Shown piece after piece: positions 1-64,000 of a stretch of DNA of 64,000 nucleotides (position 1 is its first letter; each line of letters begins with the position of its first letter). Source of the stretch: Bacteroidales bacterium (GTDB taxonomy: Bacteria > Bacteroidota > Bacteroidia > Bacteroidales > UBA932). The notes under the pieces are model-generated. The model searched no databases, was not told where the DNA came from, and was given only the letters and a program-made list of their open reading frames with translations. The stretch lies in NCBI GenBank assembly GCA_024401745.1, contig JAKSKK010000007.1, positions 1 to 64,000 on the forward strand. The letters are read 5' to 3'. The translations under genes and the position numbers were made by a program.

Positions 1-393
1 CCGCTTTTGTTTATCTCTCACACGTATGGAATACTTGATTTATAGAGGAAAGTTAGTATTATTTTTTGTTGTTCGTGCTATCGCGGAATAGTTTCTTGTG
101 TAGCGGCTGCTTCTCTTGATTTTTCGGGGAATCTTGTTAGATAAGTGCTGTTTTCAAGGAAGATGGTCGCAGTTTCAGAGGGGTTGTCCTTGAAAATGCG
201 TGATTTTCGCCGAAAATCCCGAAAAATGACATGCAGTGTAGCGATTAGGCACGGCTTCAGAAGGGGCATTCCGAGAAAACGCCATCTTTCAGGAAAGTCT
301 CCCGGCGGGGCGCCACAATGACTCATGGGGGAAACCAGTGAGGCCCGCCAATGGGCAGGCCTCACGATATGACAGCAAAGGGATAATGCTCGA
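1..393. other. Gene-free stretch with hairpin and repeat traces
   Basis: No convincing coding region lies here; the longest open frame (minus strand, 78-464) has low-complexity Arg/Ser-rich composition and runs over the rubredoxin gene. Two structures are visible. Positions 202-218 form a near-perfect palindrome (GATTTTCG-c-CGAAAATC), of which the 15 bases at 204-218 recur exactly at 10141-10155 in the right arm of the RAYT element. Positions 338-345 (GTGAGGCC) pair with 358-365 (GGCCTCAC) in a REP-like hairpin just past the rubredoxin stop. It lacks a following T-run on the minus strand, so it is a poor intrinsic terminator. Confidence 0.5.
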
Positions 394-540
394 CTATTCA
401 ACAGGGTCGAAATACATCGCGTCCACGCCGCAGCGCGGGCACTTCTTCGGCGGCTCGGCACCATCGTGCGCGTATCCGCATACAGAACATATCCAGGTCT
501 TCACCTGCTGTCCTGAAACTTCATTCTCTGTCTTTTCCAT
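394..540 (-). CDS. Small rubredoxin-like protein (48 aa)
   Basis: A 48-residue frame starting ATG. It has the rubredoxin iron-site layout: Cys18-x2-Cys21-Gly-Tyr, then Pro-Pro and Cys34-Pro-x-Cys37-Gly, so four Cys can hold one mononuclear Fe. It matches the short rubredoxin domains found at the ends of rubrerythrins rather than a full 52-55 residue rubredoxin, since the middle loop is shortened. It begins 11 bp after the peroxiredoxin stop in the same direction, so the two are probably co-transcribed, and it could pass electrons in peroxide detoxification. The electron-donor role is inference; the iron-binding motif is seen directly. Confidence 0.85.
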   Translation of the reverse strand: MEKTENEVSGQQVKTWICSVCGYAHDGAEPPKKCPRCGVDAMYFDPVE

Positions 541-551
541 AGCCGGTAAGA

Positions 552-1004
552 TTATTCTCCAAGAATCTGCTCGGCGGCCTTTCTGGTATCGACCTTGTCG
601 ATGATGCGTTCAAGGATACCGTCTTCGCTGAAAACGAAGGTCTTGCGGAGCGTTCCGCCACACGTCCTGCCACAGAACTTCTTCTCGCCCCAGGCGCCAA
701 GAGCCTTGAGGAGGGATGCTTCCGTGTCTGCCAGAAGGGTGAATGGCAGCGAATGCTTCTCCACGAAGCCAGAGTGGCTCTTAGCGGAATCCTTGCTCAC
801 TCCGATAACGGTATAACCCGCCGCGCGCAGATCATCGTACGCATCGCGGAAACTGCAAGCCTCCGCAGTGCAACCGAGCGTATTATCCTTGGGGTAAGTG
901 TACAGGACAATCTTGTGCCCCTTGCCCAAAAGATCTTCTGTCTTTACAATAGCGCCTTTCTGGTCCTGGACCTGAAAAGACGGCATTTTGTCTCCGATTT
1001 TCAT
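552..1004 (-). CDS. bcp: Thioredoxin-dependent peroxiredoxin, Bcp/PrxQ type
   Basis: A 150-residue protein of the AhpC/TSA fold that reduces hydroperoxides in the cytoplasm. The signature is YPKDNTLGCTAEAC: the peroxidatic Cys45 and the resolving Cys50 five residues later, the atypical 2-Cys arrangement of the PrxQ/Bcp subfamily; Thr46 and the downstream Arg (GGTLRKTFVF) fit the active site. A TTG nine bases upstream is also in frame, but the ATG at 1004 starts the protein right before the conserved MKIGDKMP beginning, so I chose it. It is followed directly by the small rubredoxin gene. A -7 box lies at 1030-1037. Length is normal for the family. Confidence 0.93.
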   Translation of the reverse strand: MKIGDKMPSFQVQDQKGAIVKTEDLLGKGHKIVLYTYPKDNTLGCTAEACSFRDAYDDLRAAGYTVIGVSKDSAKSHSGFVEKHSLPFTLLADTEASLLKALGAWGEKKFCGRTCGGTLRKTFVFSEDGILERIIDKVDTRKAAEQILGE

Positions 1005-1029
1005 GGTTTTCAAGAATTAATTTCGGAAG

Positions 1030-1037
1030 CAAAATTA
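1030..1037 (-). promoter_or_regulatory. Bacteroidota -7 box for bcp
   Basis: On the minus strand this reads TAATTTTG, matching the Bacteroidota -7 consensus TAnnTTTG, 25 bp ahead of the bcp ATG. No clear -33 TTTG is seen at the ideal distance. Confidence 0.5.
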
Positions 1038-1158
1038 AGAGCAATCCGCCTGCCAGCATCAAGGTTTTGATACTATTTTTCAATTGCGGGCATCGGCCGC
1101 ATCAATGGCTCGGGCGGGGCACAATAGCAAGCGGCCCAAGGCGGGGCGGCGAAGGCAC

Positions 1159-2712
1159 CTACTCGAGAGCCTGGAACATGCCGGTGTAGCGGGACCAGTA
1201 GGGATCGGACTCGTAGGTGGCGACGTCGGGGACGCGGATCACCAGGTCCTCAGGGCAGTCCTTGAAAAGGGTGTAGGAGCCGTTGTCGGTGCGGACGGCG
1301 GGCGGCACGGTCGGCAAAAGAACCAACTCGTGCAGGTTGATACAGTCCCAGAACGTGAACCAGCCTATCTGCTCGATGCTGCTGGGCACGGTGAACGATT
1401 CCATCGCGTGGCAGCTGTGGAACACCATGTGGTCCAGCACCTTCACGCCCTCCGGAATCTCCACGTGCGCAAGGTTCTCGCAGGTGTGGAAGCAGCTCTG
1501 CCCGACACATCTAACCGACTGAGGCATAATCATTTCGGTGAACGCGTTGCACTTACTGAAGGCGCTCTCGCCTATCGTATCCAGCACCGCCGGCAGCGCC
1601 ACGTCCGCCATCTCGAAGCACTCCAGAAAGGCCTGGTCCCCTATCTTGGTCGTCCCCTCAGGCAGCACGATCGACTGCAGCTTCCAGCAACCCGCGAACA
1701 TCTGCCTGGGCACTTCGGTCATACCGGAAGGGATGTTCGCGCGCTCCAGCACGCGGCAGGCGTAGAACGCCGCACGGCCCACCGACTCCACGCTCTCAGG
1801 GATGGCAATCCCCCGCAGCGGCGTGGCATAGAACGCGCGTATGCCTATCGACTTCAGCTTCGCCGGCAGCGTAACTTCCTGAATACCAGACTTATTGAAG
1901 GCGTTGTCGTCGATAGCCTCCAGCCCGCTGAAGTACGCCAGCTCGTTGAAGTAGGTGATGCCCGCGCCCTGGAAAGTCTCGCCCAGCGAGGTCACCGCCG
2001 CCGCCTCGTCGAACGACAGCTCGCCGTCTTTGTTGGCGTCCCAGCACTTGACGCAGAGCATCTTGGTCGTCGGATCCTCGAAGCTGATCACGCTCCCGAC
2101 CTTCGGCAGCTTGATCTCTGTGCCGGAGCTCAGGGTGATGTAAACGTAGTTCGCGTCCTCGCGGATGTCGGCCACCACCATCGGGGCCACGGCACCTAAC
2201 TCGCTCCAGCTGAGGCCGTTATCGTACGATACCCACCAGATGCCGTCCTCGATCTTGAGCTGCGGGGTGATGCCGTCAGCACCATCGCGGCCGTCCGTTC
2301 CGTCCCGGCCGCTCACCAGAATCCGGCTCCACTGCTCGTCCAGCAGCCACTCGCCGTCGAGGGTCCAGTAATAACCGTCGCCGTCCTTGCGAATGCCGAT
2401 GCGCGGCGCGTCCTTACCGTCCTTGCCGTCGGTGCCATGGTAGATGGTGATGGACGGCGAGTTGCGGAACTCCAGGGTGTAGCCGATGACCTCGCCGCCG
2501 GCCGTAACGGGCGTCACGCCCTTGATGAAGTCCGCCTGGTCCAGCACGTTCACGATCGAGCGGAGGGCCGCCAGGTCGGAGTTCATGCGGTCGCACTGCT
2601 TCTCCAGCGCCGCCATCCGCGCCTCGATGTCGTCCATTCGCGACTTCAGGTCGCCGCAGGAAGTGAGGAGGAGGATGGGGAGAAGAAAAAGAAGGATTTT
2701 CCTAGTATTCAT
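1159..2712 (-). CDS. BspA-like leucine-rich-repeat lipoprotein with DUF4988 and collagen-like segments
   Basis: A 517-residue secreted lipoprotein: hydrophobic signal with lipobox LLTS-Cys19. Residues about 22-50 form a short coiled coil, followed by a DUF4988-type region with two Gly-x-Asp collagen-like stretches (GTDGKDGKDA, GRDGTDGRDGADG). A DANKDGELSFDEA loop near residue 230 looks like an EF-hand/dockerin calcium loop. The C-terminal half, about 255-490, is a run of LRR_5 (BspA/TpLRR) repeats of roughly 23 residues with the pattern I..xAFxxCxxLxxVxIPxxV. Such proteins sit on the cell surface and bind host or glycan ligands; the ligand is unknown here. It is the last gene of the minus-strand run from rfbB, 24 bp after the UroD-like gene. 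Confidence 0.85.
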   Translation of the reverse strand: MNTRKILLFLLPILLLTSCGDLKSRMDDIEARMAALEKQCDRMNSDLAALRSIVNVLDQADFIKGVTPVTAGGEVIGYTLEFRNSPSITIYHGTDGKDGKDAPRIGIRKDGDGYYWTLDGEWLLDEQWSRILVSGRDGTDGRDGADGITPQLKIEDGIWWVSYDNGLSWSELGAVAPMVVADIREDANYVYITLSSGTEIKLPKVGSVISFEDPTTKMLCVKCWDANKDGELSFDEAAAVTSLGETFQGAGITYFNELAYFSGLEAIDDNAFNKSGIQEVTLPAKLKSIGIRAFYATPLRGIAIPESVESVGRAAFYACRVLERANIPSGMTEVPRQMFAGCWKLQSIVLPEGTTKIGDQAFLECFEMADVALPAVLDTIGESAFSKCNAFTEMIMPQSVRCVGQSCFHTCENLAHVEIPEGVKVLDHMVFHSCHAMESFTVPSSIEQIGWFTFWDCINLHELVLLPTVPPAVRTDNGSYTLFKDCPEDLVIRVPDVATYESDPYWSRYTGMFQALE

Positions 2713-2736
2713 GATGTTAAGGTATAGTTGATTACG

Positions 2737-3771
2737 CTACTCCCTCACCTCGCCGCCGCGGTGGGCGGTGAGGATGGCGGCGTGGATGTTGGCCATGGGG
2801 GCGTCGGAGACGGTGCACTCGGCGCCGAGCATCATCTTGCCGCGGGGGCCGTCGGCGATGGCCTTGGAGGCGGCAGCGGCAACATCGGCGGCGCTGCCGC
2901 TCAGGATGATACCCTTGCGCTCAAGTCCGCCAAGCACCGGGCGTCCGCCAAAGAGCGCAACGCCATCGTTCAGAGTGAAGCGCGTGCCGTTGAGGTCGAT
3001 CGGCGTGTTCACGATCTGCCCGGGATAGTCGGCGTAGCGCGTGAGGTCGTCGTACACGCCCTCCCAGTCGCAGATGTGCAGGATGTTCATGTGCGCGCGC
3101 TCGGCGCAGTAATTCATGACCGAGAGGTCGCTCGGGCGGATGAAACGGCCGTAGAAATCGGGGATGTCGTAGTACTTCATCTCGCCGCCCTGGCAGGTCA
3201 TGTAGAAGCCCTCGATACCAATCGCAACGCACTCATGCACAAGCCATTGCAGCGATGCGGCGTAGCAGTCGAGAAGGCGTTTGAAGCCGTCGGGATGATT
3301 GGTTGCCGCCTCGCGGATGCCACTCTCGCCCAGCGCCTGCAGCGCCACCTGGTAGGGCGAGTAGATGGTCGGCAGCACGTACACGTCCTGCCCGGCGATG
3401 GCCTGGATGCCGCTCACCAGCTCGAGTATCGGGCGGTAGAAGTCCTCGGGAATCGGGCTGCCGATCGCCGCCCAGATCTCGTCCTTTTCAGGCTCTTCGA
3501 TGCGCGGGACGAACTGCTCGAACTGCACCTTGAGGATGTCGGCGTTGCCCTTCAGGTAGAACTCCAGATGGCTGCGCACCGCGCCCTCGCCCACTTTCGG
3601 GCCGGGGAAATGCGCGAAGAACGCCGCGGGCACGTACGACGGGTCGAGTGTGCCGGCCACGAACGCGTCCATGATGGCCTTCTTGTTCTCGGGAATTTTC
3701 GTTTGCTGAGGCTGGCAGCAGGCGGAGAGCAGTGCAAGCACTGAAAATGCGGATAAAATGATGTTCTTCAT
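2737..3771 (-). CDS. Secreted lipoprotein of the uroporphyrinogen decarboxylase (UroD/MtaA) superfamily
   Basis: A 344-residue protein starting at MKNIILS, with a signal peptide and lipobox LLSA-Cys18; a longer in-frame reading (start 3858) would bury the signal and is rejected. The body has the UroD/methyltransferase (MtaA/CmuA) TIM-barrel pattern, including the MNILHICDWEG segment, the Pro-Gly-rich PGQIVNTPID loop and the VLGGLERKG motif. Cytoplasmic members decarboxylate uroporphyrinogen III or move methyl groups between corrinoids and thiols; an exported, lipid-anchored version must do something else, perhaps binding a tetrapyrrole or a small molecule in the periplasm. The start is 10 bp after the ugd stop, so it is probably in the rfbB-ugd transcript. 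Family assignment is good; function unknown. Confidence 0.8.
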   Translation of the reverse strand: MKNIILSAFSVLALLSACCQPQQTKIPENKKAIMDAFVAGTLDPSYVPAAFFAHFPGPKVGEGAVRSHLEFYLKGNADILKVQFEQFVPRIEEPEKDEIWAAIGSPIPEDFYRPILELVSGIQAIAGQDVYVLPTIYSPYQVALQALGESGIREAATNHPDGFKRLLDCYAASLQWLVHECVAIGIEGFYMTCQGGEMKYYDIPDFYGRFIRPSDLSVMNYCAERAHMNILHICDWEGVYDDLTRYADYPGQIVNTPIDLNGTRFTLNDGVALFGGRPVLGGLERKGIILSGSAADVAAAASKAIADGPRGKMMLGAECTVSDAPMANIHAAILTAHRGGEVRE

Positions 3772-3781
3772 ATTTAAGATG

Positions 3782-5128
3782 CTAATCTCTTCTGAAAAGA
3801 TCCCTCGTATAGACCTTTCCTTCAACATCATCCAAGGAGGAATCATAGCGGTTGGCAATAATAGCCTGACTCAGCTTCTTGAATTCTGCAAGGTCGTTCA
3901 CTACCTTGCTGCCGAAGAAGGTGTCACCATCGGGCAGGGTAGGTTCATATATAACCACTGTCGCTCCCTTTGCCTTGATGCGCTTCATGATACCCTGAAT
4001 GGCGCTCTGGCGGAAGTTGTCAGAGTTGGCCTTCATGGTGAGGCGGTAGACGCCCACAACGACTTCCTTCTCCTTACCTGACTCGTACTGTCCGTTCTCC
4101 GAATAGTATCCTGCCATCTTGAGCACCTGATCGGCAATGAAGTCCTTGCGTGTCTTGTTCGACTCTACAATGGCAGTCATCATCTGCTGCGGTACGTCCT
4201 GATAGTTGGCAAGGAGCTGCTTGGTGTCCTTGGGCAGGCAGTAGCCTCCATAACCGAATGAAGGGTTGTTGTAGTGAGTGCCTATGCGTGGGTCGAGTCC
4301 GATTCCGTTGATGATTGCCTGCGGGTCAAGGCCTTTGACCTCTGCGTAGGTATCAAGTTCATTGAAGTATGACACTCGAAGTGCCAGATAGGTGTTGGCA
4401 AAAAGCTTTACGGCCTCTGCTTCCTTCATGCCCATGAACAGGGTGTCGATATTCTCTTTTATGGCTCCTTCCTGAAGAAGGTTTGCAAAGGTCTTTGCGT
4501 ATTCTTCTGCATTAGGGCTGCCGATGGCGCCAATGGCGGCATTCTCTTCGTCCCACTTGCTGTCGGCGCCTGTAGGGAGTGCCTTGGGATAGCCCACAAT
4601 GATGCGTGACGGCCAGAGGTTGTCTTCAAGGGCCTTGCTCTCGCGCAGGAACTCCGGAGAGAAAAGGAGGTTGAACTTGTGGCCAGCGAGGGCCGGATCG
4701 GTCAGGAACTTGAGGGCGTACTTGACGTAAAGTGAGCGTGTGTAACCTACAGGAATAGTGCTCTTGATGACCATCACGGCGTCGGGGTTGACGCTCAGCA
4801 CAAGGTCAATGACTTCTTCAACATGGGAGGTGTCAAAGTAATTCTTGAGGGGATCGTAATTGGTCGGGGCCGCTATGACAACGAAATCGGCGTCCTTGTA
4901 TGCAGCTACACCGTCAAGCGTAGCGGTCAGGTTGAGTTCCCTCTCTGCGAAATATTTCTCGATGTATGCATCCTGGATAGGCGAGATACGCGTGTTTATC
5001 TTCTCTACCTTCTCTGGAATGACATCAACTGCCGTTACCTGATGATGCTGGCTAAGAAGCGTCGCTATGCTCAATCCGACATAGCCGGTTCCGGCTACTG
5101 CAATCTTGATATCCTTGAATTCACGCAT
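3782..5128 (-). CDS. ugd: UDP-glucose 6-dehydrogenase
   Basis: A 448-residue nucleotide-sugar dehydrogenase that oxidises UDP-glucose (or a related UDP-sugar) twice with NAD to the uronic acid, feeding surface polysaccharide synthesis. The Rossmann motif GTGYVG is at 13-18, the central region carries [11 protein letters not shown], and the catalytic Cys sits in [11 protein letters not shown] start at MREFKDIK because the seven extra residues upstream lack any conserved sequence. Length is close to the family norm of about 440. It lies 42 bp behind rfbB and 10 bp ahead of the UroD-like lipoprotein. UDP-ManNAc dehydrogenase is the main alternative, but the sequence resembles the Ugd branch more. 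Confidence 0.92.
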
Positions 5129-5170
5129 TGTATAGAATAGACAGATCAAGGACAGACAAAAGCTGACACT

Positions 5171-6313
5171 CTATCTGTCCTTATACATCGATTCGTAATA
5201 CTTCTGGTAGTCGCCGCTGGTGACGTTGTCCATCCATTCCTGGTTGTCGAGATACCAGCGGACGGTCTTCTCTATGCCTTCCTCGAACTGCAGGCTGGGC
5301 TCCCAGCCGAGTTCCTTCTGGAGCTTGGTGCTGTCGATGGCATAGCGCGCGTCATGGCCGAGGCGGTCGGTGACGTATGTTATGAGATCGAGGTCGGCAC
5401 CCTCGGGACGGCCAAGTATGCGGTCAACGGTGTTGATTACGGTCTTGATGATGTCTATGTTCTTCCACTCGTTGAAGCCGCCGATGTTGTATGTCTCTGC
5501 CACCTTGCCATGGTGGAAGATGGTGTCGATTGCGCGGGCATGGTCCTCGACGTACAGCCAGTCGCGCACGTTCTCGCCCTTGCCGTAAACGGGCAGCGGC
5601 TTGCGATGGCGGATATTGTTGATGAACAGAGGGATAAGCTTCTCCGGGAACTGGTAGGGGCCGTAGTTGTTGCTGCAGTTGGTCACGATCGTGGGCATGC
5701 CATAGGTGTCGTGGTATGCGCGCACAAAGTGGTCAGAGCTGGCCTTGGCGGCGCTGTAGGGGCTGTGGGGGTTGTACTTCGTTGTCTCGTAGAAGAAGTC
5801 CTTGCCGTATGCAAGGTGGTGTTCTCCTGAGCTAGCCTTTGTTGTGAAAGGAGGCTCGATGCCATCGGGGTCGGTCATCTCAAGTGCTCCGTAGACTTCG
5901 TCTGTTGAGATATGGTAGAAGCGCTTGCCTTCGTACTTCTCGGGAAGTGACTCCCAGTACAGCTTGGCTGCCTGAAGCAGGCTGAGGGTTCCCATCACGT
6001 TCGTCTTTGCGAAGGTGAAAGGATCCTTGATGCTGCGGTCGACATGGCTCTCTGCTGCAAGATGGATGATGCCGTCGATCTTCTCGTCCTGCATAAGCTT
6101 GTAGAAGGCGTCGAAGTCGCAGATGTCCATCTTCACGAACTTGTAATTGGGCTTGTCCTCCACGTCCTTGAGGTTGGCGAGGTTGCCGGCGTAGGTAAGC
6201 TTGTCGAGATTAATGATCTTATTTTCGGGATATTTGTTCACAAATAGTCTTACGACATGACTTCCGATGAATCCGGCGCCACCGGTAATGACAATTCTTC
6301 TTTTGTATGGCAT
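5171..6313 (-). CDS. rfbB: dTDP-glucose 4,6-dehydratase
   Basis: A 380-residue extended short-chain dehydrogenase that converts dTDP-glucose to dTDP-4-keto-6-deoxyglucose, the committed step to dTDP-rhamnose and related deoxysugars. Seen directly: NAD motif TGGAGFIG at 10-17, LAAESHVDRS, STDEVYG with the Thr/Asp/Glu catalytic residues of the RmlB group, the YSAAKAS catalytic Tyr-Lys pair, and NCSNNYGPYQFPEKLIP. It is about 20-30 residues longer than Escherichia coli RmlB, with an insert around the KYEGKRFYHI region, as is common in Bacteroidota. No rfbA, rfbC or rfbD is adjacent. It heads a minus-strand run whose promoter is at 6337-6344. Confidence 0.94.
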   Translation of the reverse strand: MPYKRRIVITGGAGFIGSHVVRLFVNKYPENKIINLDKLTYAGNLANLKDVEDKPNYKFVKMDICDFDAFYKLMQDEKIDGIIHLAAESHVDRSIKDPFTFAKTNVMGTLSLLQAAKLYWESLPEKYEGKRFYHISTDEVYGALEMTDPDGIEPPFTTKASSGEHHLAYGKDFFYETTKYNPHSPYSAAKASSDHFVRAYHDTYGMPTIVTNCSNNYGPYQFPEKLIPLFINNIRHRKPLPVYGKGENVRDWLYVEDHARAIDTIFHHGKVAETYNIGGFNEWKNIDIIKTVINTVDRILGRPEGADLDLITYVTDRLGHDARYAIDSTKLQKELGWEPSLQFEEGIEKTVRWYLDNQEWMDNVTSGDYQKYYESMYKDR

Positions 6314-6336
6314 AATTTAAGGCTTATATAGCTTTA

Positions 6337-6344
6337 CAAACTTA
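6337..6344 (-). promoter_or_regulatory. Bacteroidota -7 box for rfbB
   Basis: Minus-strand sequence TAAGTTTG matches TAnnTTTG and lies 23 bp upstream of the rfbB ATG, in the divergent intergenic region shared with the CofE-like gene. Confidence 0.6.
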
Positions 6345-6388
6345 CTTAAAAAAAGGTACAATGCCAATTTATTTCACCCATTTTTATG

Positions 6389-6396
6389 TATCTTTG
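6389..6396 (+). promoter_or_regulatory. Bacteroidota -7 box for the CofE-like gene
   Basis: TATCTTTG matches TAnnTTTG; a transcript starting just after it would have a leader of about 50 nt before the ATG at 6453. Confidence 0.55.
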
Positions 6397-6452
6397 TATG
6401 CCCGAAGGCCTTGATCCGGCATTCTGTCCGGTGGGCTTCGGCACTAACAGAT

Positions 6453-7691
6453 ATGAAAGAACATCAGAGACTGGTCGGGACCGTATCCCGTGGTATCCGT
6501 TGCCCCATCATCCGCGAGGGCGACAATCTTGCAGAAATCGTAACTTCCAGCGTACTCGCCGCAGCAGCCGACGAGGGTTTCCCCCTCCGCGACCGCGACG
6601 TCATTGCCATCACCGAATCGGTGGTAGCCCGCGCGCAGGGCAACTACGCGCCTGTGGCAGCCATCGCCCAGGACGTGCGCACCAAGACCGGCGGCGGCAC
6701 CGTTGGCGTCATGTTCCCCATTCTTTCGAGGAACCGCTTCGCCATCTGCCTGCGCGGTATTGCGCAGGGCTGCAAGAAGGTGGTGCTCATGCTCAGCTAC
6801 CCCTCCGACGAGGTGGGCAACGCCCTTGTGAGCATCGACAAGATCGACGAAGCCGGCGTGAGCCCCTACTCTGATGTGCTCACGCTCGAGCGCTACCGCG
6901 AGCTGTTCGGCTACGAGAAGCACGAGTTCACCGGCGTTGACTACGTGCAGTACTACGGCGACCTTATCCGCGAGTGCGGCGCCGAGTGCGAGATCGTGTT
7001 CGCGAACCGCCCGAAGACCATCCTGCAGTTCACCGATACTGTAATCACCTGCGACATCCATACCCGCAAGAGGACGAAACGCATTCTGAAGGAGGCCGGC
7101 GCGAGGGTTGTGCTGGGGCTGGATGATATACTCACATCTTCAGTCGACGGCAGCGGCTACAACGAGAACTACGGACTGCTCGGTTCCAACAAGGCCACCG
7201 AGGACAGCGTGAAGCTCTTCCCCCACCATTGCCAGGGCCTCGTTGAGGACATCCAGGCACGCGTTCTGGCCGCCTGCGGCAAGCACGTCGAGGTGATGGT
7301 TTACGGCGACGGCGCCTTCAAGGATCCCCAGGGAAAGATATGGGAGCTGGCCGATCCCGTGGTCTCCCCCGCTTTCACTGACGGGCTGCGCGGAACACCT
7401 AACGAGATCAAGCTCAAGTATCTGGCCGATAACGACTTCGCTGCTTTGTCTGGAGAAGAGCTTAAGGCTGCGATTTCTTCAAGCATACGCGCCAAGGACG
7501 CTTCTCTGAAGGCCGCCAAGGAGGCTTCAGGCGAGGGCTCTCTGAAGGGTCAGATGGTGTCAGAGGGCACCACTCCCCGCCAGCTCACCGACCTCATCGG
7601 TTCGCTCTGCGACCTCACCTCCGGCTCCGGCGACAAGGGCACCCCGATCGTCCTTGTGCAGGGTTATTTTGACAATTATACCAGCGAATAA
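6453..7691 (+). CDS. F420-0:gamma-glutamyl ligase (CofE) domain protein
   Basis: A 412-residue protein with the F420_ligase (CofE) fold. In archaea and actinobacteria CofE adds glutamate to F420-0 with GTP. The N-terminal third shows the family pattern: IREGDNLAEIV, DVIAITESVVARAQG, and later VVLGLDDILTSSVDGSGYNENYG. A C-terminal extension from about residue 300 (VMVYGDGAFKDPQGKIWE onward) is beyond the roughly 250 residues of classical CofE. The start ATG at 6453 is preferred over an in-frame TTG at 6411. Bacteroidales are not known to make F420 and no other cof/fbi gene is nearby, so the substrate is probably a different acceptor. It stands alone, with its own promoter and two downstream hairpins. 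Family assignment is good, reaction uncertain. Confidence 0.75.
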   Translation: MKEHQRLVGTVSRGIRCPIIREGDNLAEIVTSSVLAAAADEGFPLRDRDVIAITESVVARAQGNYAPVAAIAQDVRTKTGGGTVGVMFPILSRNRFAICLRGIAQGCKKVVLMLSYPSDEVGNALVSIDKIDEAGVSPYSDVLTLERYRELFGYEKHEFTGVDYVQYYGDLIRECGAECEIVFANRPKTILQFTDTVITCDIHTRKRTKRILKEAGARVVLGLDDILTSSVDGSGYNENYGLLGSNKATEDSVKLFPHHCQGLVEDIQARVLAACGKHVEVMVYGDGAFKDPQGKIWELADPVVSPAFTDGLRGTPNEIKLKYLADNDFAALSGEELKAAISSSIRAKDASLKAAKEASGEGSLKGQMVSEGTTPRQLTDLIGSLCDLTSGSGDKGTPIVLVQGYFDNYTSE

Positions 7692-7712
7692 ACGTTTGGA
7701 TATATTAATTTG

Positions 7713-7742
7713 AGAGACCACTTTCGGGTGGGCTCTTTTTTT
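7713..7742 (+). terminator. Intrinsic terminator after the CofE-like gene
   Basis: Stem of GAGACCAC (7714-7721) with GTGGGCTC (7728-7735), one internal mismatch, followed by a run of seven T. It lies 22 bp after the stop codon. Confidence 0.75.
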
Positions 7743-7777
7743 GCGCTCTCTGAATACCATTCTCCCTTAATCCACAG

Positions 7778-7806
7778 AAGCGCCCCTGTCCTTCCGGGGC
7801 GCTTTT
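7778..7806. terminator. Second hairpin terminator, reads both ways
   Basis: Perfect 9-bp stem AAGCGCCCC (7778-7786) with GGGGCGCTT (7796-7804) and T-rich right flank. It sits at the outer left edge of the RAYT element and would back up the first terminator. Confidence 0.65.
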
Positions 7807-7810
7807 GGTA

Positions 7811-8156
7811 TCCTAGGGCCTTCTTGGCCTGCCTTCGGCGGCACTTTCCGAAAAAACCACCGATTCCCGGGCTCTGTGAAAACCACCTTCCGAAATATGC
7901 TTGGATTGTCGGACAGGTTTGGCGATATTGCTTGTTTCACCCTGTCCACGCGTCCTATTTTCATAGTTTTCGGCAAGATACCCTTACTTCCTCGGAAGGT
8001 AAGGCCTAAAAACCTCCACCTTCCGGGAATGTGGCCTCTTCTCGCGGATATTCATGAAAATTGTCTGTCGAAAACCTTCTCCGAGGCCTTTCAAAACCCA
8101 ATTTCTCACTTTCCATCCGACAAACCGTCCTTTTCTCGTCAAGTACTTTTTCAACA
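7811..8156 (+). repeat. Left arm of the long inverted repeat
   Basis: Its reverse complement aligns with 9964-10264. The inner 56 bases match at 52 positions, including a run of 20 identical bases at the inner tip; the rest is about three-quarters identical, with the left arm some 45 bp longer through an extra segment near 7895-7950. Both arms contain an 8-bp hairpin, here CGGAAGGT (7993-8000) with ACCTTCCG (8018-8025), around a loop of 17 bases. Confidence 0.85.
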
Positions 8157-8357
8157 GATAGAGTTAACGCTATTTCTTGTATTCGTTCGCGGAAGTTCTT
8201 CAGTACGATCCTCGTCACGTGAGTTCTTTATTTTCCCAATCAACAGATGGTAACTGAGTTGTTGTTCTGGATTAGTCATGTATGGTATTGGAGAAATTTT
8301 CCTAATTTTCTTTGGGGTAAATCATTTAAGTGATCTTGCAGAAATAGTCTGCATAGC

Positions 8358-8382
8358 GGAGGCCAGCGCCCCAAGAGGCGGG
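8358..8382 (+). repeat. Inner REP-like repeat, left copy
   Basis: Twenty-five bases that occur exactly, inverted, at 9804-9828. The core AGGCCAGCGCCCC (8360-8372) is a version of the AGGCCAGCCCC motif next to the transposase start. GGAGGCC (8358-8364) can also pair with GGCCTCC (8382-8388), giving a local hairpin, as REP sequences do. Confidence 0.8.
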
Positions 8383-8509
8383 GCCTCCCGCGGTTCATGG
8401 AATCATGCTATTCCGTTGGCAAACCCTCCTCACGTTCCCAGACGCTTGCGGGTATCAAGCAGCCCACTCATCCCAGTTCCATTGTGCTGGCCGCTACCCT
8501 AACTCGCTG

Positions 8510-9418
8510 TCATCTAAGCAATTCCTTCAGTATCTCGTACCGTATGTGAACAATCCGGGCAATCTGTTTCGTCGAAGTGCGCACCTGCCTTTTCAGCTCC
8601 TTGCCGAGGCGCTGCCGCTGCAAAACCGATAGGTCAGAGATGCGGTCACGATTGAACATCTGCATGGAAAGTGCAACCGCCTTTTCCCGGATTTCGTTGT
8701 CGGGCAGCGAGATATAGTCCTCCTCAATTTCAAGGTTCACCTTTTCTTCCACCTTCTGGCTCAGCTCGAACATAAACTGCCAGACATTCCTGAATGCGCG
8801 CTCTGCCCTCTGGTACTGGGTATAGTTTCCTGGCCAGATTATTCCATCCGGCATCACCAGCCAGTTGTCTGGAATCTGCTCGCGTGTGAAGAAGGCGAGC
8901 CGTTGCTGATTGCCAGTCATCTCTTTTGCAAAATGGCTGGCATTCAGCACGAAAGACTTGTCAGAAAAGAGCAGTCCGCCCGAACTCCAGCGATAGGTTA
9001 TGGGAGTGAACGGCTGCCCGGCGGCCATGGGATTCCGGAGAACGTATACTATCTTTTCAATAAGATGCTCCTGGTCTGGTATCAGCCAGATGCCGATTTC
9101 CCAGTTTTTGCCAGGCAGGCCTTCTTCTGGGTGCTTAGCCAGCCACATCTCAGTCAGCTTTTTGTAGAGTTGCATGAAGCTCATGCAGTCTTCCTCAGTA
9201 CCGTGAAGAATGAAGTGTAAGTGATTGTCCATCAAGCAGAAAGCAATGATTAGGACAGGGCTCTTCCTCTGCATTTTCAGGTAGCAGACTGCAATCCTGT
9301 TCATGCCCGCGATAAATGCTTTTTCGCTGCCGAACAGAAGATCGTTCGGTAAGCCCTTCGTCGCACAATGGAAGTAGTGTGGCTTTTGATTGGCGTTAGG
9401 TTCTATATTGTTTTTCAT
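8510..9418 (-). CDS. REP-associated tyrosine transposase (RAYT, Y1/HUH family)
   Basis: A 302-residue single-strand DNA nicking enzyme of the TnpA-REP (IS200/IS605-like) group. The HUH motif is His66-Leu-His68 in LMDNHLHFILH, and the catalytic Tyr is most likely Tyr125 in KIVYVLRNP, where the Asn-Pro after the Tyr is characteristic of RAYTs. The early YFHCATKGL and the middle CLMDNH segments also match the family. Known RAYTs cut and rejoin REP palindromes, usually domesticated as single copies. The frame is intact. The ATG lies just inside the 9430-9503 inverted repeat, which could fold in the mRNA leader. The C-terminal 130 residues are poorly conserved and probably hold DNA-binding helices. 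Confidence 0.85.
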   Translation of the reverse strand: MKNNIEPNANQKPHYFHCATKGLPNDLLFGSEKAFIAGMNRIAVCYLKMQRKSPVLIIAFCLMDNHLHFILHGTEEDCMSFMQLYKKLTEMWLAKHPEEGLPGKNWEIGIWLIPDQEHLIEKIVYVLRNPMAAGQPFTPITYRWSSGGLLFSDKSFVLNASHFAKEMTGNQQRLAFFTREQIPDNWLVMPDGIIWPGNYTQYQRAERAFRNVWQFMFELSQKVEEKVNLEIEEDYISLPDNEIREKAVALSMQMFNRDRISDLSVLQRQRLGKELKRQVRTSTKQIARIVHIRYEILKELLR

Positions 9419-9429
9419 AATTTTCGGAA

Positions 9430-9503
9430 GGGGCTGACCTAATAAACTTAATACTATGAAATTGAAATTGGTATGAAAGCGAGAGGAGTCAAAGGCCAGC
9501 CCC
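9430..9503. repeat. REP-like inverted pair in front of the transposase
   Basis: GGGGCTGACCT (9430-9440) and AGGCCAGCCCC (9493-9503) are complementary at 10 of 11 positions and surround 52 bases of AT-rich sequence. The motif is the same core found in the outer REP-like copies at 8360-8372 and 9814-9826. It begins 11 bp upstream of the transposase ATG, so it may double as a translation-controlling hairpin. Confidence 0.7.
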
Positions 9504-9803
9504 GATATAGTTTAAGTTTGGTAGCCGCAAGTTAGATCATTGGCGGAATCCCTGCAAGAAAACATCAGAAACATTGGTCACAAATTCATGTATTAGATGT
9601 TTAGTTTATGTTTTTTATGTTATTGCTACCGAGAAATTTGCGATATTTCTAAGACTGATGGTCTTCAGTGCCAGAGTCTGTTGCTGGATATATGTTCCAA
9701 ACGAACGATTTGTGTGGGCCGAATGTTCAGCTAGGGCTTGGTGGAATAATCCGGTCGGCCGAAGCCGGCAATCGGCAAGGGGCCCGTGAGGAGGGCCGGG
9801 TGG

Positions 9804-9828
9804 CCCGCCTCTTGGGGCGCTGGCCTCC
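9804..9828 (-). repeat. Inner REP-like repeat, right copy
   Basis: Exact inverted copy of 8358-8382. Preceding sequence (GGAGGGCC near 9790) can pair with GGCCTCC at the right edge, so this copy can also form its own hairpin. Confidence 0.8.
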
Positions 9829-9963
9829 CCGCTTTACCAGCACCATCAGGAATAATGACTTTAGCCACAAAGATATGATTGATAATTTTGGGGAATACAG
9901 TTTTGACTAAGATTATTCAGCCGAACAAACTCCGGATAAGGGGGAATTGGTTCCAGATAATCT

Positions 9964-10264
9964 TGTTGAAAAAGTACTTGACGGGAAAAGGGCGTTTTGT
10001 CGGATAGAAAGTGAGAAATTGGGTTTGAGAAGGGTAAAATAAGGGATGTCGAAGACCAATTTTAAAGAAAATCAGCGGGAAAAGGCCTCTTTCCCGGAAG
10101 GTGGAGGGTTTTTGGTCTTACCTTCCGAGGAAGTAGGGTTTTTTCGCCGAAAATCGTCAATATAGGATGGGAAAAGAGGATGTAAGAGGCAATTTTGAGA
10201 ATTCTGTCCGAGAATCGGTAGTTATTTCGGAAAGTGACCCAGAAGGAGCCCCAAAGGGCCCTAG
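9964..10264 (-). repeat. Right arm of the long inverted repeat
   Basis: Inverted partner of 7811-8156. It keeps the same 8-bp hairpin (CGGAAGGT 10095-10102, ACCTTCCG 10120-10127) and the CCTAGGGCC-like outer end. Positions 10141-10155 repeat exactly at 204-218 at the start of the window. The arm ends just before the yebC operon terminator. Confidence 0.85.
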
Positions 10265-10270
10265 AATAAC

Positions 10271-10299
10271 AAAAGAGCCCGCCAGAAGCGGGCTCTTTT
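10271..10299 (-). terminator. Strong terminator of the yebC operon
   Basis: Perfect 12-bp stem AAAAGAGCCCGC (10271-10282) with GCGGGCTCTTTT (10288-10299), loop of five bases, and A/T tails on both sides, so it can work in either direction. It lies about 60 bp after the yebC stop. Confidence 0.85.
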
Positions 10300-10359
10300 A
10301 GTATCAGAGAAACTCTGAAAGCCAGAAGGAAACCTCCCGGGGGAACACCCCAGCAGGAA

Positions 10360-11112
10360 TTATTCCTCCGCAGGCTTAAGAGTTGTGTAGACGTTGGTGA
10401 CGTCCTCGTCGTCGAGGAGCATGTTGGTGAGCTTGTCGAGGGTGGCGCGCTGCTCTTCGGTAGCGTCCTTGAGGTCGACGTTGGGGATCTGCTCGAAGCC
10501 ACCGGAGATGAGTTCGTAGTTGTTCTCCTCGATGTACTTCTGGATCTGGCCGTATGCGCTGTACTCACCGTAGATGACGATGACCTTGGTCTCGTTGTCG
10601 TCCTTGTCGACTTCTACCTGCTCGTAGAGCTCCTCTACGCCGTAGTCGATCATTTCGAGCTCGAGTTCCTCGAGGTCAACGCCGTCCTTCTCCTTGATGC
10701 GGAAGGTGCACTTGCGGTCGAACATGAACGCAACTGAACCTGATGTTCCGAGGGAACCGCCGCACTTGTTGAAGTATGAGCGGACGTTAGCCACTGTACG
10801 GGTGTTGTTGTCGGTAGCGGTCTCGACGAGATATGCGATACCGAAAGGTCCGAAGCCTTCGAAGATGACCTCCTTGAAGTCGCCCTGCTTGCTCTCGGTT
10901 GCCTTCTTGATGGCGCGCTCGATGTTCTCCTTAGGCATCTGCTCTGCGCGGGCCTCAGCCATGAGGGCGCGGAGACGGGGATTACCTGTTACATCGGGGC
11001 CGCCCATCTTGACGGCGATGGTGATTTCCTTACCGAGTTTGGTGAAAGTGCGGGCCATGTGACCCCAGCGCTTCATCTTGCGCTCCTTGCGGAATTCGAA
11101 TGCTCTTCCCAT
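10360..11112 (-). CDS. yebC: YebC/PmpR family regulator
   Basis: A 250-residue cytoplasmic protein of the YebC family, long called a transcription regulator and more recently tied to translation of difficult peptide stretches. It begins MGRAFEFRKERKMKRWGHMARTF, has the typical NPRLRALMAEARAEQMPKENIERAIKK, and FGPFGIAYLVETATDNNTRTVANVR in the middle domain, and ends in the acidic third domain. I use the ATG at 11112; an open extension upstream lies inside the preceding gene. One base separates its start from the stop of the TPR gene, so they are translated from one transcript. Confidence 0.95.
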   Translation of the reverse strand: MGRAFEFRKERKMKRWGHMARTFTKLGKEITIAVKMGGPDVTGNPRLRALMAEARAEQMPKENIERAIKKATESKQGDFKEVIFEGFGPFGIAYLVETATDNNTRTVANVRSYFNKCGGSLGTSGSVAFMFDRKCTFRIKEKDGVDLEELELEMIDYGVEELYEQVEVDKDDNETKVIVIYGEYSAYGQIQKYIEENNYELISGGFEQIPNVDLKDATEEQRATLDKLTNMLLDDEDVTNVYTTLKPAEE

Positions 11113-11113
11113 A

Positions 11114-11794
11114 TTATTCCTCCACTCTTGAGATGTACTTGTCGATGTCGTATGCCTCGATGCTCTGAGGATACTTGTCCTCGATGGCCTTGTAGCAGCG
11201 GAGAGCCTCTGCATTGTTGCCGAGCTCCTCGTATGCGATGCCAGCCTTGAAGAGGTAGCCTGCAGCGAAGATGTTGTCAGCCTTTGCAGCTGCGTTCTCG
11301 AAGCACTTGATGGCCTCCTGGTACTTCTCGAGTCCTACGTATGCGTCGCCCTTGCAAGCCTCTGCGCGTGCAGCGAGGATGGGCTCCTTTCCGTCATACT
11401 TGTTGAGATAGTCGAGAGCTGCATCGAAGTTGCCGAGCTGGTACTCGCAGACACCTGCATAGAGGTACACTGCCTTGCCGGCCTTGGTGCCATATTCCTT
11501 GATGATCTCAGCGAAACCGAGAACGTTGCCGTCTCCGTTGAGTGCGAGCTCGTACTCACCTGCCTGGAAGTTCATCTCAGCGGGATAGGTCTGCTGCATT
11601 GCCTCAGCACACTTGGGCTGGTAGATGAATTTCTGGTATCCGAGGATTGCAAGTGCGATGACTACAACTGCGATCACAATGCCCCAGAGGAGTTTCTTGT
11701 TCTTCTTGAAGAACTCGTCGGTCTTGGTCGATACGGTCTGCTGAAGAGCCTCCTGGCTTACTGCAGCTTTCTCATTTTCTTTAAGCTTTGCCAT
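11114..11794 (-). CDS. TPR protein with one N-terminal membrane helix
   Basis: A 226-residue protein with a charged cytoplasmic N-terminus (Lys-rich to residue 34), one membrane helix at about 35-53, then an extracytoplasmic part with two to three tetratricopeptide repeats (EACKGDAYVGLEKYQEAIKCF; AGIAYEELGNNAEALRCYKAI). The layout resembles YfgM-type envelope chaperone partners and similar Bacteroidota proteins. It has no Cys-rich or enzymatic motif. Promoter at 11830-11837; yebC follows one base later. Role is probably as an assembly scaffold at the inner membrane, which is inference. Confidence 0.8.
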   Translation of the reverse strand: MAKLKENEKAAVSQEALQQTVSTKTDEFFKKNKKLLWGIVIAVVVIALAILGYQKFIYQPKCAEAMQQTYPAEMNFQAGEYELALNGDGNVLGFAEIIKEYGTKAGKAVYLYAGVCEYQLGNFDAALDYLNKYDGKEPILAARAEACKGDAYVGLEKYQEAIKCFENAAAKADNIFAAGYLFKAGIAYEELGNNAEALRCYKAIEDKYPQSIEAYDIDKYISRVEE

Positions 11795-11829
11795 ATTGAT
11801 TGATGTTTAATTTTCTCATTTCGAGCCCA

Positions 11830-11837
11830 CAAAAATA
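11830..11837 (-). promoter_or_regulatory. Promoter of the TPR-yebC operon
   Basis: Minus-strand TATTTTTG matches the -7 box; an ATTG at the -33 position lies 20 bp upstream, the usual Bacteroidota spacing. The leader to the ATG is about 30 nt. Confidence 0.65.
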
Positions 11838-11898
11838 CTCAAAATTGTTCAAGATTGCAATATCCTTCAAAGGAATTGGCTGCTTTAGTAAATTTTAC

Positions 11899-11906
11899 TA
11901 AATTTG
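11899..11906 (+). promoter_or_regulatory. Promoter giving a leaderless recF transcript
   Basis: TAAATTTG fits TAnnTTTG; ATTG at 11875-11878 is a plausible -33 box at 20 bp spacing. Only four bases separate the box from the recF ATG, so transcription should begin at or next to the start codon. Confidence 0.65.
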
Positions 11907-11910
11907 CACT

Positions 11911-13011
11911 ATGCCGACGCTAAAGAAAATAGTGGTACAGGACTTCCGCAACATCGAGCTCCAGGAGCTTGAGTTCTCGCCGAACGTGAACTGCATAAGC
12001 GGTGGGAACGGCGAGGGTAAGACCAATCTGCTGGATGCCATCTGGTACCTCAGCATGACCAAGAGCGCCCTTGCCTCGAGCGACCAGTTCCTCTACAGGC
12101 ACGGCACCCGCTCGTTCGCCGTGAGCGGCATGTACGACATGCCGAACGGCATGGCCACCCGCTTCAGCGTTCAGACCACGGGCGAGAGCAAGAAGGTCCG
12201 CAAGGACGAGAAGGCCTACGGCCGCGTGAGCGACCACATCGGCGTGCTACCGATAGTCATGGTCTCCCCTGCCGACACCGCGATGGTGAGCGAGTCCGGC
12301 GAGGAGCGCAGGCGCTTCGTGAACATCGTGCTGAGTCAGATGGACCCTGAGTATCTCTCGGCCCTGCAGCAATACAACCGCGTGCTCCTGCAGCGCAACA
12401 AGCTGCTGAAGGCCGGCATCACCGACGACGAGCTCCTCAGCACCTTCGACCTGCAGCTTGCCCGCTTCGCCGAGCCCATCTTCCGCAAGCGCGAGGAGTT
12501 CTGCGAATCGCTGACGCCCATAGTCAACGAGTACTACGGCAGGATCTCCGGCGGCAGGGAGAGCGTCGGGATCGAGTACCGCTCCGACCTCCACAAGGCC
12601 CCTCTCGAGGAGCTGCTGAAGGCCGGCCGCGAGCGCGACGCCATACTGAAATACACCGCCAGCGGCATCCAGAGGGACGATTTCATCTTCACGATGGACG
12701 GGCACCCCATCAGGCGCTGCGGCTCGCAGGGGCAGCAGAAGTCGTTCCTGGTGGCATTGAAATTCGCTCAGTACGAGCTGATGAAGCAGTCCTACGGCTA
12801 CGCGCCCATCCTCCTGCTCGACGACCTCTTCGACAAGCTGGACACCTCCCGCGTGGCGAACCTGCTGCAGATGGTTTCAGGCAGCGATTTCGGGCAGATT
12901 TTCCTCACCGACTCCAACAAGGTGAGAATCAAGCAGATAGTGGACGCGATAACGTCCGACAGAGCATATTTCGAGACGGAAGGAGGCGTCTTCACCCGCA
13001 TAGATGAGTAG
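11911..13011 (+). CDS. recF: DNA replication and repair protein RecF
   Basis: A 366-residue SMC-like ATPase that loads RecA at single-strand gaps together with RecO and RecR. Walker A GGNGEGKT is at 31-38, the ABC-type signature is CGSQGQQKSF, and Walker B is ILLLDDLFDKLD. The N-terminal QDFRNIELQELEF is the family hallmark. Length is normal. It leads a long plus-strand run (recF, DUF721, pdxB, DUF4301, mmd genes) with overlapping or closely spaced frames. Its -7 box is four bases from the ATG, and no Shine-Dalgarno is possible in such a transcript. Confidence 0.96.
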   Translation: MPTLKKIVVQDFRNIELQELEFSPNVNCISGGNGEGKTNLLDAIWYLSMTKSALASSDQFLYRHGTRSFAVSGMYDMPNGMATRFSVQTTGESKKVRKDEKAYGRVSDHIGVLPIVMVSPADTAMVSESGEERRRFVNIVLSQMDPEYLSALQQYNRVLLQRNKLLKAGITDDELLSTFDLQLARFAEPIFRKREEFCESLTPIVNEYYGRISGGRESVGIEYRSDLHKAPLEELLKAGRERDAILKYTASGIQRDDFIFTMDGHPIRRCGSQGQQKSFLVALKFAQYELMKQSYGYAPILLLDDLFDKLDTSRVANLLQMVSGSDFGQIFLTDSNKVRIKQIVDAITSDRAYFETEGGVFTRIDE

Positions 13012-13330
13012 GATGGAGCGCAAGACGGCGCAGCCTGTGGGCGACGCGCTGAGGGCATGGCTGAAGGCCTACCACCTGACCCCGGGGCTGAACACCCAGA
13101 GAGTGTTCGCGGCGTGGGACCAGGCATCGGGCGCAGCCCCCTACACGGTAAGGCGATTCTACCGCGACGGAATACTGTTCATAACATTGAATTCCAGCGT
13201 GATACGCAGCCAGCTGAACATTCAGCGGCAGTTCCTGCTGGAGAAGGTAAACGCCATACTGGCAGGCGACGAACTGTTCACTCAGGACGAGCCGCTGGTC
13301 GGCTACGTAAAGGAAATCAGGTTGAAATGA
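13004..13330 (+). CDS. DUF721 / DciA-like protein
   Basis: A 108-residue protein of the DUF721 family, which includes DciA, the helicase loader found in most bacteria that lack DnaC. The typical pattern WDQASG-x-A-x-YTVRRFYRDGILFITLNSSVIRSQLNIQR is visible: the conserved small folded domain with alternating hydrophobics. It overlaps the recF end by eight bases (ATGAGTAG) and ends in an ATGA overlap with pdxB. Pairing with recF is widespread in Bacteroidota and agrees with a replication role. Whether this one loads DnaB is inferred from family. Confidence 0.88.
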   Translation: MSRMERKTAQPVGDALRAWLKAYHLTPGLNTQRVFAAWDQASGAAPYTVRRFYRDGILFITLNSSVIRSQLNIQRQFLLEKVNAILAGDELFTQDEPLVGYVKEIRLK

Positions 13331-14364
13331 AGATAGTCATCGACAGAGCAATCCCCTTCATCGAGGGTGTGTTCGAGCCATACGCCGACGAAGTAGTCTA
13401 CAAGGAAGGAGGCGAGATCAGCCGTGCCGACGTCCTGGACGCCGACGCTCTCCTGACCCGCACCCGCACCAAGTGCAACGCGGCACTTCTGGAGGGCAGC
13501 AAGGTGAAGATAATCGCCACCGCCACCATAGGCACCGACCATATCGACATCCCCTGGTGCGAGGCGCACAGCATCTGCATACGCAACGCTGCGGGCTGCA
13601 ACGCGGGCGGTGTGATGAACTACGTGTTCAGTGCTCTGTACGGCGCAGCGGCACGCAACAGCATGCCTCTGTTCGGCTCCACCCTTGGAATCGTGGGCGT
13701 GGGCAGCGTGGGCAGCCGCGTCGAGACCATGGCCCGTCAGCTTGGCTTCAAGGTGCTCCTCTGCGACCCTCCGAGGGCCGCGAAGGAGGGCCCTGCGCAC
13801 TTCTGCCCGCTGGACTATCTGCTTGAGAATTCAGACATTGTGACCTTGCATGTGCCTCTGCACGACGGCACCCGCGCCATGGCGAACTCGGCCTTCTTCG
13901 CGAAGATGAGGGAGGGCGCGATGTTCGTGAACGCCTCACGCGGCGAGGTGGTGGTGGACGACGACCTCATCGAGGCAATCCCCCACCTTGGCCCGGTGAT
14001 CATCGACACCTGGAACCACGAGCCCCACGTGAACCGCGAGCTGCTGGAGAAGGTGGCCATAGCCACTCCGCACATTGCGGGCTACTCATATCAGGGCAAG
14101 CAGATAGGCTGCATGATGACGGTAAGGGCTGTCGCGAGGTTCCTCGGCATAGCGCCGCTGTACGAGTTCTTCCCGCACACCGACATGAAGGAGCTGCAGG
14201 CCGTGAAGCTCGACGTGCGCGGCAAGACTCAGGGCGAGGTGGCCGCAATCATGCAGTACAACTACCCTATTTTCACAGATGATTTCCTCTTCCGCAGCAA
14301 CCCCGATTCATTCGAGTACCTGAGGGAGAACTACCAGTTCAGACGAGAATTCTACATAGACTAA
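13327..14364 (+). CDS. pdxB: 4-phosphoerythronate dehydrogenase
   Basis: A 345-residue D-2-hydroxyacid dehydrogenase that oxidises 4-phospho-D-erythronate in the DXP-dependent pyridoxal phosphate pathway. NAD motif GVGSVGSR is at 124-131; catalytic Arg lies in NASRGEVV, the acidic residue in the VIIDTWNHEP stretch, and the His in TPHIAGYS. The C-terminal extension after residue 270 (FFPHTDMKELQAVKL onward) is the PdxB dimerisation domain, separating it from glyoxylate reductases. The ATG at 13327 follows the DUF721 stop by overlap; the frame is open far upstream but without homology. Confidence 0.93.
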   Translation: MKIVIDRAIPFIEGVFEPYADEVVYKEGGEISRADVLDADALLTRTRTKCNAALLEGSKVKIIATATIGTDHIDIPWCEAHSICIRNAAGCNAGGVMNYVFSALYGAAARNSMPLFGSTLGIVGVGSVGSRVETMARQLGFKVLLCDPPRAAKEGPAHFCPLDYLLENSDIVTLHVPLHDGTRAMANSAFFAKMREGAMFVNASRGEVVVDDDLIEAIPHLGPVIIDTWNHEPHVNRELLEKVAIATPHIAGYSYQGKQIGCMMTVRAVARFLGIAPLYEFFPHTDMKELQAVKLDVRGKTQGEVAAIMQYNYPIFTDDFLFRSNPDSFEYLRENYQFRREFYID

Positions 14365-14367
14365 GAT

Positions 14368-15864
14368 ATGGACAAGAACAAGATCAATGCTCAGGTTGAG
14401 CGCTTCAAGAAGGGTTTCCCCTGGCTCGACATCGTGGCTCCCGCCACTGCCGGCAACGGTATTTGCGTACTTGACGAGAAGCAGCAGAAGGAAGCTGCCG
14501 ACTACTTCGACTCTGCCGAGGTGGCCGGAAAGTGCAAGTTCGTGCCTGCATCGGGTGCGGCATCGAGGATGTTCAAGGACATCTTCGCCGGCATGAAGGA
14601 AGACAACGCATCCAGCATAAAGCTGGCGCAGAACCTTGAGAAGTTCGCTTTCTATACTCCCGAAGTATTTGGCACTGAGCCTTTTGAGCCCAAGGCAACA
14701 GCCGCCAGGCTGCTTACCGAGGAGGGCCTGAACTACGGCGCAAAGCCCAAGGGCGTGCTGAAGTTCCACCGCTACCCCGGCGAGGTGCGCACCGCACTGG
14801 CAGAGCACTTCGTGGAGGGTCAGGCCTACATGCGCAACGCCGACGGCAGCGTGAATCTGGTCATCACCATATCGCCCGAGCACAAGCCTCTGTTCGAGGC
14901 CGCGCTCGCCGAGATCAAGGACGAATACGAGGCACGCTACGGCGTGAAGTACAACGTCACCTTCACCTTCCAGGACCCAGAGACCAACACCGTTGCAGTG
15001 GATGCCGAGGGCAAGCCGTTCGTGAAGGACGACGGCAGCATACTCTTCCGCCCCGCAGGACACGGCGCGCTCATCTACAACCTTAACGAGCTTGACGCCG
15101 AGCTGGTGAGCATCAAGAATATAGATAATGTTTGCGTGGAGCGCATACAGCCCACCACCTACCTCTGGAAGAAGGTGCTCATGGGCAAGGCACTTGAGCT
15201 GAGGGACAGGATTTTCGGATACATCTATGCACTCGACCAGATTGCTTCGTCAGAGGTGATACCCTTAGGCTACACTCCTATACTCGCAGCAAACCTCGGC
15301 CCTCAGGTGGACGTGTGGGCTTCTGACGAAGTGCAGGAGCTCTGCAACGAGATAGAGGAATTCCTGCGCGACGAGCTCTGCGTAGAGATACCGGAGCCGC
15401 ACGACTGCAAGGACCGCGCTCTGAGCCTGCGTGCCAAGCTGGACCGCCCCATCCGCGTATGCGGCATGGTCAAGAACGAAGGCGAGCCCGGCGGCGGCCC
15501 CTTCATCATCAGGGCAAAGGACGGCAGCACCTCGCTGCAGATTCTCGAGGGCGCACAGATCAATCCCGATGATCCTCAGGCAGTTGCAGCGCTCAAGGCA
15601 GCAACCCACTTCAACCCGGTTGACCTCGTGTGCTGCCTGCGCGACAACAATGGCGAGAAGTTCGACCTGCTGGAGCACGTCGACGAGGAAACGGGTCTCA
15701 TCAGCTCGAAGAGCTATCAGGGACGCGAGCTCAAGGCTCTGGAACTGCCCGGACTCTGGAACGGTTCGATGTCTGACTGGAACACCCTGTTCGTAGAGGT
15801 TCCCGTCGAGACCTTCAACCCCGTGAAGGTAGTGAACGACCTGCTCCGCCCCGCACATCAGTAA
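14368..15864 (+). CDS. DUF4301 family protein
   Basis: A 498-residue cytoplasmic protein of DUF4301, a family found mainly in Bacteroidota. The N-terminal part has RFKKGFPWLDIVAPATAGNGI and FVPASGAASRMFKDI, where PASGAASRM resembles a nucleotidyltransferase glycine-rich loop, and DDGSILFRPAGHGALIYNLNEL in the middle, reminiscent of UDP-sugar pyrophosphorylases. No enzymatic role has been established as far as I know. It follows pdxB by three bases and precedes the mmd genes by 15, so it shares their transcript. Its position does not reveal its job. Confidence 0.85.
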   Translation: MDKNKINAQVERFKKGFPWLDIVAPATAGNGICVLDEKQQKEAADYFDSAEVAGKCKFVPASGAASRMFKDIFAGMKEDNASSIKLAQNLEKFAFYTPEVFGTEPFEPKATAARLLTEEGLNYGAKPKGVLKFHRYPGEVRTALAEHFVEGQAYMRNADGSVNLVITISPEHKPLFEAALAEIKDEYEARYGVKYNVTFTFQDPETNTVAVDAEGKPFVKDDGSILFRPAGHGALIYNLNELDAELVSIKNIDNVCVERIQPTTYLWKKVLMGKALELRDRIFGYIYALDQIASSEVIPLGYTPILAANLGPQVDVWASDEVQELCNEIEEFLRDELCVEIPEPHDCKDRALSLRAKLDRPIRVCGMVKNEGEPGGGPFIIRAKDGSTSLQILEGAQINPDDPQAVAALKAATHFNPVDLVCCLRDNNGEKFDLLEHVDEETGLISSKSYQGRELKALELPGLWNGSMSDWNTLFVEVPVETFNPVKVVNDLLRPAHQ

Positions 15865-15879
15865 ACAAACCCAACGACT

Positions 15880-17409
15880 ATGAGCATACAGTCAGAAAAG
15901 ATAGAGAAGCTGGTAGAGCGCCGCGCTGCAGCCGCACTTGGAGGCGGACAGAAGCGCATCGACGCCCAGCACGGCAAGGGCAAGCTCACCGCACGTGAGA
16001 GGCTCGCCCTGCTGCTCGACGAGGGCAGCTTCGAGGAGTTCGACGCCTTCGTGCAGCACCGCTGCACCAACTTCGGAATGGAAGCCCAGCACATCGACGG
16101 CGACGGCGTGGTGACCGGTCAGGGAACTATCGACGGCCGCCTGGTGTTCGTGTTCGCGCAGGACTTCACCGTGAACGGAGGCTCGCTCAGCAAGACCATG
16201 AGCGAGAAGATCTGCAAGGTCATGGACCTGGCAATGAAGGTCGGCGCACCCGTCATTGGGCTCAACGACTCCGGCGGCGCGCGCATCCAGGAGGGCATCG
16301 ACGCCCTTGCGGGATACGGCGAGATATTCGAGCGCAACATCCTCTCCAGCGGCGTGGTGCCGCAGATAAGCGCCATCATGGGGCCCTGCGCCGGCGGTGC
16401 AGTGTACTCCCCTGCTCTGACCGATTTCACGCTCATGGTCAAGGGAACGTCCTACATGTTCCTGACCGGCCCCGGCGTTGTAAAGAGCGTCACGGGCGAG
16501 GAAGTGAGCCAGGAGGACCTGGGCGGCGCGAGCGTGCACGCAAGCAAGAGCGGCGTGGCGCATTTCGCGGCTGAGAGCGAGCAGGAGGCCATCGACACCA
16601 TCAAGAAGCTGCTGAGCTTCATACCTCAGAACAACCTCGAGACGGCTCCGGAGCGTCCCACCCATGACCCCGTGAACCGCAGAGACGATGCCCTGAACGA
16701 GATAATCCCCGACAACCCGAACAAGGCGTACGACATGTACAAGGTGATCGGGAGCGTGGTTGACGACGGCGAGTTCCTTGAGATTCACAAGGACTTCGCA
16801 AAGAACATAATAGTAGGCTTCGCACACATGGGCGGGCGCAGCGTGGGCGTGGTGGCAAACCAGCCTGCAGTGCTCGCGGGCGTGCTGGACATCAACGCCA
16901 GCCGCAAGGCCGCAAGGTTCGTGCGCTTCTGCGACGCCTTCAACATCCCTCTGGTGACCCTGGTGGACGTGCCGGGCTTCCTGTGCGGAACGCAGCAGGA
17001 GTACGGTGCCGTGATAACCAACGGAGCAAAGCTGCTCTATGCCTACGGCGAGGCCACTGTCCCCAAGGTTACGGTGACCCTGCGCAAGAGCTACGGCGGT
17101 GCCCATATAGTGATGAGCTGCAAGCAGCTGCGTGGCGACATCAACTACGCATGGCCCAGCGCCAACATAGCAGTGATGGGTGCCGAGGGCGCAGCTGGCG
17201 TGCTGTACGGCAAGGATGCCGACCCAGAAGCCCGCAAGGCCGAGTACGAGAAACTGTTCTGCAACCCCTGGCAGGCCGCCCAGAAGGGCTACATCGAGGA
17301 TGTGATAGAGCCTCGCAACACCCGCTTCCGCATCATCCGCGCCTTGGCCGTGCTTGACGGCAAGAGGCAGGAGATTCCCGCCAAGAAACACGACAATCTG
17401 CCGCTATGA
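15880..17409 (+). CDS. mmdA: Methylmalonyl-CoA decarboxylase, carboxyltransferase (alpha) subunit
   Basis: A 509-residue biotin-dependent carboxyltransferase (PccB/MmdA family). In this setting it moves the carboxyl group of (S)-methylmalonyl-CoA to biotin on the small carrier, yielding propionyl-CoA. Seen: the [27 protein letters not shown] start, the oxyanion-hole glycine clusters [16 protein letters not shown] and GTQQEYGAV, and [14 protein letters not shown] near the end. Because the next three genes are gamma, biotin carrier and beta subunits of a Na+-pump decarboxylase, decarboxylation rather than carboxylation is the likely reaction. Methylmalonyl-CoA mutase and epimerase are not in the window. 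Confidence 0.92.
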
Positions 17410-17747
17410 TGACTCTGCCCATGATTACCGCCGGCGCCGAGAAGATGATGGCGAACGACCCTCACGGCCTGACCCTGACCTTGATAAGCCTCATGGTCGT
17501 GTTCGGCTGCCTGCTGATCCTGTACGGTGCATACTCACTGTCGGGAGCCATATTCAGCGGCAAATTCAGGCGCAGGAAGGCCGAGCCAGCCGTTGACGGC
17601 GAGACCGAAGCTGCAATAGCCGCCGCACTGCATCTGTACATGAGCGAGCAGGTGCACGACAAGGAGGCCGACATCATCACAATCAAGCCCAGAAAGGCTT
17701 CGGGCTGGACCGATAAGACATTGACACTCAGAAAGAAAGCACTATGA
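17406..17747 (+). CDS. Decarboxylase Na+ pump gamma subunit (OadG family)
   Basis: A 113-residue membrane protein with a single helix at about 26-48 ([22 protein letters not shown]) and a long charged cytoplasmic tail. This is the OadG/MmdD layout, which anchors carboxyltransferase and biotin carrier to the membrane subunit. The tail [21 protein letters not shown] and the closing region [21 protein letters not shown] are typical of Bacteroidales versions. ATGA overlaps join it to mmdA and to the biotin carrier gene. Confidence 0.88.
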
Positions 17748-18154
17748 AAGCATACAAGTTCAAGATAAACGGCAACGCCTACGACGTTGCGGTGAACGGC
17801 ATCGAGGGCAGGATTGCCAGCGTAACCGTGAACGGCAAGGACTACGAGGTCGAGCTCGAGGACGCTCCCGCCGCTGAGAGCAGCGAGGCTGCTCCTGTTC
17901 AGACTGTGGCAGCCGCTCCCAGGCACGGTGAGGGCTTCGTCGGCAAGGTGGTAAGGTCTCCCCTTCCCGGCGTGCTCATAGAGCTGAACGTAAGGGAAGG
18001 CCAGAACGTAAGGCGCGGCCAGAAGCTCGCAGTGCTGGAGGCCATGAAGATGGAGAACGAGATCCTCGCCGAGACCGACGGCGTGGTCAAGGAAGTATTC
18101 GTACAGAAAGGCGACTCAGTGCTTGAGGGCGCCAAGATAGTTTCAATAGGATAA
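17744..18154 (+). CDS. mmdC: Biotin carboxyl carrier protein of methylmalonyl-CoA decarboxylase
   Basis: A 136-residue biotinyl protein. The biotin attachment motif EAMKMENEI puts the modified residue at Lys102, inside a lipoyl/biotinyl domain spanning about 65-136 (VRSPLPGVLIELNVREGQNVRRGQ). An Ala/Pro/Glu linker at about 40-62 separates it from a small N-terminal domain. It shuttles the carboxyl group from MmdA to the Na+-pumping beta subunit. It overlaps both neighbours (ATGA with the gamma gene, one base with the beta gene). Confidence 0.94.
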   Translation: MKAYKFKINGNAYDVAVNGIEGRIASVTVNGKDYEVELEDAPAAESSEAAPVQTVAAAPRHGEGFVGKVVRSPLPGVLIELNVREGQNVRRGQKLAVLEAMKMENEILAETDGVVKEVFVQKGDSVLEGAKIVSIG

Positions 18155-19296
18155 TGGGCAGCATCGTAGACAGTCTTCAGCAGTTCTGGCAGTTCACGGG
18201 CTTCGCGAACTGCAGCTGGCAGCACCTGGTGATGATACTCATAGGCATAGTGTTCATCACCCTTGGCATAGTCAAGAAATGGGAGCCGCTGCTGCTTGTG
18301 CCGATCGGCTTTGGTATAATAGTAGGCAACATTCCCGTTCTGGCTGGCCTGCAGGTCAGCATCTACGAGGAGAACTCGGTGCTCAACATCCTGTATCAGG
18401 GTGTGCGTCAGGGCTGGTACCCGCCGCTCATCTTCCTGGGCATAGGTGCCATGACCGACTTCAGCTCGCTCATCAGCCAGCCTAGGCTGATACTCATCGG
18501 AGCTGCCGCACAGATAGGAATCTTCGGCGCATATCTGCTCTCTCTGCAGATGGGCTTCCTGCCCAACGAGGCCGGCGCGATAGGCATAATCGGCGGCGCA
18601 GACGGTCCCACGGCCATATTCCTCAGTTCTAAGCTCGCTCCCGAGCTCATGGGCGCAATCGCCGTGTGCGCCTACTCCTACATGGCTCTGGTTCCTGTGA
18701 TCCAGAAGCCCATCATGCTGCTGCTCACCACAAAGAAGGAGCGCACGATACGCATGCGCAAGCCGCGCGAGGTCAGCCAGCGCGAGAAGATCATCTTCCC
18801 TATCGTGGGCTTCATCTGCACCGCGTTCATAGTTCCTTCAGGCCTGCCGCTGCTGGGCATGCTGTTCTTCGGCAACCTGCTCAAGGAGTCCGGCGTGACC
18901 AGAAGGCTCGCCAACACTGCCGCCGGCCCCATGATCGACGTCGTGACCATGCTCATAGGCCTCACGGTGGGCGCCAGCACACAGGCAGACGTGTTCGTGA
19001 GCCCGAAGAGCATAATGATATTCGTGCTGGGTCTCATCAGCTTCATAATCGCTACAGCCTGCGGAGTGCTGTTCGCCAAGTTCATGAACCTCTTCTGCAA
19101 GCCTGAGAACAAGATCAATCCGCTCATCGGAAACGCCGGAGTTTCGGCAGTTCCCGACTCCGCACGAGTATCGGAAATCGTTGGCCTCGAGACCGATCCG
19201 GGCAACCACCTGCTCATGCACGCCATGGCCCCGAACGTGGCCGGCGTGATAGGTTCCGCAGTTGCAGCGGGTATTCTGCTGAGCTTTCTGGGCTAG
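18154..19296 (+). CDS. mmdB: Na+-translocating decarboxylase beta subunit
   Basis: A 380-residue polytopic membrane protein of the OadB/MmdB/GcdB family, which decarboxylates carboxybiotin and exports Na+. About nine to eleven helices are visible. The conserved GADGPTAIF motif carries the Asp needed for Na+ movement, with ADVFVSPKSIMIF and NPLIGNAGVSAVPDSARV further on. It closes the eight-gene run starting at recF. Its stop codon overlaps the stop of the convergent Gate-domain gene by the four bases CTAG, and no terminator is seen between them. Confidence 0.94.
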   Translation: MGSIVDSLQQFWQFTGFANCSWQHLVMILIGIVFITLGIVKKWEPLLLVPIGFGIIVGNIPVLAGLQVSIYEENSVLNILYQGVRQGWYPPLIFLGIGAMTDFSSLISQPRLILIGAAAQIGIFGAYLLSLQMGFLPNEAGAIGIIGGADGPTAIFLSSKLAPELMGAIAVCAYSYMALVPVIQKPIMLLLTTKKERTIRMRKPREVSQREKIIFPIVGFICTAFIVPSGLPLLGMLFFGNLLKESGVTRRLANTAAGPMIDVVTMLIGLTVGASTQADVFVSPKSIMIFVLGLISFIIATACGVLFAKFMNLFCKPENKINPLIGNAGVSAVPDSARVSEIVGLETDPGNHLLMHAMAPNVAGVIGSAVAAGILLSFLG

Positions 19297-20435
19297 AAAA
19301 GAGATATGACGAGCATAAGCAAATGCGCGCTCACACCTGCGGCGGCTCCGCCAATCGTGTGGGCGAGTATTGCTTTAGGGGTGAGCTGGCGATAGCCGAG
19401 GCTGTCGAGCATTGCGGTGTGGGTGGAAAGGAAGCCGCTCCAGCACATTCCGATAGCCGTGCAGACTGCAATCGCGTTGCCGTCCACCCAGCCCTGTGAA
19501 AGGAAATTGGGCACGAGGCTGAGGGCTGCACCGACGGCACCCAGAGCGGTTATGGGGAATGCCACGAGGTGGGGGTCCTTGAAACCGAAGAGCCAGTCGA
19601 ACAGGAAGTTGATCTTGCCTGCGGCCCAGGGCAGGAGCTCGGTGCCTTCGTAGGCGGCTCCGGTGTATGCTCCGCCGGCCGAGGGGCCGAAGGTGAGAAG
19701 CATCACGAAGGTAGAGATCACAAGCACGCCGGGAATGATGGAGAGGCCCACGTCGACGCCGGACTTTCCGCCGTCGAGGATGGCATTCAGGCAGCGGATG
19801 AAGCCGCCCTCGTGCTTCACCTCGGCTTCCTTGTCCTGACGGTTCATCTCTTCCTTGTTGATGACTGCGGCCATCTCATCCTTGAAAGAGGGGTACTTCT
19901 TCAGGATGAAGTGCTGCATCAGACGGGTGGACACTATACAGCCGCACACTGCGCCGAAAAGGCCCACAAGCGGCTGCCAGTAGAATCCCTGACCCATCAT
20001 GAAGATGATGACTATCAGGCCCATTCCGAAGGCTGTTCCGAAGTTCGTGAGCGAGATGAACTGGTATTTTCTGAAGTATCCTGCAAAGCGCTTGTCCTTT
20101 GCCAGGGAGATGATGGCAGGGTTGTCGGAAAGGAAGGTCATGATGGCTCCGAGCGAGGCCACGCCAGGCAGGTTGAAGAGGGGCTTCATGAAGGGCCTGA
20201 GCAGTTTCTCGAGCAGGTCGACGACTCCGTATTCTATCAGGATACGGCCAAGGGCGCCCATCAGGACGCATATCGCCATTAGGTAGAAGCAGGTGTTGAG
20301 CAGCAGGTCATGTGCGGTGTGCATCATGGTGTTGAGCATGTTGGCCGTGCCCATCACGACTGCCAGATAAACAAAGATTCCAAGCACAACTGCCAGGCAG
20401 ATAAGACTTGACTTCAGATTGCTTTTCTTTGCCAT
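19293..20435 (-). CDS. Nucleoside-recognition (Gate) domain membrane protein
   Basis: A 380-residue integral membrane protein with roughly nine helices. The N-terminal half carries the Gate pattern seen in SpmA/SpmB and nucleoside transporters (GALGRILIEYGVVDLLEKLLRPFMKPLFNLPG, FLSDNPAIISLAKDKRF), and the C-terminal half has a second Gate-like block (IPGVLVISTFVMLLTFGPSAGG, CWSGFLSTHTAMLDSLGYR). It resembles the CD0519/CD1768-type proteins annotated without function. The substrate is unknown. It lies six bases after the porin-like gene in the same direction and meets mmdB tail-to-tail with a CTAG overlap. Confidence 0.75.
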   Translation of the reverse strand: MAKKSNLKSSLICLAVVLGIFVYLAVVMGTANMLNTMMHTAHDLLLNTCFYLMAICVLMGALGRILIEYGVVDLLEKLLRPFMKPLFNLPGVASLGAIMTFLSDNPAIISLAKDKRFAGYFRKYQFISLTNFGTAFGMGLIVIIFMMGQGFYWQPLVGLFGAVCGCIVSTRLMQHFILKKYPSFKDEMAAVINKEEMNRQDKEAEVKHEGGFIRCLNAILDGGKSGVDVGLSIIPGVLVISTFVMLLTFGPSAGGAYTGAAYEGTELLPWAAGKINFLFDWLFGFKDPHLVAFPITALGAVGAALSLVPNFLSQGWVDGNAIAVCTAIGMCWSGFLSTHTAMLDSLGYRQLTPKAILAHTIGGAAAGVSAHLLMLVISLF

Positions 20436-20441
20436 AGGGGA

Positions 20442-21389
20442 CTATCTTTTCAGAAGATGTATCTTCCAGGTGAGGCCCAGGCTGAGCGTGGGCTGTTGGA
20501 AGTAGTAATATAGCGCGTGTATGCGCAGTTCCTTGTTTCCTGGCCTGGGGAAGAACTCGAAGCCTCCTCCGTAGGACCAGTATTCACCGAGCACAGGGAC
20601 CAGAGGGTCGAACTGGCTGAAGTTGCAATCGTAAGAGGCTTTCGCCAGAATGTTCATCCAATCGGTGGGTGACACCACCAGCCTGACTATGACGGCGCAG
20701 TCATCGAACATTCTGAAGCTCTTCATGTTACCTCGCTGCACGAGGTCAAGTTCAAGTTTAGCGAGGCCGGCGTCGAAGCTGTTGCCCAGCACAATGTTGC
20801 CAATCTGCCCGCCTCCGGGAAGGTCGAACAGGTTGACCGAATGCTTCCAGCCATAGAAGCCTGCTTCACCCTTTGCGCAGAGGTTGTAGGAGAGGAGACC
20901 GTCGCTTGTACGTTCCGAGAACGCGCTCTGACCAAACTGAAAGATTATCCTGCTGCCCGAATCCCCAAAATAGTACAGGCCGCTGATGCCGAACTGGAAA
21001 CAGCCGTCGAAATTATACCAGTACTCCGAGGACCAGAAGATATCGATCGGAGCTTCGTCGTATTCATAGCCACCGTATTCGAGCTGCATCTTACCGGCCT
21101 GCACACCCCAGTTGCCCTTTCGGTAAAGTAGGTACACCCAGTCTGTCGCGTTGAACAGGTTGCTGGTGCTGATGGGCTTGTTCAGACGCTGATTGAAAGC
21201 ATATTTCAAGTTCTCGTTCAGGGCTCCGTCGATGCGGAGGTTCAGGTAGTCACCGTTGAAACCATAGACATCGCTGCCTATGGAATTGAGGCTGTAACGG
21301 GTGTCCAGCCTAATATCAATACCTTGGGCGGCTGCAGACTGCAGGAGCCCAAGGCATAGTAGTAGAGTTATAATTAACTTGCGGGTCAA
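20442..21389 (-). CDS. Porin-like outer membrane beta-barrel protein
   Basis: A 315-residue secreted protein: signal peptide ending ...QSAAAQG, then a barrel with alternating aromatic and polar residues (WVYLLYRKGNWGVQAGKMQLEYGGYEY; FWSSEYWYNFDGCFQFGISGLYYF) and a C-terminal aromatic strand. It looks like the phosphate-selective porin O/P group but is shorter than most, so I leave it generic. The only usable start is a TTG right after the TAA of the upstream gene (TAATTG), suggesting translational coupling. The Gate-domain gene follows six bases later. Confidence 0.7.
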   Translation of the reverse strand: MTRKLIITLLLCLGLLQSAAAQGIDIRLDTRYSLNSIGSDVYGFNGDYLNLRIDGALNENLKYAFNQRLNKPISTSNLFNATDWVYLLYRKGNWGVQAGKMQLEYGGYEYDEAPIDIFWSSEYWYNFDGCFQFGISGLYYFGDSGSRIIFQFGQSAFSERTSDGLLSYNLCAKGEAGFYGWKHSVNLFDLPGGGQIGNIVLGNSFDAGLAKLELDLVQRGNMKSFRMFDDCAVIVRLVVSPTDWMNILAKASYDCNFSQFDPLVPVLGEYWSYGGGFEFFPRPGNKELRIHALYYYFQQPTLSLGLTWKIHLLKR

Positions 21390-21938
21390 TTATTTGAGAA
21401 TCTTGAAATTGCCAATGACGGGAAGTTCCTTTGCCTTGCCCTGGATGGCGTATACGATGCCCATGACGGCGAAGACGAATACAACTGCCTCGATGATGCC
21501 GAGGATCCACTTCTTGAGGAAGAGACCTACTACAAGCTCGATGAGGAAGAGGATGAGACCCTGGTTTGCATGGAACTTAGCAAACTTTGACTCCTTTGCA
21601 AAGAAGATAGGAATGACAACGAGAATGCCGACGTATGCAAGGACTGCATAGATCTTGTTCTTCTTGATGTCCTCGGGGTCGATCTCGGCGGTTACGTCAT
21701 CGATGTCGGCCTTGACCTTCTCGTAAGCCTCTTCGGCCTTCTCCTTGAAAGCTTCAGCCTTCTCCTCGACCTTGTCACCAAATGCCTCTGCCTTCTCCTC
21801 TACCTTTTCCTTGAGGTCATCAACCTTGTCCTTGAGATCGTCAACCTTTTCCTTGAGCTCGTCAACCTTGTCGTTGAGGGTCTCCTTGGGCTCCTGTACA
21901 TCAGGCTGCTCATTGATGTTTTCAAATTCTTCTGCCAT
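21390..21938 (-). CDS. Coiled-coil membrane protein with DUF4870/Tic20-like domain
   Basis: A 182-residue protein in two parts. Residues 20-80 are an almost uninterrupted charged coiled coil made of repeating units (KVDDLKD/E seven-residue units, then KVEEKAEAF 11-residue units twice), probably grown by internal duplication. Residues 95-182 hold three short membrane helices with the DUF4870 hallmark KFHANQGLILFLIELV. The coil would sit in the cytoplasm. Function is unknown; such proteins are often tied to envelope homeostasis. The promoter is at 21975-21982 and the porin gene follows with no gap. Confidence 0.75.
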   Translation of the reverse strand: MAEEFENINEQPDVQEPKETLNDKVDELKEKVDDLKDKVDDLKEKVEEKAEAFGDKVEEKAEAFKEKAEEAYEKVKADIDDVTAEIDPEDIKKNKIYAVLAYVGILVVIPIFFAKESKFAKFHANQGLILFLIELVVGLFLKKWILGIIEAVVFVFAVMGIVYAIQGKAKELPVIGNFKILK

Positions 21939-21974
21939 AATAATCAGTGTTTTGAGGGTTAGTACTTATCTACG

Positions 21975-21982
21975 CAAAATTA
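21975..21982 (-). promoter_or_regulatory. Bacteroidota -7 box for the coiled-coil/porin operon
   Basis: Minus-strand TAATTTTG, 36 bp ahead of the ATG at 21938, in an AT-rich gap. Confidence 0.55.
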
Positions 21983-22012
21983 AAATTTAATTTTGAATTA
22001 CAACGCCCTTTT

Positions 22013-22939
22013 TCAAAGAAGGTTAAGGAAATTCCGGCCTGCCACCTTATCGACTTCCTCCTGAGTGTATCCGCGCCCGTGCAGCACGTCGAGTATGATG
22101 CGGAACTTCGATATGTCCTCGAGGCCATGCGCGGTATAGTCTATGCCGTCGTAGTCGGTTCCGAGGCCCACGTAGTCGATGCCGCAGACGTCTATCGCAT
22201 GCTCGATATGGTCAACCACCCTGCCAACGCCGGGCGTGTGTGAGTCAGAAAGGAAATCGGGATAGATGCTCATGCCCACGACTCCCCCGCGGGATGCGAT
22301 GGCCTTCAGCAGTTCGTCCGGGAGGTTGCGCGGGTGCTTGTGCAGGGCCCTGCAGCAGCCGTGTGTATAGACCACGGGCTTCTGGCTGACCTCCAGCACC
22401 TCGCGTATGGTGCTGTCGGCACAGTGGGCCACGTCAACCAGCACGTCAAGGCGGTTGAGTTCCTTCACGAACTCGCGGCCGAAGGGGCTGAGTCCTCCCC
22501 ACTTGCCCTTGCCGGTGCAGCTGTCGCATATATGGTTGTCCTCGCTGTGGGTGAGTGTAACGTAGCGCACTCCCCTGGCGGCAAGGTCCTCAAGTACTGC
22601 GATGTCGTGACCTATGGGCGATGCATTCTCAAGGCCTAACATAATGGATACCAAGCCCTTGGCCTTGTTGGCGGCCACTTCCTCGGCATTGCGCGCAAAG
22701 GCTACCTTGTCGGTGGCGCGGGCCATCTGTATCTCCAGTTCCTCCAGCATGGCGTAGGCGTGGTTGCGGGCCTGGTCCTCGCTCATGTCGGCAGGTATGT
22801 AAAGGGCAAAGAAGGATGCGTCCACGCCGCCCTTCACCATCTTGGGGAAGTCGACCTGGGCACCGGGGTTGTCTATGGTGTAATCGCGGTGTCTGAGCAT
22901 CTGCGACGGGGCGTCGCAATGTGCGTCGAGTATTGTCAT
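22013..22939 (-). CDS. Membrane dipeptidase (peptidase M19, renal dipeptidase family)
   Basis: A 308-residue zinc dipeptidase. Metal ligands are visible in order: DAHCDA near the N-terminus (His-x-Asp), the Glu in MLGLENAS, the His in VDVAHCADSTI, the His in YTHGCCRALH and the Asp in GLGTDYDGID. No signal peptide is present, so it acts in the cytoplasm, most likely on dipeptides from protein or peptidoglycan turnover. It is the last gene of the cyclophilin-valS-ABC-F operon, six bases after the ABC-F stop. Length is slightly short for M19 (about 320-400). Confidence 0.92.
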   Translation of the reverse strand: MTILDAHCDAPSQMLRHRDYTIDNPGAQVDFPKMVKGGVDASFFALYIPADMSEDQARNHAYAMLEELEIQMARATDKVAFARNAEEVAANKAKGLVSIMLGLENASPIGHDIAVLEDLAARGVRYVTLTHSEDNHICDSCTGKGKWGGLSPFGREFVKELNRLDVLVDVAHCADSTIREVLEVSQKPVVYTHGCCRALHKHPRNLPDELLKAIASRGGVVGMSIYPDFLSDSHTPGVGRVVDHIEHAIDVCGIDYVGLGTDYDGIDYTAHGLEDISKFRIILDVLHGRGYTQEEVDKVAGRNFLNLL

Positions 22940-22945
22940 TTCTGT

Positions 22946-24865
22946 CTAGTCTATGAGCGTGCCCCACTCGTCGGTCTTGGCGTCGAGGTCGCGCTTGCAT
23001 TCAAGGTACTCACGTGTGAGTTCCATTATATCGTCTCCCACACCGGGAGCTTCAAGTATCTTCTCAATGGCCTTCATGCGGGCCTCCTGCTTCTCTATCT
23101 CGTGCTCAAGGAAGGAGATGCGGTTCTTCTTCTTGCGGTCCTCCTTGGTCTTCTCGCGGGACTCGGCGTAGGACATCTTCTGGGGTGCGGGCCCGGCGGG
23201 TTTTTCAGGCTGAACCGGGGCCTTGGCGGCGCTGCGTTCGAGTTCCTGCAGGGTCTCGAGGCGGCGGGCTGCCAGGAAGTCGGCAACTCCACCGAGGTGC
23301 TCGCGCACGTGACCGTCCTTGAACTCGTAGATCTTGTCGACCAGGCCGTCAAGGAAGTCGCGGTCGTGCGATACCACTATCAGCGTGCCGTCGAATGCCT
23401 TGAGCGCCTGCTTGAGTATGTCTTTGCTCTTGATGTCCATGTGGTTGGTAGGCTCGTCGAGGGCCAGGAGGTTGTGCTCCTGAAGCATGAGCTTTGCCAT
23501 TCCAAGGCGGGCACGTTCACCGCCGCTGAGCACGCTCACGCGCTTGTCGATGTCTTCGCCGCGGAAGAGGAACTGAGCCAGGATGTCGCGCAGCTTGGTG
23601 CGAACGTCGCCTACTGCTATGCGGTCGAGAGTAGAGAACACGGTCTCTTTCTTGTCCAGCACATCTTCCTGATTCTGAGCGTAGTAGCCCATTGACACGT
23701 TATGCCCGGTGCGGGCCTCGCCGCTGAAGGGTTCGAGTTCGTCGGCAATCACGCGCATGAGGGTTGTCTTTCCCTCTCCGTTGCGGCCCACGAGGGCCAC
23801 CTTCTCGCCGCGCTTGATCTCGATGTCGGCATTGCGGAAGACCACCTTCTGGGGGTAGCCGACGGTAAGGTCCACTCCCTTGAAAACAACATCGCCGGAG
23901 CGGGGTGCGGGCGGGAACTTGACCGTGAGGGTCACGTTGTCGGTCTCGTCAATCTCCACTCTCTCGAGCTTCTCGAGAGCCTTGATGCGGCTCTGCACCT
24001 GGTTGCTCTTGGTGGGCTTGTAACGGAAGGCGGCGATGAACTCTTCCGTCTTCTGTATCATCTTCTGCTGGTTCTCGTAGGCGGCCGTCTGCTGTGCCAG
24101 GCGCTCCTTGCGGAGCTCAAGGTACTGGGAATACGGCACCTTGTAGTCGTGGATGCGGCCGAGCATGACCTCGACGGTGCGGTTGGTCACGGTGTCGAGG
24201 AACTTACGGTCGTGGCTCACGAGCACTATCGAGCAGCGGCGACCGGCAAGGTAGCTCTCGAGCCATTCGATGCTCTCGATGTCGAGGTGGTTGGTAGGCT
24301 CGTCGAGAAGCAGCACCTGGGGCTGCCTGAGGAGTATCTTCGCCAGCTCGATGCGCATGTTCCAGCCCTGGCTGAAGGTCTCGGTGTTGCGGGAGAGTTC
24401 CTCGTCAAGGAAACCGAGGCCGAGGAGGGTCCTTCTGGCCTGCACCTCGGGCGGCTCGCTGTGGCTGAGGGCCAGGCGGTCGCTGAGGTTGCTCATGCGC
24501 TCGATCAGGTCGGCATATTCCTGCGACTCGTAGTCAGTGCGTTCGGCTATCTCGGCCGAAACGGCCTCCATCTCGCGCTCCAGCACGGTCGACTCCTCGA
24601 AGGCGGTCATGGCCTCCTCGAGCACGGTGCGGCCGCGGTTGTGCTCCATTATCTGGGGCAGGTAGCCGATGCTGATGTCACGGGGTTTGTCGATGCGGCC
24701 GGACGTGGGAGTCTGCAGGCCGCATATCATCTTGAGAATGGTGGACTTGCCGGCCCCGTTCTTTCCAACGAGACCGATCTTGTCCTGTTCGCTGATGTGG
24801 AAGTTTATGCTGTCGAGCAGCACGAAGCCTCCGTGGGCGACTGTTACATCCTCTATCGAAATCAT
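22946..24865 (-). CDS. ABC-F family ATPase
   Basis: A 639-residue soluble protein with two ABC domains and no membrane part, acting on the ribosome. Domain 1: Walker A GKNGAGKST (about 34-42), signature FSQGWNMRIELAK, Walker B LLLDEPTNHLD. Domain 2: GRNGEGKTT, LSGGERARLGMAK, LLALDEPTNHMD. The linker between is the ABC-F P-site loop region, and the C-terminal 90 residues form a Lys/Glu-rich coiled coil (YAESREKTKEDRKKKNRISFLEHEIEKQ split across it) as in Uup/YfmR-like members. It directly abuts valS: its ATG follows the valS stop with no spacer. Antibiotic resistance is possible for the family but nothing here points to it. Confidence 0.9.
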   Translation of the reverse strand: MISIEDVTVAHGGFVLLDSINFHISEQDKIGLVGKNGAGKSTILKMICGLQTPTSGRIDKPRDISIGYLPQIMEHNRGRTVLEEAMTAFEESTVLEREMEAVSAEIAERTDYESQEYADLIERMSNLSDRLALSHSEPPEVQARRTLLGLGFLDEELSRNTETFSQGWNMRIELAKILLRQPQVLLLDEPTNHLDIESIEWLESYLAGRRCSIVLVSHDRKFLDTVTNRTVEVMLGRIHDYKVPYSQYLELRKERLAQQTAAYENQQKMIQKTEEFIAAFRYKPTKSNQVQSRIKALEKLERVEIDETDNVTLTVKFPPAPRSGDVVFKGVDLTVGYPQKVVFRNADIEIKRGEKVALVGRNGEGKTTLMRVIADELEPFSGEARTGHNVSMGYYAQNQEDVLDKKETVFSTLDRIAVGDVRTKLRDILAQFLFRGEDIDKRVSVLSGGERARLGMAKLMLQEHNLLALDEPTNHMDIKSKDILKQALKAFDGTLIVVSHDRDFLDGLVDKIYEFKDGHVREHLGGVADFLAARRLETLQELERSAAKAPVQPEKPAGPAPQKMSYAESREKTKEDRKKKNRISFLEHEIEKQEARMKAIEKILEAPGVGDDIMELTREYLECKRDLDAKTDEWGTLID

Positions 24866-27502
24866 CTACTGCAGTGCTGCGAGGGATGCTTCAAGTGCTT
24901 CGATGCGAGCAAGCGCGTCGCTTTCCTTCTTGCGCTCCACAGCGACAACGTTTGCGGGAGCGTGGGCCACGAAGTTGGCGTTGCCAAGCTTGCCGCGTAC
25001 GCCAGCAAGGAACTTGCGCTGATGCTCGAGCTCTGCGAGTATCTTGGCCTTCTCCTCGTCGGCATTGACGAAGCCCGCCAGAGGAACGCTCACCTTGATT
25101 GTGCCCACGATGAAGTTCACTGCAGGACCTTCGGTGCTCTGCACGAACTCGCTGATGTTGGCAGACTTGGTGATGACGGGAAGGAGCTCGGGAAGGAGTG
25201 AGCCCTCGATGCAGAGGCTGAGTGCCTCGCGGGGGCTGATCTGCTTCTGGGCACGTACGCCGCGCACACCAACGATGATCTGCTGTGCAAGCTCGAACTG
25301 AGCGATGAACTCGTTGTCGTACTCGCCTGCCTTGGGAGTGCTCTGGAACATGATTGTCTCGCCTTCCTTGCGCTCTGCCATTGCCTGCCACAGTTCCTCT
25401 GTGATGAAGGGCATGATGGGGTGTATGAGCTTGAGGAGCTTCTCGAAGAAGCATACGGTTGCCTTGTAGGTGGCGCCGTCGATGGCCTCGCCGTAAGCGG
25501 GCTTCACGAGCTCGAGGTACCAGCTGCAATAGTCGTCCCAGAAGAGCTTGTAGGTGGCCATGAGGGCGTCGGAGATGCGGAACTTGCTGTAGTGGTCCTC
25601 CACGGTCACGATGGTGCGTGAGAGGAGGTTGTCGAACCACTTCACTGCCTCAGCGGCTGCTGCGGGCTGTGCGGCGTTCTCGTCGACGTTCCAGCCGCTC
25701 ACAAGGCGCCATGAGTTCCAGATCTTTCCGCAGAAGTTGCGTCCCTGCTCTACCTGGCTCTCGTCGTAGAGGATGTCGGAGCCTGCGCTTGAGCAAAGGA
25801 GCATTCCGAGGCGGACAGCATCGGCGCCGTACTTCTCGATGAGGTCGAGAGGGTTGGGAGAGTTGCCGAGGGTCTTGCTCATCTTGCGACCGAGCTTGTC
25901 GCGCACGATGCCGGTGAAGTATACGTTGTGGAAAGGTACGTCGTTCATGAACTCGTTACCTGCCATGATCATTCGTGCAACCCAGAAGAAGATGATGTCG
26001 GGTCCGGTCACGAGGTCGTTGGTCGGGTAGTAGTATGCGAGGTCGCTGTTGGGCTTGTGGTCGGGCTGTCCGGGCATCTGAGGGTCGAACACGCTGATAG
26101 GCCAGAGCCAGCTGCTGAACCAGGTGTCGAGCACATCCTCGTCCTGGTGAAGGTCCTCTGCGGTGATTGCAGGGTTGATCTTCTTAGCTGCCTCGAGAGC
26201 CTTCTCGAAGCTGTTCTCGACTACGAAGCTGCCGTCGGGCAGGTAGTATGCGGGTATGCGCTGGCCCCACCAGAGCTGGCGGCTGATGCACCAGTCGTGT
26301 GCATTCTCCATCCAGTGGCGGTAGGTGTTGCGGTACTTGTCTGGGATGAACTTGATGAAGCCGTCCTCCACGCTTGCGAGTGCGCACTCTGAGAGCTCGT
26401 CCATCTTGAGGAACCACTGTGCGCTGAGCCTGGGCTCGATGACTGCGTTGGTGCGCTCGGAGTAGCCGATAGGAGAAATGTAGTCCTCTATCTTCTCGAT
26501 GTTGCCGGCCTCCTGGAGCATCTTGGCGATCTTCTCACGGGCCACGAAGCGGTCCTCGCCTACGAGTATCTGGGCCTCTTCGGTAAGGCGGCCGTGGTCG
26601 TCGATGATGTTCAGCACGGGGAGGTTGTGGCGGAGGCCGATCTCGTAGTCGTTCACGTCATGGGCGGGAGTGACCTTGAGGCAGCCGGTACCGAAGTCCA
26701 TCTCGACGTAGCTGTCCTCGATGATGGGTATCTCCTTGTTGATGAGGGGGATGAGCACCTTCTTGCCGTGCAGCCACTTGTGACGCTCGTCGGCGGGGTT
26801 CACGCAGACTGCGGCGTCGGCCATGATGGTCTCAGGACGGGTGGTGGCAACTACGATGTACTTGTCGGTAGGGTTGCCGTTGCCGTCTGAGATGAAGTAG
26901 CGCATGTGGTAGAAGTGGCTCTGGGTGTCGCGGTGGATGACTTCGTCGTCACTGACTGCGGTGTGTCCCTCAGGATCCCAGTTGACCATGCGCACGCCAC
27001 GGTAGATCCAGCCCTTCTTGTAGAAATACACGAAGGTGTTGATCACGGCCTCGGTGAGCTCGGGCTCCATGGTGAAGCGGGTGCGGTCCCAGTCGCAGGA
27101 TGCACCGAGCTTGCGGAGCTGCTGGAGGATGATTCCGCCATGCTCTTCCTTCCACTCCCAGGCGTACTTGAGGAACTCCTCGCGGGTGAGGTCTTCCTTG
27201 CTGATGCCCATTCCCTTGAGCTTTGCTACGACCTTGTTCTCGGTTGCGATGGATGCGTGGTCGGTGCCGGGGATCCAGCAGGCGTTCTTGCCGTCCATGC
27301 GTGCCTTGCGGATGAGCACGTCGTTAAGGGTGTTGTTGAGCACGTGGCCCATGTGGAGGATACCTGTCACATTGGGGGGCGGGATCACGATGGTATAGGG
27401 TTCGCGAGCATCGGGCTCGGAATGGAAAAACTTGTTCTTAAGCCAATAGGCGTACCATTTGTCCTCAACTTCTGAGGGGTTGTATTTTGCACTGAGTTCC
27501 AT
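24866..27502 (-). CDS. valS: Valyl-tRNA synthetase
   Basis: An 878-residue class Ia synthetase that charges tRNA-Val. The HIGH-type motif is HMGH at 50-53, KMSKS is GRKMSKTLGN, and a CP1 editing domain lies between (TTRPETIMADAAVCVNP; GTGCLKVTPAHDVNDYEIG). The C-terminal Val-specific coiled coil is present (LAELEHQRKFLAGVRGKLGN). Length is normal. It lies 27 bp after the cyclophilin stop and abuts the ABC-F gene. No T-box or attenuator is visible. Confidence 0.98.
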   Translation of the reverse strand: MELSAKYNPSEVEDKWYAYWLKNKFFHSEPDAREPYTIVIPPPNVTGILHMGHVLNNTLNDVLIRKARMDGKNACWIPGTDHASIATENKVVAKLKGMGISKEDLTREEFLKYAWEWKEEHGGIILQQLRKLGASCDWDRTRFTMEPELTEAVINTFVYFYKKGWIYRGVRMVNWDPEGHTAVSDDEVIHRDTQSHFYHMRYFISDGNGNPTDKYIVVATTRPETIMADAAVCVNPADERHKWLHGKKVLIPLINKEIPIIEDSYVEMDFGTGCLKVTPAHDVNDYEIGLRHNLPVLNIIDDHGRLTEEAQILVGEDRFVAREKIAKMLQEAGNIEKIEDYISPIGYSERTNAVIEPRLSAQWFLKMDELSECALASVEDGFIKFIPDKYRNTYRHWMENAHDWCISRQLWWGQRIPAYYLPDGSFVVENSFEKALEAAKKINPAITAEDLHQDEDVLDTWFSSWLWPISVFDPQMPGQPDHKPNSDLAYYYPTNDLVTGPDIIFFWVARMIMAGNEFMNDVPFHNVYFTGIVRDKLGRKMSKTLGNSPNPLDLIEKYGADAVRLGMLLCSSAGSDILYDESQVEQGRNFCGKIWNSWRLVSGWNVDENAAQPAAAAEAVKWFDNLLSRTIVTVEDHYSKFRISDALMATYKLFWDDYCSWYLELVKPAYGEAIDGATYKATVCFFEKLLKLIHPIMPFITEELWQAMAERKEGETIMFQSTPKAGEYDNEFIAQFELAQQIIVGVRGVRAQKQISPREALSLCIEGSLLPELLPVITKSANISEFVQSTEGPAVNFIVGTIKVSVPLAGFVNADEEKAKILAELEHQRKFLAGVRGKLGNANFVAHAPANVVAVERKKESDALARIEALEASLAALQ

Positions 27503-27529
27503 AATCAGGTATTGATTCTTACAAAAATT

Positions 27530-28117
27530 CTAGTCTTCGATGACAGTTACGGTCATGGCGATGTCCTGGAGGGGACGGTCGTTGGCGTCGGTAGCGCTCT
27601 CCTGGATGTCGCCCACTATCTCAAGGCCGCTCTCGACCTCGCCGAACACGGTGTACTGGCCGTCAAGGAAAGGTGTTCCGCCCACGGTGGTGTACGCCTC
27701 TTTCTTCTCGGCGCCGAGGGGACCGTAGAACATCTCGTAGCGTGCGAGCTGCGCGGGACTGTAGGTCTTACCCCAGACGATGTAGAACTGGCATCCGCTG
27801 CTGCGGCGCTCGGGATTCACGTTGTCGCCGAGGCGCGCGGCGCTGAGGGCTCCCCTCTTGTGGAAGAGTGAAGGGTTGAACTCGGCGGGAAGGGTGTAGC
27901 CTGCATCGCCGGAACCAAGCTGGCGACCAGCCGGAGCTCCTTTGCTCTCGGGGTCGCCGCCCTGGATCATGAAATCCTTTATGACTCGGTGGAAAAGGGT
28001 TCCGTTATAGAAGCCTTCCTTTGCCAGCTTTATGAAGTTGTCCCTGTGTGCGGGAGTCTCGTCGTAGAGACGTACTGTGATGTCGCCCAGAACGGTGCTT
28101 ATCTTGACTTTTGCCAT
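27530..28117 (-). CDS. Peptidyl-prolyl cis-trans isomerase, cyclophilin type
   Basis: A 195-residue cyclophilin without signal peptide, hence cytoplasmic. The catalytic Arg is in FHRVIKDFMIQGGDP, with QFYIVWGKT and VFGEVESGLEIVGDI completing the fold. An insert at about 72-125 (AGYTLPAEFNPSLFHKRGAL) is usual in Bacteroidota versions. It is the first gene of the four-gene minus operon; a weak -7 box (TATCTTCG, one mismatch) lies at 28136-28143. Confidence 0.93.
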   Translation of the reverse strand: MAKVKISTVLGDITVRLYDETPAHRDNFIKLAKEGFYNGTLFHRVIKDFMIQGGDPESKGAPAGRQLGSGDAGYTLPAEFNPSLFHKRGALSAARLGDNVNPERRSSGCQFYIVWGKTYSPAQLARYEMFYGPLGAEKKEAYTTVGGTPFLDGQYTVFGEVESGLEIVGDIQESATDANDRPLQDIAMTVTVIED

Positions 28118-28168
28118 AATTTAAAAATTATGGCGCGAAGATAATCTTTTTTTGAGCGCTATGCAAGT

Positions 28169-30607
28169 TTACTTTCCGATGCCGCTGCCTCCGCCGCTTC
28201 CCACACGGGATGCCTCCTCGAGGTCACCGACCTTACGGACTCTTGTCTGATGCGCATGGCCGAAGTTCCAGCTGAGGCCGACCTGGGCGCTCTGGTTGCA
28301 GTACTTCTGCACAAGGAAAGACTCGGCGTTGCCAAGCGTATGCATCTTGATGTTCTGGCTGTTGGAGCGGAAGATGTCGTCAAGCTTGAGCGTCAGGGTC
28401 ATCTTTCCTCCGAGCAGCTGCTTCTTTGCAGCAATGTCGGATTGCCACTGGGGCTGCAGCTCCATGTAGGTGTACTTCATACCGGATGTGTAGCGGCCGT
28501 CCCAGTCTATCTTCCAGTCCTTGGGAAGCTTGAACGACAGACAGGTATATCCCTGGAAAGTGAAGCTGTCGGCATTGTAGTCCTGCATTGCGCTCACGCT
28601 GTGCATGTACAGTCCTGTGAGCTGGGCAGTCCAGTCAAGCCACTTGAACACGGGCACCGATGTAGCACCCAGCACGGCGTAGGCGTCGTTTGCCTTTCCG
28701 AAGTTGTCCCACTTCAGAAGCTGGTCGCCGTTCGGGAGAAGCTCAGGCACCTGAGTCATCACCTTGCTGGCGAAGTCTGCGCCCAGCGATAAGTTCAGGA
28801 AGCGGCCGAAGCCTGTGCTGAACGAGATACCGTCGGAATACTCGGGAAGGATGTCGGGGTTGCCGAGGGTATAGGTGTGAGCGTCGAGATACTGCTCCAC
28901 GGGATCGAGGATGAAGTAGCTCGGGCGCTGGATACGCCTTGTATAGGAGAGCGAATAGCGCATCTTCTCACTGGGGTTGAAGCCGACGTAGACTGTCGGG
29001 AAGAGGTCGAAGTAATGACGGTCAGTCCTGTCGCCAATGCTCTTCCAGTCGCCGAGCGACTTGGTGTACTCCCCTCTTAGGCCGGCCTTCAACGTCCATT
29101 TGCCGAACTGTCCGGCAAGTGATGCGTACACGGCGCCGATGTTCTCGGTGTATGTGAACAGTGTATTCACGGCATCAATGCCCGTCTCGGTGCGCCTGGT
29201 GTCGTTATCTGTGATCGAGGTAGCCCACTTGGCACCAGCCTCCAGCATGGCCATCTTCCAGAGTATGGTCTGATAGTCGAGCTTTGCCGAGTAGATGTTG
29301 ACCATGTTGTCGGAAATGATGAGCTTGTCAGTCCTGCCGGTCTCACCGGTGGCGGCGGACCAGATGTCATTGAAGAGCTTGCTGTCGGACATGCTGCCGC
29401 TGCGATACCAGTCGAGGTTTGCCGTGAGCTCAGCGCTGCGGGCCTCGTCGAATATATGCGTGTAATTGAGGTTTCCGGTAAGGCGCATGTCTCTGGAAAT
29501 ATTGTCGATAGTGGAGTTTGCCTTCTCTATGGGAACACCGCCTATCGAGGTCACGGAAGTGTTGGTGGAAGGGTCGGAGCTGCTGCGCTGGCTGTTGCCT
29601 GGCAAGGTGAATATGACGCCGAAGGTGTTCTTGGGGTCGATGAACCAGTCGTTGCCCAGCTTTATCTGATAATTGCGGAAATTGAAGCGCTGGATGCTCT
29701 CGGTATTCAGGACGAATGAGCTTGCGCCGGGCAGTTCCTGCCTGGTATCAGTGGAGAAGTAGACGGCATTGTTGTAATCTCCTCCGTACATGTTGAGGAA
29801 GGTGTTCGTCTTCTTTCCACGGTATGCGAGATTGGCCCATCCGCTGGCATTCGACAGGAATGCGTCCACATCCTCTCCGAAGTACATTCCGCCTCCATCG
29901 AAGCCGAGGGAACCGTTGAATCCAGACGCAAAGTTCCTCTTTGTCTTGATGTTGATGATACCGCCCTGGCCTGCTGCATCGTACTTGGCCGAAGGGTGCT
30001 CCATGAGTTCGAACTTGTCGACGCTCTCGCCCGAGGTGCTGCGCAGAAGGGCCCTCAGCGACTCGCCGTCAAGGTAGGACGGGCGACCGTCGATCCACAC
30101 TGAAACCTGCTTGCCGTTGAGCATGACGTTGCCGTCCTTGTCGATGGTCACACCAGGGGCTTTCTTAATGAGTTCCAATGCGTTGGAGCCCTGCGAGAAG
30201 GCGCTCTGGCCAACGTTCATCACAAGCTTGTCGAGCTTCATCTCAACGAGTTTCTGGCGGCCGGTGACCGATGCTGCCGCCAGCATCTCCTTATCTTCTT
30301 CAAGATAGAAGATCTTGTTTGCGGGAAGTGTCACCTGGATGCTCTGGCTCTGGAATCCGACCATTGACACTTCAAGGGTATATGTGCCGCTCGGGGCACT
30401 CAGGGAATAGCTTCCGTCGTTGGTCGTCATGCCACCGGCAACCACTGTGCTGTCGGCCTGTCGCAGGGCGACCGTTGCAAATTCAAGGGCCATCTGCGAG
30501 GCCTGTTCGTAAACCTTTCCTGAGACTGTCTTAATGTCCTGCGCCGCAGCGGAAAATGCTGCGGCAAGGAACATCGATACTACTACTAACTTCTTTATCT
30601 CTGTCAT
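28169..30607 (-). CDS. TonB-dependent-receptor-like outer membrane protein
   Basis: An 812-residue outer membrane protein: signal peptide to about residue 22, a carboxypeptidase-regulatory-like beta-sandwich at about 27-110 (VSGKVYEQASQMALEFATVAL), a plug domain (GSNALELIKKAPGVTIDKDG) and a 22-strand-type barrel of the OMP_b-brl_3 group (NPDILPEYSDGISFS, RIQRPSYFILDP). There is no SusD partner, so it is not a classical SusCD pair. I start at the MTEIKK ATG; an in-frame upstream start at 30643 lacks a signal. Own -7 box at 30641-30648, though the DUF4252/sigma operon ends just upstream in the same direction. Confidence 0.88.
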   Translation of the reverse strand: MTEIKKLVVVSMFLAAAFSAAAQDIKTVSGKVYEQASQMALEFATVALRQADSTVVAGGMTTNDGSYSLSAPSGTYTLEVSMVGFQSQSIQVTLPANKIFYLEEDKEMLAAASVTGRQKLVEMKLDKLVMNVGQSAFSQGSNALELIKKAPGVTIDKDGNVMLNGKQVSVWIDGRPSYLDGESLRALLRSTSGESVDKFELMEHPSAKYDAAGQGGIINIKTKRNFASGFNGSLGFDGGGMYFGEDVDAFLSNASGWANLAYRGKKTNTFLNMYGGDYNNAVYFSTDTRQELPGASSFVLNTESIQRFNFRNYQIKLGNDWFIDPKNTFGVIFTLPGNSQRSSSDPSTNTSVTSIGGVPIEKANSTIDNISRDMRLTGNLNYTHIFDEARSAELTANLDWYRSGSMSDSKLFNDIWSAATGETGRTDKLIISDNMVNIYSAKLDYQTILWKMAMLEAGAKWATSITDNDTRRTETGIDAVNTLFTYTENIGAVYASLAGQFGKWTLKAGLRGEYTKSLGDWKSIGDRTDRHYFDLFPTVYVGFNPSEKMRYSLSYTRRIQRPSYFILDPVEQYLDAHTYTLGNPDILPEYSDGISFSTGFGRFLNLSLGADFASKVMTQVPELLPNGDQLLKWDNFGKANDAYAVLGATSVPVFKWLDWTAQLTGLYMHSVSAMQDYNADSFTFQGYTCLSFKLPKDWKIDWDGRYTSGMKYTYMELQPQWQSDIAAKKQLLGGKMTLTLKLDDIFRSNSQNIKMHTLGNAESFLVQKYCNQSAQVGLSWNFGHAHQTRVRKVGDLEEASRVGSGGGSGIGK

Positions 30608-30640
30608 AGTGTTTGAGTGTATTACTTTATTAGTACACTG

Positions 30641-30648
30641 CAAAGGTA
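30641..30648 (-). promoter_or_regulatory. Bacteroidota -7 box for the TonB-type receptor
   Basis: Minus-strand TACCTTTG matches the consensus, 33 bp ahead of the ATG at 30607. Confidence 0.6.
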
Positions 30649-30681
30649 TAACAAATATTTATATCTGCAAAATTATTTTCA

Positions 30682-31173
30682 TCAATCCATCATGCCGGCT
30701 GCTCCGGCTATGGCCTTCTCCAGTTCCTCCCTGGGAATCTGGCCGCTGAAGCAGATGAATGTGCTCTCATCGGGCTCGAGTGCAAGGAGTACGAATGATG
30801 TTATGATCTTGTCATTCCCTACCGAGTATATCTCAACCTTGTCGCCGTCGTCCTTGGCTTCCATGAGAAGCTCGTACGAGCCCTTCTTGACCAACTTGTC
30901 GACGTCTGCTTTAAGGTCGGCGCCGATCTTGGAATTCTCGGCGTTGATGATGTAGAGGCCGTCGAGGCTCTTGATGATGGGAGAAAGATTGACGTCGCCG
31001 TTGCCGAGGTCGATGTCAGGAATCCTGCGCATGAGCTTGAACATCGAGGGTGACACATATACAGAGGTGACGCCCTTTCCGTCTGAGTACTTGTTGTAGA
31101 TGCTTCTGCCGTCCTGGGCAAATGCGCTTACTGTGAGCAGCATGGCAGCTGCGATTACTATGAACTTTTTCAT
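30682..31173 (-). CDS. DUF4252 protein, downstream copy
   Basis: A 163-residue exported protein: signal peptide MKKFIVIAAAMLLTVSAFA, then a DUF4252 domain (VTSVYVSPSMFKLMRRIPDID; YELLMEAKDDGDKVEIYSVGNDKIITSFVLLALEPDESTFICFSG). It is the last gene of the DUF4252-sigma-anti-sigma-DUF4252 operon and a clear relative of the first gene. No Cys lipobox, so it is likely free in the periplasm. DUF4252 proteins recur beside ECF sigma factors in Bacteroidota; their job is unknown, perhaps sensing or being the main regulated output. Confidence 0.85.
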   Translation of the reverse strand: MKKFIVIAAAMLLTVSAFAQDGRSIYNKYSDGKGVTSVYVSPSMFKLMRRIPDIDLGNGDVNLSPIIKSLDGLYIINAENSKIGADLKADVDKLVKKGSYELLMEAKDDGDKVEIYSVGNDKIITSFVLLALEPDESTFICFSGQIPREELEKAIAGAAGMMD

Positions 31174-31185
31174 TGAATTCTGGTT

Positions 31186-31578
31186 CTATCGGTTGTTTAT
31201 CTTATCTATTATATTGGATGTCATCTCCATTGCCGGCTCGGCGTCCTCGACTATGTCAAGGCCCATGTCGACCTTCGAAGAGATATAGTTGAAAGTCTTC
31301 TCGAGTTCAGCGTAAGCAAGGAGTGGATCGGTGAAGGTGTCCTTGGGCTGAGTGGGCAGCGAGACCACCACGGCCACGCTGGCAGCAGCCACCGCAAGGG
31401 CTCCACATGCAGTGTAAAACACTCTGCGGCCTGAGTTCTTCTCCTTCTCCAGCGAACTTGCGGCCATTGCGTCCTGCAGCCTGCCGTTCAGAGATTCGGG
31501 AGCCTTGACTGACTGATCGTCGGCAATCTCCTCGAGAGCCTCGAGGCTCATGTTCTGGATTTCTTCAATGTTTTTCAT
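31186..31578 (-). CDS. Small single-pass membrane protein, probable anti-sigma factor
   Basis: A 130-residue protein with an acidic N-terminal part (residues 1-50), one membrane helix at about 53-72 (FYTACGALAVAAASVAVVVSL) and a short outer domain. No zinc-binding HxxxCxxC motif is present, so it is not a ZAS-type anti-sigma factor. The call rests on its place: its ATG overlaps the TGA of the ECF sigma gene (ATGA), the standard position for the cognate anti-sigma factor, and on its topology. Confidence 0.65.
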   Translation of the reverse strand: MKNIEEIQNMSLEALEEIADDQSVKAPESLNGRLQDAMAASSLEKEKNSGRRVFYTACGALAVAAASVAVVVSLPTQPKDTFTDPLLAYAELEKTFNYISSKVDMGLDIVEDAEPAMEMTSNIIDKINNR

Positions 31579-32054
31579 AACACATTCCTGAGTTTTCTTC
31601 TTGCCTGGCTGAGATATACCCTCAACGTGAGGTAATTCATGCCTGTGCGTTCTTCAATCTCCTCGTAGGAGAGGTCTTCAAATACTTTCATCTGCAGTAC
31701 CATGCGCTGCTTCTGGGGAAGCTCCCCTATTGCCGCAGTGACTCTGGCGAGGCTTTCTCTTGCCTGCATGGCGGAAAGGCTGTCGGGGCTGTCAGAAGCC
31801 AGGTCAGGGAGTTCCTCTCCCCTGCTATGGGATGCCCGGCGCACACGGTCGAGGCAGATGTTCCTTATCAGGGTGACGCAGTAGGCCTTGGGATTCCGTA
31901 CCGTGTCGAGCGAGTCGAGCGAGTTCCAGAGCTTGACATACAGGTCCTGCACTGCGTCCTGAGCGTCGGCCTCGGTCTCAAGGATGTAGTACGCAACCCT
32001 GTAGAGGCCTTCCTGAAGAGGCATGTAGCACTGTATGAACTCCGCCTTCGTCAT
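31575..32054 (-). CDS. ECF-family RNA polymerase sigma factor
   Basis: A 159-residue ECF sigma factor. Region 2 is visible at about 23-75 (AYYILETEADAQDAVQDLYVKLWNSL) and region 4 at about 105-155 (LPQKQRMVLQMKVFEDLSYEEIEERTGMNYLTLRVYLSQARRKLR split by the helix-turn-helix). It directs transcription of a small regulon, probably including its own operon. It starts two bases after the upstream DUF4252 gene and overlaps the anti-sigma gene. Confidence 0.94.
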   Translation of the reverse strand: MTKAEFIQCYMPLQEGLYRVAYYILETEADAQDAVQDLYVKLWNSLDSLDTVRNPKAYCVTLIRNICLDRVRRASHSRGEELPDLASDSPDSLSAMQARESLARVTAAIGELPQKQRMVLQMKVFEDLSYEEIEERTGMNYLTLRVYLSQARRKLRNVL

Positions 32055-32056
32055 GC

Positions 32057-32575
32057 CTATTTCATTTCAATGAGCTTGGTGAGCGCATCCATGGAAATGC
32101 TGCCGAACATGCATATCAAGGCGCTGTCCTCGGGCACATAGATCACGAAGTCCCTGACTGCTGATGCATCGTCGTCCACAATTCCGTACATGAACACCTG
32201 GTCTTCGTCGTCCTTGACCTCCATGAGCAGTTCGGAGTCACTGAGGACTCTGCTCAGCTTGGAATTGAAGGAATCACGCACTGCGCCGCTGCATTCCTCA
32301 TACTCCACTACGCAAACCTTCCTTACGCCATTGATCATCTTGAGCGCCTCTGCCGCCTCCTGGTCACCGTCCACCTTGACTGCAACCTTTGCTGCCGAAC
32401 GTACGAGCGAGGTGGCAAGGTTGCCGAGCTTGATCACGTGGAAGCCTTCATTGTGCCTGTACTCGCTTATGACAGAGAGCAGCTTGTCCTTCGGCACAGC
32501 CTTGCCAGGCTTCTGGGCAGCGAAGCCAGAGATGCTGAGCGCAAGCAGGGTAAATAAGACTAAAAACTTCTTCAT
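32057..32575 (-). CDS. DUF4252 protein, upstream copy
   Basis: A 172-residue exported protein with signal peptide (MKKFLVLFTLLALSISGFA) and DUF4252 domain; shares with the downstream copy the ELLMEVKDDEDQVFMYGIVDD and PEDSALICMFGSI segments (compare ELLMEAKDDGDKVEIYSV, PDESTFICFSGQI). It heads the sigma operon. The -7 box ends seven bases before its ATG, so the operon mRNA is probably leaderless. Confidence 0.86.
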   Translation of the reverse strand: MKKFLVLFTLLALSISGFAAQKPGKAVPKDKLLSVISEYRHNEGFHVIKLGNLATSLVRSAAKVAVKVDGDQEAAEALKMINGVRKVCVVEYEECSGAVRDSFNSKLSRVLSDSELLMEVKDDEDQVFMYGIVDDDASAVRDFVIYVPEDSALICMFGSISMDALTKLIEMK

Positions 32576-32582
32576 TTCTTTA

Positions 32583-32590
32583 CAAATATA
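32583..32590 (-). promoter_or_regulatory. Promoter of the ECF sigma operon, near-leaderless
   Basis: Minus-strand TATATTTG matches the housekeeping -7 box; seven bases separate it from the ATG. Having a housekeeping-type box suggests the operon is at least partly independent of its own sigma factor. Confidence 0.6.
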
Positions 32591-32628
32591 GAATAATTAT
32601 CGTATAACAACAAAACTTTAACGAAAAA

Positions 32629-32665
32629 TCTCACACCGTACGGCTCACTTGACATACGTGCGAGA
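32629..32665 (-). terminator. Terminator after the nifJ operon
   Basis: Imperfect inverted repeat TCTCACACCGTA (32629-32640) with TACGTGCGAGA (32655-32665), one bulge, followed on the minus strand by TTTTT. Confidence 0.6.
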
Positions 32666-32724
32666 ACCTTATAAAAAGTAAAACCGACTATATGACGAAG
32701 ATCTGCGTCAGTTGTTAACGACAA

Positions 32725-35700
32725 TTATCTGTTTTTTTCGCTCAGAGCCTCAAAACGCGCTACGGCGTCTGCGGCGCCCTGGGCAAAGAGCTTATCGGCA
32801 TTATCGGGGAACGACCTCCTCAATGAAGAATAGCGCACCTCACCGTCAAGGAAGTCGGTGTATGGCATTGTAGGCGCCTTGGAATCCAGCTGGAACGGAT
32901 GCTCCAGCCTGGGATCGTAGCGGTACAGCGACCAGTATCCGCTGTCGACGGCACGTTTCATCTCCTCCTGGACTCTCTGCATTCCTATGCATATTCCGTG
33001 GGAAGAACAGGGTGTATATGCTATGATGATTGAAGGTCCGTTATATGACTCGGCCTCCTTGACTGCCCTGATGAGCTGTGCAGGATCGGCTCCCATGGCA
33101 ACCTGAGCCACGTACACGTATCCGTAAGACATCATGATTGCGCCAAGGTCCTTCTTGCGGCTCTTTTTGCCTGACCAGGCGAACTTGGCCACTGCGCCAA
33201 GAGGGGTCGCCTTGCTGCTCTGTCCGCCGGTGTTCGAGTACATCTCGGTGTCCACCACGAAGACGTTGACGTTCTCGCCGCTGGCAACCACATGGTCGAG
33301 ACCGCCGAAGCCTATGTCGTAGGCCCATCCGTCGCCGCCGAACATCCAGAAGGTCTTGCGTGAGAGCATGTCCTTCTGCCAAAGCACATCGCGGGCAACA
33401 GCCGCCAGGGCCTTGTCGGAAGCGGGATCGCCTGCATACTTCCCGAGCTCGGAGAGCAGGGCGTCGGCCGCCACGCGGGAAGCGTCGAAGTCGTCGTACG
33501 CGGCAATGAAGTCATTACATGCCTTCTCCAGCGAAGGAACTGCGGCCAGCGAGGCTACCATTTCCTTCACGAGGGCACGGCGCTGCCGGATGCTCAGGAA
33601 CATGCCAAGGCACAGCTCGGCATTGTTCTCGAAGAGGCTGTTGGTCCATGCGGGGCCGAAGCCGCGGCGGTTCACAGTATATGGTATGCCGGGCATGGCA
33701 GAGCCCCAGGCCTGAGAGCAGCCGGTGGCGTTGGCCCAGAAGGCCCTGTCGCCGAAAAGCTGTGTGAGCAGCTTGGCGTATGGGGTCTCGCCGCATCCGG
33801 CGCAGGCTGCCGAGAACTCCAGCAGCGGCTGGCGGAACTGGCTTCCCTTCACGGTATAAGGGTCGAAGACGTCGCCCTTGTCGCTTATTCCCAGAGCATA
33901 GTCGAAGAGCGCGCGGCTGCTTTCAGCAGGAAGGGCCGTCTGCATCTCAAGAGCAGACACGGGGCAGGAACTTGCACAGCTTCCGCAGCCGGTACAGTCG
34001 AATTCCGACAACGCGAGCGCGAAGCTGAAGCCCTTTGCCCGGCCATTAGCAGGGATGGTCACGAATCCTTCCGGAGCGGCAGCAACTTCCTCCTTATCAA
34101 GCAGATACGGGCGAATTGCGGCATGCGGGCACACCAGCGAGCACTTGTTGCACTGTATGCACTTGCTGCTGTCCCAGCGTGGCAGGCGCACAGCAATGCC
34201 GCGCTTCTCGTATGCTGTAAGGCCAAGCTTGACCGTACCGTCGACGTATCTTGTGAAATGACTTACGGGCAGGTCGTCGCCCTTCTGGCCATTGACGGGC
34301 AGAAGCAGGTTGCGTACCATACCGGGCAGAGCCGAGAGGTCCTCGGGGGCATCGGCGGGAAGGTCAGCCCATTCACTTGGGACCTCGATCTTCTTAAGTT
34401 CGGATGCGCCGCACTCGATGGCGGCTATATTCTTCTCGACCACGGCCTCGCCCTTGGCGAAGTAGGTCCTGCGGGCGGCCTCCTTCATTGCCTCTATGGC
34501 CATGGCGCTGTCCATGATGCCGGTGCACGCGAAGAAGGCGGCCTGAAGCACTGTGTTCGTATGGCTTCCAAGGCCGAGCCTGATGGCTATGGAGCTGGCG
34601 TCTATCACATAGAATGACGCGTGCCTGCGGGCAAGCTCTATCTTCACGTCATTGGGCAGCCAGGCCTCAAGTTCTGACTCAGGCTTGCTGCAGTTCAGCA
34701 GGAAGACTCCCCCGTGCTTCAGCTCCTGAACCATGTCGTAGCGGCCGATGTAGCTCTGATTATGGCAGGCCACGAAGTCGGCCGACTTGACGTAGTATGA
34801 GCCTTCCACAGGGCTTTCGCTGAAGCGCAGGTGCGACTTGGTGACGCCGAACGACTTCTTGGCATCGTACTCGAAATATGCCTGGCCGTACTTGCCGGCC
34901 TGCTCGCTTACTATATGTACGGTGTTCTTGTTGGCGCCCACGGTGCCGTCGCCGCCGAGGCCCCAGAACTTGCAGCTGTATATGTCGGAACCGGGATTCT
35001 CATACGGCAGAGGCTTCAGCGAGAGCATGGTCACATCGTCCTCGATGCCTATGGTGAAGCTGGTCTTGGGCTCTGCGGATGCGAGATTCGCGAACACGGC
35101 GAGGATCTGCCCAGGGTCGGTATCCTTCGAAGAAAGGCCATAGCGGCCACCTATTATCCTGTACTGGCGTCCGGCCTTGCAGGCAGCTGTGCACACGTCC
35201 TCGAACAGAGGCTCGCCTATGCTGCCAGGTTCCTTTGTACGGTCGAGCACGGCGATGTTCCTGACGCTGCCGGGCAACACCTTGAACAGATGCTCGGCGC
35301 TGAAGGGGCGGTACAGGTGCACCTGCACGAAGCCGGCCTTGCCGCCATGCGCGTTGATATAGTCGACAGCCTCACGGACGGTGCCGGACACGCTGCCCAT
35401 CGCGATCACCACGTCAGTGGCGTCCTCGGCACCATAGTAGTTGAAAAGGTGATAGTCCCTGCCGGTGATCCTGTTAATGGACTCGAGGTATTCCTCCACG
35501 ATTGCGGGAAGGGCATCATAGTAAGGGTTGCAGCCTTCACGGAGCTGGAAGAAGATGTCGGGGTTCTGAACGCTGCTCCTTAGCTTGGGGTGCTCGGGAT
35601 TGAGGGCATGGTGGCGGAAGGCATCCAGTTCATGCCTGTCGAGGAGCCCTGTGAGCGCCTGCATGTCGATCATCTCGACGGTGCTAATCTCGTGGGATGT

Positions 35701-36225
35701 GCGGAATCCATCGAAGAAATGCATGAACGGCGTATGGCCCTTCACTGCGGCGAGGTGAGCCACTCCGGCAAGGTCCACGACCTCCTGCACGCTCCCTGAG
35801 CACAGCTGGGCGAAGCCGGTATTGCGGCAGCCCATGACGTCGGAATGGTCGCCGAAGATGCTCATGGCATGCGTGCCCACGGTGCGGGCGGCCACATGCA
35901 GGACCACGGGAAGCCTCTCGCCGGCAATCCTGTGCAGCACGGGTATCATGAGCATCAGGCCCTGGCTAGAGGTGTAGCTCACTGCGAGCGAGCCCGTCTG
36001 GGCAGCGCCGTGCACGGCCGCGATGGCACCTGCCTCGGACTGCATCTCGGTGATGGTCACTGTCTGGCCGAAGAGGTTCTTCCTGCCCTTGCATGACCAC
36101 TTGTCGGTAAGCTCCGCCATGGGAGACGACGGAGTGATGGGATAGATGACCGCTACGTCAGTGAACTCGTATGCTATGTGAGCGGCGGCCTCGTTGCCGT
36201 CGATGGTGACCAGATTCCTTGCCAT
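32725..36225 (-). CDS. nifJ: Pyruvate:ferredoxin (flavodoxin) oxidoreductase
   Basis: A 1166-residue single-chain enzyme that interconverts pyruvate and acetyl-CoA + CO2 using ferredoxin. All domains are present in order: pyrimidine-binding YPITPSSPMAEL, middle domains, EKR-type linker, two 4Fe-4S motifs (CIQCNKCSLVCP and CTGCGSCASSCP), a proximal-cluster Cys pair in CAGCGETPYAK, and the TPP motif GDGWAYDIG ... NTGGQSSKATPLG. The C-terminal stretch keeps the CSSHGI segment. I start at MARNLVTIDG, the conserved beginning. It comes four bases after the TIM-barrel/acyl-CoA synthetase gene, in one operon with the LeuA-like gene, which is an unusual setting. Confidence 0.96.
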   Translation of the reverse strand: MARNLVTIDGNEAAAHIAYEFTDVAVIYPITPSSPMAELTDKWSCKGRKNLFGQTVTITEMQSEAGAIAAVHGAAQTGSLAVSYTSSQGLMLMIPVLHRIAGERLPVVLHVAARTVGTHAMSIFGDHSDVMGCRNTGFAQLCSGSVQEVVDLAGVAHLAAVKGHTPFMHFFDGFRTSHEISTVEMIDMQALTGLLDRHELDAFRHHALNPEHPKLRSSVQNPDIFFQLREGCNPYYDALPAIVEEYLESINRITGRDYHLFNYYGAEDATDVVIAMGSVSGTVREAVDYINAHGGKAGFVQVHLYRPFSAEHLFKVLPGSVRNIAVLDRTKEPGSIGEPLFEDVCTAACKAGRQYRIIGGRYGLSSKDTDPGQILAVFANLASAEPKTSFTIGIEDDVTMLSLKPLPYENPGSDIYSCKFWGLGGDGTVGANKNTVHIVSEQAGKYGQAYFEYDAKKSFGVTKSHLRFSESPVEGSYYVKSADFVACHNQSYIGRYDMVQELKHGGVFLLNCSKPESELEAWLPNDVKIELARRHASFYVIDASSIAIRLGLGSHTNTVLQAAFFACTGIMDSAMAIEAMKEAARRTYFAKGEAVVEKNIAAIECGASELKKIEVPSEWADLPADAPEDLSALPGMVRNLLLPVNGQKGDDLPVSHFTRYVDGTVKLGLTAYEKRGIAVRLPRWDSSKCIQCNKCSLVCPHAAIRPYLLDKEEVAAAPEGFVTIPANGRAKGFSFALALSEFDCTGCGSCASSCPVSALEMQTALPAESSRALFDYALGISDKGDVFDPYTVKGSQFRQPLLEFSAACAGCGETPYAKLLTQLFGDRAFWANATGCSQAWGSAMPGIPYTVNRRGFGPAWTNSLFENNAELCLGMFLSIRQRRALVKEMVASLAAVPSLEKACNDFIAAYDDFDASRVAADALLSELGKYAGDPASDKALAAVARDVLWQKDMLSRKTFWMFGGDGWAYDIGFGGLDHVVASGENVNVFVVDTEMYSNTGGQSSKATPLGAVAKFAWSGKKSRKKDLGAIMMSYGYVYVAQVAMGADPAQLIRAVKEAESYNGPSIIIAYTPCSSHGICIGMQRVQEEMKRAVDSGYWSLYRYDPRLEHPFQLDSKAPTMPYTDFLDGEVRYSSLRRSFPDNADKLFAQGAADAVARFEALSEKNR

Positions 36226-36229
36226 AATT

Positions 36230-38716
36230 CTATTTCTTGAGGCCAAGCCTCTCTATCGCGTCTTCGCGCATCTTGTATTTCAGTATCTTGCCTGCCGCAT
36301 TCATGGGGAACGAATCCACGAAGCAGATGTATCTGGGCACCTTGTGCCTTGCAATGCGGCCGTTCATGTATCTCCTCATCTCTTCCTCGGTCAGGCTCTG
36401 CCCCTCCTTGAGGATGATGCAGGCCATGGCCTCCTCGCCATACTTCACGTCGGGCACGGCAATCACCTGCACGTCCCTGACGGCAGGATGCGTGTATATG
36501 AACTCCTCTATCTCCTTGGGGTAGATGTTCTCGCCTCCCCTGATGATCATGTCCTTCAGGCGCCCTGTGATGCGGAAGCACCCGTTGGCGTCGCGGCATG
36601 CAAGGTCGCCGGAATGCAGCCACTGGCTGCCGTCGACGGCCTGTGTGGTGGAGTCGGGCATCTTGTAATAGCCCTTCATGGTATTGTATCCGCGGGAGCA
36701 GAATTCTCCGTTCTGCCCGTCGGGCACCTCCTCGCCGGTTTCAGGGTCCACAACCTTGCACTGCACGTGAGGGAAAGGATATCCTACGGTGTCGCAGCGT
36801 ATGTCGAGAGGGTCGGTCCAGGCCGACATGGTGCAGCCGGGAGAGGTCTCGGTCTGCCCGTAGACGCTCACGATGCCCTGCATGTTCATCTCGTCTGGCC
36901 TGGCGGCGCGGTGCATCAGCTCAGGCGGGCAGCCGGCTCCGGCCATGATGCCAGTGCGGATATGGGAGAAGTCGGTCCGGCGGTAGTCGGCATGGTTGAA
37001 CATGGCGATGAACATGGTGGGAACGCCGTTGAAGCAGGTTATCTTCTCCTGGTTTATGCAGCTAAGCGACGACTTCGCGGAGAAATACGGCATGGGGCAC
37101 ATGGTGGCGCCGTGGGTGACGGCAGCCGTCATCGAGAGCACCATTCCGAAGCAGTGGAACATCGGGACCTGTATCATCATCCTGTCGGAAGTGGAAAGGC
37201 CCATGCGGTCGCCGATGCACTTGCCGTTATTCACCACATTGTAGTGCGTGAGCATCACGCCCTTGGGGAATCCTGTGGTACCGGAGGTGTACTGCATGTT
37301 GCATACGTCGTCGGGCTGCACTTCGGCTGCCATTCCGGCAATCACCTCATGGGGCACCCTGGTCTTCCTTTCCATGGCCTGGTCGAAGGTCAGGCAGCCT
37401 CTCCTCGAGAATCCCACGGTGATGACGTTGCGCAGGAACGGAAGCCTCGAGCAATGCAGTGGATCGCCTGCCACGCTGCCGGCAATCTCAGGGCAGAGCC
37501 CGTCGATTATGTCGGCGTAATTGGAGTCCAGCGCGCCCTCAATCATCACAAGCGTATGCGTGTCTGACTGGCGCAGCAGGTATTCGGCCTCGTGCGACTT
37601 GTATGCTGTGTTCATCGACACCAGCACGGCGCCGATCTTGACCGTGGCCCAGAAGGTTATGTACCACTCGGGCACGTTGGTAGCCCATACGGCAACCTTG
37701 CTTCCGGGACGCACTCCCAGCGACACTAGCGCGCGGGCGAAGTCGTCGACGTCGTCACGGAACTCGGAATAGGTCCTGGTGTAGTCGAGCGTGGTGTACT
37801 TGAAGCAATACTGGTCGGGGAACTCGTCCACCAGGCGGTCGAGCATCTTTGAGAAGGTGAGGTCGATGAGCTCGTCCTTCTTCCACACATAGTATCCTGT
37901 GCCGTCGTGGTTCGGATAAAGCCTGTCCTGGCGGCGGGAACTGCTCCTCGCGAAGCGTTCCATGTAGTTCACGAAATACGGGAAGATCACGTCCTTGTCG
38001 TCAAGGCCGTCAATATAGCAGGGCTTCCATTCGAGCGACACGAAGCCGTCGTAGTCGATCGACTGCAGGGCCTTCATCACGCCATCGACGGGGAAGGTTC
38101 CCTCGCCCACAAGGCAATAGTGGCCGGCATCGTCACTGTCACGAAGATGCACGTGGCGCACGTAGGCTCCAAGGTTAGAGATTGACTGGGCGGGAGTCTC
38201 TCCGTGGTCACGGTAGGGATGGTGAACGTCCCAGACCACGGCCAGCTGGTCGCACGCGAACTCGTTCAGGAGGTCACGCAGACGCGAGGTGTCGGAGAAC
38301 ACGCCGCTGGTCTTTATGAGTATGGTGATGCCTGCTGAACGGGCATCGGGCACGAGAGCCCTGAGATTGGCGCGGATCTGCTCAGGACGGTCCTCCTTCG
38401 CAAAGGCGCACACGTAAGGGCAGCGCATGTCGGACGCGAGCCGTATGAGTTCCCTCATGCCGGCGAGCATCTCCGGGGATGCCTCGGAAAGGTCGTTCGG
38501 GCTGTCGAAGCACGGGATGGCGAGCCTCCTGTCGCGGAGCTCGCGGACAGTGGGCATCACCGAATACTTGTGGAAAGGTCCGCCGGCCTGGACGAGCCTG
38601 CCTGTTCCGAAGACATTGTAGATCTCAATGCCCTGGAAGCGCATCTCGCCCGCACAATCCAGGAGCTCTCCCCATGAAAGCTCGGACCAGCCTCTTGTTG
38701 AAAATGAAAGTTTCAA
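36230..38716 (-). CDS. Fusion of xylose-isomerase-like TIM barrel and acyl-CoA synthetase
   Basis: An 828-residue two-domain protein. Residues 1-260 are a sugar-phosphate isomerase/epimerase-type TIM barrel with metal-site elements Asp163/His166 (VVWDVHHP), His188/His190 (HVHLRD) and Glu229 (SLEWKP); the usual Glu on strand five appears replaced (TILIKTSG, Lys135). Residues about 285-825 are an AMP-forming acyl-CoA synthetase: P-loop YTSGTTGFPKGVMLTH, YGQTETSPG, GDLACRD, GRLKDMIIRGGENIYP, and the catalytic Lys in MNAAGKILKYK. It would activate a carboxylic acid to its CoA ester. The start is TTG, inside the TTGA overlap with the LeuA-like stop; no ATG is nearby. The acid and the role of the barrel are unknown. 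Confidence 0.88.
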   Translation of the reverse strand: MKLSFSTRGWSELSWGELLDCAGEMRFQGIEIYNVFGTGRLVQAGGPFHKYSVMPTVRELRDRRLAIPCFDSPNDLSEASPEMLAGMRELIRLASDMRCPYVCAFAKEDRPEQIRANLRALVPDARSAGITILIKTSGVFSDTSRLRDLLNEFACDQLAVVWDVHHPYRDHGETPAQSISNLGAYVRHVHLRDSDDAGHYCLVGEGTFPVDGVMKALQSIDYDGFVSLEWKPCYIDGLDDKDVIFPYFVNYMERFARSSSRRQDRLYPNHDGTGYYVWKKDELIDLTFSKMLDRLVDEFPDQYCFKYTTLDYTRTYSEFRDDVDDFARALVSLGVRPGSKVAVWATNVPEWYITFWATVKIGAVLVSMNTAYKSHEAEYLLRQSDTHTLVMIEGALDSNYADIIDGLCPEIAGSVAGDPLHCSRLPFLRNVITVGFSRRGCLTFDQAMERKTRVPHEVIAGMAAEVQPDDVCNMQYTSGTTGFPKGVMLTHYNVVNNGKCIGDRMGLSTSDRMMIQVPMFHCFGMVLSMTAAVTHGATMCPMPYFSAKSSLSCINQEKITCFNGVPTMFIAMFNHADYRRTDFSHIRTGIMAGAGCPPELMHRAARPDEMNMQGIVSVYGQTETSPGCTMSAWTDPLDIRCDTVGYPFPHVQCKVVDPETGEEVPDGQNGEFCSRGYNTMKGYYKMPDSTTQAVDGSQWLHSGDLACRDANGCFRITGRLKDMIIRGGENIYPKEIEEFIYTHPAVRDVQVIAVPDVKYGEEAMACIILKEGQSLTEEEMRRYMNGRIARHKVPRYICFVDSFPMNAAGKILKYKMREDAIERLGLKK

Positions 38717-40131
38717 GCCTGTACCTCCTCGAACGCTATCTTGTTAACGGCATTAAGGTATGCCATGATGCTGGATCCTATGATGTCGGTGGATACGCCG
38801 CGGCCGGAATAGACCTTACCGCACCAACGCAGGCGCACTACGGCGTCGCCCATTGCCTCACGGCCTTCGGTCACTGACTTGATCTGGAAGTCGTCGAGCT
38901 CGTAATGGCGGCCCACCACGTTTTCTATTGCCATGAATGCGGCATCGATGGGGCCGTCGCCAATGCACGCGCTCTCGAGGAGCTCCTCCCCTTTCCTGAG
39001 CCTGATGTGGCAGGTTGCGGCTATCACGTTGCCGGAATTGATCACGAAGCTCTCGAGCCTGTATGTGGGAGGAACCTGGAATGCCACAGAAGCCACTATG
39101 GCGTCAAGTTCCTTGGCCTCGATGGATGCATTGGTGGCAGCGAGTTTCGAGAAGGCGTCATAGACCTTGGTCCCGTCTTCCTCGGAAAGGTCGTAGCCCA
39201 GCCTGCGGACGGCGTTCAGGACAGATGCCATGTCGTCCCTGCCGGTCAGGTGCATCTCCTCGTACTTTGCGGCATCGGCCAGACCGTTGGACACAGGCGA
39301 CTTGCTGCGATAGCTCTCGCACATCTGGCGTATGCGCTCGGTCGCATGGCGGAGGCCCGTCATGTTCACGCCCGATGCAGCATCTAGCAGCTCCGACTTG
39401 GCCGAAAGTATGCGCGAGAAGCGTTCCATCGAGGTGGACTGGCGGCCGAATACGGTGGTCTTGACCTCGTCGGCGCCGGCACGCACGGCCGCTATGGCGC
39501 AGGTGTCGGCAAGATGGAACGAGTTATTGCAGCGGACTCCGAGCCTTACCCCAGCAGGAAGGTCCGCCTTTATTTCAGCCACGAGGGCCTGGAGCTCGTC
39601 AGGGAGAAGGTCGCCGGACGCATCGGCAAGCGTGATGATGTTTGCACCGGCCTTTACGGCTGCGGCGACGGCCTCGTGAAGGAAAGCGTTCTCGGCCCGG
39701 GTGAAGTCGTTTGCAACGAACTCGACGTCGCTGCAGAGGGCTGCGCAGGCGGATACGCTCCTCGCTGCAAGTTCAAGGATGCCGGCAGGCTTCCTGTGGC
39801 AGAAGTACTCCATCTGCACGGTGCTGACGGGAAGGGCCACCTGAAGCCTCGGATGGACCGCCTCGCGGAGAGCCTCCCACGTGCCAGAAACGCTGGCAGG
39901 GTCCTCAGGGTCGACCAGGACGGCGACATCCGCCTTCCTGACTGCAGAGGCCACCGACTTCACGAGAAGGTAGTCGGTACGGCCATCCTGAATCATGCCG
40001 AGCTCTATTGCCGAAAGGCCAAGATTGTCCAGGATCTTGGCAATCTCTATCTTGAGTCTGAAAGACAGCTTTTCGCCGGTTCTCTCGTCGGAGAACCGTA
40101 TGGTGCTGTCACATACTGATATCTTACGCAT
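38713..40131 (-). CDS. LeuA-like protein with degenerate active site
   Basis: A 472-residue member of the alpha-isopropylmalate/homocitrate synthase family: HMGL-like TIM barrel (about 1-270) and a C-terminal LeuA regulatory/dimerisation domain (about 330-470, VPPTYRLESFVINSGNVIAATCHI). Asp8 and Arg12 of the DxTLR motif are kept (CDSTIR), but GEQ is missing. The metal-binding HxHND motif is Val-Arg200-Cys-Asn202-Asn-Ser, and the GxGERAGN loop reads FGRQSTSM. Normal citramalate or isopropylmalate synthase activity is therefore doubtful. It heads the operon with the acyl-CoA synthetase fusion and nifJ. An in-frame TTG sits two codons upstream of the chosen ATG. Confidence 0.8.
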   Translation of the reverse strand: MRKISVCDSTIRFSDERTGEKLSFRLKIEIAKILDNLGLSAIELGMIQDGRTDYLLVKSVASAVRKADVAVLVDPEDPASVSGTWEALREAVHPRLQVALPVSTVQMEYFCHRKPAGILELAARSVSACAALCSDVEFVANDFTRAENAFLHEAVAAAVKAGANIITLADASGDLLPDELQALVAEIKADLPAGVRLGVRCNNSFHLADTCAIAAVRAGADEVKTTVFGRQSTSMERFSRILSAKSELLDAASGVNMTGLRHATERIRQMCESYRSKSPVSNGLADAAKYEEMHLTGRDDMASVLNAVRRLGYDLSEEDGTKVYDAFSKLAATNASIEAKELDAIVASVAFQVPPTYRLESFVINSGNVIAATCHIRLRKGEELLESACIGDGPIDAAFMAIENVVGRHYELDDFQIKSVTEGREAMGDAVVRLRWCGKVYSGRGVSTDIIGSSIMAYLNAVNKIAFEEVQA

Positions 40132-40214
40132 AGACAATAATCTGCACGGTAATACGATTTCTAACTTATTCTTGTAAATATACGGAAAAAATCTCCCCTT
40201 GTCAAAAGAATTCC

Positions 40215-40222
40215 TATTTTTG
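40215..40222 (+). promoter_or_regulatory. -7 box, near-leaderless, for the esterase lipoprotein
   Basis: TATTTTTG; seven bases lie between the box and the ATG at 40230. Confidence 0.6.
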
Positions 40223-40229
40223 TGACACT

Positions 40230-41768
40230 ATGAGACACAGCTGCATCAAAATAACATTTCTGACAGCCCTGACTGCCATCATATCCGCCCTGGTCCCTTC
40301 ATGCAAAGGGCCGGACGGGGAAGCACCCGAAACGGGCTGCTGGTACACTGCAAAGTTCGAGGGAAAGCAATATTTCGTGAATTTCGAATCCTTCTCGGCC
40401 AGCGACGGCACCGCCCGGGGCGTCTACTACGTCCCGGTCTCTGACACGAGCGCCGCAAGGCACGACTTCAGTGCAGAATTCGGAAGGCGCAGGCTCAACC
40501 TCGAAACTGACGGAGTCAGCCGCAGGATGAAGCTCTCCCAGCTGCCTTACAGCAAGTACGCCGCACCTGAGTTCACCATGGCCGACACCTCGATGTTCCG
40601 CAATCCTTTCTGCAAGGTCAAGGTGACCGAAAACATCTGCTACGCCAAGGTCAGGGGCTACTGGACAAGCCTGCCCGGCGTGGAGGCCGAGGTCAGCAAG
40701 GCCTTCACCCAGGGTTACGTCAAGAGCTTCAGGCACAAGGACCTGGACCTCAAGATGGACGTATATCAGCCCGAGGGGCTGGAAGGAAAGAGGCCGCTCA
40801 TACTCTTCATGCACGGCGGTGCGTTCTACGTTGGCGACAAGAAGGAACCGGCCTACGTCGACTTCTGCAGGCACTTCGCATCAATGGGCTACATAACCGC
40901 CAGCATCAACTACAGGATGGGCTTCCACCTTGGCAAGGGCGAGATAGAGCGCGCCGGATACGTGGCGCTGCAGGACGCCCACGCGGCAATGCGCTTCCTT
41001 GTGAGCCATGCCGACGAGTACGGAATCGACACTGAGCAGCTGTTCGTGGCCGGCTCCAGCGCAGGCAGCATAACTGCCCTCAACCTGGCGTTCATGACCG
41101 AGAAGGACCGTCCCGAGAGCAGCCACGGCGGCAAGGGCCTCTTCAACGGCAACGACCTTGGGCCCATCGACGGCAGCGGCAACGACATCAAGGCCAAGTT
41201 CCACATCAAGGCCATCGCAAACATGTGGGGAGCCGTGAGCAACCCCGACATCATCCACAACAGCAAGACCGACATAGTGTCATTCCACGGCGACGCCGAC
41301 AACGTGGTCCCCTACGCTGAGGGCTACCCATTCAGCAGTGCCGGCGAGGCCATCTCGCAGCTGCTGTCAGAGAAGATGTACGGCTCGGTATGCATCGACA
41401 GCACGGCCCGGGCATGCGGTCTGAAGAGCAGGATGTACTCATTCGCCGGCGAGGGCCACGCCCTCAACACCACGGGCAAGGAGAAGACTCCCAACGCCAA
41501 CCACAGACTGATCAAACTCAAGATAGCCGACTTCTTCTTCAACGAGATAATGCCCGTGCAGGCCAGGATAAGCTGGGAGGCTCCGGGCAAATACACCGTG
41601 AACGGCAAGGTAGAATCGGCCTCATGGGACGTGGAGGGTGGATTCGTACTAGCGCATGACCGCAAGGGTGTGCAGGTGCTCTGGATGGAGGATGCACCCA
41701 TACACAGGCTGACCGTGTCAGGCACCTACCCAAACGGATTAGGCTACTGCAAATCGAAAGGGCTGTAG
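40230..41768 (+). CDS. Secreted alpha/beta-hydrolase (carboxylesterase-like) lipoprotein
   Basis: A 512-residue exported protein, signal peptide with probable lipid-modified Cys25 (LVPSC). Residues about 185-440 form an alpha/beta hydrolase: oxyanion HGGAF, nucleophile elbow GSSAGS, acid near FHGDADNVVP, and His in GEGHAL. The first 170 residues are a beta-rich domain of unknown kind. Most like BD-FAE-type esterases that remove acyl groups from plant polysaccharides; the real substrate is not shown. It stands alone downstream of a near-leaderless promoter, divergent from the LeuA-like operon. Confidence 0.82.
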   Translation: MRHSCIKITFLTALTAIISALVPSCKGPDGEAPETGCWYTAKFEGKQYFVNFESFSASDGTARGVYYVPVSDTSAARHDFSAEFGRRRLNLETDGVSRRMKLSQLPYSKYAAPEFTMADTSMFRNPFCKVKVTENICYAKVRGYWTSLPGVEAEVSKAFTQGYVKSFRHKDLDLKMDVYQPEGLEGKRPLILFMHGGAFYVGDKKEPAYVDFCRHFASMGYITASINYRMGFHLGKGEIERAGYVALQDAHAAMRFLVSHADEYGIDTEQLFVAGSSAGSITALNLAFMTEKDRPESSHGGKGLFNGNDLGPIDGSGNDIKAKFHIKAIANMWGAVSNPDIIHNSKTDIVSFHGDADNVVPYAEGYPFSSAGEAISQLLSEKMYGSVCIDSTARACGLKSRMYSFAGEGHALNTTGKEKTPNANHRLIKLKIADFFFNEIMPVQARISWEAPGKYTVNGKVESASWDVEGGFVLAHDRKGVQVLWMEDAPIHRLTVSGTYPNGLGYCKSKGL

Positions 41769-41807
41769 TTCTTTTGGGCAAAGCTTCCTAATAACAACAA
41801 TTTTAGT

Positions 41808-41815
41808 TATTTTTG
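41808..41815 (+). promoter_or_regulatory. -7 box for the PCMD gene
   Basis: TATTTTTG, 15 bases before the ATG at 41831, so the leader is under ten bases. Confidence 0.6.
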
Positions 41816-41830
41816 CTATTGTTGCCCATT

Positions 41831-42793
41831 ATGTACCGGTTCACAAGACATATTCTCTGCGTCGCGACCATGCTTCTGGCCGCGCATGCACTGTGCCCGG
41901 CGCAGCAGCTCCGCAAGGTCCCGATGGGCGACTTCGAGCAGTGGACGGTCAGGAATATCACCGAATCGGGTATACTCGGAGGCGAGACCAAGACCATCTA
42001 CAACGTAGCTCCCAACGACACCATCGACGGCAACAATGCTTTCTATTACAGGAACACCCGATGGGCAAGCTCCAATGCCTACGCGGTGGTCGCCGGAATC
42101 ACCAAGACCAGCTGCAACGTCACTCCGAGCCAGGGCCCGAGCGGAAAGTGCGCCAGGCTCGAGACGGCCTACGCGTCATGCAGAGTGGCAGGTCTGATCA
42201 ACGTGAACGTCCTGGTTCAGGGCACTCTCATCTGGGGAAAGATGAAGGAGCCCATCACCGGCATCAGCGACCCCTACTCCTCAATGGACTGGGGAATACC
42301 CTTCACCGAGAGGCCCAAGGCCATCGTCCTCGACTACAAGGCCTCCATGAAGAACTCCGGCACCCTGACCAAGGGCACCACTTTCAAGACACAGTCCTTT
42401 GCCGGCTTCGACGCCGCGGAAGTCACTCTCCTGCTCCAGAACCGCTGGGAGGACGAGCAGGGCAACATCCATGCAAAGAGGGTCGGAACGGCCGTCTACC
42501 ATATAACACAGTCGACATCCGGCTGGGTCAGCAGGCTGCGCGTTCCTGTAATCTACGGCGACGCTTCGAAGGACCCGGCCTACAAGCCATACATGGACCT
42601 TCTCTGCAACACACGTGCACTGCAGGCAGTGAACAGCAAGGGCAGGAGCAAGGTCATACATGAGGACGGATGGGCCGCAGCCGACGAGAAGGTCACGCAC
42701 GCAATTCTCATCATCTCCTCGGGCAGCCTTGGCCCATACGTGGGCGAGACAGGCAACGTGCTGGAGGTCGACAACATAATGCTGGAATATTGA
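41831..42793 (+). CDS. PCMD (putative carbohydrate metabolism domain) secreted protein
   Basis: A 320-residue protein with a signal peptide ending CPAQQ. The PCMD family pattern is clear: VPMGDFEQWTVRN at the start of the mature protein and ILIISSGSLGPYVGETGNVLEVDNIMLEY at the end, the carbohydrate-binding-like beta-jellyroll. The family is typical of Bacteroidota glycan loci. It ends 26 bp before the sugar porter, so the two may be linked. An upstream in-frame TTG is within the promoter and rejected. Confidence 0.82.
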   Translation: MYRFTRHILCVATMLLAAHALCPAQQLRKVPMGDFEQWTVRNITESGILGGETKTIYNVAPNDTIDGNNAFYYRNTRWASSNAYAVVAGITKTSCNVTPSQGPSGKCARLETAYASCRVAGLINVNVLVQGTLIWGKMKEPITGISDPYSSMDWGIPFTERPKAIVLDYKASMKNSGTLTKGTTFKTQSFAGFDAAEVTLLLQNRWEDEQGNIHAKRVGTAVYHITQSTSGWVSRLRVPVIYGDASKDPAYKPYMDLLCNTRALQAVNSKGRSKVIHEDGWAAADEKVTHAILIISSGSLGPYVGETGNVLEVDNIMLEY

Positions 42794-42819
42794 CAATCAA
42801 CTGATAAACAAATAATTCT

Positions 42820-44295
42820 ATGACAAATTCACAACAGGGTTCTAAAACCTACCTCTTCGGCATCGTGCTCGTTGCCGTGATCGGAGGCCTTCTCTTCGGA
42901 TATGACACAGCTGTCATCTCCGGCGCCGAAGGCGGACTCCAGATGTTCTTCAAGGGAGCAAAAGACTTCACCTACACCGACTTCCTTCACGGAATCACAT
43001 CATCCAGCGCACTGCTCGGATGTATCATCGGAAGCGCCATCTCAGGCCTGTTCGCCGGCAAGTTCGGCCGCAAGAAGAGCCTCTTCATAGCAGGCGTCTG
43101 CTTCTTCCTGAGCGCTGCGGGCTCGTACTACCCCGAGTTCCCCTTCTTCATCACAAGCATCGACGCATCCACCCCTACCCTGGGTCTGCTCATCGCATTC
43201 AACTTCTACCGTGTACTTGGCGGCATAGGAGTCGGCATGGCTTCAGCCCTCTGCCCGATGTACATCGCTGAGGTTGCTCCTGCCGACAAGCGCGGCACCC
43301 TCGTAAGCTGGAACCAGTTCGCAATCATATTCGGCCAGCTCGTGGTCTACTTCGTGAACTTCATCATCATGAAGGGCCACCACAGCCCCATCAGCACGCT
43401 CATCAACAACGTGGACCCTCAGTGGTACCAGACCATCGGCTGGCGCGTGATGTTCGTCACTGAGTGCGTTCCCGCCGGCCTGTTCACCCTGCTCATCCTC
43501 CTCGTTCCCGAGACTCCTCGCTACCTTGCAATGACCGGTCAGGACGCCAAGGCAATGAAGGTCCTCACCAAGATCAACGGCGAGCAGAAGGCACGCGAGA
43601 TCCTCGAACAGATCAAGGAGACCGTCACCGAGAAGAAGGAGAAGCTCCTCACCTACGGCTGGGTCTGCATCTTCGTGGGCATCATGCTCAGCGTATTCCA
43701 GCAGATCGTGGGCATCAACGCCGTGCTCTACTACGCACCCCGCATCTTCTCTTCAATGGGAATGGAGAACCCTATGGTCCAGACAGTGCTCATGGGCATC
43801 GTGAACATAGCATTCACCTGCGTGGCAATCTTCACAGTCGAGAAGATAGGCCGCAAGCCCCTGCTCTTCTGGGGCTCGCTCGGAATGGCTCTCGGTGCAC
43901 TTGGTGTAACCCTCAACAGCGTCATCGGCGGCATGCCGCCCGCATTCGCAGTGGTCAGCATCATGGTCTACAGCGCATCATTCATGTTCAGCTGGGGCCC
44001 TATCTGCTGGGTGCTCATATCTGAGATCTTCCCCAACACCATCCGCGGCGGCGCAGTTGCAATCGCAGTGGCAGCACAGTGGATCTCCAACTTCGCAGTG
44101 TCATCGACCTTCGTGCCCATGTACAACATGAAACTTGGTGCAATGGGCGACGCATTCGGACACGCCTTCACATACGGTCTTTATGCCCTGTTCTGCATCG
44201 CAGCCGCAATCTTCGTGGCCAAGATGGTTCCTGAGACCAAGGGCAAGACCCTCGAGGACATGACCAAGCTCTGGAAAGAAAGGAACAAGAAATAG
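42820..44295 (+). CDS. Sugar:H+ symporter, XylE-like MFS transporter
   Basis: A 491-residue major facilitator with 12 helices. Sugar-porter signatures: GGLLFGYDTAVISGA, FGRKKSLF, RVLGGIGVGMASALCPMYIAE, VPETPRYLAMTGQ, QQIVGINAVLYYAPRIF and the closing VPETKGKTLEDM. It brings a monosaccharide such as xylose, glucose or arabinose across the inner membrane. It is followed with a three-base gap by the small lipoprotein, so the three genes 42820-46527 look co-transcribed. Confidence 0.92.
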   Translation: MTNSQQGSKTYLFGIVLVAVIGGLLFGYDTAVISGAEGGLQMFFKGAKDFTYTDFLHGITSSSALLGCIIGSAISGLFAGKFGRKKSLFIAGVCFFLSAAGSYYPEFPFFITSIDASTPTLGLLIAFNFYRVLGGIGVGMASALCPMYIAEVAPADKRGTLVSWNQFAIIFGQLVVYFVNFIIMKGHHSPISTLINNVDPQWYQTIGWRVMFVTECVPAGLFTLLILLVPETPRYLAMTGQDAKAMKVLTKINGEQKAREILEQIKETVTEKKEKLLTYGWVCIFVGIMLSVFQQIVGINAVLYYAPRIFSSMGMENPMVQTVLMGIVNIAFTCVAIFTVEKIGRKPLLFWGSLGMALGALGVTLNSVIGGMPPAFAVVSIMVYSASFMFSWGPICWVLISEIFPNTIRGGAVAIAVAAQWISNFAVSSTFVPMYNMKLGAMGDAFGHAFTYGLYALFCIAAAIFVAKMVPETKGKTLEDMTKLWKERNKK

Positions 44296-44298
44296 TTT

Positions 44299-44763
44299 AT
44301 GAAGAAATTGCTACTCCTGACAGCGGCACTGCTCTGCCTTTGCTCATGCCACCCTTTCAAGAACGTGAGGGCAGTGCTGACTGCACCACCCGAGGAGCAA
44401 CAGGCGTTGCGCACAAGGGATCCAGAGATCCCCATCGACTCGCTGTTCACCGGAAAGACCTGGCAGAAGACATCAAAGGCATACAGCCAGATTGCTTTCA
44501 AGAAGTACTTCCAGGACATGAAGTATGTCTACAAGGAAGTAGCCATCCATGACGAGGAGAATCCCGAGGCCGAGGTCAAGGGATTCAAACGGATCACAAA
44601 GACCCTTTCCCTGCTGCACTCCGGCAAGGACAAGGATACCGACAAGCCTGCAGTCTGGAAGCCGGAAGGCTACAGCCCAGGGCTCACAATATACATGATG
44701 CTGGCCCTCATCGTGTTCATCGTGATGGCCGTGATCAGGATCAAGGAAGCTTTTTTCGACTAG
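44299..44763 (+). CDS. Small lipoprotein with C-terminal membrane helix
   Basis: A 154-residue protein of no family I recognise. It has a signal with lipobox-like LCS-Cys17 (Cys15 also possible), a charged middle, and a hydrophobic helix at about 128-149 (LTIYMMLALIVFIVMAVI). A lipidated N-terminus plus a C-terminal helix would tether both ends to the inner membrane. The next gene, the CxxCxGxG protein, starts three bases after its stop and is also a membrane protein, so they may form a complex. Confidence 0.65.
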   Translation: MKKLLLLTAALLCLCSCHPFKNVRAVLTAPPEEQQALRTRDPEIPIDSLFTGKTWQKTSKAYSQIAFKKYFQDMKYVYKEVAIHDEENPEAEVKGFKRITKTLSLLHSGKDKDTDKPAVWKPEGYSPGLTIYMMLALIVFIVMAVIRIKEAFFD

Positions 44764-44766
44764 GAC

Positions 44767-46527
44767 ATGGACGAGAGATTCACACTATACAAGCCAATAG
44801 AGCTTGACTCGGCCAGGGAGCAGATGCTCAGGTCGATGATAAACAGCTACTCACGTGAGAAGAGCGGCCATCCCTTCGTGGACTACGGCGACCACGTCAA
44901 GTTCCTCGAAGTGTGCAGCTGCCCCATACTCGTATGCGAGCTCAGGAGCCAGTTCGAGCACCGCTCGGTACAGGAAGACAAGGAGCCTACGTATTCGACC
45001 GCCTCAGGGCCTCGCAAGTACACGACCGCGTCGCAGATACATGCCTGGGAGTACAACTTCAAGGACGTCACACCCTTCACCGACAAGCAGGAGAGCTACA
45101 CGGTGAAGGACTCTGACTGGGTCACTGACTGCAGCAAGTGCGGCACCACAGGCAAGATCAAATGTTCAAGCTGCAATGGCAACGGCTCGGTAAGATGCGG
45201 CCACTGCCACGGAAACGGCGACTACCAGTGCTCGTCATGCTACGGAAAGGGCTACAACCAGTGCAGCAGCTGTGGCGGCACCGGAAGGGTGGCCCGCGAG
45301 GAGAGCAAGACCATCTATGACTCCCAGCACCCCGGCGGATACATCAAGCGCGAATGGAAGTACTATTCCTGCTCTGCCTGCGGAGGCACCGGCAAGAAGA
45401 AGTGCAGCAGCTGCGGCGGCAGCGGCAGGCACACATGCAAATACTGCGGCGGCTCAGGAAAGTTGACCTGCAGCAGCTGCCATGGCAATGGCAAGGTCAC
45501 CTGCGACGGATGTTCAGGTTACGGCCATCTGCGTCATTACTACTACATCCAGCGCAACCTGTCCAGCGACCTGCTGAAGAAGTATCACTTCGACAGCCGG
45601 GTGGGCAAGTTCCAGGAAGTGCTTGACAAGCGCGGCAGCCTGACCGGCGATAACGTGTTCCAGATGGAGGACAGCAAGCAGCTTGCCCACGACATCATAC
45701 CCTGGTCAAGCCTGTGCAACGGTACGATGAACGAGTTCATCGACCAGCACAGCTTCAAGAGCAACGGCGGATGCCTGCTCTTCCAGAGCTCGAGAGTGCT
45801 CAACTGCGACCTGCAGTACATAAAATATAGCTACAAGGGCAAGGAATACCAGTGCGCAGTGTACAATGGCGAGTTCATCCCCGGCGACTCCCCCATCACG
45901 GAGTACAGTGAGGACATAGTCAAAGAGGCAAGGAGCGATGCGTTCAGTGCCTTCGGCGCACTAAGAGGAAGGCGGAAGCTCCAGCAGGCAAAGAAGCTCG
46001 GCACATACGGGCAGGGCAAGGAGATAGACAATCTGAACGCCATCATCGACGACAGGCTCAACACCTTCTACAAGATGGGCCTGGACATTGTCTTCTGGGC
46101 TGCGGTGCTTGGCCTCACTCCCCTCATCTTCACCTTCTACCAGAACATCAACCCGGTTCCCAAGATATTCGCGTTCATGAACAGCACCAAGGTCAGCCTG
46201 CTGTATCCGTTCGCCGGACTCACACAGTCCATCCTGTTCCTGGTGATACTGCTGGTGATCAGGTCGATAATCGTGAACAAGGACAACTCCAAGCGCAAGT
46301 TCAGCAACGTGCCCGCCTACATAGTCGGAGGCATGGCCGAGTTCCTGGGCATTGCGCTGCTGTGCACGGCTGTGTTCATGGTGCTGAACTACTTCGGACT
46401 TGCGCTTGCGACCACCTCGGTAGTGGGCCTGATACTGTACACGATAGTATACGCCATTGCGATTGTCGTGTACATCGCAGCGGTGATCATCGCGCTGGTA
46501 GTGAAGATATTCAAATGGATATTCTAG
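44767..46527 (+). CDS. Membrane protein with ten CxxCxGxG zinc-finger repeats
   Basis: A 586-residue protein. Two blocks of five DnaJ-type CxxCxGxG repeats occur: first Cys at 122, 133, 144, 155, 166 and at 202, 213, 224, 235, 246, each with exact 11-residue spacing. A 29-residue insert separates the blocks. Twenty paired Cys could hold about five zinc ions. There is no J domain (no HPD), no substrate-binding DnaJ C-terminus, and four membrane helices lie at about 435-586. The first 120 residues and 254-430 are unfamiliar. Zinc-dependent binding of proteins or RNA at the inner membrane is a guess. Its stop overlaps the convergent radical SAM gene by CTAG. Confidence 0.8.
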   Translation: MDERFTLYKPIELDSAREQMLRSMINSYSREKSGHPFVDYGDHVKFLEVCSCPILVCELRSQFEHRSVQEDKEPTYSTASGPRKYTTASQIHAWEYNFKDVTPFTDKQESYTVKDSDWVTDCSKCGTTGKIKCSSCNGNGSVRCGHCHGNGDYQCSSCYGKGYNQCSSCGGTGRVAREESKTIYDSQHPGGYIKREWKYYSCSACGGTGKKKCSSCGGSGRHTCKYCGGSGKLTCSSCHGNGKVTCDGCSGYGHLRHYYYIQRNLSSDLLKKYHFDSRVGKFQEVLDKRGSLTGDNVFQMEDSKQLAHDIIPWSSLCNGTMNEFIDQHSFKSNGGCLLFQSSRVLNCDLQYIKYSYKGKEYQCAVYNGEFIPGDSPITEYSEDIVKEARSDAFSAFGALRGRRKLQQAKKLGTYGQGKEIDNLNAIIDDRLNTFYKMGLDIVFWAAVLGLTPLIFTFYQNINPVPKIFAFMNSTKVSLLYPFAGLTQSILFLVILLVIRSIIVNKDNSKRKFSNVPAYIVGGMAEFLGIALLCTAVFMVLNYFGLALATTSVVGLILYTIVYAIAIVVYIAAVIIALVVKIFKWIF

Positions 46528-47408
46528 AGAAGTTTCTGGAATTCTGATGGTTTCAGGCCCCAGGAGGGTGCGATCACCATGTCTCTGGGAGTCTCTGAAA
46601 CAAAACGGTCAAGATAGATGCCGTCTCTGAGTGCCGCGACGAAGCGGCGTACAGAGGCGGCATATTCTTCTGCCGTGGGCAGCGAGACTATGCCCGGATT
46701 GTCTGCATACATGCGCTCGAGGGCGGTGCCTTTTATGATCTGGAGCTGATGGAGCTTGAGCGTGGTTATGGGCAGCCCGGAGATTCGGCGGGCATGCAGG
46801 AGCCAGTCTTCCTCAGTCTCTCCCGGCAAGCCGAGAATCAGATGCACACCGACGGCTATTCCACGCCCGTGAAGGGCATTTACAGCCTTTTCTGCACACG
46901 CATAGCCATGTCCGCGATTGATGATACCAAGAGTCCTGTCAAGCGTGGATTCCACGCCCAGTTCCACGAGAAGGAAAGGATGGCCTTCGGGCGCGAGACG
47001 GCCGAAGCGATGCTCGAAATAGTCAAGGAGGTCAGCCGCAAGGCAGTCGGGCCTGGTTGCGACCACAACGCCGGCCACACCGGGATAGGCCAGAGCCTCC
47101 TCGTAAAGACCGATCAGCTTGTCGGTCGGGCCGTAGGTGTTGCTGTATGACTGGAAATATACCAGATACGAATCCGCCCTGCCTTTGTTTGCAGTGAAGC
47201 GTATCCCCTCCTCTATCTGTCCGGTGATGCCATGGAGGCCCCGGGTATAGCGGGGGCAGAAGGCATCGTTGTTACAGAAGATGCAGCCTCCGCTGCCCAC
47301 CGTACCGTCACGGTTGGGGCAGCCGAGGCCTGCATTCACTGATATTTTCCTGACCTTGCCCGGAATCACCGAAGCGATGTAGTCAGAGAATGTCCTGATG
47401 GTTTTCAA
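46524..47408 (-). CDS. Radical SAM protein, TIGR01212 (YhcC) family
   Basis: A 294-residue radical SAM enzyme. The family's cluster motif is Cys30-x11-Cys42-x2-Cys45 (GCPNRDG...GGCIFC), with LVYFQSYSNTYGP and LVELGVESTLDRTL further on. YhcC-type proteins are widespread and of uncertain reaction. The start is TTG (TTGAAAACC), overlapping the TGA of the fucosidase gene; no ATG gives a family-length protein. The C-terminus meets the zinc-finger membrane protein tail-to-tail. Confidence 0.9.
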   Translation of the reverse strand: MKTIRTFSDYIASVIPGKVRKISVNAGLGCPNRDGTVGSGGCIFCNNDAFCPRYTRGLHGITGQIEEGIRFTANKGRADSYLVYFQSYSNTYGPTDKLIGLYEEALAYPGVAGVVVATRPDCLAADLLDYFEHRFGRLAPEGHPFLLVELGVESTLDRTLGIINRGHGYACAEKAVNALHGRGIAVGVHLILGLPGETEEDWLLHARRISGLPITTLKLHQLQIIKGTALERMYADNPGIVSLPTAEEYAASVRRFVAALRDGIYLDRFVSETPRDMVIAPSWGLKPSEFQKLL

Positions 47409-49543
47409 TATGCGTGGATCTCGGAATCACGGCTCTGGAAGCCGTCGCCGTCGCCTACAAGCTCAAGAACGTCCATCTTGATGTAGCGTGCCTGCACGGG
47501 CTCGTCGAACCTTGCGATATCCCTGGGGATAGGATTGTTGATGATGTTGCCGAACTCATTTTCAGCAACCTTGGTCCACTTCTTTCCGTCAAGGCTGATG
47601 CTTGTGACGGCCTTGCTCACATAGTCACCGTTATAGTTGTTGAGATTGGGCACGAACTCGAGGCGGCTGATGTCGATGACCTTGCCGCAGTCTATCTTTG
47701 TGACGTAAGGCTGGATGTCGATCGTCCAGTCTGCGCCTGACCAGCCTGCAGGGAAAGTCAGGACATCACCGGACTTGCCGTTCACGTATGAGACAGCCTT
47801 CACGATACCGTTCTCGAATGCGAAGGGTTCCGTGTATTCGGCTGATGTCTCATCGGGCTCGGTTCCGTCGGTGGTATAGAAGATCTTGCTGCTGGGATTG
47901 AGGTTGGCAACGCTGTTCACGTCACACTGCTGCCAGTTGAAGTCGCCTGTATCGGCAGAAATTGTAACGAAACCCTTCTCTGACTGGAAACCTTTGAGGG
48001 TGAAAGGCTGCTCGACGTACAAGTGGGCGCTCACATTGCTGAGGATGGCCTGGGCGCGGCTGTCGATGATGCGTACGCGGATCTTGTCGGTCTTCACGGT
48101 CGGGAAGCGGACGATGCACTTGCGGCCTACGTTGCCGTCTTCTGCAACCTGCTGCCACTCAGTTCCGTTCCATACGTCGACCGCGAAGCGCTCGATGCGC
48201 TCTCCGGTGTATGCTACAGGCTCGCAGAGCATCACACGGTTGATCTCGCCGGCTCTCTTCATCTTCAGCACCAGACCTTCAGGGCCTACCTCCACATACT
48301 TGTTGAAGCGCTTTGCAAGCAGGTTCACGTCGTATGTGGCATGGATGCGGCGGCCGACTTCCTCCATGGTCTGCACGTCACGCTCTCCGAGAACGCCGTC
48401 TATGGTAGGAGGAATGTTGAGAATGAGGATGGTATTTCCGCCCACGGCACGCTCGTAGATGTCGAATACGTTGTCGGCGCTGCGGACGCCCTGGAATTCG
48501 TCGTCACGGAAGAACCAGCCCTCGCGGATGGAGGTGTCGGTCTCAGCGGGCTGATAATGCAGCCAGTAGGGCCTGGGAGCATTGAGAAGTGCAGCGGTGG
48601 TGGCGAGGTCCTTGTCAGTCATGTCGTAGTAGCGGACCATGGTGTCGGGATTGTCGCCGGTGTAAGGGATGACGTTCCACTCCAGGTCGCGCACGTTGCC
48701 GGCTTCGTTGCCCACCCAGCGGATGTCCTCGCGGCCGAAGACGACTGCGTCGGGTGCAAGGGTGCGGATCATCTCACGCCATGCTGTATAGTTGTACTGC
48801 TGGTTGCCCTTGTGCTTGGGGTGTGCGCCGTCGAGCCAGATCTCGTGGATGGGGCCGTATTCTGTGAGCAGCTCAAAGAGCTGGCTCATGTAGTACTCAT
48901 TGTAGTCGTCGCACTCGAACTGGAAGGTCCTGGTGTCGGCGAACGGACGGCCCTCGACCTGCTTGGGGATGGTGCGCATGGTAATGGGGCTCTCGTTGCC
49001 GTAGAGGTTTCCGTCCTCCATCTGCCAGAGGTCGGCAGGTGAAAGATAGACGCCGAGCTTGAGGCCGTACTTCGCGCAGGACTCGCTGAGCGAGCGGAGC
49101 ACGTCACCCTTGCCGTCCATGAAAGGAGACGACATGATGCCGTGGTCGGTGTATCTGGTCTGGTAGATCACGTATCCGTCATGGTGCTTCACGGTGAGCA
49201 CGACCTTCTTCATGCCTGCTTCCTTCATTACGCGGCACCACTGGTCGGTGTCGAGGCCTGTAGGATTGAACACGGTGGGATCCTCGGTGCCGGTTCCCCA
49301 CTCGCGGCCTGTGAAGGAGTTGGGGCCGAAGTGGACGAATGCTATGAACTCATCGTCCATTGCGAGCTGCTGGCGGGCTGAAGGCTTGCATTCGACGGCC
49401 TTGGCGAGCACCTGGGCGTCGCTGTCTTCAGCTTCGACCTTGATGGTGTTTGTGTTGTCGGGATAGACGGGAGCTGTGTTGTTCTTGCATGAAGCGCAGA
49501 GCGCGAGTGCAAGAAGCATCAGGGATTTTGCTGTGGTTTTCAT
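47405..49543 (-). CDS. Alpha-L-fucosidase, GH29, lipoprotein
   Basis: A 712-residue glycoside hydrolase with lipobox CAS-Cys19. The GH29 catalytic barrel spans about 60-400: FVHFGPNSFTGREWGTG, VLTVKHHDGYVIYQTRYTDH, and the nucleophile Asp in EIWLDGAHPK. C-terminal parts are a beta-sandwich, a chitobiase-type C-terminal domain (KIFYTTDGTEPDETS) and an F5/8-type carbohydrate-binding module. It removes alpha-L-fucose from host or plant glycans at the cell surface. Start chosen at the signal peptide, with a -7 box at 49561-49568. The radical SAM gene follows with overlapping stop and start. Confidence 0.92.
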   Translation of the reverse strand: MKTTAKSLMLLALALCASCKNNTAPVYPDNTNTIKVEAEDSDAQVLAKAVECKPSARQQLAMDDEFIAFVHFGPNSFTGREWGTGTEDPTVFNPTGLDTDQWCRVMKEAGMKKVVLTVKHHDGYVIYQTRYTDHGIMSSPFMDGKGDVLRSLSESCAKYGLKLGVYLSPADLWQMEDGNLYGNESPITMRTIPKQVEGRPFADTRTFQFECDDYNEYYMSQLFELLTEYGPIHEIWLDGAHPKHKGNQQYNYTAWREMIRTLAPDAVVFGREDIRWVGNEAGNVRDLEWNVIPYTGDNPDTMVRYYDMTDKDLATTAALLNAPRPYWLHYQPAETDTSIREGWFFRDDEFQGVRSADNVFDIYERAVGGNTILILNIPPTIDGVLGERDVQTMEEVGRRIHATYDVNLLAKRFNKYVEVGPEGLVLKMKRAGEINRVMLCEPVAYTGERIERFAVDVWNGTEWQQVAEDGNVGRKCIVRFPTVKTDKIRVRIIDSRAQAILSNVSAHLYVEQPFTLKGFQSEKGFVTISADTGDFNWQQCDVNSVANLNPSSKIFYTTDGTEPDETSAEYTEPFAFENGIVKAVSYVNGKSGDVLTFPAGWSGADWTIDIQPYVTKIDCGKVIDISRLEFVPNLNNYNGDYVSKAVTSISLDGKKWTKVAENEFGNIINNPIPRDIARFDEPVQARYIKMDVLELVGDGDGFQSRDSEIHAY

Positions 49544-49560
49544 ATAAAATAGAATCTGCG

Positions 49561-49568
49561 CAAAGATA
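49561..49568 (-). promoter_or_regulatory. -7 box for the fucosidase gene
   Basis: Minus-strand TATCTTTG, 17 bases ahead of the ATG at 49543. Confidence 0.6.
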
Positions 49569-49600
49569 AGCACACGAAACTTCGTTTCAAAGATTTATGC

Positions 49601-49608
49601 TAACTTTG
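49601..49608 (+). promoter_or_regulatory. -7 box giving a leaderless PI-PLC transcript
   Basis: TAACTTTG followed after five bases by the ATG at 49614. Confidence 0.6.
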
Positions 49609-49613
49609 TCGGC

Positions 49614-50615
49614 ATGAAATACACAGGACTTATCAGCATCATAGCCGCAGTGGTCTGCATGACGGCCTGCAGCAGCAACAAGGAAATCGAACTCAATTCA
49701 TGGATGTCGGGGCTTTCCGACGAGACTCCCGCATGGCAGCTCTCCATTCCCGGTGCCCACGACGCAGCCACCTCAGGAATTCCAAAGGGAACGGTGGCAC
49801 ACCTCGCGACCTGCACCCAGAGCTTCACTCTCTCAGAGCAGTTCGACAAGGGAATCAGGTTCTTCGACCTGCGCCCCGGATTCGACGGCAATGCCGAGAC
49901 AGGCATCGACCTCAGCAAAATGACCATCATGCACAGCTACACCAACACAGGCGTGACTGCAGACGAGGCCCTCGCGGCAATCACCGGCAAGGTCCGCGAG
50001 AACCCCTCAGAGTTCGCTCTCATAGTCTTCAGGATAGAGAACAACGACTTCACTCCCGAGGTGCTCTCGACAGCGAAGGACAGCCTCTGCAATCTTCTGA
50101 AGAAGTACGCCGAACAGGGCGTCCTTCTTGAGTCTTTCAAGGAGGGTATGACCGTCGGCGAGATGCGTGGCAAAGTGCTGGTAATCAACCGCAACGGTTA
50201 CGATGGACGCTACTCTTGCGGAGCCCACGCCACAGGCTGGGGCGGCGTTGACTCGATAGTCAGCCCAGACGGCACGCAGAAGGCAGCCATCGACGTCCAG
50301 GACGACTACGAATGGGAGGATGACGGCAGCTGCGGCACCGGAAAGACAGCATCGTTCGCACAGCACGCAGCACAGTTCGCCAAGGAAAGCGCCGAGGGCG
50401 AATGCTGGGGCGTGAACCACGTTTCAGGCTACTTCATGAGGGATGGACTTCCCCGCCCCCACGAGTTCGCCGAGGCAGTTGCTCCCGAAGTATGCAAGTG
50501 GCTCGCCGAGTCTGCCGACAAGACCCCTCTCGGCGGCGTGATGATAGACTACGCCGGAGATCCCGCCTACATGGGAGACGAGATCATCCGACTGGTGATA
50601 GAACGCAATTTCTAG
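49614..50615 (+). CDS. PI-PLC-like phosphodiesterase lipoprotein
   Basis: A 333-residue secreted phosphatidylinositol-specific phospholipase C domain protein with lipobox MTA-Cys19. The first catalytic His is in SIPGAHDAATSG and the second in MTIMHSYTNTG; FDKGIRFFDLRPGFD supplies Asp and Arg of the inositol site. It would cleave inositol phospholipids or GPI anchors at the host interface, or a similar phosphodiester. Length is as expected. Its stop overlaps the convergent rhamnosidase stop by CTAG. Confidence 0.88.
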   Translation: MKYTGLISIIAAVVCMTACSSNKEIELNSWMSGLSDETPAWQLSIPGAHDAATSGIPKGTVAHLATCTQSFTLSEQFDKGIRFFDLRPGFDGNAETGIDLSKMTIMHSYTNTGVTADEALAAITGKVRENPSEFALIVFRIENNDFTPEVLSTAKDSLCNLLKKYAEQGVLLESFKEGMTVGEMRGKVLVINRNGYDGRYSCGAHATGWGGVDSIVSPDGTQKAAIDVQDDYEWEDDGSCGTGKTASFAQHAAQFAKESAEGECWGVNHVSGYFMRDGLPRPHEFAEAVAPEVCKWLAESADKTPLGGVMIDYAGDPAYMGDEIIRLVIERNF

Positions 50616-53272
50616 AATTCGTAGACTCCGCTTCCGACTTCGGTGGTCTTCACCGAGCCGTCCGTCTGAGGAATATTCACCGTTGCTGTGCATCCCACAG
50701 GAACGGTGATTTCTGCATGCATCACACCGTCGGTGATGTCCCAGCGTATACGTGCCTTGCCATAAGGTGTACGGTTCTCGTATACAGCCCATGTCAGGTC
50801 GCCGCAGGGCATGGGGCTGAAGATGATATGCCTGTAACCGGGTTGTGACTCGTCCTCACGCATGCCTGCCACCTGACGGTAGAACCATGTGAGGGCACTG
50901 CCGAACATGGGATGGTTGTGCGAATTCTCGCCGTTCCAGGCCTCCCAGGTAGTGTATGCGCCCTGCTCGAGCCACCAGCCGAAGCTGGGGAAGTCACGCT
51001 TGTTCATGGCCTCGTATGCGAGCTCGTTCAGGCCGTTCTCGGCAAGCATCTCGAAGAATACTGAAGTGCCCACGATGCCGGTGTTCAGGTGGCCGTCATA
51101 GCGTGCAATCTCTTCCTTGAGGGTCTGCAGAACGTCAGCCTTCCTGTCTTCCGGGACACCCAGCTTGAGCGCAATCACATTGGAGCCGTAGTCGCCGTAA
51201 GTCTTGTTCACAGGGTCGTAGAACACGCGGTTGAAGGCATCGGCAACTTCCTGAGCCTGAGCACGATACTCTGCAGCCTCAGCCGCCTTGCCAAGAGCCT
51301 CGGCGGCCTTGGCGGTGATGTCGGTGCACTTCCAGAGCAGATAGGTATGCACGAGCTCGTCGGCAGGATTCTCGAAGGGCGGCAGCCAGTCGCCGAGGTT
51401 GAAGAAGTAAACGACCTCTCCGTCATGAGAGATCTGCTGGTGCATGGTGCCGTCGGGCCTGAGCCAGCTGCGCATGTGGCGGAGCTGCTCGGTCATGGGG
51501 ATCCAGCATTCCTCCAGAAGGTCCTTGTCGCCGTAATGGACGTAGAACTCCCAGGGCACGATGTTCATCGCTGCGCCCCAGCCTACTCCACCGCCGCATC
51601 CGGGATGCCAGGGGGCGCCGTTGGGCACATAGCCGGTCTCGACGTCCTGGCAGTCTATCATGTCGCGTATCCACTTGGTATAGAACGCACGGGCGTCGAA
51701 GTTGTGCATCACAGTCACGCAGGCAAGTTCGCCGTCGCCTGTGTAGGGGTCCTTCTCGCGCTGGGGGCAGTCAGTAGGCACTCCAAGATGCATGTTGTCG
51801 GTCTGGGCGCGCCACCAGATATGGTTGATCTGATTGAACAGGTCGTTTGAGCAGGCAAACTTTCCGGTGGTTTCGACATCGGCATAAACCGACTCGGCAG
51901 TCACATTCTCGGGCAGCAGTTCGCCGGGATAGCCGCTGATGCGGACCTTGTCGAAGCAGAACCAGGTGAAGCTGGCGGAATACTCCTCGTCTCCAGTGCC
52001 CTTGGCAACGTATATTCCAGGGCCGTTGCCTGCAGATTCGCAGAGGTATTCGACCTTGATGCTGTCGCCGGGTGCGGCATCGATGTGGCGGAAGTGCAGC
52101 CATCCGGTAAGATAGTCGCCGAAGTCGAGTTCCAGCGAGCCGTCCTCGAGGGCGGTGATACTCTTGGGAGCGACTTCCTCCATCACGCGGTCGGAGGTAT
52201 AGAAATGGGCGCGGAGCTCACCGTCGGGGGCCTTGCGCATTGCCACGGGCTGCCAGTCGGAATCAAGCTCGGCGCCGGGGGCATTCCAGCCGGGCTGCTC
52301 AAGACGGGCGTCGTATGTTTCGCCGTCGTACATGCCGTCCACCACTATCGGGCCCTCATGAGCCATCCAACTGTCATCGGAAACGATTGTTTCGGCAGTG
52401 CCGTCGGTGTATTCGATTTCAATCTGGCATATAAAACGGGGCGAACCGTATGAAAGGGTCCAATTCCTGTTGACATCATAGAATCCGCAGCCCAACATGG
52501 CACCAGCCACGTTCTCACCCTGCTGCAATTCATCGGTGATGTCGTAGCCAAGATAGAAGACTTTATAATTACGGAACCTGGTATCGTCGAGTGGCAGATA
52601 ACAGTCCACCAGTCCGGGACGGTGACCATAGAGAGTCTCGTTGGGAGTCAGTTCAGCATCTCCCACCTTTTCGCCGTTGACATAGAACTTAAAGAGTCCA
52701 AGGCCAGTTACGTATGCCTTTGCACTCTTCACTTTCTTATTGATTTCAAAGGACTTGCGAAGAAGCGGAGACGGGCTGTACGGGGCACCTTCAATCTGGT
52801 CCCGACCCTGCTCACCCTGCCAGGGAGAGCCTATCCACTGGGCTTTCCAGTCGCTCTGCTCAAGGAGTCCCATGCCCCAGCGGGCAGGCTTGCTCCATTT
52901 TGAGCGGTGGCCCTTTGCATCCCACACGCGAACCTGCCACCAGCACTGCTGGCGGGAGTGCAGTACGCTTCCCTCGTACTTGACGAGCAGAGACTGGTCG
53001 GACTCGACCTTGCCGCTGTTCCAGAGGTCAGCCTTGCGAAGCGACTTCGGCGACGAAGCCACTCTGATCTGATAAGCAGTCTGATGTTCTCCGTTATACT
53101 TTGTGACCTTGAGACTGGCAGGGACACTATTTATCCAGGTCAGACGAGGCTGCACCACGTCGATGATTTCCGGATTCACTGCATACTCGCAGGTAAGTTG
53201 CTCCGGTGTTATGTTTCCGCATGAACTGACGATGAGGGCGGCTGCGGCCGCAAAAATGGCACGATATCTCAT
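50612..53272 (-). CDS. Alpha-L-rhamnosidase, GH78, lipoprotein
   Basis: An 886-residue hydrolase with lipobox VSS-Cys18. Domain order is that of GH78: N-terminal fibronectin-like domain (about 25-150), Bac_rhamnosid_N (LLRKSFEINKKVKSAKAYVTGLG), a second beta-sandwich, the alpha/alpha barrel with GVPTDCPQREKDPYTGDGE carrying the general acid region, and a C-terminal jelly roll (FSPMPCGDLTWAVYEN). It releases L-rhamnose from pectin RG-I, flavonoid glycosides or similar. A -7 box lies at 53292-53299. Its neighbour on the other side is the DUF1080 operon, divergent. Confidence 0.94.
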   Translation of the reverse strand: MRYRAIFAAAAALIVSSCGNITPEQLTCEYAVNPEIIDVVQPRLTWINSVPASLKVTKYNGEHQTAYQIRVASSPKSLRKADLWNSGKVESDQSLLVKYEGSVLHSRQQCWWQVRVWDAKGHRSKWSKPARWGMGLLEQSDWKAQWIGSPWQGEQGRDQIEGAPYSPSPLLRKSFEINKKVKSAKAYVTGLGLFKFYVNGEKVGDAELTPNETLYGHRPGLVDCYLPLDDTRFRNYKVFYLGYDITDELQQGENVAGAMLGCGFYDVNRNWTLSYGSPRFICQIEIEYTDGTAETIVSDDSWMAHEGPIVVDGMYDGETYDARLEQPGWNAPGAELDSDWQPVAMRKAPDGELRAHFYTSDRVMEEVAPKSITALEDGSLELDFGDYLTGWLHFRHIDAAPGDSIKVEYLCESAGNGPGIYVAKGTGDEEYSASFTWFCFDKVRISGYPGELLPENVTAESVYADVETTGKFACSNDLFNQINHIWWRAQTDNMHLGVPTDCPQREKDPYTGDGELACVTVMHNFDARAFYTKWIRDMIDCQDVETGYVPNGAPWHPGCGGGVGWGAAMNIVPWEFYVHYGDKDLLEECWIPMTEQLRHMRSWLRPDGTMHQQISHDGEVVYFFNLGDWLPPFENPADELVHTYLLWKCTDITAKAAEALGKAAEAAEYRAQAQEVADAFNRVFYDPVNKTYGDYGSNVIALKLGVPEDRKADVLQTLKEEIARYDGHLNTGIVGTSVFFEMLAENGLNELAYEAMNKRDFPSFGWWLEQGAYTTWEAWNGENSHNHPMFGSALTWFYRQVAGMREDESQPGYRHIIFSPMPCGDLTWAVYENRTPYGKARIRWDITDGVMHAEITVPVGCTATVNIPQTDGSVKTTEVGSGVYEF

Positions 53273-53291
53273 AACGCTTGGAATGATGTTC

Positions 53292-53299
53292 CAAATTTA
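53292..53299 (-). promoter_or_regulatory. -7 box for the rhamnosidase gene
   Basis: Minus-strand TAAATTTG, 19 bases before the ATG at 53272. Confidence 0.6.
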
Positions 53300-53323
53300 C
53301 TGATTTACTTTTGAAATGAAGGC

Positions 53324-53340
53324 TAATTTTGATAACTTTG
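53324..53340 (+). promoter_or_regulatory. Two overlapping -7 boxes for the 3-keto-glycoside-like operon
   Basis: TAATTTTG at 53324-53331 and TAACTTTG at 53333-53340. The second ends six bases before the DUF1080 ATG and would give a leaderless mRNA; the first would give a leader of about ten bases. Confidence 0.6.
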
Positions 53341-53346
53341 AAGATT

Positions 53347-53973
53347 ATGAAAAAGTATATCGCACTGACCATAGCAGCAGCACTCGCATTCGCGTCCTGC
53401 GCTCCCAAGGATGACAGCATCCAGCTCTTCAACGGCAGCGACCTCGACGGATGGGGATTCGTCCTGGCCGACGACTCCGTAGCCGCTTCCGACGTGTTCT
53501 CGGCAGCCGACGGCGTCATCAGCATAACAGGCACTCCCTTCGGCTACATGTACACCCTCGAGGAGTACGAGAACTATGAGATCTCCGTAGAATGGCGCTG
53601 GCCCGAAGAACCCGCCAACAGCGGCGTGTTCCTCAACATCAAGGCTCTCAGCGCCCCCTTCCCCAACTGCGTGGAGCACCAGCTGCAGGCCGGCAACGCA
53701 GGCCAGTTCCTGGCTCTGGGCGGTTCCAAGCTCGAAGGCGTGGAAGCACCTGAGGGCGGTATAGGCCGCAAGGAGCGCATGGCCGACTCCGCAGAGAAGG
53801 AGCCCGGCGAGTGGAACCAGGCAGTGATCACGGTGGTTGACGGAAACATCAGCACCTACGTGAACGGCGTGTTCATCAACGAATGCAAGGACGAGGTCAA
53901 CGGCGGCCACATCGCACTCCAGAGCGAGGGCGGTCCCATCCAGTTCCGCAACGTGGTCCTCAAGAAACTCTAG
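53347..53973 (+). CDS. DUF1080 / 3-keto-disaccharide hydrolase-like lipoprotein
   Basis: A 208-residue secreted protein with lipobox FAS-Cys18, followed by Ala-Pro-Lys-Asp-Asp that resembles the acidic surface-export signal of Bacteroidota. The DUF1080 jelly roll shows IQLFNGSDLDGWGF, WRWPEEPANSGVFLN and GGHIALQSEGGPIQFRNVVLKKL. Members of this family hydrolyse 3-keto-glycosides after a Gfo/Idh/MocA enzyme has oxidised the sugar at C3; two such oxidoreductases are in this operon. Starts at ATG 53347 six bases after a -7 box. Confidence 0.88.
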   Translation: MKKYIALTIAAALAFASCAPKDDSIQLFNGSDLDGWGFVLADDSVAASDVFSAADGVISITGTPFGYMYTLEEYENYEISVEWRWPEEPANSGVFLNIKALSAPFPNCVEHQLQAGNAGQFLALGGSKLEGVEAPEGGIGRKERMADSAEKEPGEWNQAVITVVDGNISTYVNGVFINECKDEVNGGHIALQSEGGPIQFRNVVLKKL

Positions 53974-53976
53974 CGG

Positions 53977-54897
53977 ATGATAGAGCAGGCCAAGATAGAG
54001 CGTTTGCTCAGGATGATCCAGATCCTGTCGGGGCCGAGGGTCTACAAGGTCCCCGAGCTCTGCAAGGAACTGGAGATGTCGAGGCGCACGTTCTACAGGT
54101 ACATTGAGACTTTCAAGGACGCCGGCTTCGTGGTCGAGAGGAAGAGCGGAGGCGTGTTCAGGATTGCGCAGATGTCGCCCAGCTGCAGCAACCTCGAGAA
54201 CCTCATCTACTTCTCGAAGGAAGAGGCATGCCTGGTCAACAGGCTCATCGACCACCTTGACCAGACAAACTCCCTGAAGGCGGGCCTGCACAGGAAGCTG
54301 GCGTCGATCTACGACTCCACTTCAGTCAGGAACTACGTCGACAACCAGAGCAACGCCGAGAACATAGACGCCCTGTCAAAGGCGGCCAGATACAAAAAGC
54401 AGGTAATACTCAGGAACTACGAATCAGGCCATTCACGCCAGGTACGGGACAGGCACGTGGAGCCTTTCTCCTTCACCTCCAACTTCATAGGCGTATGGGC
54501 TTACGACCTCGAGGACGGCAGGAACAAAGTGTTCAAGATCAGCCGAATAGGAGAGACCAAACTGCTCAACGACCCCTGGACCGCTGAAGCGAAGCATCAC
54601 GAAGAGCCGACCGACGCATTCGGCATGTCGGGCGAACCTGTCGAGACCATAGTCCTCAGGATGTCGAGCCTTGCGAAGAACCTTCTGCTGGAAGAGCACC
54701 CTCTGGCCGAGAAGGACGTCCGCCAGGACGGCGACGGCTGGATACTCGAGACCGGCATCGCCAAGGCGCAGGGCGCCGGACGCTTCGTGCTGGGCCTCAG
54801 CGAGGAAGTGGAGATACTGCAGGGCGAAGAGCTCAGGAAATATATAGGCACGGTAGTGCAGAACCACATAATCCCGAAATACACAAACAACAACTGA
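53977..54897 (+). CDS. WYL-domain transcriptional regulator
   Basis: A 306-residue DNA-binding protein. The N-terminal winged helix (about 5-60) is clear: KVPELCKELEMSRRTFYRYIETFKDAGF. A WYL-type ligand domain follows at about 140-230 (VEPFSFTSNFIGVWAYDLEDGRNKVFKISRI), although the name-giving Trp-Tyr-Leu triplet is altered, and a WCX-like C-terminal domain ends it. It is embedded as second gene of the glycan operon, three bases after DUF1080 and one before GH2, so it probably controls this operon in response to a sugar product. Confidence 0.85.
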   Translation: MIEQAKIERLLRMIQILSGPRVYKVPELCKELEMSRRTFYRYIETFKDAGFVVERKSGGVFRIAQMSPSCSNLENLIYFSKEEACLVNRLIDHLDQTNSLKAGLHRKLASIYDSTSVRNYVDNQSNAENIDALSKAARYKKQVILRNYESGHSRQVRDRHVEPFSFTSNFIGVWAYDLEDGRNKVFKISRIGETKLLNDPWTAEAKHHEEPTDAFGMSGEPVETIVLRMSSLAKNLLLEEHPLAEKDVRQDGDGWILETGIAKAQGAGRFVLGLSEEVEILQGEELRKYIGTVVQNHIIPKYTNNN

Positions 54898-54898
54898 T

Positions 54899-56773
54899 AT
54901 GATGAAGAAAATCACAACAGTCCTTGTGCTCGCCACACTTGCAGCGAGCGCATCCGCTGCAACCAAGGCCCCCGCATGGGCTCCTGCAGGAGACAGAATC
55001 AAGACCGCATGGGCAGAGAAGATCGACCCGTCGAACGTATGGGCAGAGTATCCCCGCCCTCAGATGGTACGCACCGAGTGGATGAACCTCAACGGTCTCT
55101 GGAGTTACGCAATCACCCCCGCAGAGGCGAGCGAGTTCACCGCCGAAGGCCAGATACTGGTACCTTTCGCAGTGGAATCATCCCTCTCAGGCGTGGGCAG
55201 GACTCTTGCCGACAACGAGGCCCTCTGGTATGAAAGGACATTCACCGTTCCTTCACAGTGGAAGGGCAAGGACGTGCTGCTGCACTTCGAGGCAGTGGAC
55301 TGGCAGGCTGAGGTATGGGTCAACGGCCAGAAGGCCGGAATGCACCAGGGCGGCTACACCGAGTTCAGCTTCGACATCACCCCCTTCCTCAAGAAGTCAG
55401 GCAAACAGACTATACGCGTGAAGGTGCTCGACGCCACCGACCACGCCTATCAGCCCCGCGGCAAGCAGTGGACCAAGCCTTCAGGAATATGGTACACCTC
55501 AGTCAGCGGCATCTGGCAGACCGTATGGATGGAGCCCGTTGAGAAGACCCACGTGGCCGATTTCTATGCAAGCTCCGACATCGATGCAGGTCTGGTCAAC
55601 GTGGACGTTGACGCAGCCGGTCTTCAGGACGGCGACGAGGTGACAGTCAAGCTTCTCGACGGCAGCAAGGAGATCGCAACTGCCAAAGGTGCCAACGTCT
55701 CCATACCCGTCGACGGCATGAAGCTCTGGACACCAGACTCCCCCTTCCTCTACGGAATCAATGTGACCATCGCGCGCGACGGAAAGGTCATCGACAGCGT
55801 TGACGGCTACACCGCATGCCGCAAGATCACAGTGATGAGGGACGAGAAGAACATCAACGGCTACAAGCGCCTCGCACTCAACAACGAGATCATGTTCCAG
55901 TTCGGTCCCCTTGACCAGGGCTGGTGGCCCGACGGCCTCTACACTGCCCCCTGCGACGAGGCTCTGCGCTTCGACATAGAGAAGACCAAGGAGATGGGAT
56001 TCAACATGATACGCAAGCACACCAAGGTAGAGCCCTCACGCTGGTACTACTGGTGCGACGTGCTCGGAATCGTAGTTTGGCAGGACATGCCCGCCATCGC
56101 CGACGGAGCCAGCGAAGAGGAGACCGGCCGCTCTGAGGAGGTCGTGAAGCACCAGCAGCACAGCTGGTCAAGCGACAGCTTCATGAACCCTACCGAGGCC
56201 AACATCCCCGCGCAGTGGAAAGAGAACTACTACCGAGAATGGGCCGAGATCATAGCCCAGTTCAAGCACTTCCCCAGCATCGTGGTATGGGTTCCCTTCA
56301 ACGAGGCATGGGGCCAGTTCGACACTAAGAAGGTGGTCGAGTTCACAAGGGCACAGGATCCCACCAGACTCGTGAACGAGTCATCAGGCGGCAACTACTT
56401 CTTTGCAGGCGACATAATCGACATCCATCACTATCCGCAGCCGGCCATGAACGCATTCGAGTCACGTTTCGTGATGGTTCTGGGCGAGTACGGCGGTATA
56501 GGCCGTGCAGTTCCCGGACACACCTGGCATGAGAACGCAGGCTGGGGCTACGGCGGCCTCAAGGACGCCGAGCAGGCACAGAACAACTACGTATACTACA
56601 CCGAACTGCTGAAGGACTTCGTGAAGACCGGATGCTCGGCCGCCGTGTACACCCAGACCACCGACTGCGAAGGTGAGCTGAACGGCCTTCTCACCTACGA
56701 CCGCAAGGTCGAGAAGTTCGACTACAGCGTGATCAACAAGGCAAACACAAGTGTAATCAACAGTTTAAAATAA
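54899..56773 (+). CDS. GH2 family beta-glycosidase, secreted
   Basis: A 624-residue protein with a signal peptide (ASASAATKA). GH2 domains in order: sugar-binding jelly roll (about 45-215, WYERTFTVP; HFEAVDWQAEVWVNG), immunoglobulin-like (215-310), TIM barrel (310-end). The acid/base Glu is in VPFNEAWGQFD, the nucleophile most likely in VLGEYGG. Specificity (beta-galactosidase, glucuronidase or other) cannot be told. It lacks the C-terminal domains of LacZ. One base follows the WYL gene. Start at the first ATG of an ATGATG pair. Confidence 0.9.
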   Translation: MMKKITTVLVLATLAASASAATKAPAWAPAGDRIKTAWAEKIDPSNVWAEYPRPQMVRTEWMNLNGLWSYAITPAEASEFTAEGQILVPFAVESSLSGVGRTLADNEALWYERTFTVPSQWKGKDVLLHFEAVDWQAEVWVNGQKAGMHQGGYTEFSFDITPFLKKSGKQTIRVKVLDATDHAYQPRGKQWTKPSGIWYTSVSGIWQTVWMEPVEKTHVADFYASSDIDAGLVNVDVDAAGLQDGDEVTVKLLDGSKEIATAKGANVSIPVDGMKLWTPDSPFLYGINVTIARDGKVIDSVDGYTACRKITVMRDEKNINGYKRLALNNEIMFQFGPLDQGWWPDGLYTAPCDEALRFDIEKTKEMGFNMIRKHTKVEPSRWYYWCDVLGIVVWQDMPAIADGASEEETGRSEEVVKHQQHSWSSDSFMNPTEANIPAQWKENYYREWAEIIAQFKHFPSIVVWVPFNEAWGQFDTKKVVEFTRAQDPTRLVNESSGGNYFFAGDIIDIHHYPQPAMNAFESRFVMVLGEYGGIGRAVPGHTWHENAGWGYGGLKDAEQAQNNYVYYTELLKDFVKTGCSAAVYTQTTDCEGELNGLLTYDRKVEKFDYSVINKANTSVINSLK

Positions 56774-56782
56774 TCACAGAAA

Positions 56783-57367
56783 ATGAAAAAGATCATCTTG
56801 ACTATCGCTCTCATTGCCGCAGCGGCAATCAGCGCCAACGCACAGCTCCGTATAGAGGCAGGCATCGGTGCCGGAGACTACTCATCAAACGACGCAGAGA
56901 ACACTGGAAAGACCAGGATGACCCCTCAGGTCAGGGCAATGTACCAGATATGCGAGTTCGGCCAGAACGCAGGTATCGAGCTTGGCGTGGGTCTTGCCGG
57001 CCATAAGCTGCACTCAAAGGAAATCAAGACTACAGTGGCCCTCACCAACGTCGACATTCCCGTTCACGCTTTCTACAACCTCGATTTCGGCGGAGTAGTC
57101 ATCACCCCCATGATCGGTCTTTATGCAGGCTTCGCAGCCAAGGGTACAGTAAAGGTAGGTGACACCAAGATCAACATGTACAGCGATAACTATGACGACC
57201 CTCTGAAGAGATTCGACATCGGTATGGACGATGAGCTTCTCCTCACATTCAGAGAGCACTTCACAGTCGGCATCGGCGGCCAGGTCGGTTTCCTCAACCT
57301 CAGCCCTGTAAAGGACGTTCACATCAAGTCCAACAGCATGTTCGTAAGTGTAGGCTGGAAGTTCTAA
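56783..57367 (+). CDS. Small outer membrane beta-barrel protein
   Basis: A 194-residue secreted protein (signal MKKIILTIALIAAAAISANA) with repeated amphipathic strands (LRIEAGIGAGDYSS, AGIELGVGLAGHKLH, VVITPMIGLYAGFAAKG, MFVSVGWKF) and a terminal aromatic residue, as in eight-stranded OmpA/PorT-like barrels. No peptidoglycan-binding domain. It lies between the GH2 and Gfo/Idh/MocA genes with nine- and ten-base gaps. A role in product uptake is possible but not shown. Confidence 0.8.
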   Translation: MKKIILTIALIAAAAISANAQLRIEAGIGAGDYSSNDAENTGKTRMTPQVRAMYQICEFGQNAGIELGVGLAGHKLHSKEIKTTVALTNVDIPVHAFYNLDFGGVVITPMIGLYAGFAAKGTVKVGDTKINMYSDNYDDPLKRFDIGMDDELLLTFREHFTVGIGGQVGFLNLSPVKDVHIKSNSMFVSVGWKF

Positions 57368-57377
57368 TTGCTGAATC

Positions 57378-58772
57378 ATGGAACCTATCAACAGAAGAAC
57401 TTTTCTCAAATCAAGCATGGTTGCCGGCGCAGGCCTGGCAGCCATGCCTTCTTTTGCAGCACCCATGTTCATAAAGGCGAAGACCCTCAGGGGTGAGAAT
57501 GCCCCTTCTAACCGCATCAACATCGGAGTCATCGGTTGCGGACGCATTGCCCGTGACCACGACATGCCCGGTGTGATGAAGTTCGAGTATGCGCACATCA
57601 TCGCCGTCTGCGACCTTGACGCCCACCGTGTTCAGGAGGCAGTGAGGTATGTGAACGATTTCCGCCAGGAGAAGTTCGGCAAGACCGACGACATCAAGAC
57701 ATACGAGCACTACGAAGAACTGCTGGCCAATCCTGAAATCGATGCAGTCATCATCTGCACACCGGACCACTGGCATGCAAAGATAGCCATCGATGCAGTT
57801 CGTGCCGGAAAGGACGTATATCTCGAGAAGCCCACTTCCCTCACTATTGCTGAAGGCCGTCTGATGAGCAACGCCGTCAATGCCACCGGCCGCATCTTCC
57901 AGCTCGGCACGCAGCAGCGCTCATGGGAGCAGTTCCGCATCGCAAGCGAGATCGTACGCAACGGCAGGATAGGAACTCTCCGCGAGGTCGAGATCCGTCT
58001 TCCCGGCGACCCTGCAGGCGGCGACGCCACTCCCACGCATGTTCCCACAGGCTTCAACTACGAGAAGTGGCTTGGCTCGACTCCTTACGTTCCTTACACA
58101 GAGGACCGCGTACACCCTCAGCAGGGTTACGGCCGCCCCGGCTGGCTCCGTTGCGAGCAGTTCGGCGCCGGCATGATCACCGGCTGGGGCAACCATCACT
58201 TCGACATAGCGCAGTGGGCAATGGGCACCGAGTACACTGGTCCCGTGGAGATCTCAGGAACTGCCGACTTCCCTACCGAAGGGCTCTGGGACGTACATGG
58301 CGACTACCATACCGAGATGCTCTACGCAAACGGCGTGAAGGTGTACGGCTTGACTGAGTCTGAGCAGAAGCCCAACGGCATCCTTTTTACGGGCGACGAC
58401 GGCTGGGTATTTGTCTGCCGCGGCGACTACAAGGCATCCGCAAACGATCCCACGACCTTCGCAGGCAGCCCGCTTGTGGTGTCCGACAAGAAGCTGCTCG
58501 CTCCCCTTTCTGACAGCGATATCCACCTTACGGTCAGCGACGACCATCACCTGAACTGGCTCAATGCGATACGCACACGCCAGCAGCCCATCTCCCCTGC
58601 CGAGGTCGGCCACCGTTCATGCTCTGTATGTCTGCTTCAGCACATAGCGATGAAGCTGGGACGCAAGCTGTATTGGGATCCGACTCTCGAGCGATTCATC
58701 AACGACGATGAGGCCAACGCAATGCTGAGCCGTCCTGAACGATTCCCATACGCGATAAAGAGAGGATTATGA
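57378..58772 (+). CDS. Gfo/Idh/MocA oxidoreductase with Tat signal
   Basis: A 464-residue NAD(P)-dependent oxidoreductase exported folded by the Tat path: NRRTFLKSSMVAGAGLAAMP has the twin Arg. The Rossmann domain begins NIGVIGCGRIARDHD and the family Lys-Pro motif is in YLEKPTSLTIAEG. The C-terminal alpha/beta domain has GMITGWGNHHFDIAQWAMG, typical of the group acting on whole glycosides. Being periplasmic with a tightly held cofactor, it could oxidise the C3 hydroxyl of a glycoside, giving the substrate for DUF1080. ATGA overlaps the next gene. Confidence 0.9.
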   Translation: MEPINRRTFLKSSMVAGAGLAAMPSFAAPMFIKAKTLRGENAPSNRINIGVIGCGRIARDHDMPGVMKFEYAHIIAVCDLDAHRVQEAVRYVNDFRQEKFGKTDDIKTYEHYEELLANPEIDAVIICTPDHWHAKIAIDAVRAGKDVYLEKPTSLTIAEGRLMSNAVNATGRIFQLGTQQRSWEQFRIASEIVRNGRIGTLREVEIRLPGDPAGGDATPTHVPTGFNYEKWLGSTPYVPYTEDRVHPQQGYGRPGWLRCEQFGAGMITGWGNHHFDIAQWAMGTEYTGPVEISGTADFPTEGLWDVHGDYHTEMLYANGVKVYGLTESEQKPNGILFTGDDGWVFVCRGDYKASANDPTTFAGSPLVVSDKKLLAPLSDSDIHLTVSDDHHLNWLNAIRTRQQPISPAEVGHRSCSVCLLQHIAMKLGRKLYWDPTLERFINDDEANAMLSRPERFPYAIKRGL

Positions 58773-60544
58773 GAAAGGCACTTATAGCACTGGCCCTGCT
58801 TGCCGTCGGATGCACTGCAGTTCCGCAGATGAACGTCATCGACGACGGAGACAACATCATCATCCGCAGCGGCGAAAAGCCCGTCCTTGCATACAAGTAC
58901 ACCGTGACCGAGGCACCCAAGGGCGTGAGCGACCTGTATGCCCGCAGCGGTTACATCCATCCCGCATACACTCCTTCAGGCTTCGTGTTCACCAGGATAC
59001 AGCCCGAGGACCACAGGCACCACTACGGTATCTGGAATCCCTGGACCAGGGTGGAGTACGACGGCAACGTGTATGACCTCTGGAACCTCGGCGACAGCCT
59101 TGGCACCGTAAGGGCCGTAGGCGTGCCCGAGACATTCGCCGACGGCAGGACCGCCGGTTTCAAGGCTGAGCTCGAGCACATCGCATTCACTCCCGGCAGC
59201 GAGACTAAGATAATGGACGAGATCTGGACAGTGAAGGCCTGGGATGCCGACAGCGCGTATGTCTGGGACTTCGAGTCCACGCTCACTCCTTGTACAGGCA
59301 AGGCCGTGACCATCAAGGCATACCGTTACCAGGGATTCAGCTGCCGCTGCACTGAGGAATGGACCAACGAGAACTGCACCATGGTCACCTCAGAAGGCAT
59401 CGAGCGTCCCGAGATCGACCAGTCCCGTGCCGACTGGATCTACACCAACGGTGCCAACGGCGATCAGATGGCAGGCTTCATGTTCATGTCAGACCCGGCC
59501 AACTATGACTCTCCCGAGCAGCTGCGCATCTGGGACCAGAATTCCAACGGGGGCCGCGGCGACGCATACGTCTGCTTCTGCCCTGCCAAGAGCGTGGACT
59601 GGGTGCTCGAGCCCGGCAAGAGCTATACCCTCCGCTACAGAGTCGTTGCGTACGACGGCGAGATGACGGCTGAACGTGCCGAAGAGCTCTGGAACGAATA
59701 CTCTACAAGCCGCAAGGTCTATGCAGAGCGTATCGGCAACAGGATCGACGTGACGATAGGCGACTCATTCTTCACAAGCTACCGTTTCGAGGACGACGAG
59801 AAGTACCCCTTCTTCTTCCCCGTCAACGGGCCTGCTTCCGGAGGCAGCGTGACAAGCATGAGGAACGGTATGTATCCGCATCACTCGTCTCTCTTCTTCG
59901 GCTGCGACCTCGTCAACGGTGGCAACTACTGGCAGGAAGGACTTGAGCGCGGCCGCATCATATCAAGCGGTGCAAAAGTGGTTGAATCAGGCAGTTACAA
60001 GGCCGTCATCGAAGATGAATGCATCTGGCAGCGCCCTGATGCCGAGGCTCCGGTTGCCGACAGGCGCAGGATCACCATCACCGCTCCCAGCAAGGACCTC
60101 TACCAGATTGACTTCGAAGTCAAGATGGAGATGCTCATGGACGTGACCATACTCAAGACCAACCACTCTCTTTTCAGCGCACGCATTGCAACCGACCTTA
60201 CCGTTCCACAGGGCGGCCATCTGATCAACAGCAACGGCGCCGAGGGCGAGGGCGAAACCTTCGGAGTGGAGGCAGCATGGATGGACTTCTACGGCGAGCG
60301 CAAGTCCGGCGTTGAAGGCATAGCAATCCTGCAGCATCCTGGCAATCCCGGGTTCCCGTCAAAGTGGTTCACACGTGACTACGGCTTCATGTCCCCTACT
60401 CCTTACTGGTGGCCTGAGGACGACAAGGCCACATACTACAGGAAGGGCGACAAGGTCAATCTCAGATATCGTGTGCTTGTGCACAAGGGCGATCCCAAGG
60501 AAGCGGGAATAGATGAACTGTTCAAGCAATATGCAGATGAATAA
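58769..60544 (+). CDS. DUF6807 (PmoA-like) lipoprotein with two tandem domains
   Basis: A 591-residue lipoprotein (LAVG-Cys15). DUF6807 features occur twice: residues about 25-300 (SGYIHPAYTPSGFVFTRIQPEDHRHHYGIW) and about 315-590 (KYPFFFPVNGPASGGSVTSMRNGMYPHHSSLFFG). Each half carries a His-rich motif (DHRHHYGIW, YPHHSSLFF), implying internal duplication. The family is linked to sugar loci with Gfo/Idh/MocA enzymes; its reaction is unknown, and the PmoA label is a misnomer. It overlaps both neighbours, so its product is made with theirs. Confidence 0.8.
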   Translation: MRKALIALALLAVGCTAVPQMNVIDDGDNIIIRSGEKPVLAYKYTVTEAPKGVSDLYARSGYIHPAYTPSGFVFTRIQPEDHRHHYGIWNPWTRVEYDGNVYDLWNLGDSLGTVRAVGVPETFADGRTAGFKAELEHIAFTPGSETKIMDEIWTVKAWDADSAYVWDFESTLTPCTGKAVTIKAYRYQGFSCRCTEEWTNENCTMVTSEGIERPEIDQSRADWIYTNGANGDQMAGFMFMSDPANYDSPEQLRIWDQNSNGGRGDAYVCFCPAKSVDWVLEPGKSYTLRYRVVAYDGEMTAERAEELWNEYSTSRKVYAERIGNRIDVTIGDSFFTSYRFEDDEKYPFFFPVNGPASGGSVTSMRNGMYPHHSSLFFGCDLVNGGNYWQEGLERGRIISSGAKVVESGSYKAVIEDECIWQRPDAEAPVADRRRITITAPSKDLYQIDFEVKMEMLMDVTILKTNHSLFSARIATDLTVPQGGHLINSNGAEGEGETFGVEAAWMDFYGERKSGVEGIAILQHPGNPGFPSKWFTRDYGFMSPTPYWWPEDDKATYYRKGDKVNLRYRVLVHKGDPKEAGIDELFKQYADE

Positions 60545-61883
60545 GGCAATTCTGATGGCTGCCGCCCTCGTGACGGCAGCTTCATGTTCTCCCAAGGCTG
60601 GCGACGGTCAGGTGACACTGATAACGCTCGACCCGGGCCATTTCCATGCCGCATTGGTCCAGAAGACCCAATATGCGCAGGTCTCACCTGACGTATACGT
60701 GTATTCTCCCGGTGGGTCAGAGCTTGAGGAGCACCTTGCGAAGATCAAGGCATACAACACACGCGAGGAAGAGCCCACAGCCTGGAATGAAGTGATCTAT
60801 CAGGGCGATGATTTCCTCGAGAAGATGATCGAGGAGAAGAAGGGCAACGTGATGGTCACGGCAGGCAACAATGCCAAGAAGACCGAGTACATCAAGAAGA
60901 CGCTCGATGCTGGAATCAACGTCCTGGCCGACAAGCCCATGGCCATCGATTCCCGGAATTTCGGCCTGCTTGAAGAATGCTTCAGGACTGCCGAGAAGAA
61001 GGGCATCGTCCTCTACGACATAATGACCGAGAGGTTCGAGATCACAAGCATGCTCCAGAAGGAGATAGCGCAGATTCCCGAAATCTTCGGCGAGCAGGTG
61101 CAGGGCACGCCCGAGAACCCCGGAATAATGATGGAGAGCGTCCACTGCTTCTACAAGAACGTCTCCGGCAAGGCACTCACCCGCCCCGCATGGTTCTACG
61201 ACGTGGCCCAGCAGGGCGAAGGCATTGCCGACGTGATGGTCCACCTTGTGGACCTGGTCCAGTGGGAATGCTTTCCTGAGCAGGCGATAGATTACAGAAA
61301 GGATGTCGAGGTGACTTCGGCAAGCCACTGGAGCACAAATCTCACAGCCGCTGAATTCAAGAAGTCCACTGGCCTTGACGAGTTCCCTGAATTCCTTCAG
61401 AAGAACGTCAAGGACGGCGTTCTGGAGGTATTTGCCAACGGAGAGATCAACTACACCCTCAAGGGTCTCTGCGCCAAGGTGCGCGCCATCTGGGACTATG
61501 AGCCGGCAAGCGGTGGCGACACCCATTTTGCAATAAGGCGCGGTACAAAGGCCGCTCTGGCCATACGCCAGACCGAGGCCGAGAACTATGTGCCCGAGCT
61601 CTACATCGAACCTGTAGGCGAATGCAGCTTCGAGGAGATGACTGATGCCTTCGAGCCCATTGGAGAGAAGTATCCCGGCGTGGAACTCAAGCTACAGGAC
61701 GACGGCCGCATTCTGGTAGCAATCCCCCAGAGCTACCGCAACGGTCACGAAGCACACTTCGGACAGGTTACCGAGAACTTCCTAGACTACCTGGCAAACG
61801 GCACCATGCCCTCATGGGAAGTTCCCTGCATGATAGCCAAGTATTACATTACAACCAAAGGCTGGGAACTGGCAAACGAATAA
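60537..61883 (+). CDS. Second Gfo/Idh/MocA-type oxidoreductase, lipoprotein
   Basis: A 448-residue lipoprotein (TAAS-Cys17) with a divergent Rossmann start (VTLITLDPGHFHAALVQ instead of GxGxxG), the family Lys in LADKPMAID, and the Bacteroidota 'putative oxidoreductase C-terminal' domain (RPAWFYDVAQQGEGIADVMVHLVDLVQW). I start at MNKAILM because it puts the signal peptide first; ATGs at 60513 and 60531 are also in frame, and 60513 has the better purine-rich site. It overlaps the DUF6807 stop. Likely partner of the Tat oxidoreductase. A strong terminator follows. Confidence 0.85.
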   Translation: MNKAILMAAALVTAASCSPKAGDGQVTLITLDPGHFHAALVQKTQYAQVSPDVYVYSPGGSELEEHLAKIKAYNTREEEPTAWNEVIYQGDDFLEKMIEEKKGNVMVTAGNNAKKTEYIKKTLDAGINVLADKPMAIDSRNFGLLEECFRTAEKKGIVLYDIMTERFEITSMLQKEIAQIPEIFGEQVQGTPENPGIMMESVHCFYKNVSGKALTRPAWFYDVAQQGEGIADVMVHLVDLVQWECFPEQAIDYRKDVEVTSASHWSTNLTAAEFKKSTGLDEFPEFLQKNVKDGVLEVFANGEINYTLKGLCAKVRAIWDYEPASGGDTHFAIRRGTKAALAIRQTEAENYVPELYIEPVGECSFEEMTDAFEPIGEKYPGVELKLQDDGRILVAIPQSYRNGHEAHFGQVTENFLDYLANGTMPSWEVPCMIAKYYITTKGWELANE

Positions 61884-61900
61884 AACAAGAACAAAAGAAA

Positions 61901-61932
61901 AATGCCTCTCACACAAGTGAGGGGCATTTTTT
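61901..61932 (+). terminator. Terminator of the 3-keto-glycoside-like operon
   Basis: Stem AATGCCTCTCAC (61901-61912) with GTGAGGGGCATT (61917-61928), one G-T pair, loop of four, then TTTT; A-run on the left makes it bidirectional. Confidence 0.88.
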
Positions 61933-62062
61933 GAGGTGCGTAGCGGACCTTTTTTGCTTTATTTGGCAAAAGTTGGGTTAAGAAAGAATTTGCGTAATAC
62001 ATTGATATAGAACAATATATTAAGATTGCTTCTAAAATGCTCTTAAAGGAAGAATCCAAAGT

Positions 62063-62084
62063 TCAGTATCAACTCAGTATCAAC
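62063..62084. repeat. Tandem 11-bp direct repeat upstream of the integrase
   Basis: TCAGTATCAAC occurs twice without a gap (62063-62073 and 62074-62084), 16 bp before the integrase -7 box. It could be an operator, or arm-type binding sites for the recombinase. Confidence 0.6.
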
Positions 62085-62099
62085 TTAAGATAAATTCAC

Positions 62100-62107
62100 T
62101 ATCTTTG
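62100..62107 (+). promoter_or_regulatory. -7 box for the integrase gene
   Basis: TATCTTTG, 26 bases ahead of the integrase ATG. Confidence 0.6.
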
Positions 62108-62133
62108 TTGTACGAATTATTAACTACTGAATT

Positions 62134-63546
62134 ATGTCTGTTTCTTTCAAATTGCGTACTACGCGAACGGACGGTGACGGCTATCTGACCGCCCGCATCC
62201 AGGCCGAAAAACTCGGCGTCAATCTTCTCATCAAAACTCCTATCAAGGTGGACATCGCAAAGTACACCGCCTCTCCGAAAGGTAAGGTGTTCCCCGCTTA
62301 TATGAGTTCGCCCGAGGGCCAGAAAATCCAACGGTCCAAGCTGGAGATTGAGTCTGCCATCAATTCGATTACTGATTCCGGAAAGAAAATCACTTCTGAC
62401 CAGGCGAAGAAGATAATCGATGACATCTATTACAAGGAGGAACGCGAGGCGGCTGCCATTGAGGAAGAGGCACGCCTGAAGAAGGAAGCCGAGGAGAAGA
62501 AGATGACTCTCCAGAAGTACATCAAACTCTATATCGAACAGATCAAGTCCGGAGCCCGCCAGACTGAGCAGGGCCGGAACTACGCTCCTTCTACCATCCG
62601 TGCCATCGTGACCGCTATGAATCAGTGGGCGGCATTCCAGAAGCACGTTCATCGGGTGTATGACTTCGATGACATCGATATGAAATGCTACTACGACTAC
62701 ACCACTTTCCTGAAAAACAAGACCAAGGTCGTTGACGGGAAGCAGGTGTTTGACGGGTACAGCATCAATTCAGTCGGCAAGTGTGTCAAGGAACTCAAGG
62801 CAATTCTCTATACCGCCGAGACGGAAGGCTATCATCATAATAATCTCTGGAAGGACAAGAAGTTCAAGGGAACACGCATTGAGGTTGATAATGTGTATCT
62901 CACCCGTGAAGAGCTGCAGCGCATAATGGAGCTGAAATATGATGGCGTTCATTCCGGCCACGGGATTGCCCGTGATATCTTTATGGTCGGTTGCTGGACT
63001 GCGCAGCGTGTATCCGATTACAACAATATCTCCAAGGATTCAATCCATACATATACGAAGCGCTGGATTGAGGATGTGCCGGACCCTGAGAATCCCGGCA
63101 AGACAAAGCCGGAGATAAAGGAAAAGGAAATAACCTACATCGACATCAAGCAGAAGAAAACCGGTGCCAAGGTTGCCATTCCTTGCTCCAGTCAGCTGCT
63201 GGAGATTCTGAAGAAGTATGATTTTCAGATGCCGCATCTGGAGGATCAGGTTATCAACCGCTACTTGAAAGAAATCTGCAGGGATGCCGGAATAACCGAA
63301 AAGGTCGAAATTGAAGTGACAAACGGCGGTACTCCGAAGAAAGTCTGGAAAGAGAAATGCGACCTGGTTCACACGCATACTGCAAGGCGTACGGGCGCAA
63401 CTCTGATGTATCTTTCCGGAATGGATATCTATGACATTATGAAGATCACGGGGCACACATCCCCTGCCATGCTCCGCAAGTACATCAAGGCCGAGAACCT
63501 GACGGTGGTAGAGAAGATTACGGACAAGTATGACTACTTTGACTAA
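62134..63546 (+). CDS. Tyrosine recombinase / phage-type integrase
   Basis: A 470-residue site-specific recombinase. Catalytic residues visible: Arg292 (WTAQRVSDYN), Lys around 342 (KQKKTGAK), His415 and Arg418 (HTHTARRTG), His441 (TGHTSPAML) and the nucleophile Tyr450 (RKYI). An N-terminal arm-binding domain (1-95), a charged linker helix (95-125) and a SAM-like core-binding domain (125-235) precede the catalytic domain (255-455). The domain order is that of Bacteroidota mobile-island integrases. Base composition is lower in G+C than the operon before it. It faces the AT-rich gene that runs out of the window. Confidence 0.93.
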   Translation: MSVSFKLRTTRTDGDGYLTARIQAEKLGVNLLIKTPIKVDIAKYTASPKGKVFPAYMSSPEGQKIQRSKLEIESAINSITDSGKKITSDQAKKIIDDIYYKEEREAAAIEEEARLKKEAEEKKMTLQKYIKLYIEQIKSGARQTEQGRNYAPSTIRAIVTAMNQWAAFQKHVHRVYDFDDIDMKCYYDYTTFLKNKTKVVDGKQVFDGYSINSVGKCVKELKAILYTAETEGYHHNNLWKDKKFKGTRIEVDNVYLTREELQRIMELKYDGVHSGHGIARDIFMVGCWTAQRVSDYNNISKDSIHTYTKRWIEDVPDPENPGKTKPEIKEKEITYIDIKQKKTGAKVAIPCSSQLLEILKKYDFQMPHLEDQVINRYLKEICRDAGITEKVEIEVTNGGTPKKVWKEKCDLVHTHTARRTGATLMYLSGMDIYDIMKITGHTSPAMLRKYIKAENLTVVEKITDKYDYFD

Positions 63547-63595
63547 CATCTCTTTTTTGTTGACATAATCAATAATCACTTAAAACACTTCAATT

Positions 63596-64000
63596 ATGGG
63601 CTCCAAGTCATTCCAAAGTTTCGATGGTAAAATTCGTTCTTTAAAACAGCACCTTCAGTTGGCTGATGTCGTCCTCACAAATGCAAATAAAGTATGCTCA
63701 AAAAATGCCGGAAACGGGAAAACAATCGCTGATACATTGTCATCTAGTTTAGCAACTCATGCACAATTAAATATTCCCAATGAATCAATTGATATTTCCC
63801 GAACATTTGCCACCTCAAGAAAGAAATTAAATGAACAGGCAATTATTGAATTGTATGCAATTTTTTCAGATTATCTTTCTTCAATTATTCGTGAATTAGA
63901 GAATACAAAGCCGCAGCGGATTTTGAATATGGTACCTTCCGATACTAGTACAGACTTATCATATGCCGATATATTCTCGCTAGGATCATATGCCCAGATT
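63596..64000 (+). CDS. Unknown AT-rich gene, 5' part only
   Basis: An open frame of 135 codons from the ATG at 63596 to the window edge, no stop reached. Codon use is AT-rich, unlike every gene before 62 kb. The protein is helical and hydrophilic; KLNEQAIIELYAIFSDYLSSIIREL recalls HEPN-type helices of defence or toxin proteins, but no catalytic motif is visible in the part present. It starts 49 bp after the integrase. Cargo of the integrated island is the likeliest nature. Confidence 0.65.
   Translation, partial: MGSKSFQSFDGKIRSLKQHLQLADVVLTNANKVCSKNAGNGKTIADTLSSSLATHAQLNIPNESIDISRTFATSRKKLNEQAIIELYAIFSDYLSSIIRELENTKPQRILNMVPSDTSTDLSYADIFSLGSYAQI

Follow-up and report, generated by a model that had tools for sequence, protein, structure and literature searches.

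Classical REPs are 20-40 bp in length. TIRtrons, in which RAYT-like genes are accompanied by 'long TIRs', were described in 2013 (PMC3733652). According to the accessible part of that paper, only one of three such genes in Koribacter has repeats forming a dispersed family, so an undispersed pair of arms has a precedent, and the GGGGWSAS motif is common to some published TIRs and is no universal feature. Subclass 2.6 of TnpAREP was reported in 2018 from Bacteroidetes with atypical flanking structures (PMC6006769); the accessible part of that report equates it with RAYT group 5 of Bertels, places it mostly in Bacteroidetes, and gives WQ and YIH[QN]NP as key motifs and 179 aa as median length. 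An earlier note on the DNA studied here had held that RAYTs in proteobacteria lack long terminal arms; as a statement on RAYTs at large, this is not supported by the accessible parts of the two reports. No paper describing long RAYT arms in the present group was found in a literature search that covered few subscription papers.

In this study, we analyzed a unit of 2.45 kb (7811-10264) within the window, i.e. the whole 64-kb stretch of DNA under investigation, which belongs to a genome of 1.99 Mb in 63 contigs (71.6% complete). As far as the accessible parts of the sources go, the closest systems by anatomy are TIRtrons (PMC3733652) and Bacteroidetes subclass 2.6 (PMC6006769). Judged by its sequence, the unit falls within the definition of TIRtrons (TIRYTs), in that long inverted repeats of a kind other than GTAG REPs enclose a RAYT-like HUH/Y1 gene, and its arms hold self-complementary tracts as some published TIRs do (PMC3733652, accessible part). 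It differs from what is described there in lacking GGGGWSAS (10 matches in the window, 0 within 7811-10264) and in having a second inverted palindrome pair nested inside the arms. As in subclass 2.6, the gene is flanked by inverted hairpin repeats, the flanking hairpins are atypical and carry no GT[AG]G tag, and the relatives of the unit carry further copies of such repeats at other genomic places (PMC6006769, accessible part). In contrast, the RAYT of the window has WE (as read from the alignment), YVLRNP and 302 aa, and no copies of its repeats were found elsewhere in its own genome; because both the key motif and dispersed host-genome copies, as given in that part of the source, are lacking, the unit was not filed in subclass 2.6. 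Unlike the E. coli TnpAREP/REPtron (PDB 4ER8), the unit has no GTAG-tagged REPs of 20-40 bp, and its protein has about 150 extra residues at the C-terminus. It differs from IS200/IS605 in its longer protein and in having long inverted arms where those elements have short subterminal hairpins.

Organization of the unit and its host site

The features of the unit and its borders were as follows.

7775..7807, plus strand: terminator-like hairpin of the F420-ligase family gene, a host feature outside the unit
7811..8156, plus strand: left outer arm, non-coding; its part 7884-8156 aligns with the right arm
7842..7912, plus strand: direct repeat of the left arm, with copies at 7842-7870 and 7884-7912 that each align to 10208-10236 of the right arm
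7994..8024, plus strand: left-arm hairpin core GGAAGGT-N17-ACCTTCC, a genus-wide pattern
8358..8391, plus strand: left inner REP-like palindrome, stem GGAGGCC/GGCCTCC, from inverted-repeat comparison
8510..9418, minus strand: RAYT-type HUH/Y1 transposase gene, motifs NHLH and YVLRNP, ORF of 302 aa
9795..9828, minus strand: right inner REP-like palindrome, the left one inverted and with a single mismatch in the stem, from inverted-repeat comparison
9964..10264, minus strand: right outer arm, repeating the left in inverted orientation, from BLAST alignment and whole-window inverted-repeat scan
10096..10126, minus strand: right-arm hairpin core GGAAGGT-N17-ACCTTCC, the same genus-wide pattern
10266..10304, minus strand: terminator-like hairpin of the yebC-type gene, a host feature outside the unit

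The ORF at 8510-9418 was intact and RAYT-like, and its translation gave a product of 302 aa. N65-H66, H68 and Y125, the HUH and catalytic tyrosine residues, were invariant in 37 homologues, as was the R of the YVLRNP motif. The product scored 34.8 bits against NF047646 (curated cut-off 80) and 19.4 bits against PF01797 (cut-off 23), the latter family being reached at E 0.01 by 19 of the 37 homologues. It is predicted to have the TnpAREP fold and, by analogy, to be a RAYT-type enzyme cutting single-stranded DNA. A DnaA-like HTH is a tentative reading of its C-terminal part; a DnaA-like or HTH C-terminal domain is a feature of RAYT subclass 2.1.2. The gene is single copy in its own genome (nearest paralogue 56%), and no second gene-sized ORF was listed between the arms; this sets it apart from an IS200/IS605 element, which would come in several near-identical copies and frequently with a tnpB partner.

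By BLAST, 7884-8156 aligned with 9964-10236 at 77.1% identity over 275 columns (E 1.7e-53), which together with the intact gene bears out the earlier description of a Y1/HUH gene between two inverted arms. The left arm is longer than the right because of its direct repeat, and a further outer inverted piece (7797-7836 / 10242-10280, 80% of 40 columns) lies partly within the flanking terminator-like hairpins. A whole-window inverted-repeat scan found 11 pairs, with the four of the unit (I1-I4) ranking top; the other seven were 34-41 nt long, 71-77% identical and 2.5 to 42 kb apart. Identity in the inner arm reached 59/63 at 8094-8156 and 52/56 at 8101-8156, the latter being exactly the 52 matches in 56 bases noted earlier. 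When mismatch positions were shuffled, 59/63 was reached in about 0.7% of trials (p 0.007, 63 bases), and p was 0.03, 0.08 and 0.17 at 56, 79 and 30 bases; since p depends on the window size chosen, patchy conservation of the arms is suggestive only.

Folded as DNA, the left arm was stabler than 100 of 100 shuffles (z -2.6); for the right arm, this held against 93 of its 100 shuffles (z -1.6). The hairpin CGGAAGGT/ACCTTCCG, said in the earlier note to be kept in both arms, was indeed present in each, and extends as TTCC-T-CGGAAGGT...ACCTTCCG-GGAA to a 12-bp stem with one bulge; its feet, read by eye, have no directly adjoining GT[AG]G. Mismatches between the arms fell evenly over the codon phases (21/19/18) and every reading frame was stopped in at least one arm (one frame was open across the left arm and closed in the right), and coding arms were rejected on these grounds. 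A search of Rfam with an E limit of 1 gave three matches. None came near its gathering score, not even the top one, which placed a plant microRNA family in the right arm with 28.6 bits where 44 are required, and they were taken as chance.

Two elements absent from the earlier note are the direct repeat of the left arm and the inner palindrome pair. The latter is nested within the arms, lies 118 bases past the RAYT stop and 376 before the start, and is 88% identical ungapped, or 94% over 33 columns by BLAST. A 25-base search for this palindrome, allowing as many as 3 mismatches, gave 0 matches elsewhere in the 71.6% complete own genome, as did the control (0). The left inner repeat carries about 30 extra bases (8392-8423) with a small GGAAT...ATTCC inverted repeat, for which the right copy has no counterpart.

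Two convergent host genes border the unit, one of the F420-ligase family and the other of yebC type. Among 14 other ligase loci, one of them with 46 downstream bases, no yebC match was found in the flanks.

Distribution of the arms and of RAYT flanking repeats

Apart from one weak candidate, no second copy of the arm was found in the own genome by BLAST (9 of 9 candidates scored) or by a covariance model (7 of 7 scored). The exception, L109 (G000:C4), is a possible half-arm relic with 42.6 bits against 36.3 for the best of 30 shuffles and 33.1 for reversed arms (533 kb); this control is lenient because L109 had been preselected by the model out of 1.99 Mb, and its E value in the covariance model search was 0.16. 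No arm was found in 199 other genomes of the genus, with 3 candidates scored per genome; the one match listed, in G074, lay inside a long open frame that reads as a phosphate-transporter-like subunit and was taken as chance. The exact inner-arm pattern matched nothing in genomic or viral contigs, the whole unit was not found in plasmids, and no relatives were confirmed in genomic contigs by peptide patterns. For the three remaining RAYTs of the own genome, pieces of flank matched only themselves, with one additional weak match of 36 bases; these flanks being about as undispersed, an undispersed repeat is not special to the RAYT of the window. In its own genome the repeat was either never amplified or has decayed, and the arm pair is therefore an orphan.

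Another RAYT of the own genome (L035, G000:C41; 25% identity) is adjoined by a GGCTAGGTC...GACCTAGCC hairpin, of which one weak copy was seen elsewhere (L114, G000:C2:7359-7394, E 0.03).

RAYT matches were obtained in 33 of the 61 genomes searched, often several per genome and four in the own genome. Within the genus, 32 of 37 genomes (counting the own one) had a match; in other families of the order, 1 of 24 did. Some homologues came from Bacteroidales MAGs (P0059, P0102) and a Spirochaetales MAG (P0078). Two matches lie in longer open frames (G036:C10:20842-21657, 728 aa; G257:C18:58506-59336, 587 aa), possibly fusions or chance.

Up to 1500 bases upstream of each RAYT gene were compared with up to 1500 bases downstream, after 10 of the 75 loci with less than 1000 bases on one side were dropped (6 of 49 in a smaller comparison of this kind); L003 was left out as a duplicate of the window. 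Inverted flanks of at least 40 bits were present at 25 of 65 loci, against 29 of 4160 mismatched flank pairs, leaving 40 of 65 without inverted flanks at 40 bits. The nearest own-genome paralogue (L033), with flanks of only 23 bits, is under this threshold, and L050, counted among the 25, is flanked by sequence that we read as protein-coding. The window arms were the longest inverted flanks of all 65 loci (275 columns), followed by 158, 152, 150 and 142.

Many of these inverted flanks fold into long hairpins of about 70-160 nt, some resembling two inverted REPs. Twelve query loci were chosen for their clear flank repeats from about 20 seen by then, and the repeats were queried together against their 12 genomes; each listed match (E <=1e-4) fell in the segment of the repeat's own genome. 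After overlaps were merged by hand, the places per genome were 16 in G004, 10 in G019, 9 each in G012 and G021, 6 in G003, 5 each in G036 and G033, and 4 each in G001 and G008, while G034, G023 and G015 had the flanking 2 only. Among 18 matched copies checked (flanking included), several lay under long open frames, themselves perhaps due to chance. With every listed match in its own genome's segment, the repeats were private to each of the 12 genomes tested, and dispersed ones accompany RAYTs in this genus. The earlier suggestion that a RAYT of this lineage might mobilise or maintain a much larger structured repeat is thus partly supported: in related genomes of the genus, RAYT flank repeats reach about 160 bp, more than classical REPs, with genome-specific dispersal; for the arm of about 300 bp no family was seen in the own genome, barring L109, or in the 199 others at 3 candidates each. 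The same split applies to its proposed search for solo arms, which gave no clear ones, and for an association of RAYTs with arms, which the relatives do show.

In the wider clade of the window RAYT (L005, L125, L133, L144, L150 and others), flank hairpins often have an ACCCC...GGGGT-like core with differing outer stems; seen by eye, this looks like a constant core whose stem varies from lineage to lineage.

The arm hairpin in the genus

The pattern GGAAGGT-N6..24-ACCTTCC gave 39 matches in 19 genomes against 15 for the reversed pattern, likewise a hairpin and equal in composition. A spacer of 17-18 bases, counted by hand, was present in 30 of these 39. With this spacer, picked after the 19-genome result, 400 genus genomes (those 19 included again) gave 449 matches against 49 reversed, and 49 genomes had at least two copies against 5 for the reversed pattern. 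Control counts were high in a few genomes (60 against 15 in G098, 8 against 8 in G382). Many of the hairpins are paired, 75 or 52 bases apart, like REP doublets; several singletons lie within long open frames and are probably chance.

At least two hairpins were present in 16 of 37 genomes with window-type RAYTs and in 33 of 363 others (Fisher p 5e-7, kinship ignored), the RAYTs having been scored from no more than 5 candidates in any genome. Hairpins with exact stems lay within 1.5 kb of a RAYT in 4 of 75 loci (window, L140, L141 and L143), a count without a control of its own, and L141 has tandem hairpins whose stem is identical to that of the window arms. The hairpin also adjoins a distant RAYT in L157. 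A single origin of GGAAGGT-flanked RAYTs was not supported, as three lie in a clade other than that of the window RAYT and at least three changes are forced on a tree of 35 of the 75 RAYTs; homology of the loops was likewise not supported, since they were no more alike than shuffles.

Two arrays may be recorded here. The RAYT of L141 (G196:C20) has hairpin arrays of 52-base period on both sides, near what reads as a tRNA gene. In another species, L063 (G123:C194) carries at 765-1110 seven tandem GGAAGGT hairpins of 52-53-base period, about 390-730 bases downstream of a gene of the same F420-ligase family and before a gene read as dnaK-like; it is the only locus with such an array among 12 ligase loci having at least 1.4 kb downstream. 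As G123 has 59 such hairpins, this may be coincidence.

Proposed mode of action and alternative explanations

We read the unit as a predicted RAYT-type gene within two nested pairs of inverted non-coding repeats, which probably works as a TIRtron/REPtron. This builds on what was observed: a gene with conserved catalytic residues inside arms and inner palindromes, the frequency of inverted flanks around RAYT genes of the genus, the dispersal of flanks in relatives, and the genus-wide recurrence of stem and spacing in the arm hairpin. Given the established behaviour of TnpAREP and the predicted fold, hairpins borne by the flanking repeats would be the places at which the enzyme cuts single-stranded DNA and joins it again. 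The enzyme of the window would recognise the arm hairpin of its own unit, with the inner palindrome as a further possible target. Replication would expose the hairpins as single strands, the two inverted copies would hold gene and substrate together, and related enzymes may have spread the solo copies seen in the genomes that encode them. Several results count against this reading: no dispersed copies of arm or inner palindrome were found in the 71.6% complete own genome, the GGAAGGT-flanked RAYTs do not group in a single clade, their hairpin loops resemble each other no more than shuffles do, 40 of 65 loci lack inverted flanks at 40 bits, the family scores fall short of the curated cut-offs, and the patchy conservation of the arms varies in significance with window size.

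The inner palindrome pair might instead be the real substrate and the outer arms an old inverted duplication unused by the enzyme, which we consider rather unlikely: the inner pair is shorter, more alike and nearer to the gene, and is placed like the REPs around many RAYTs of the genus, but the palindrome gave no further match in its own genome, and the arm hairpin has a stem and spacing met with again throughout the genus, next to other RAYTs as well. That the gene is centred between inverted ends stopping at host terminators would fit an autonomous transposon of 2.45 kb moving as a unit by long terminal inverted repeats; yet the unit is single copy in its own genome and was not seen in plasmids, no arm turned up in the other genus genomes at the depth scored, and no empty site was found among the 14 other ligase loci, making this reading very improbable. 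The arms do flank convergent genes and carry hairpins, with true terminator-like hairpins just outside, and the earlier note had named two unrelated regulatory regions as the case that would overturn its proposal. An accidental likeness between regulatory regions of the neighbouring genes is, however, refuted to within a sliver of probability because the arms are homologous; 77% identity over 275 columns cannot be chance.

Beyond the TIRtron/REPtron reading, we consider it possible, though less likely than not, that an undescribed RAYT group (Y-x-x-R-N-P, about 300 aa) has radiated in one Bacteroidales genus, rewriting its substrate per lineage, with species carrying private hairpin repeats of 70-160 bp. 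The window would then hold the largest unit, in which one pair of substrates, the palindromes, is nested inside another, the long arms, and whose repeat population either had yet to arise or had already gone.

The co-evolution of domesticated transposases with their short repeats has, to our knowledge, been studied mainly in gamma-proteobacteria. The present genus comprises hundreds of species, in which the presence of several RAYTs is common and the repeats are genome-private and unusually long, and its RAYTs represent a long divergent protein near or below the Pfam and NCBIfam cut-offs. Its many natural enzyme-repeat pairs would allow a direct test of enzyme-repeat specificity.
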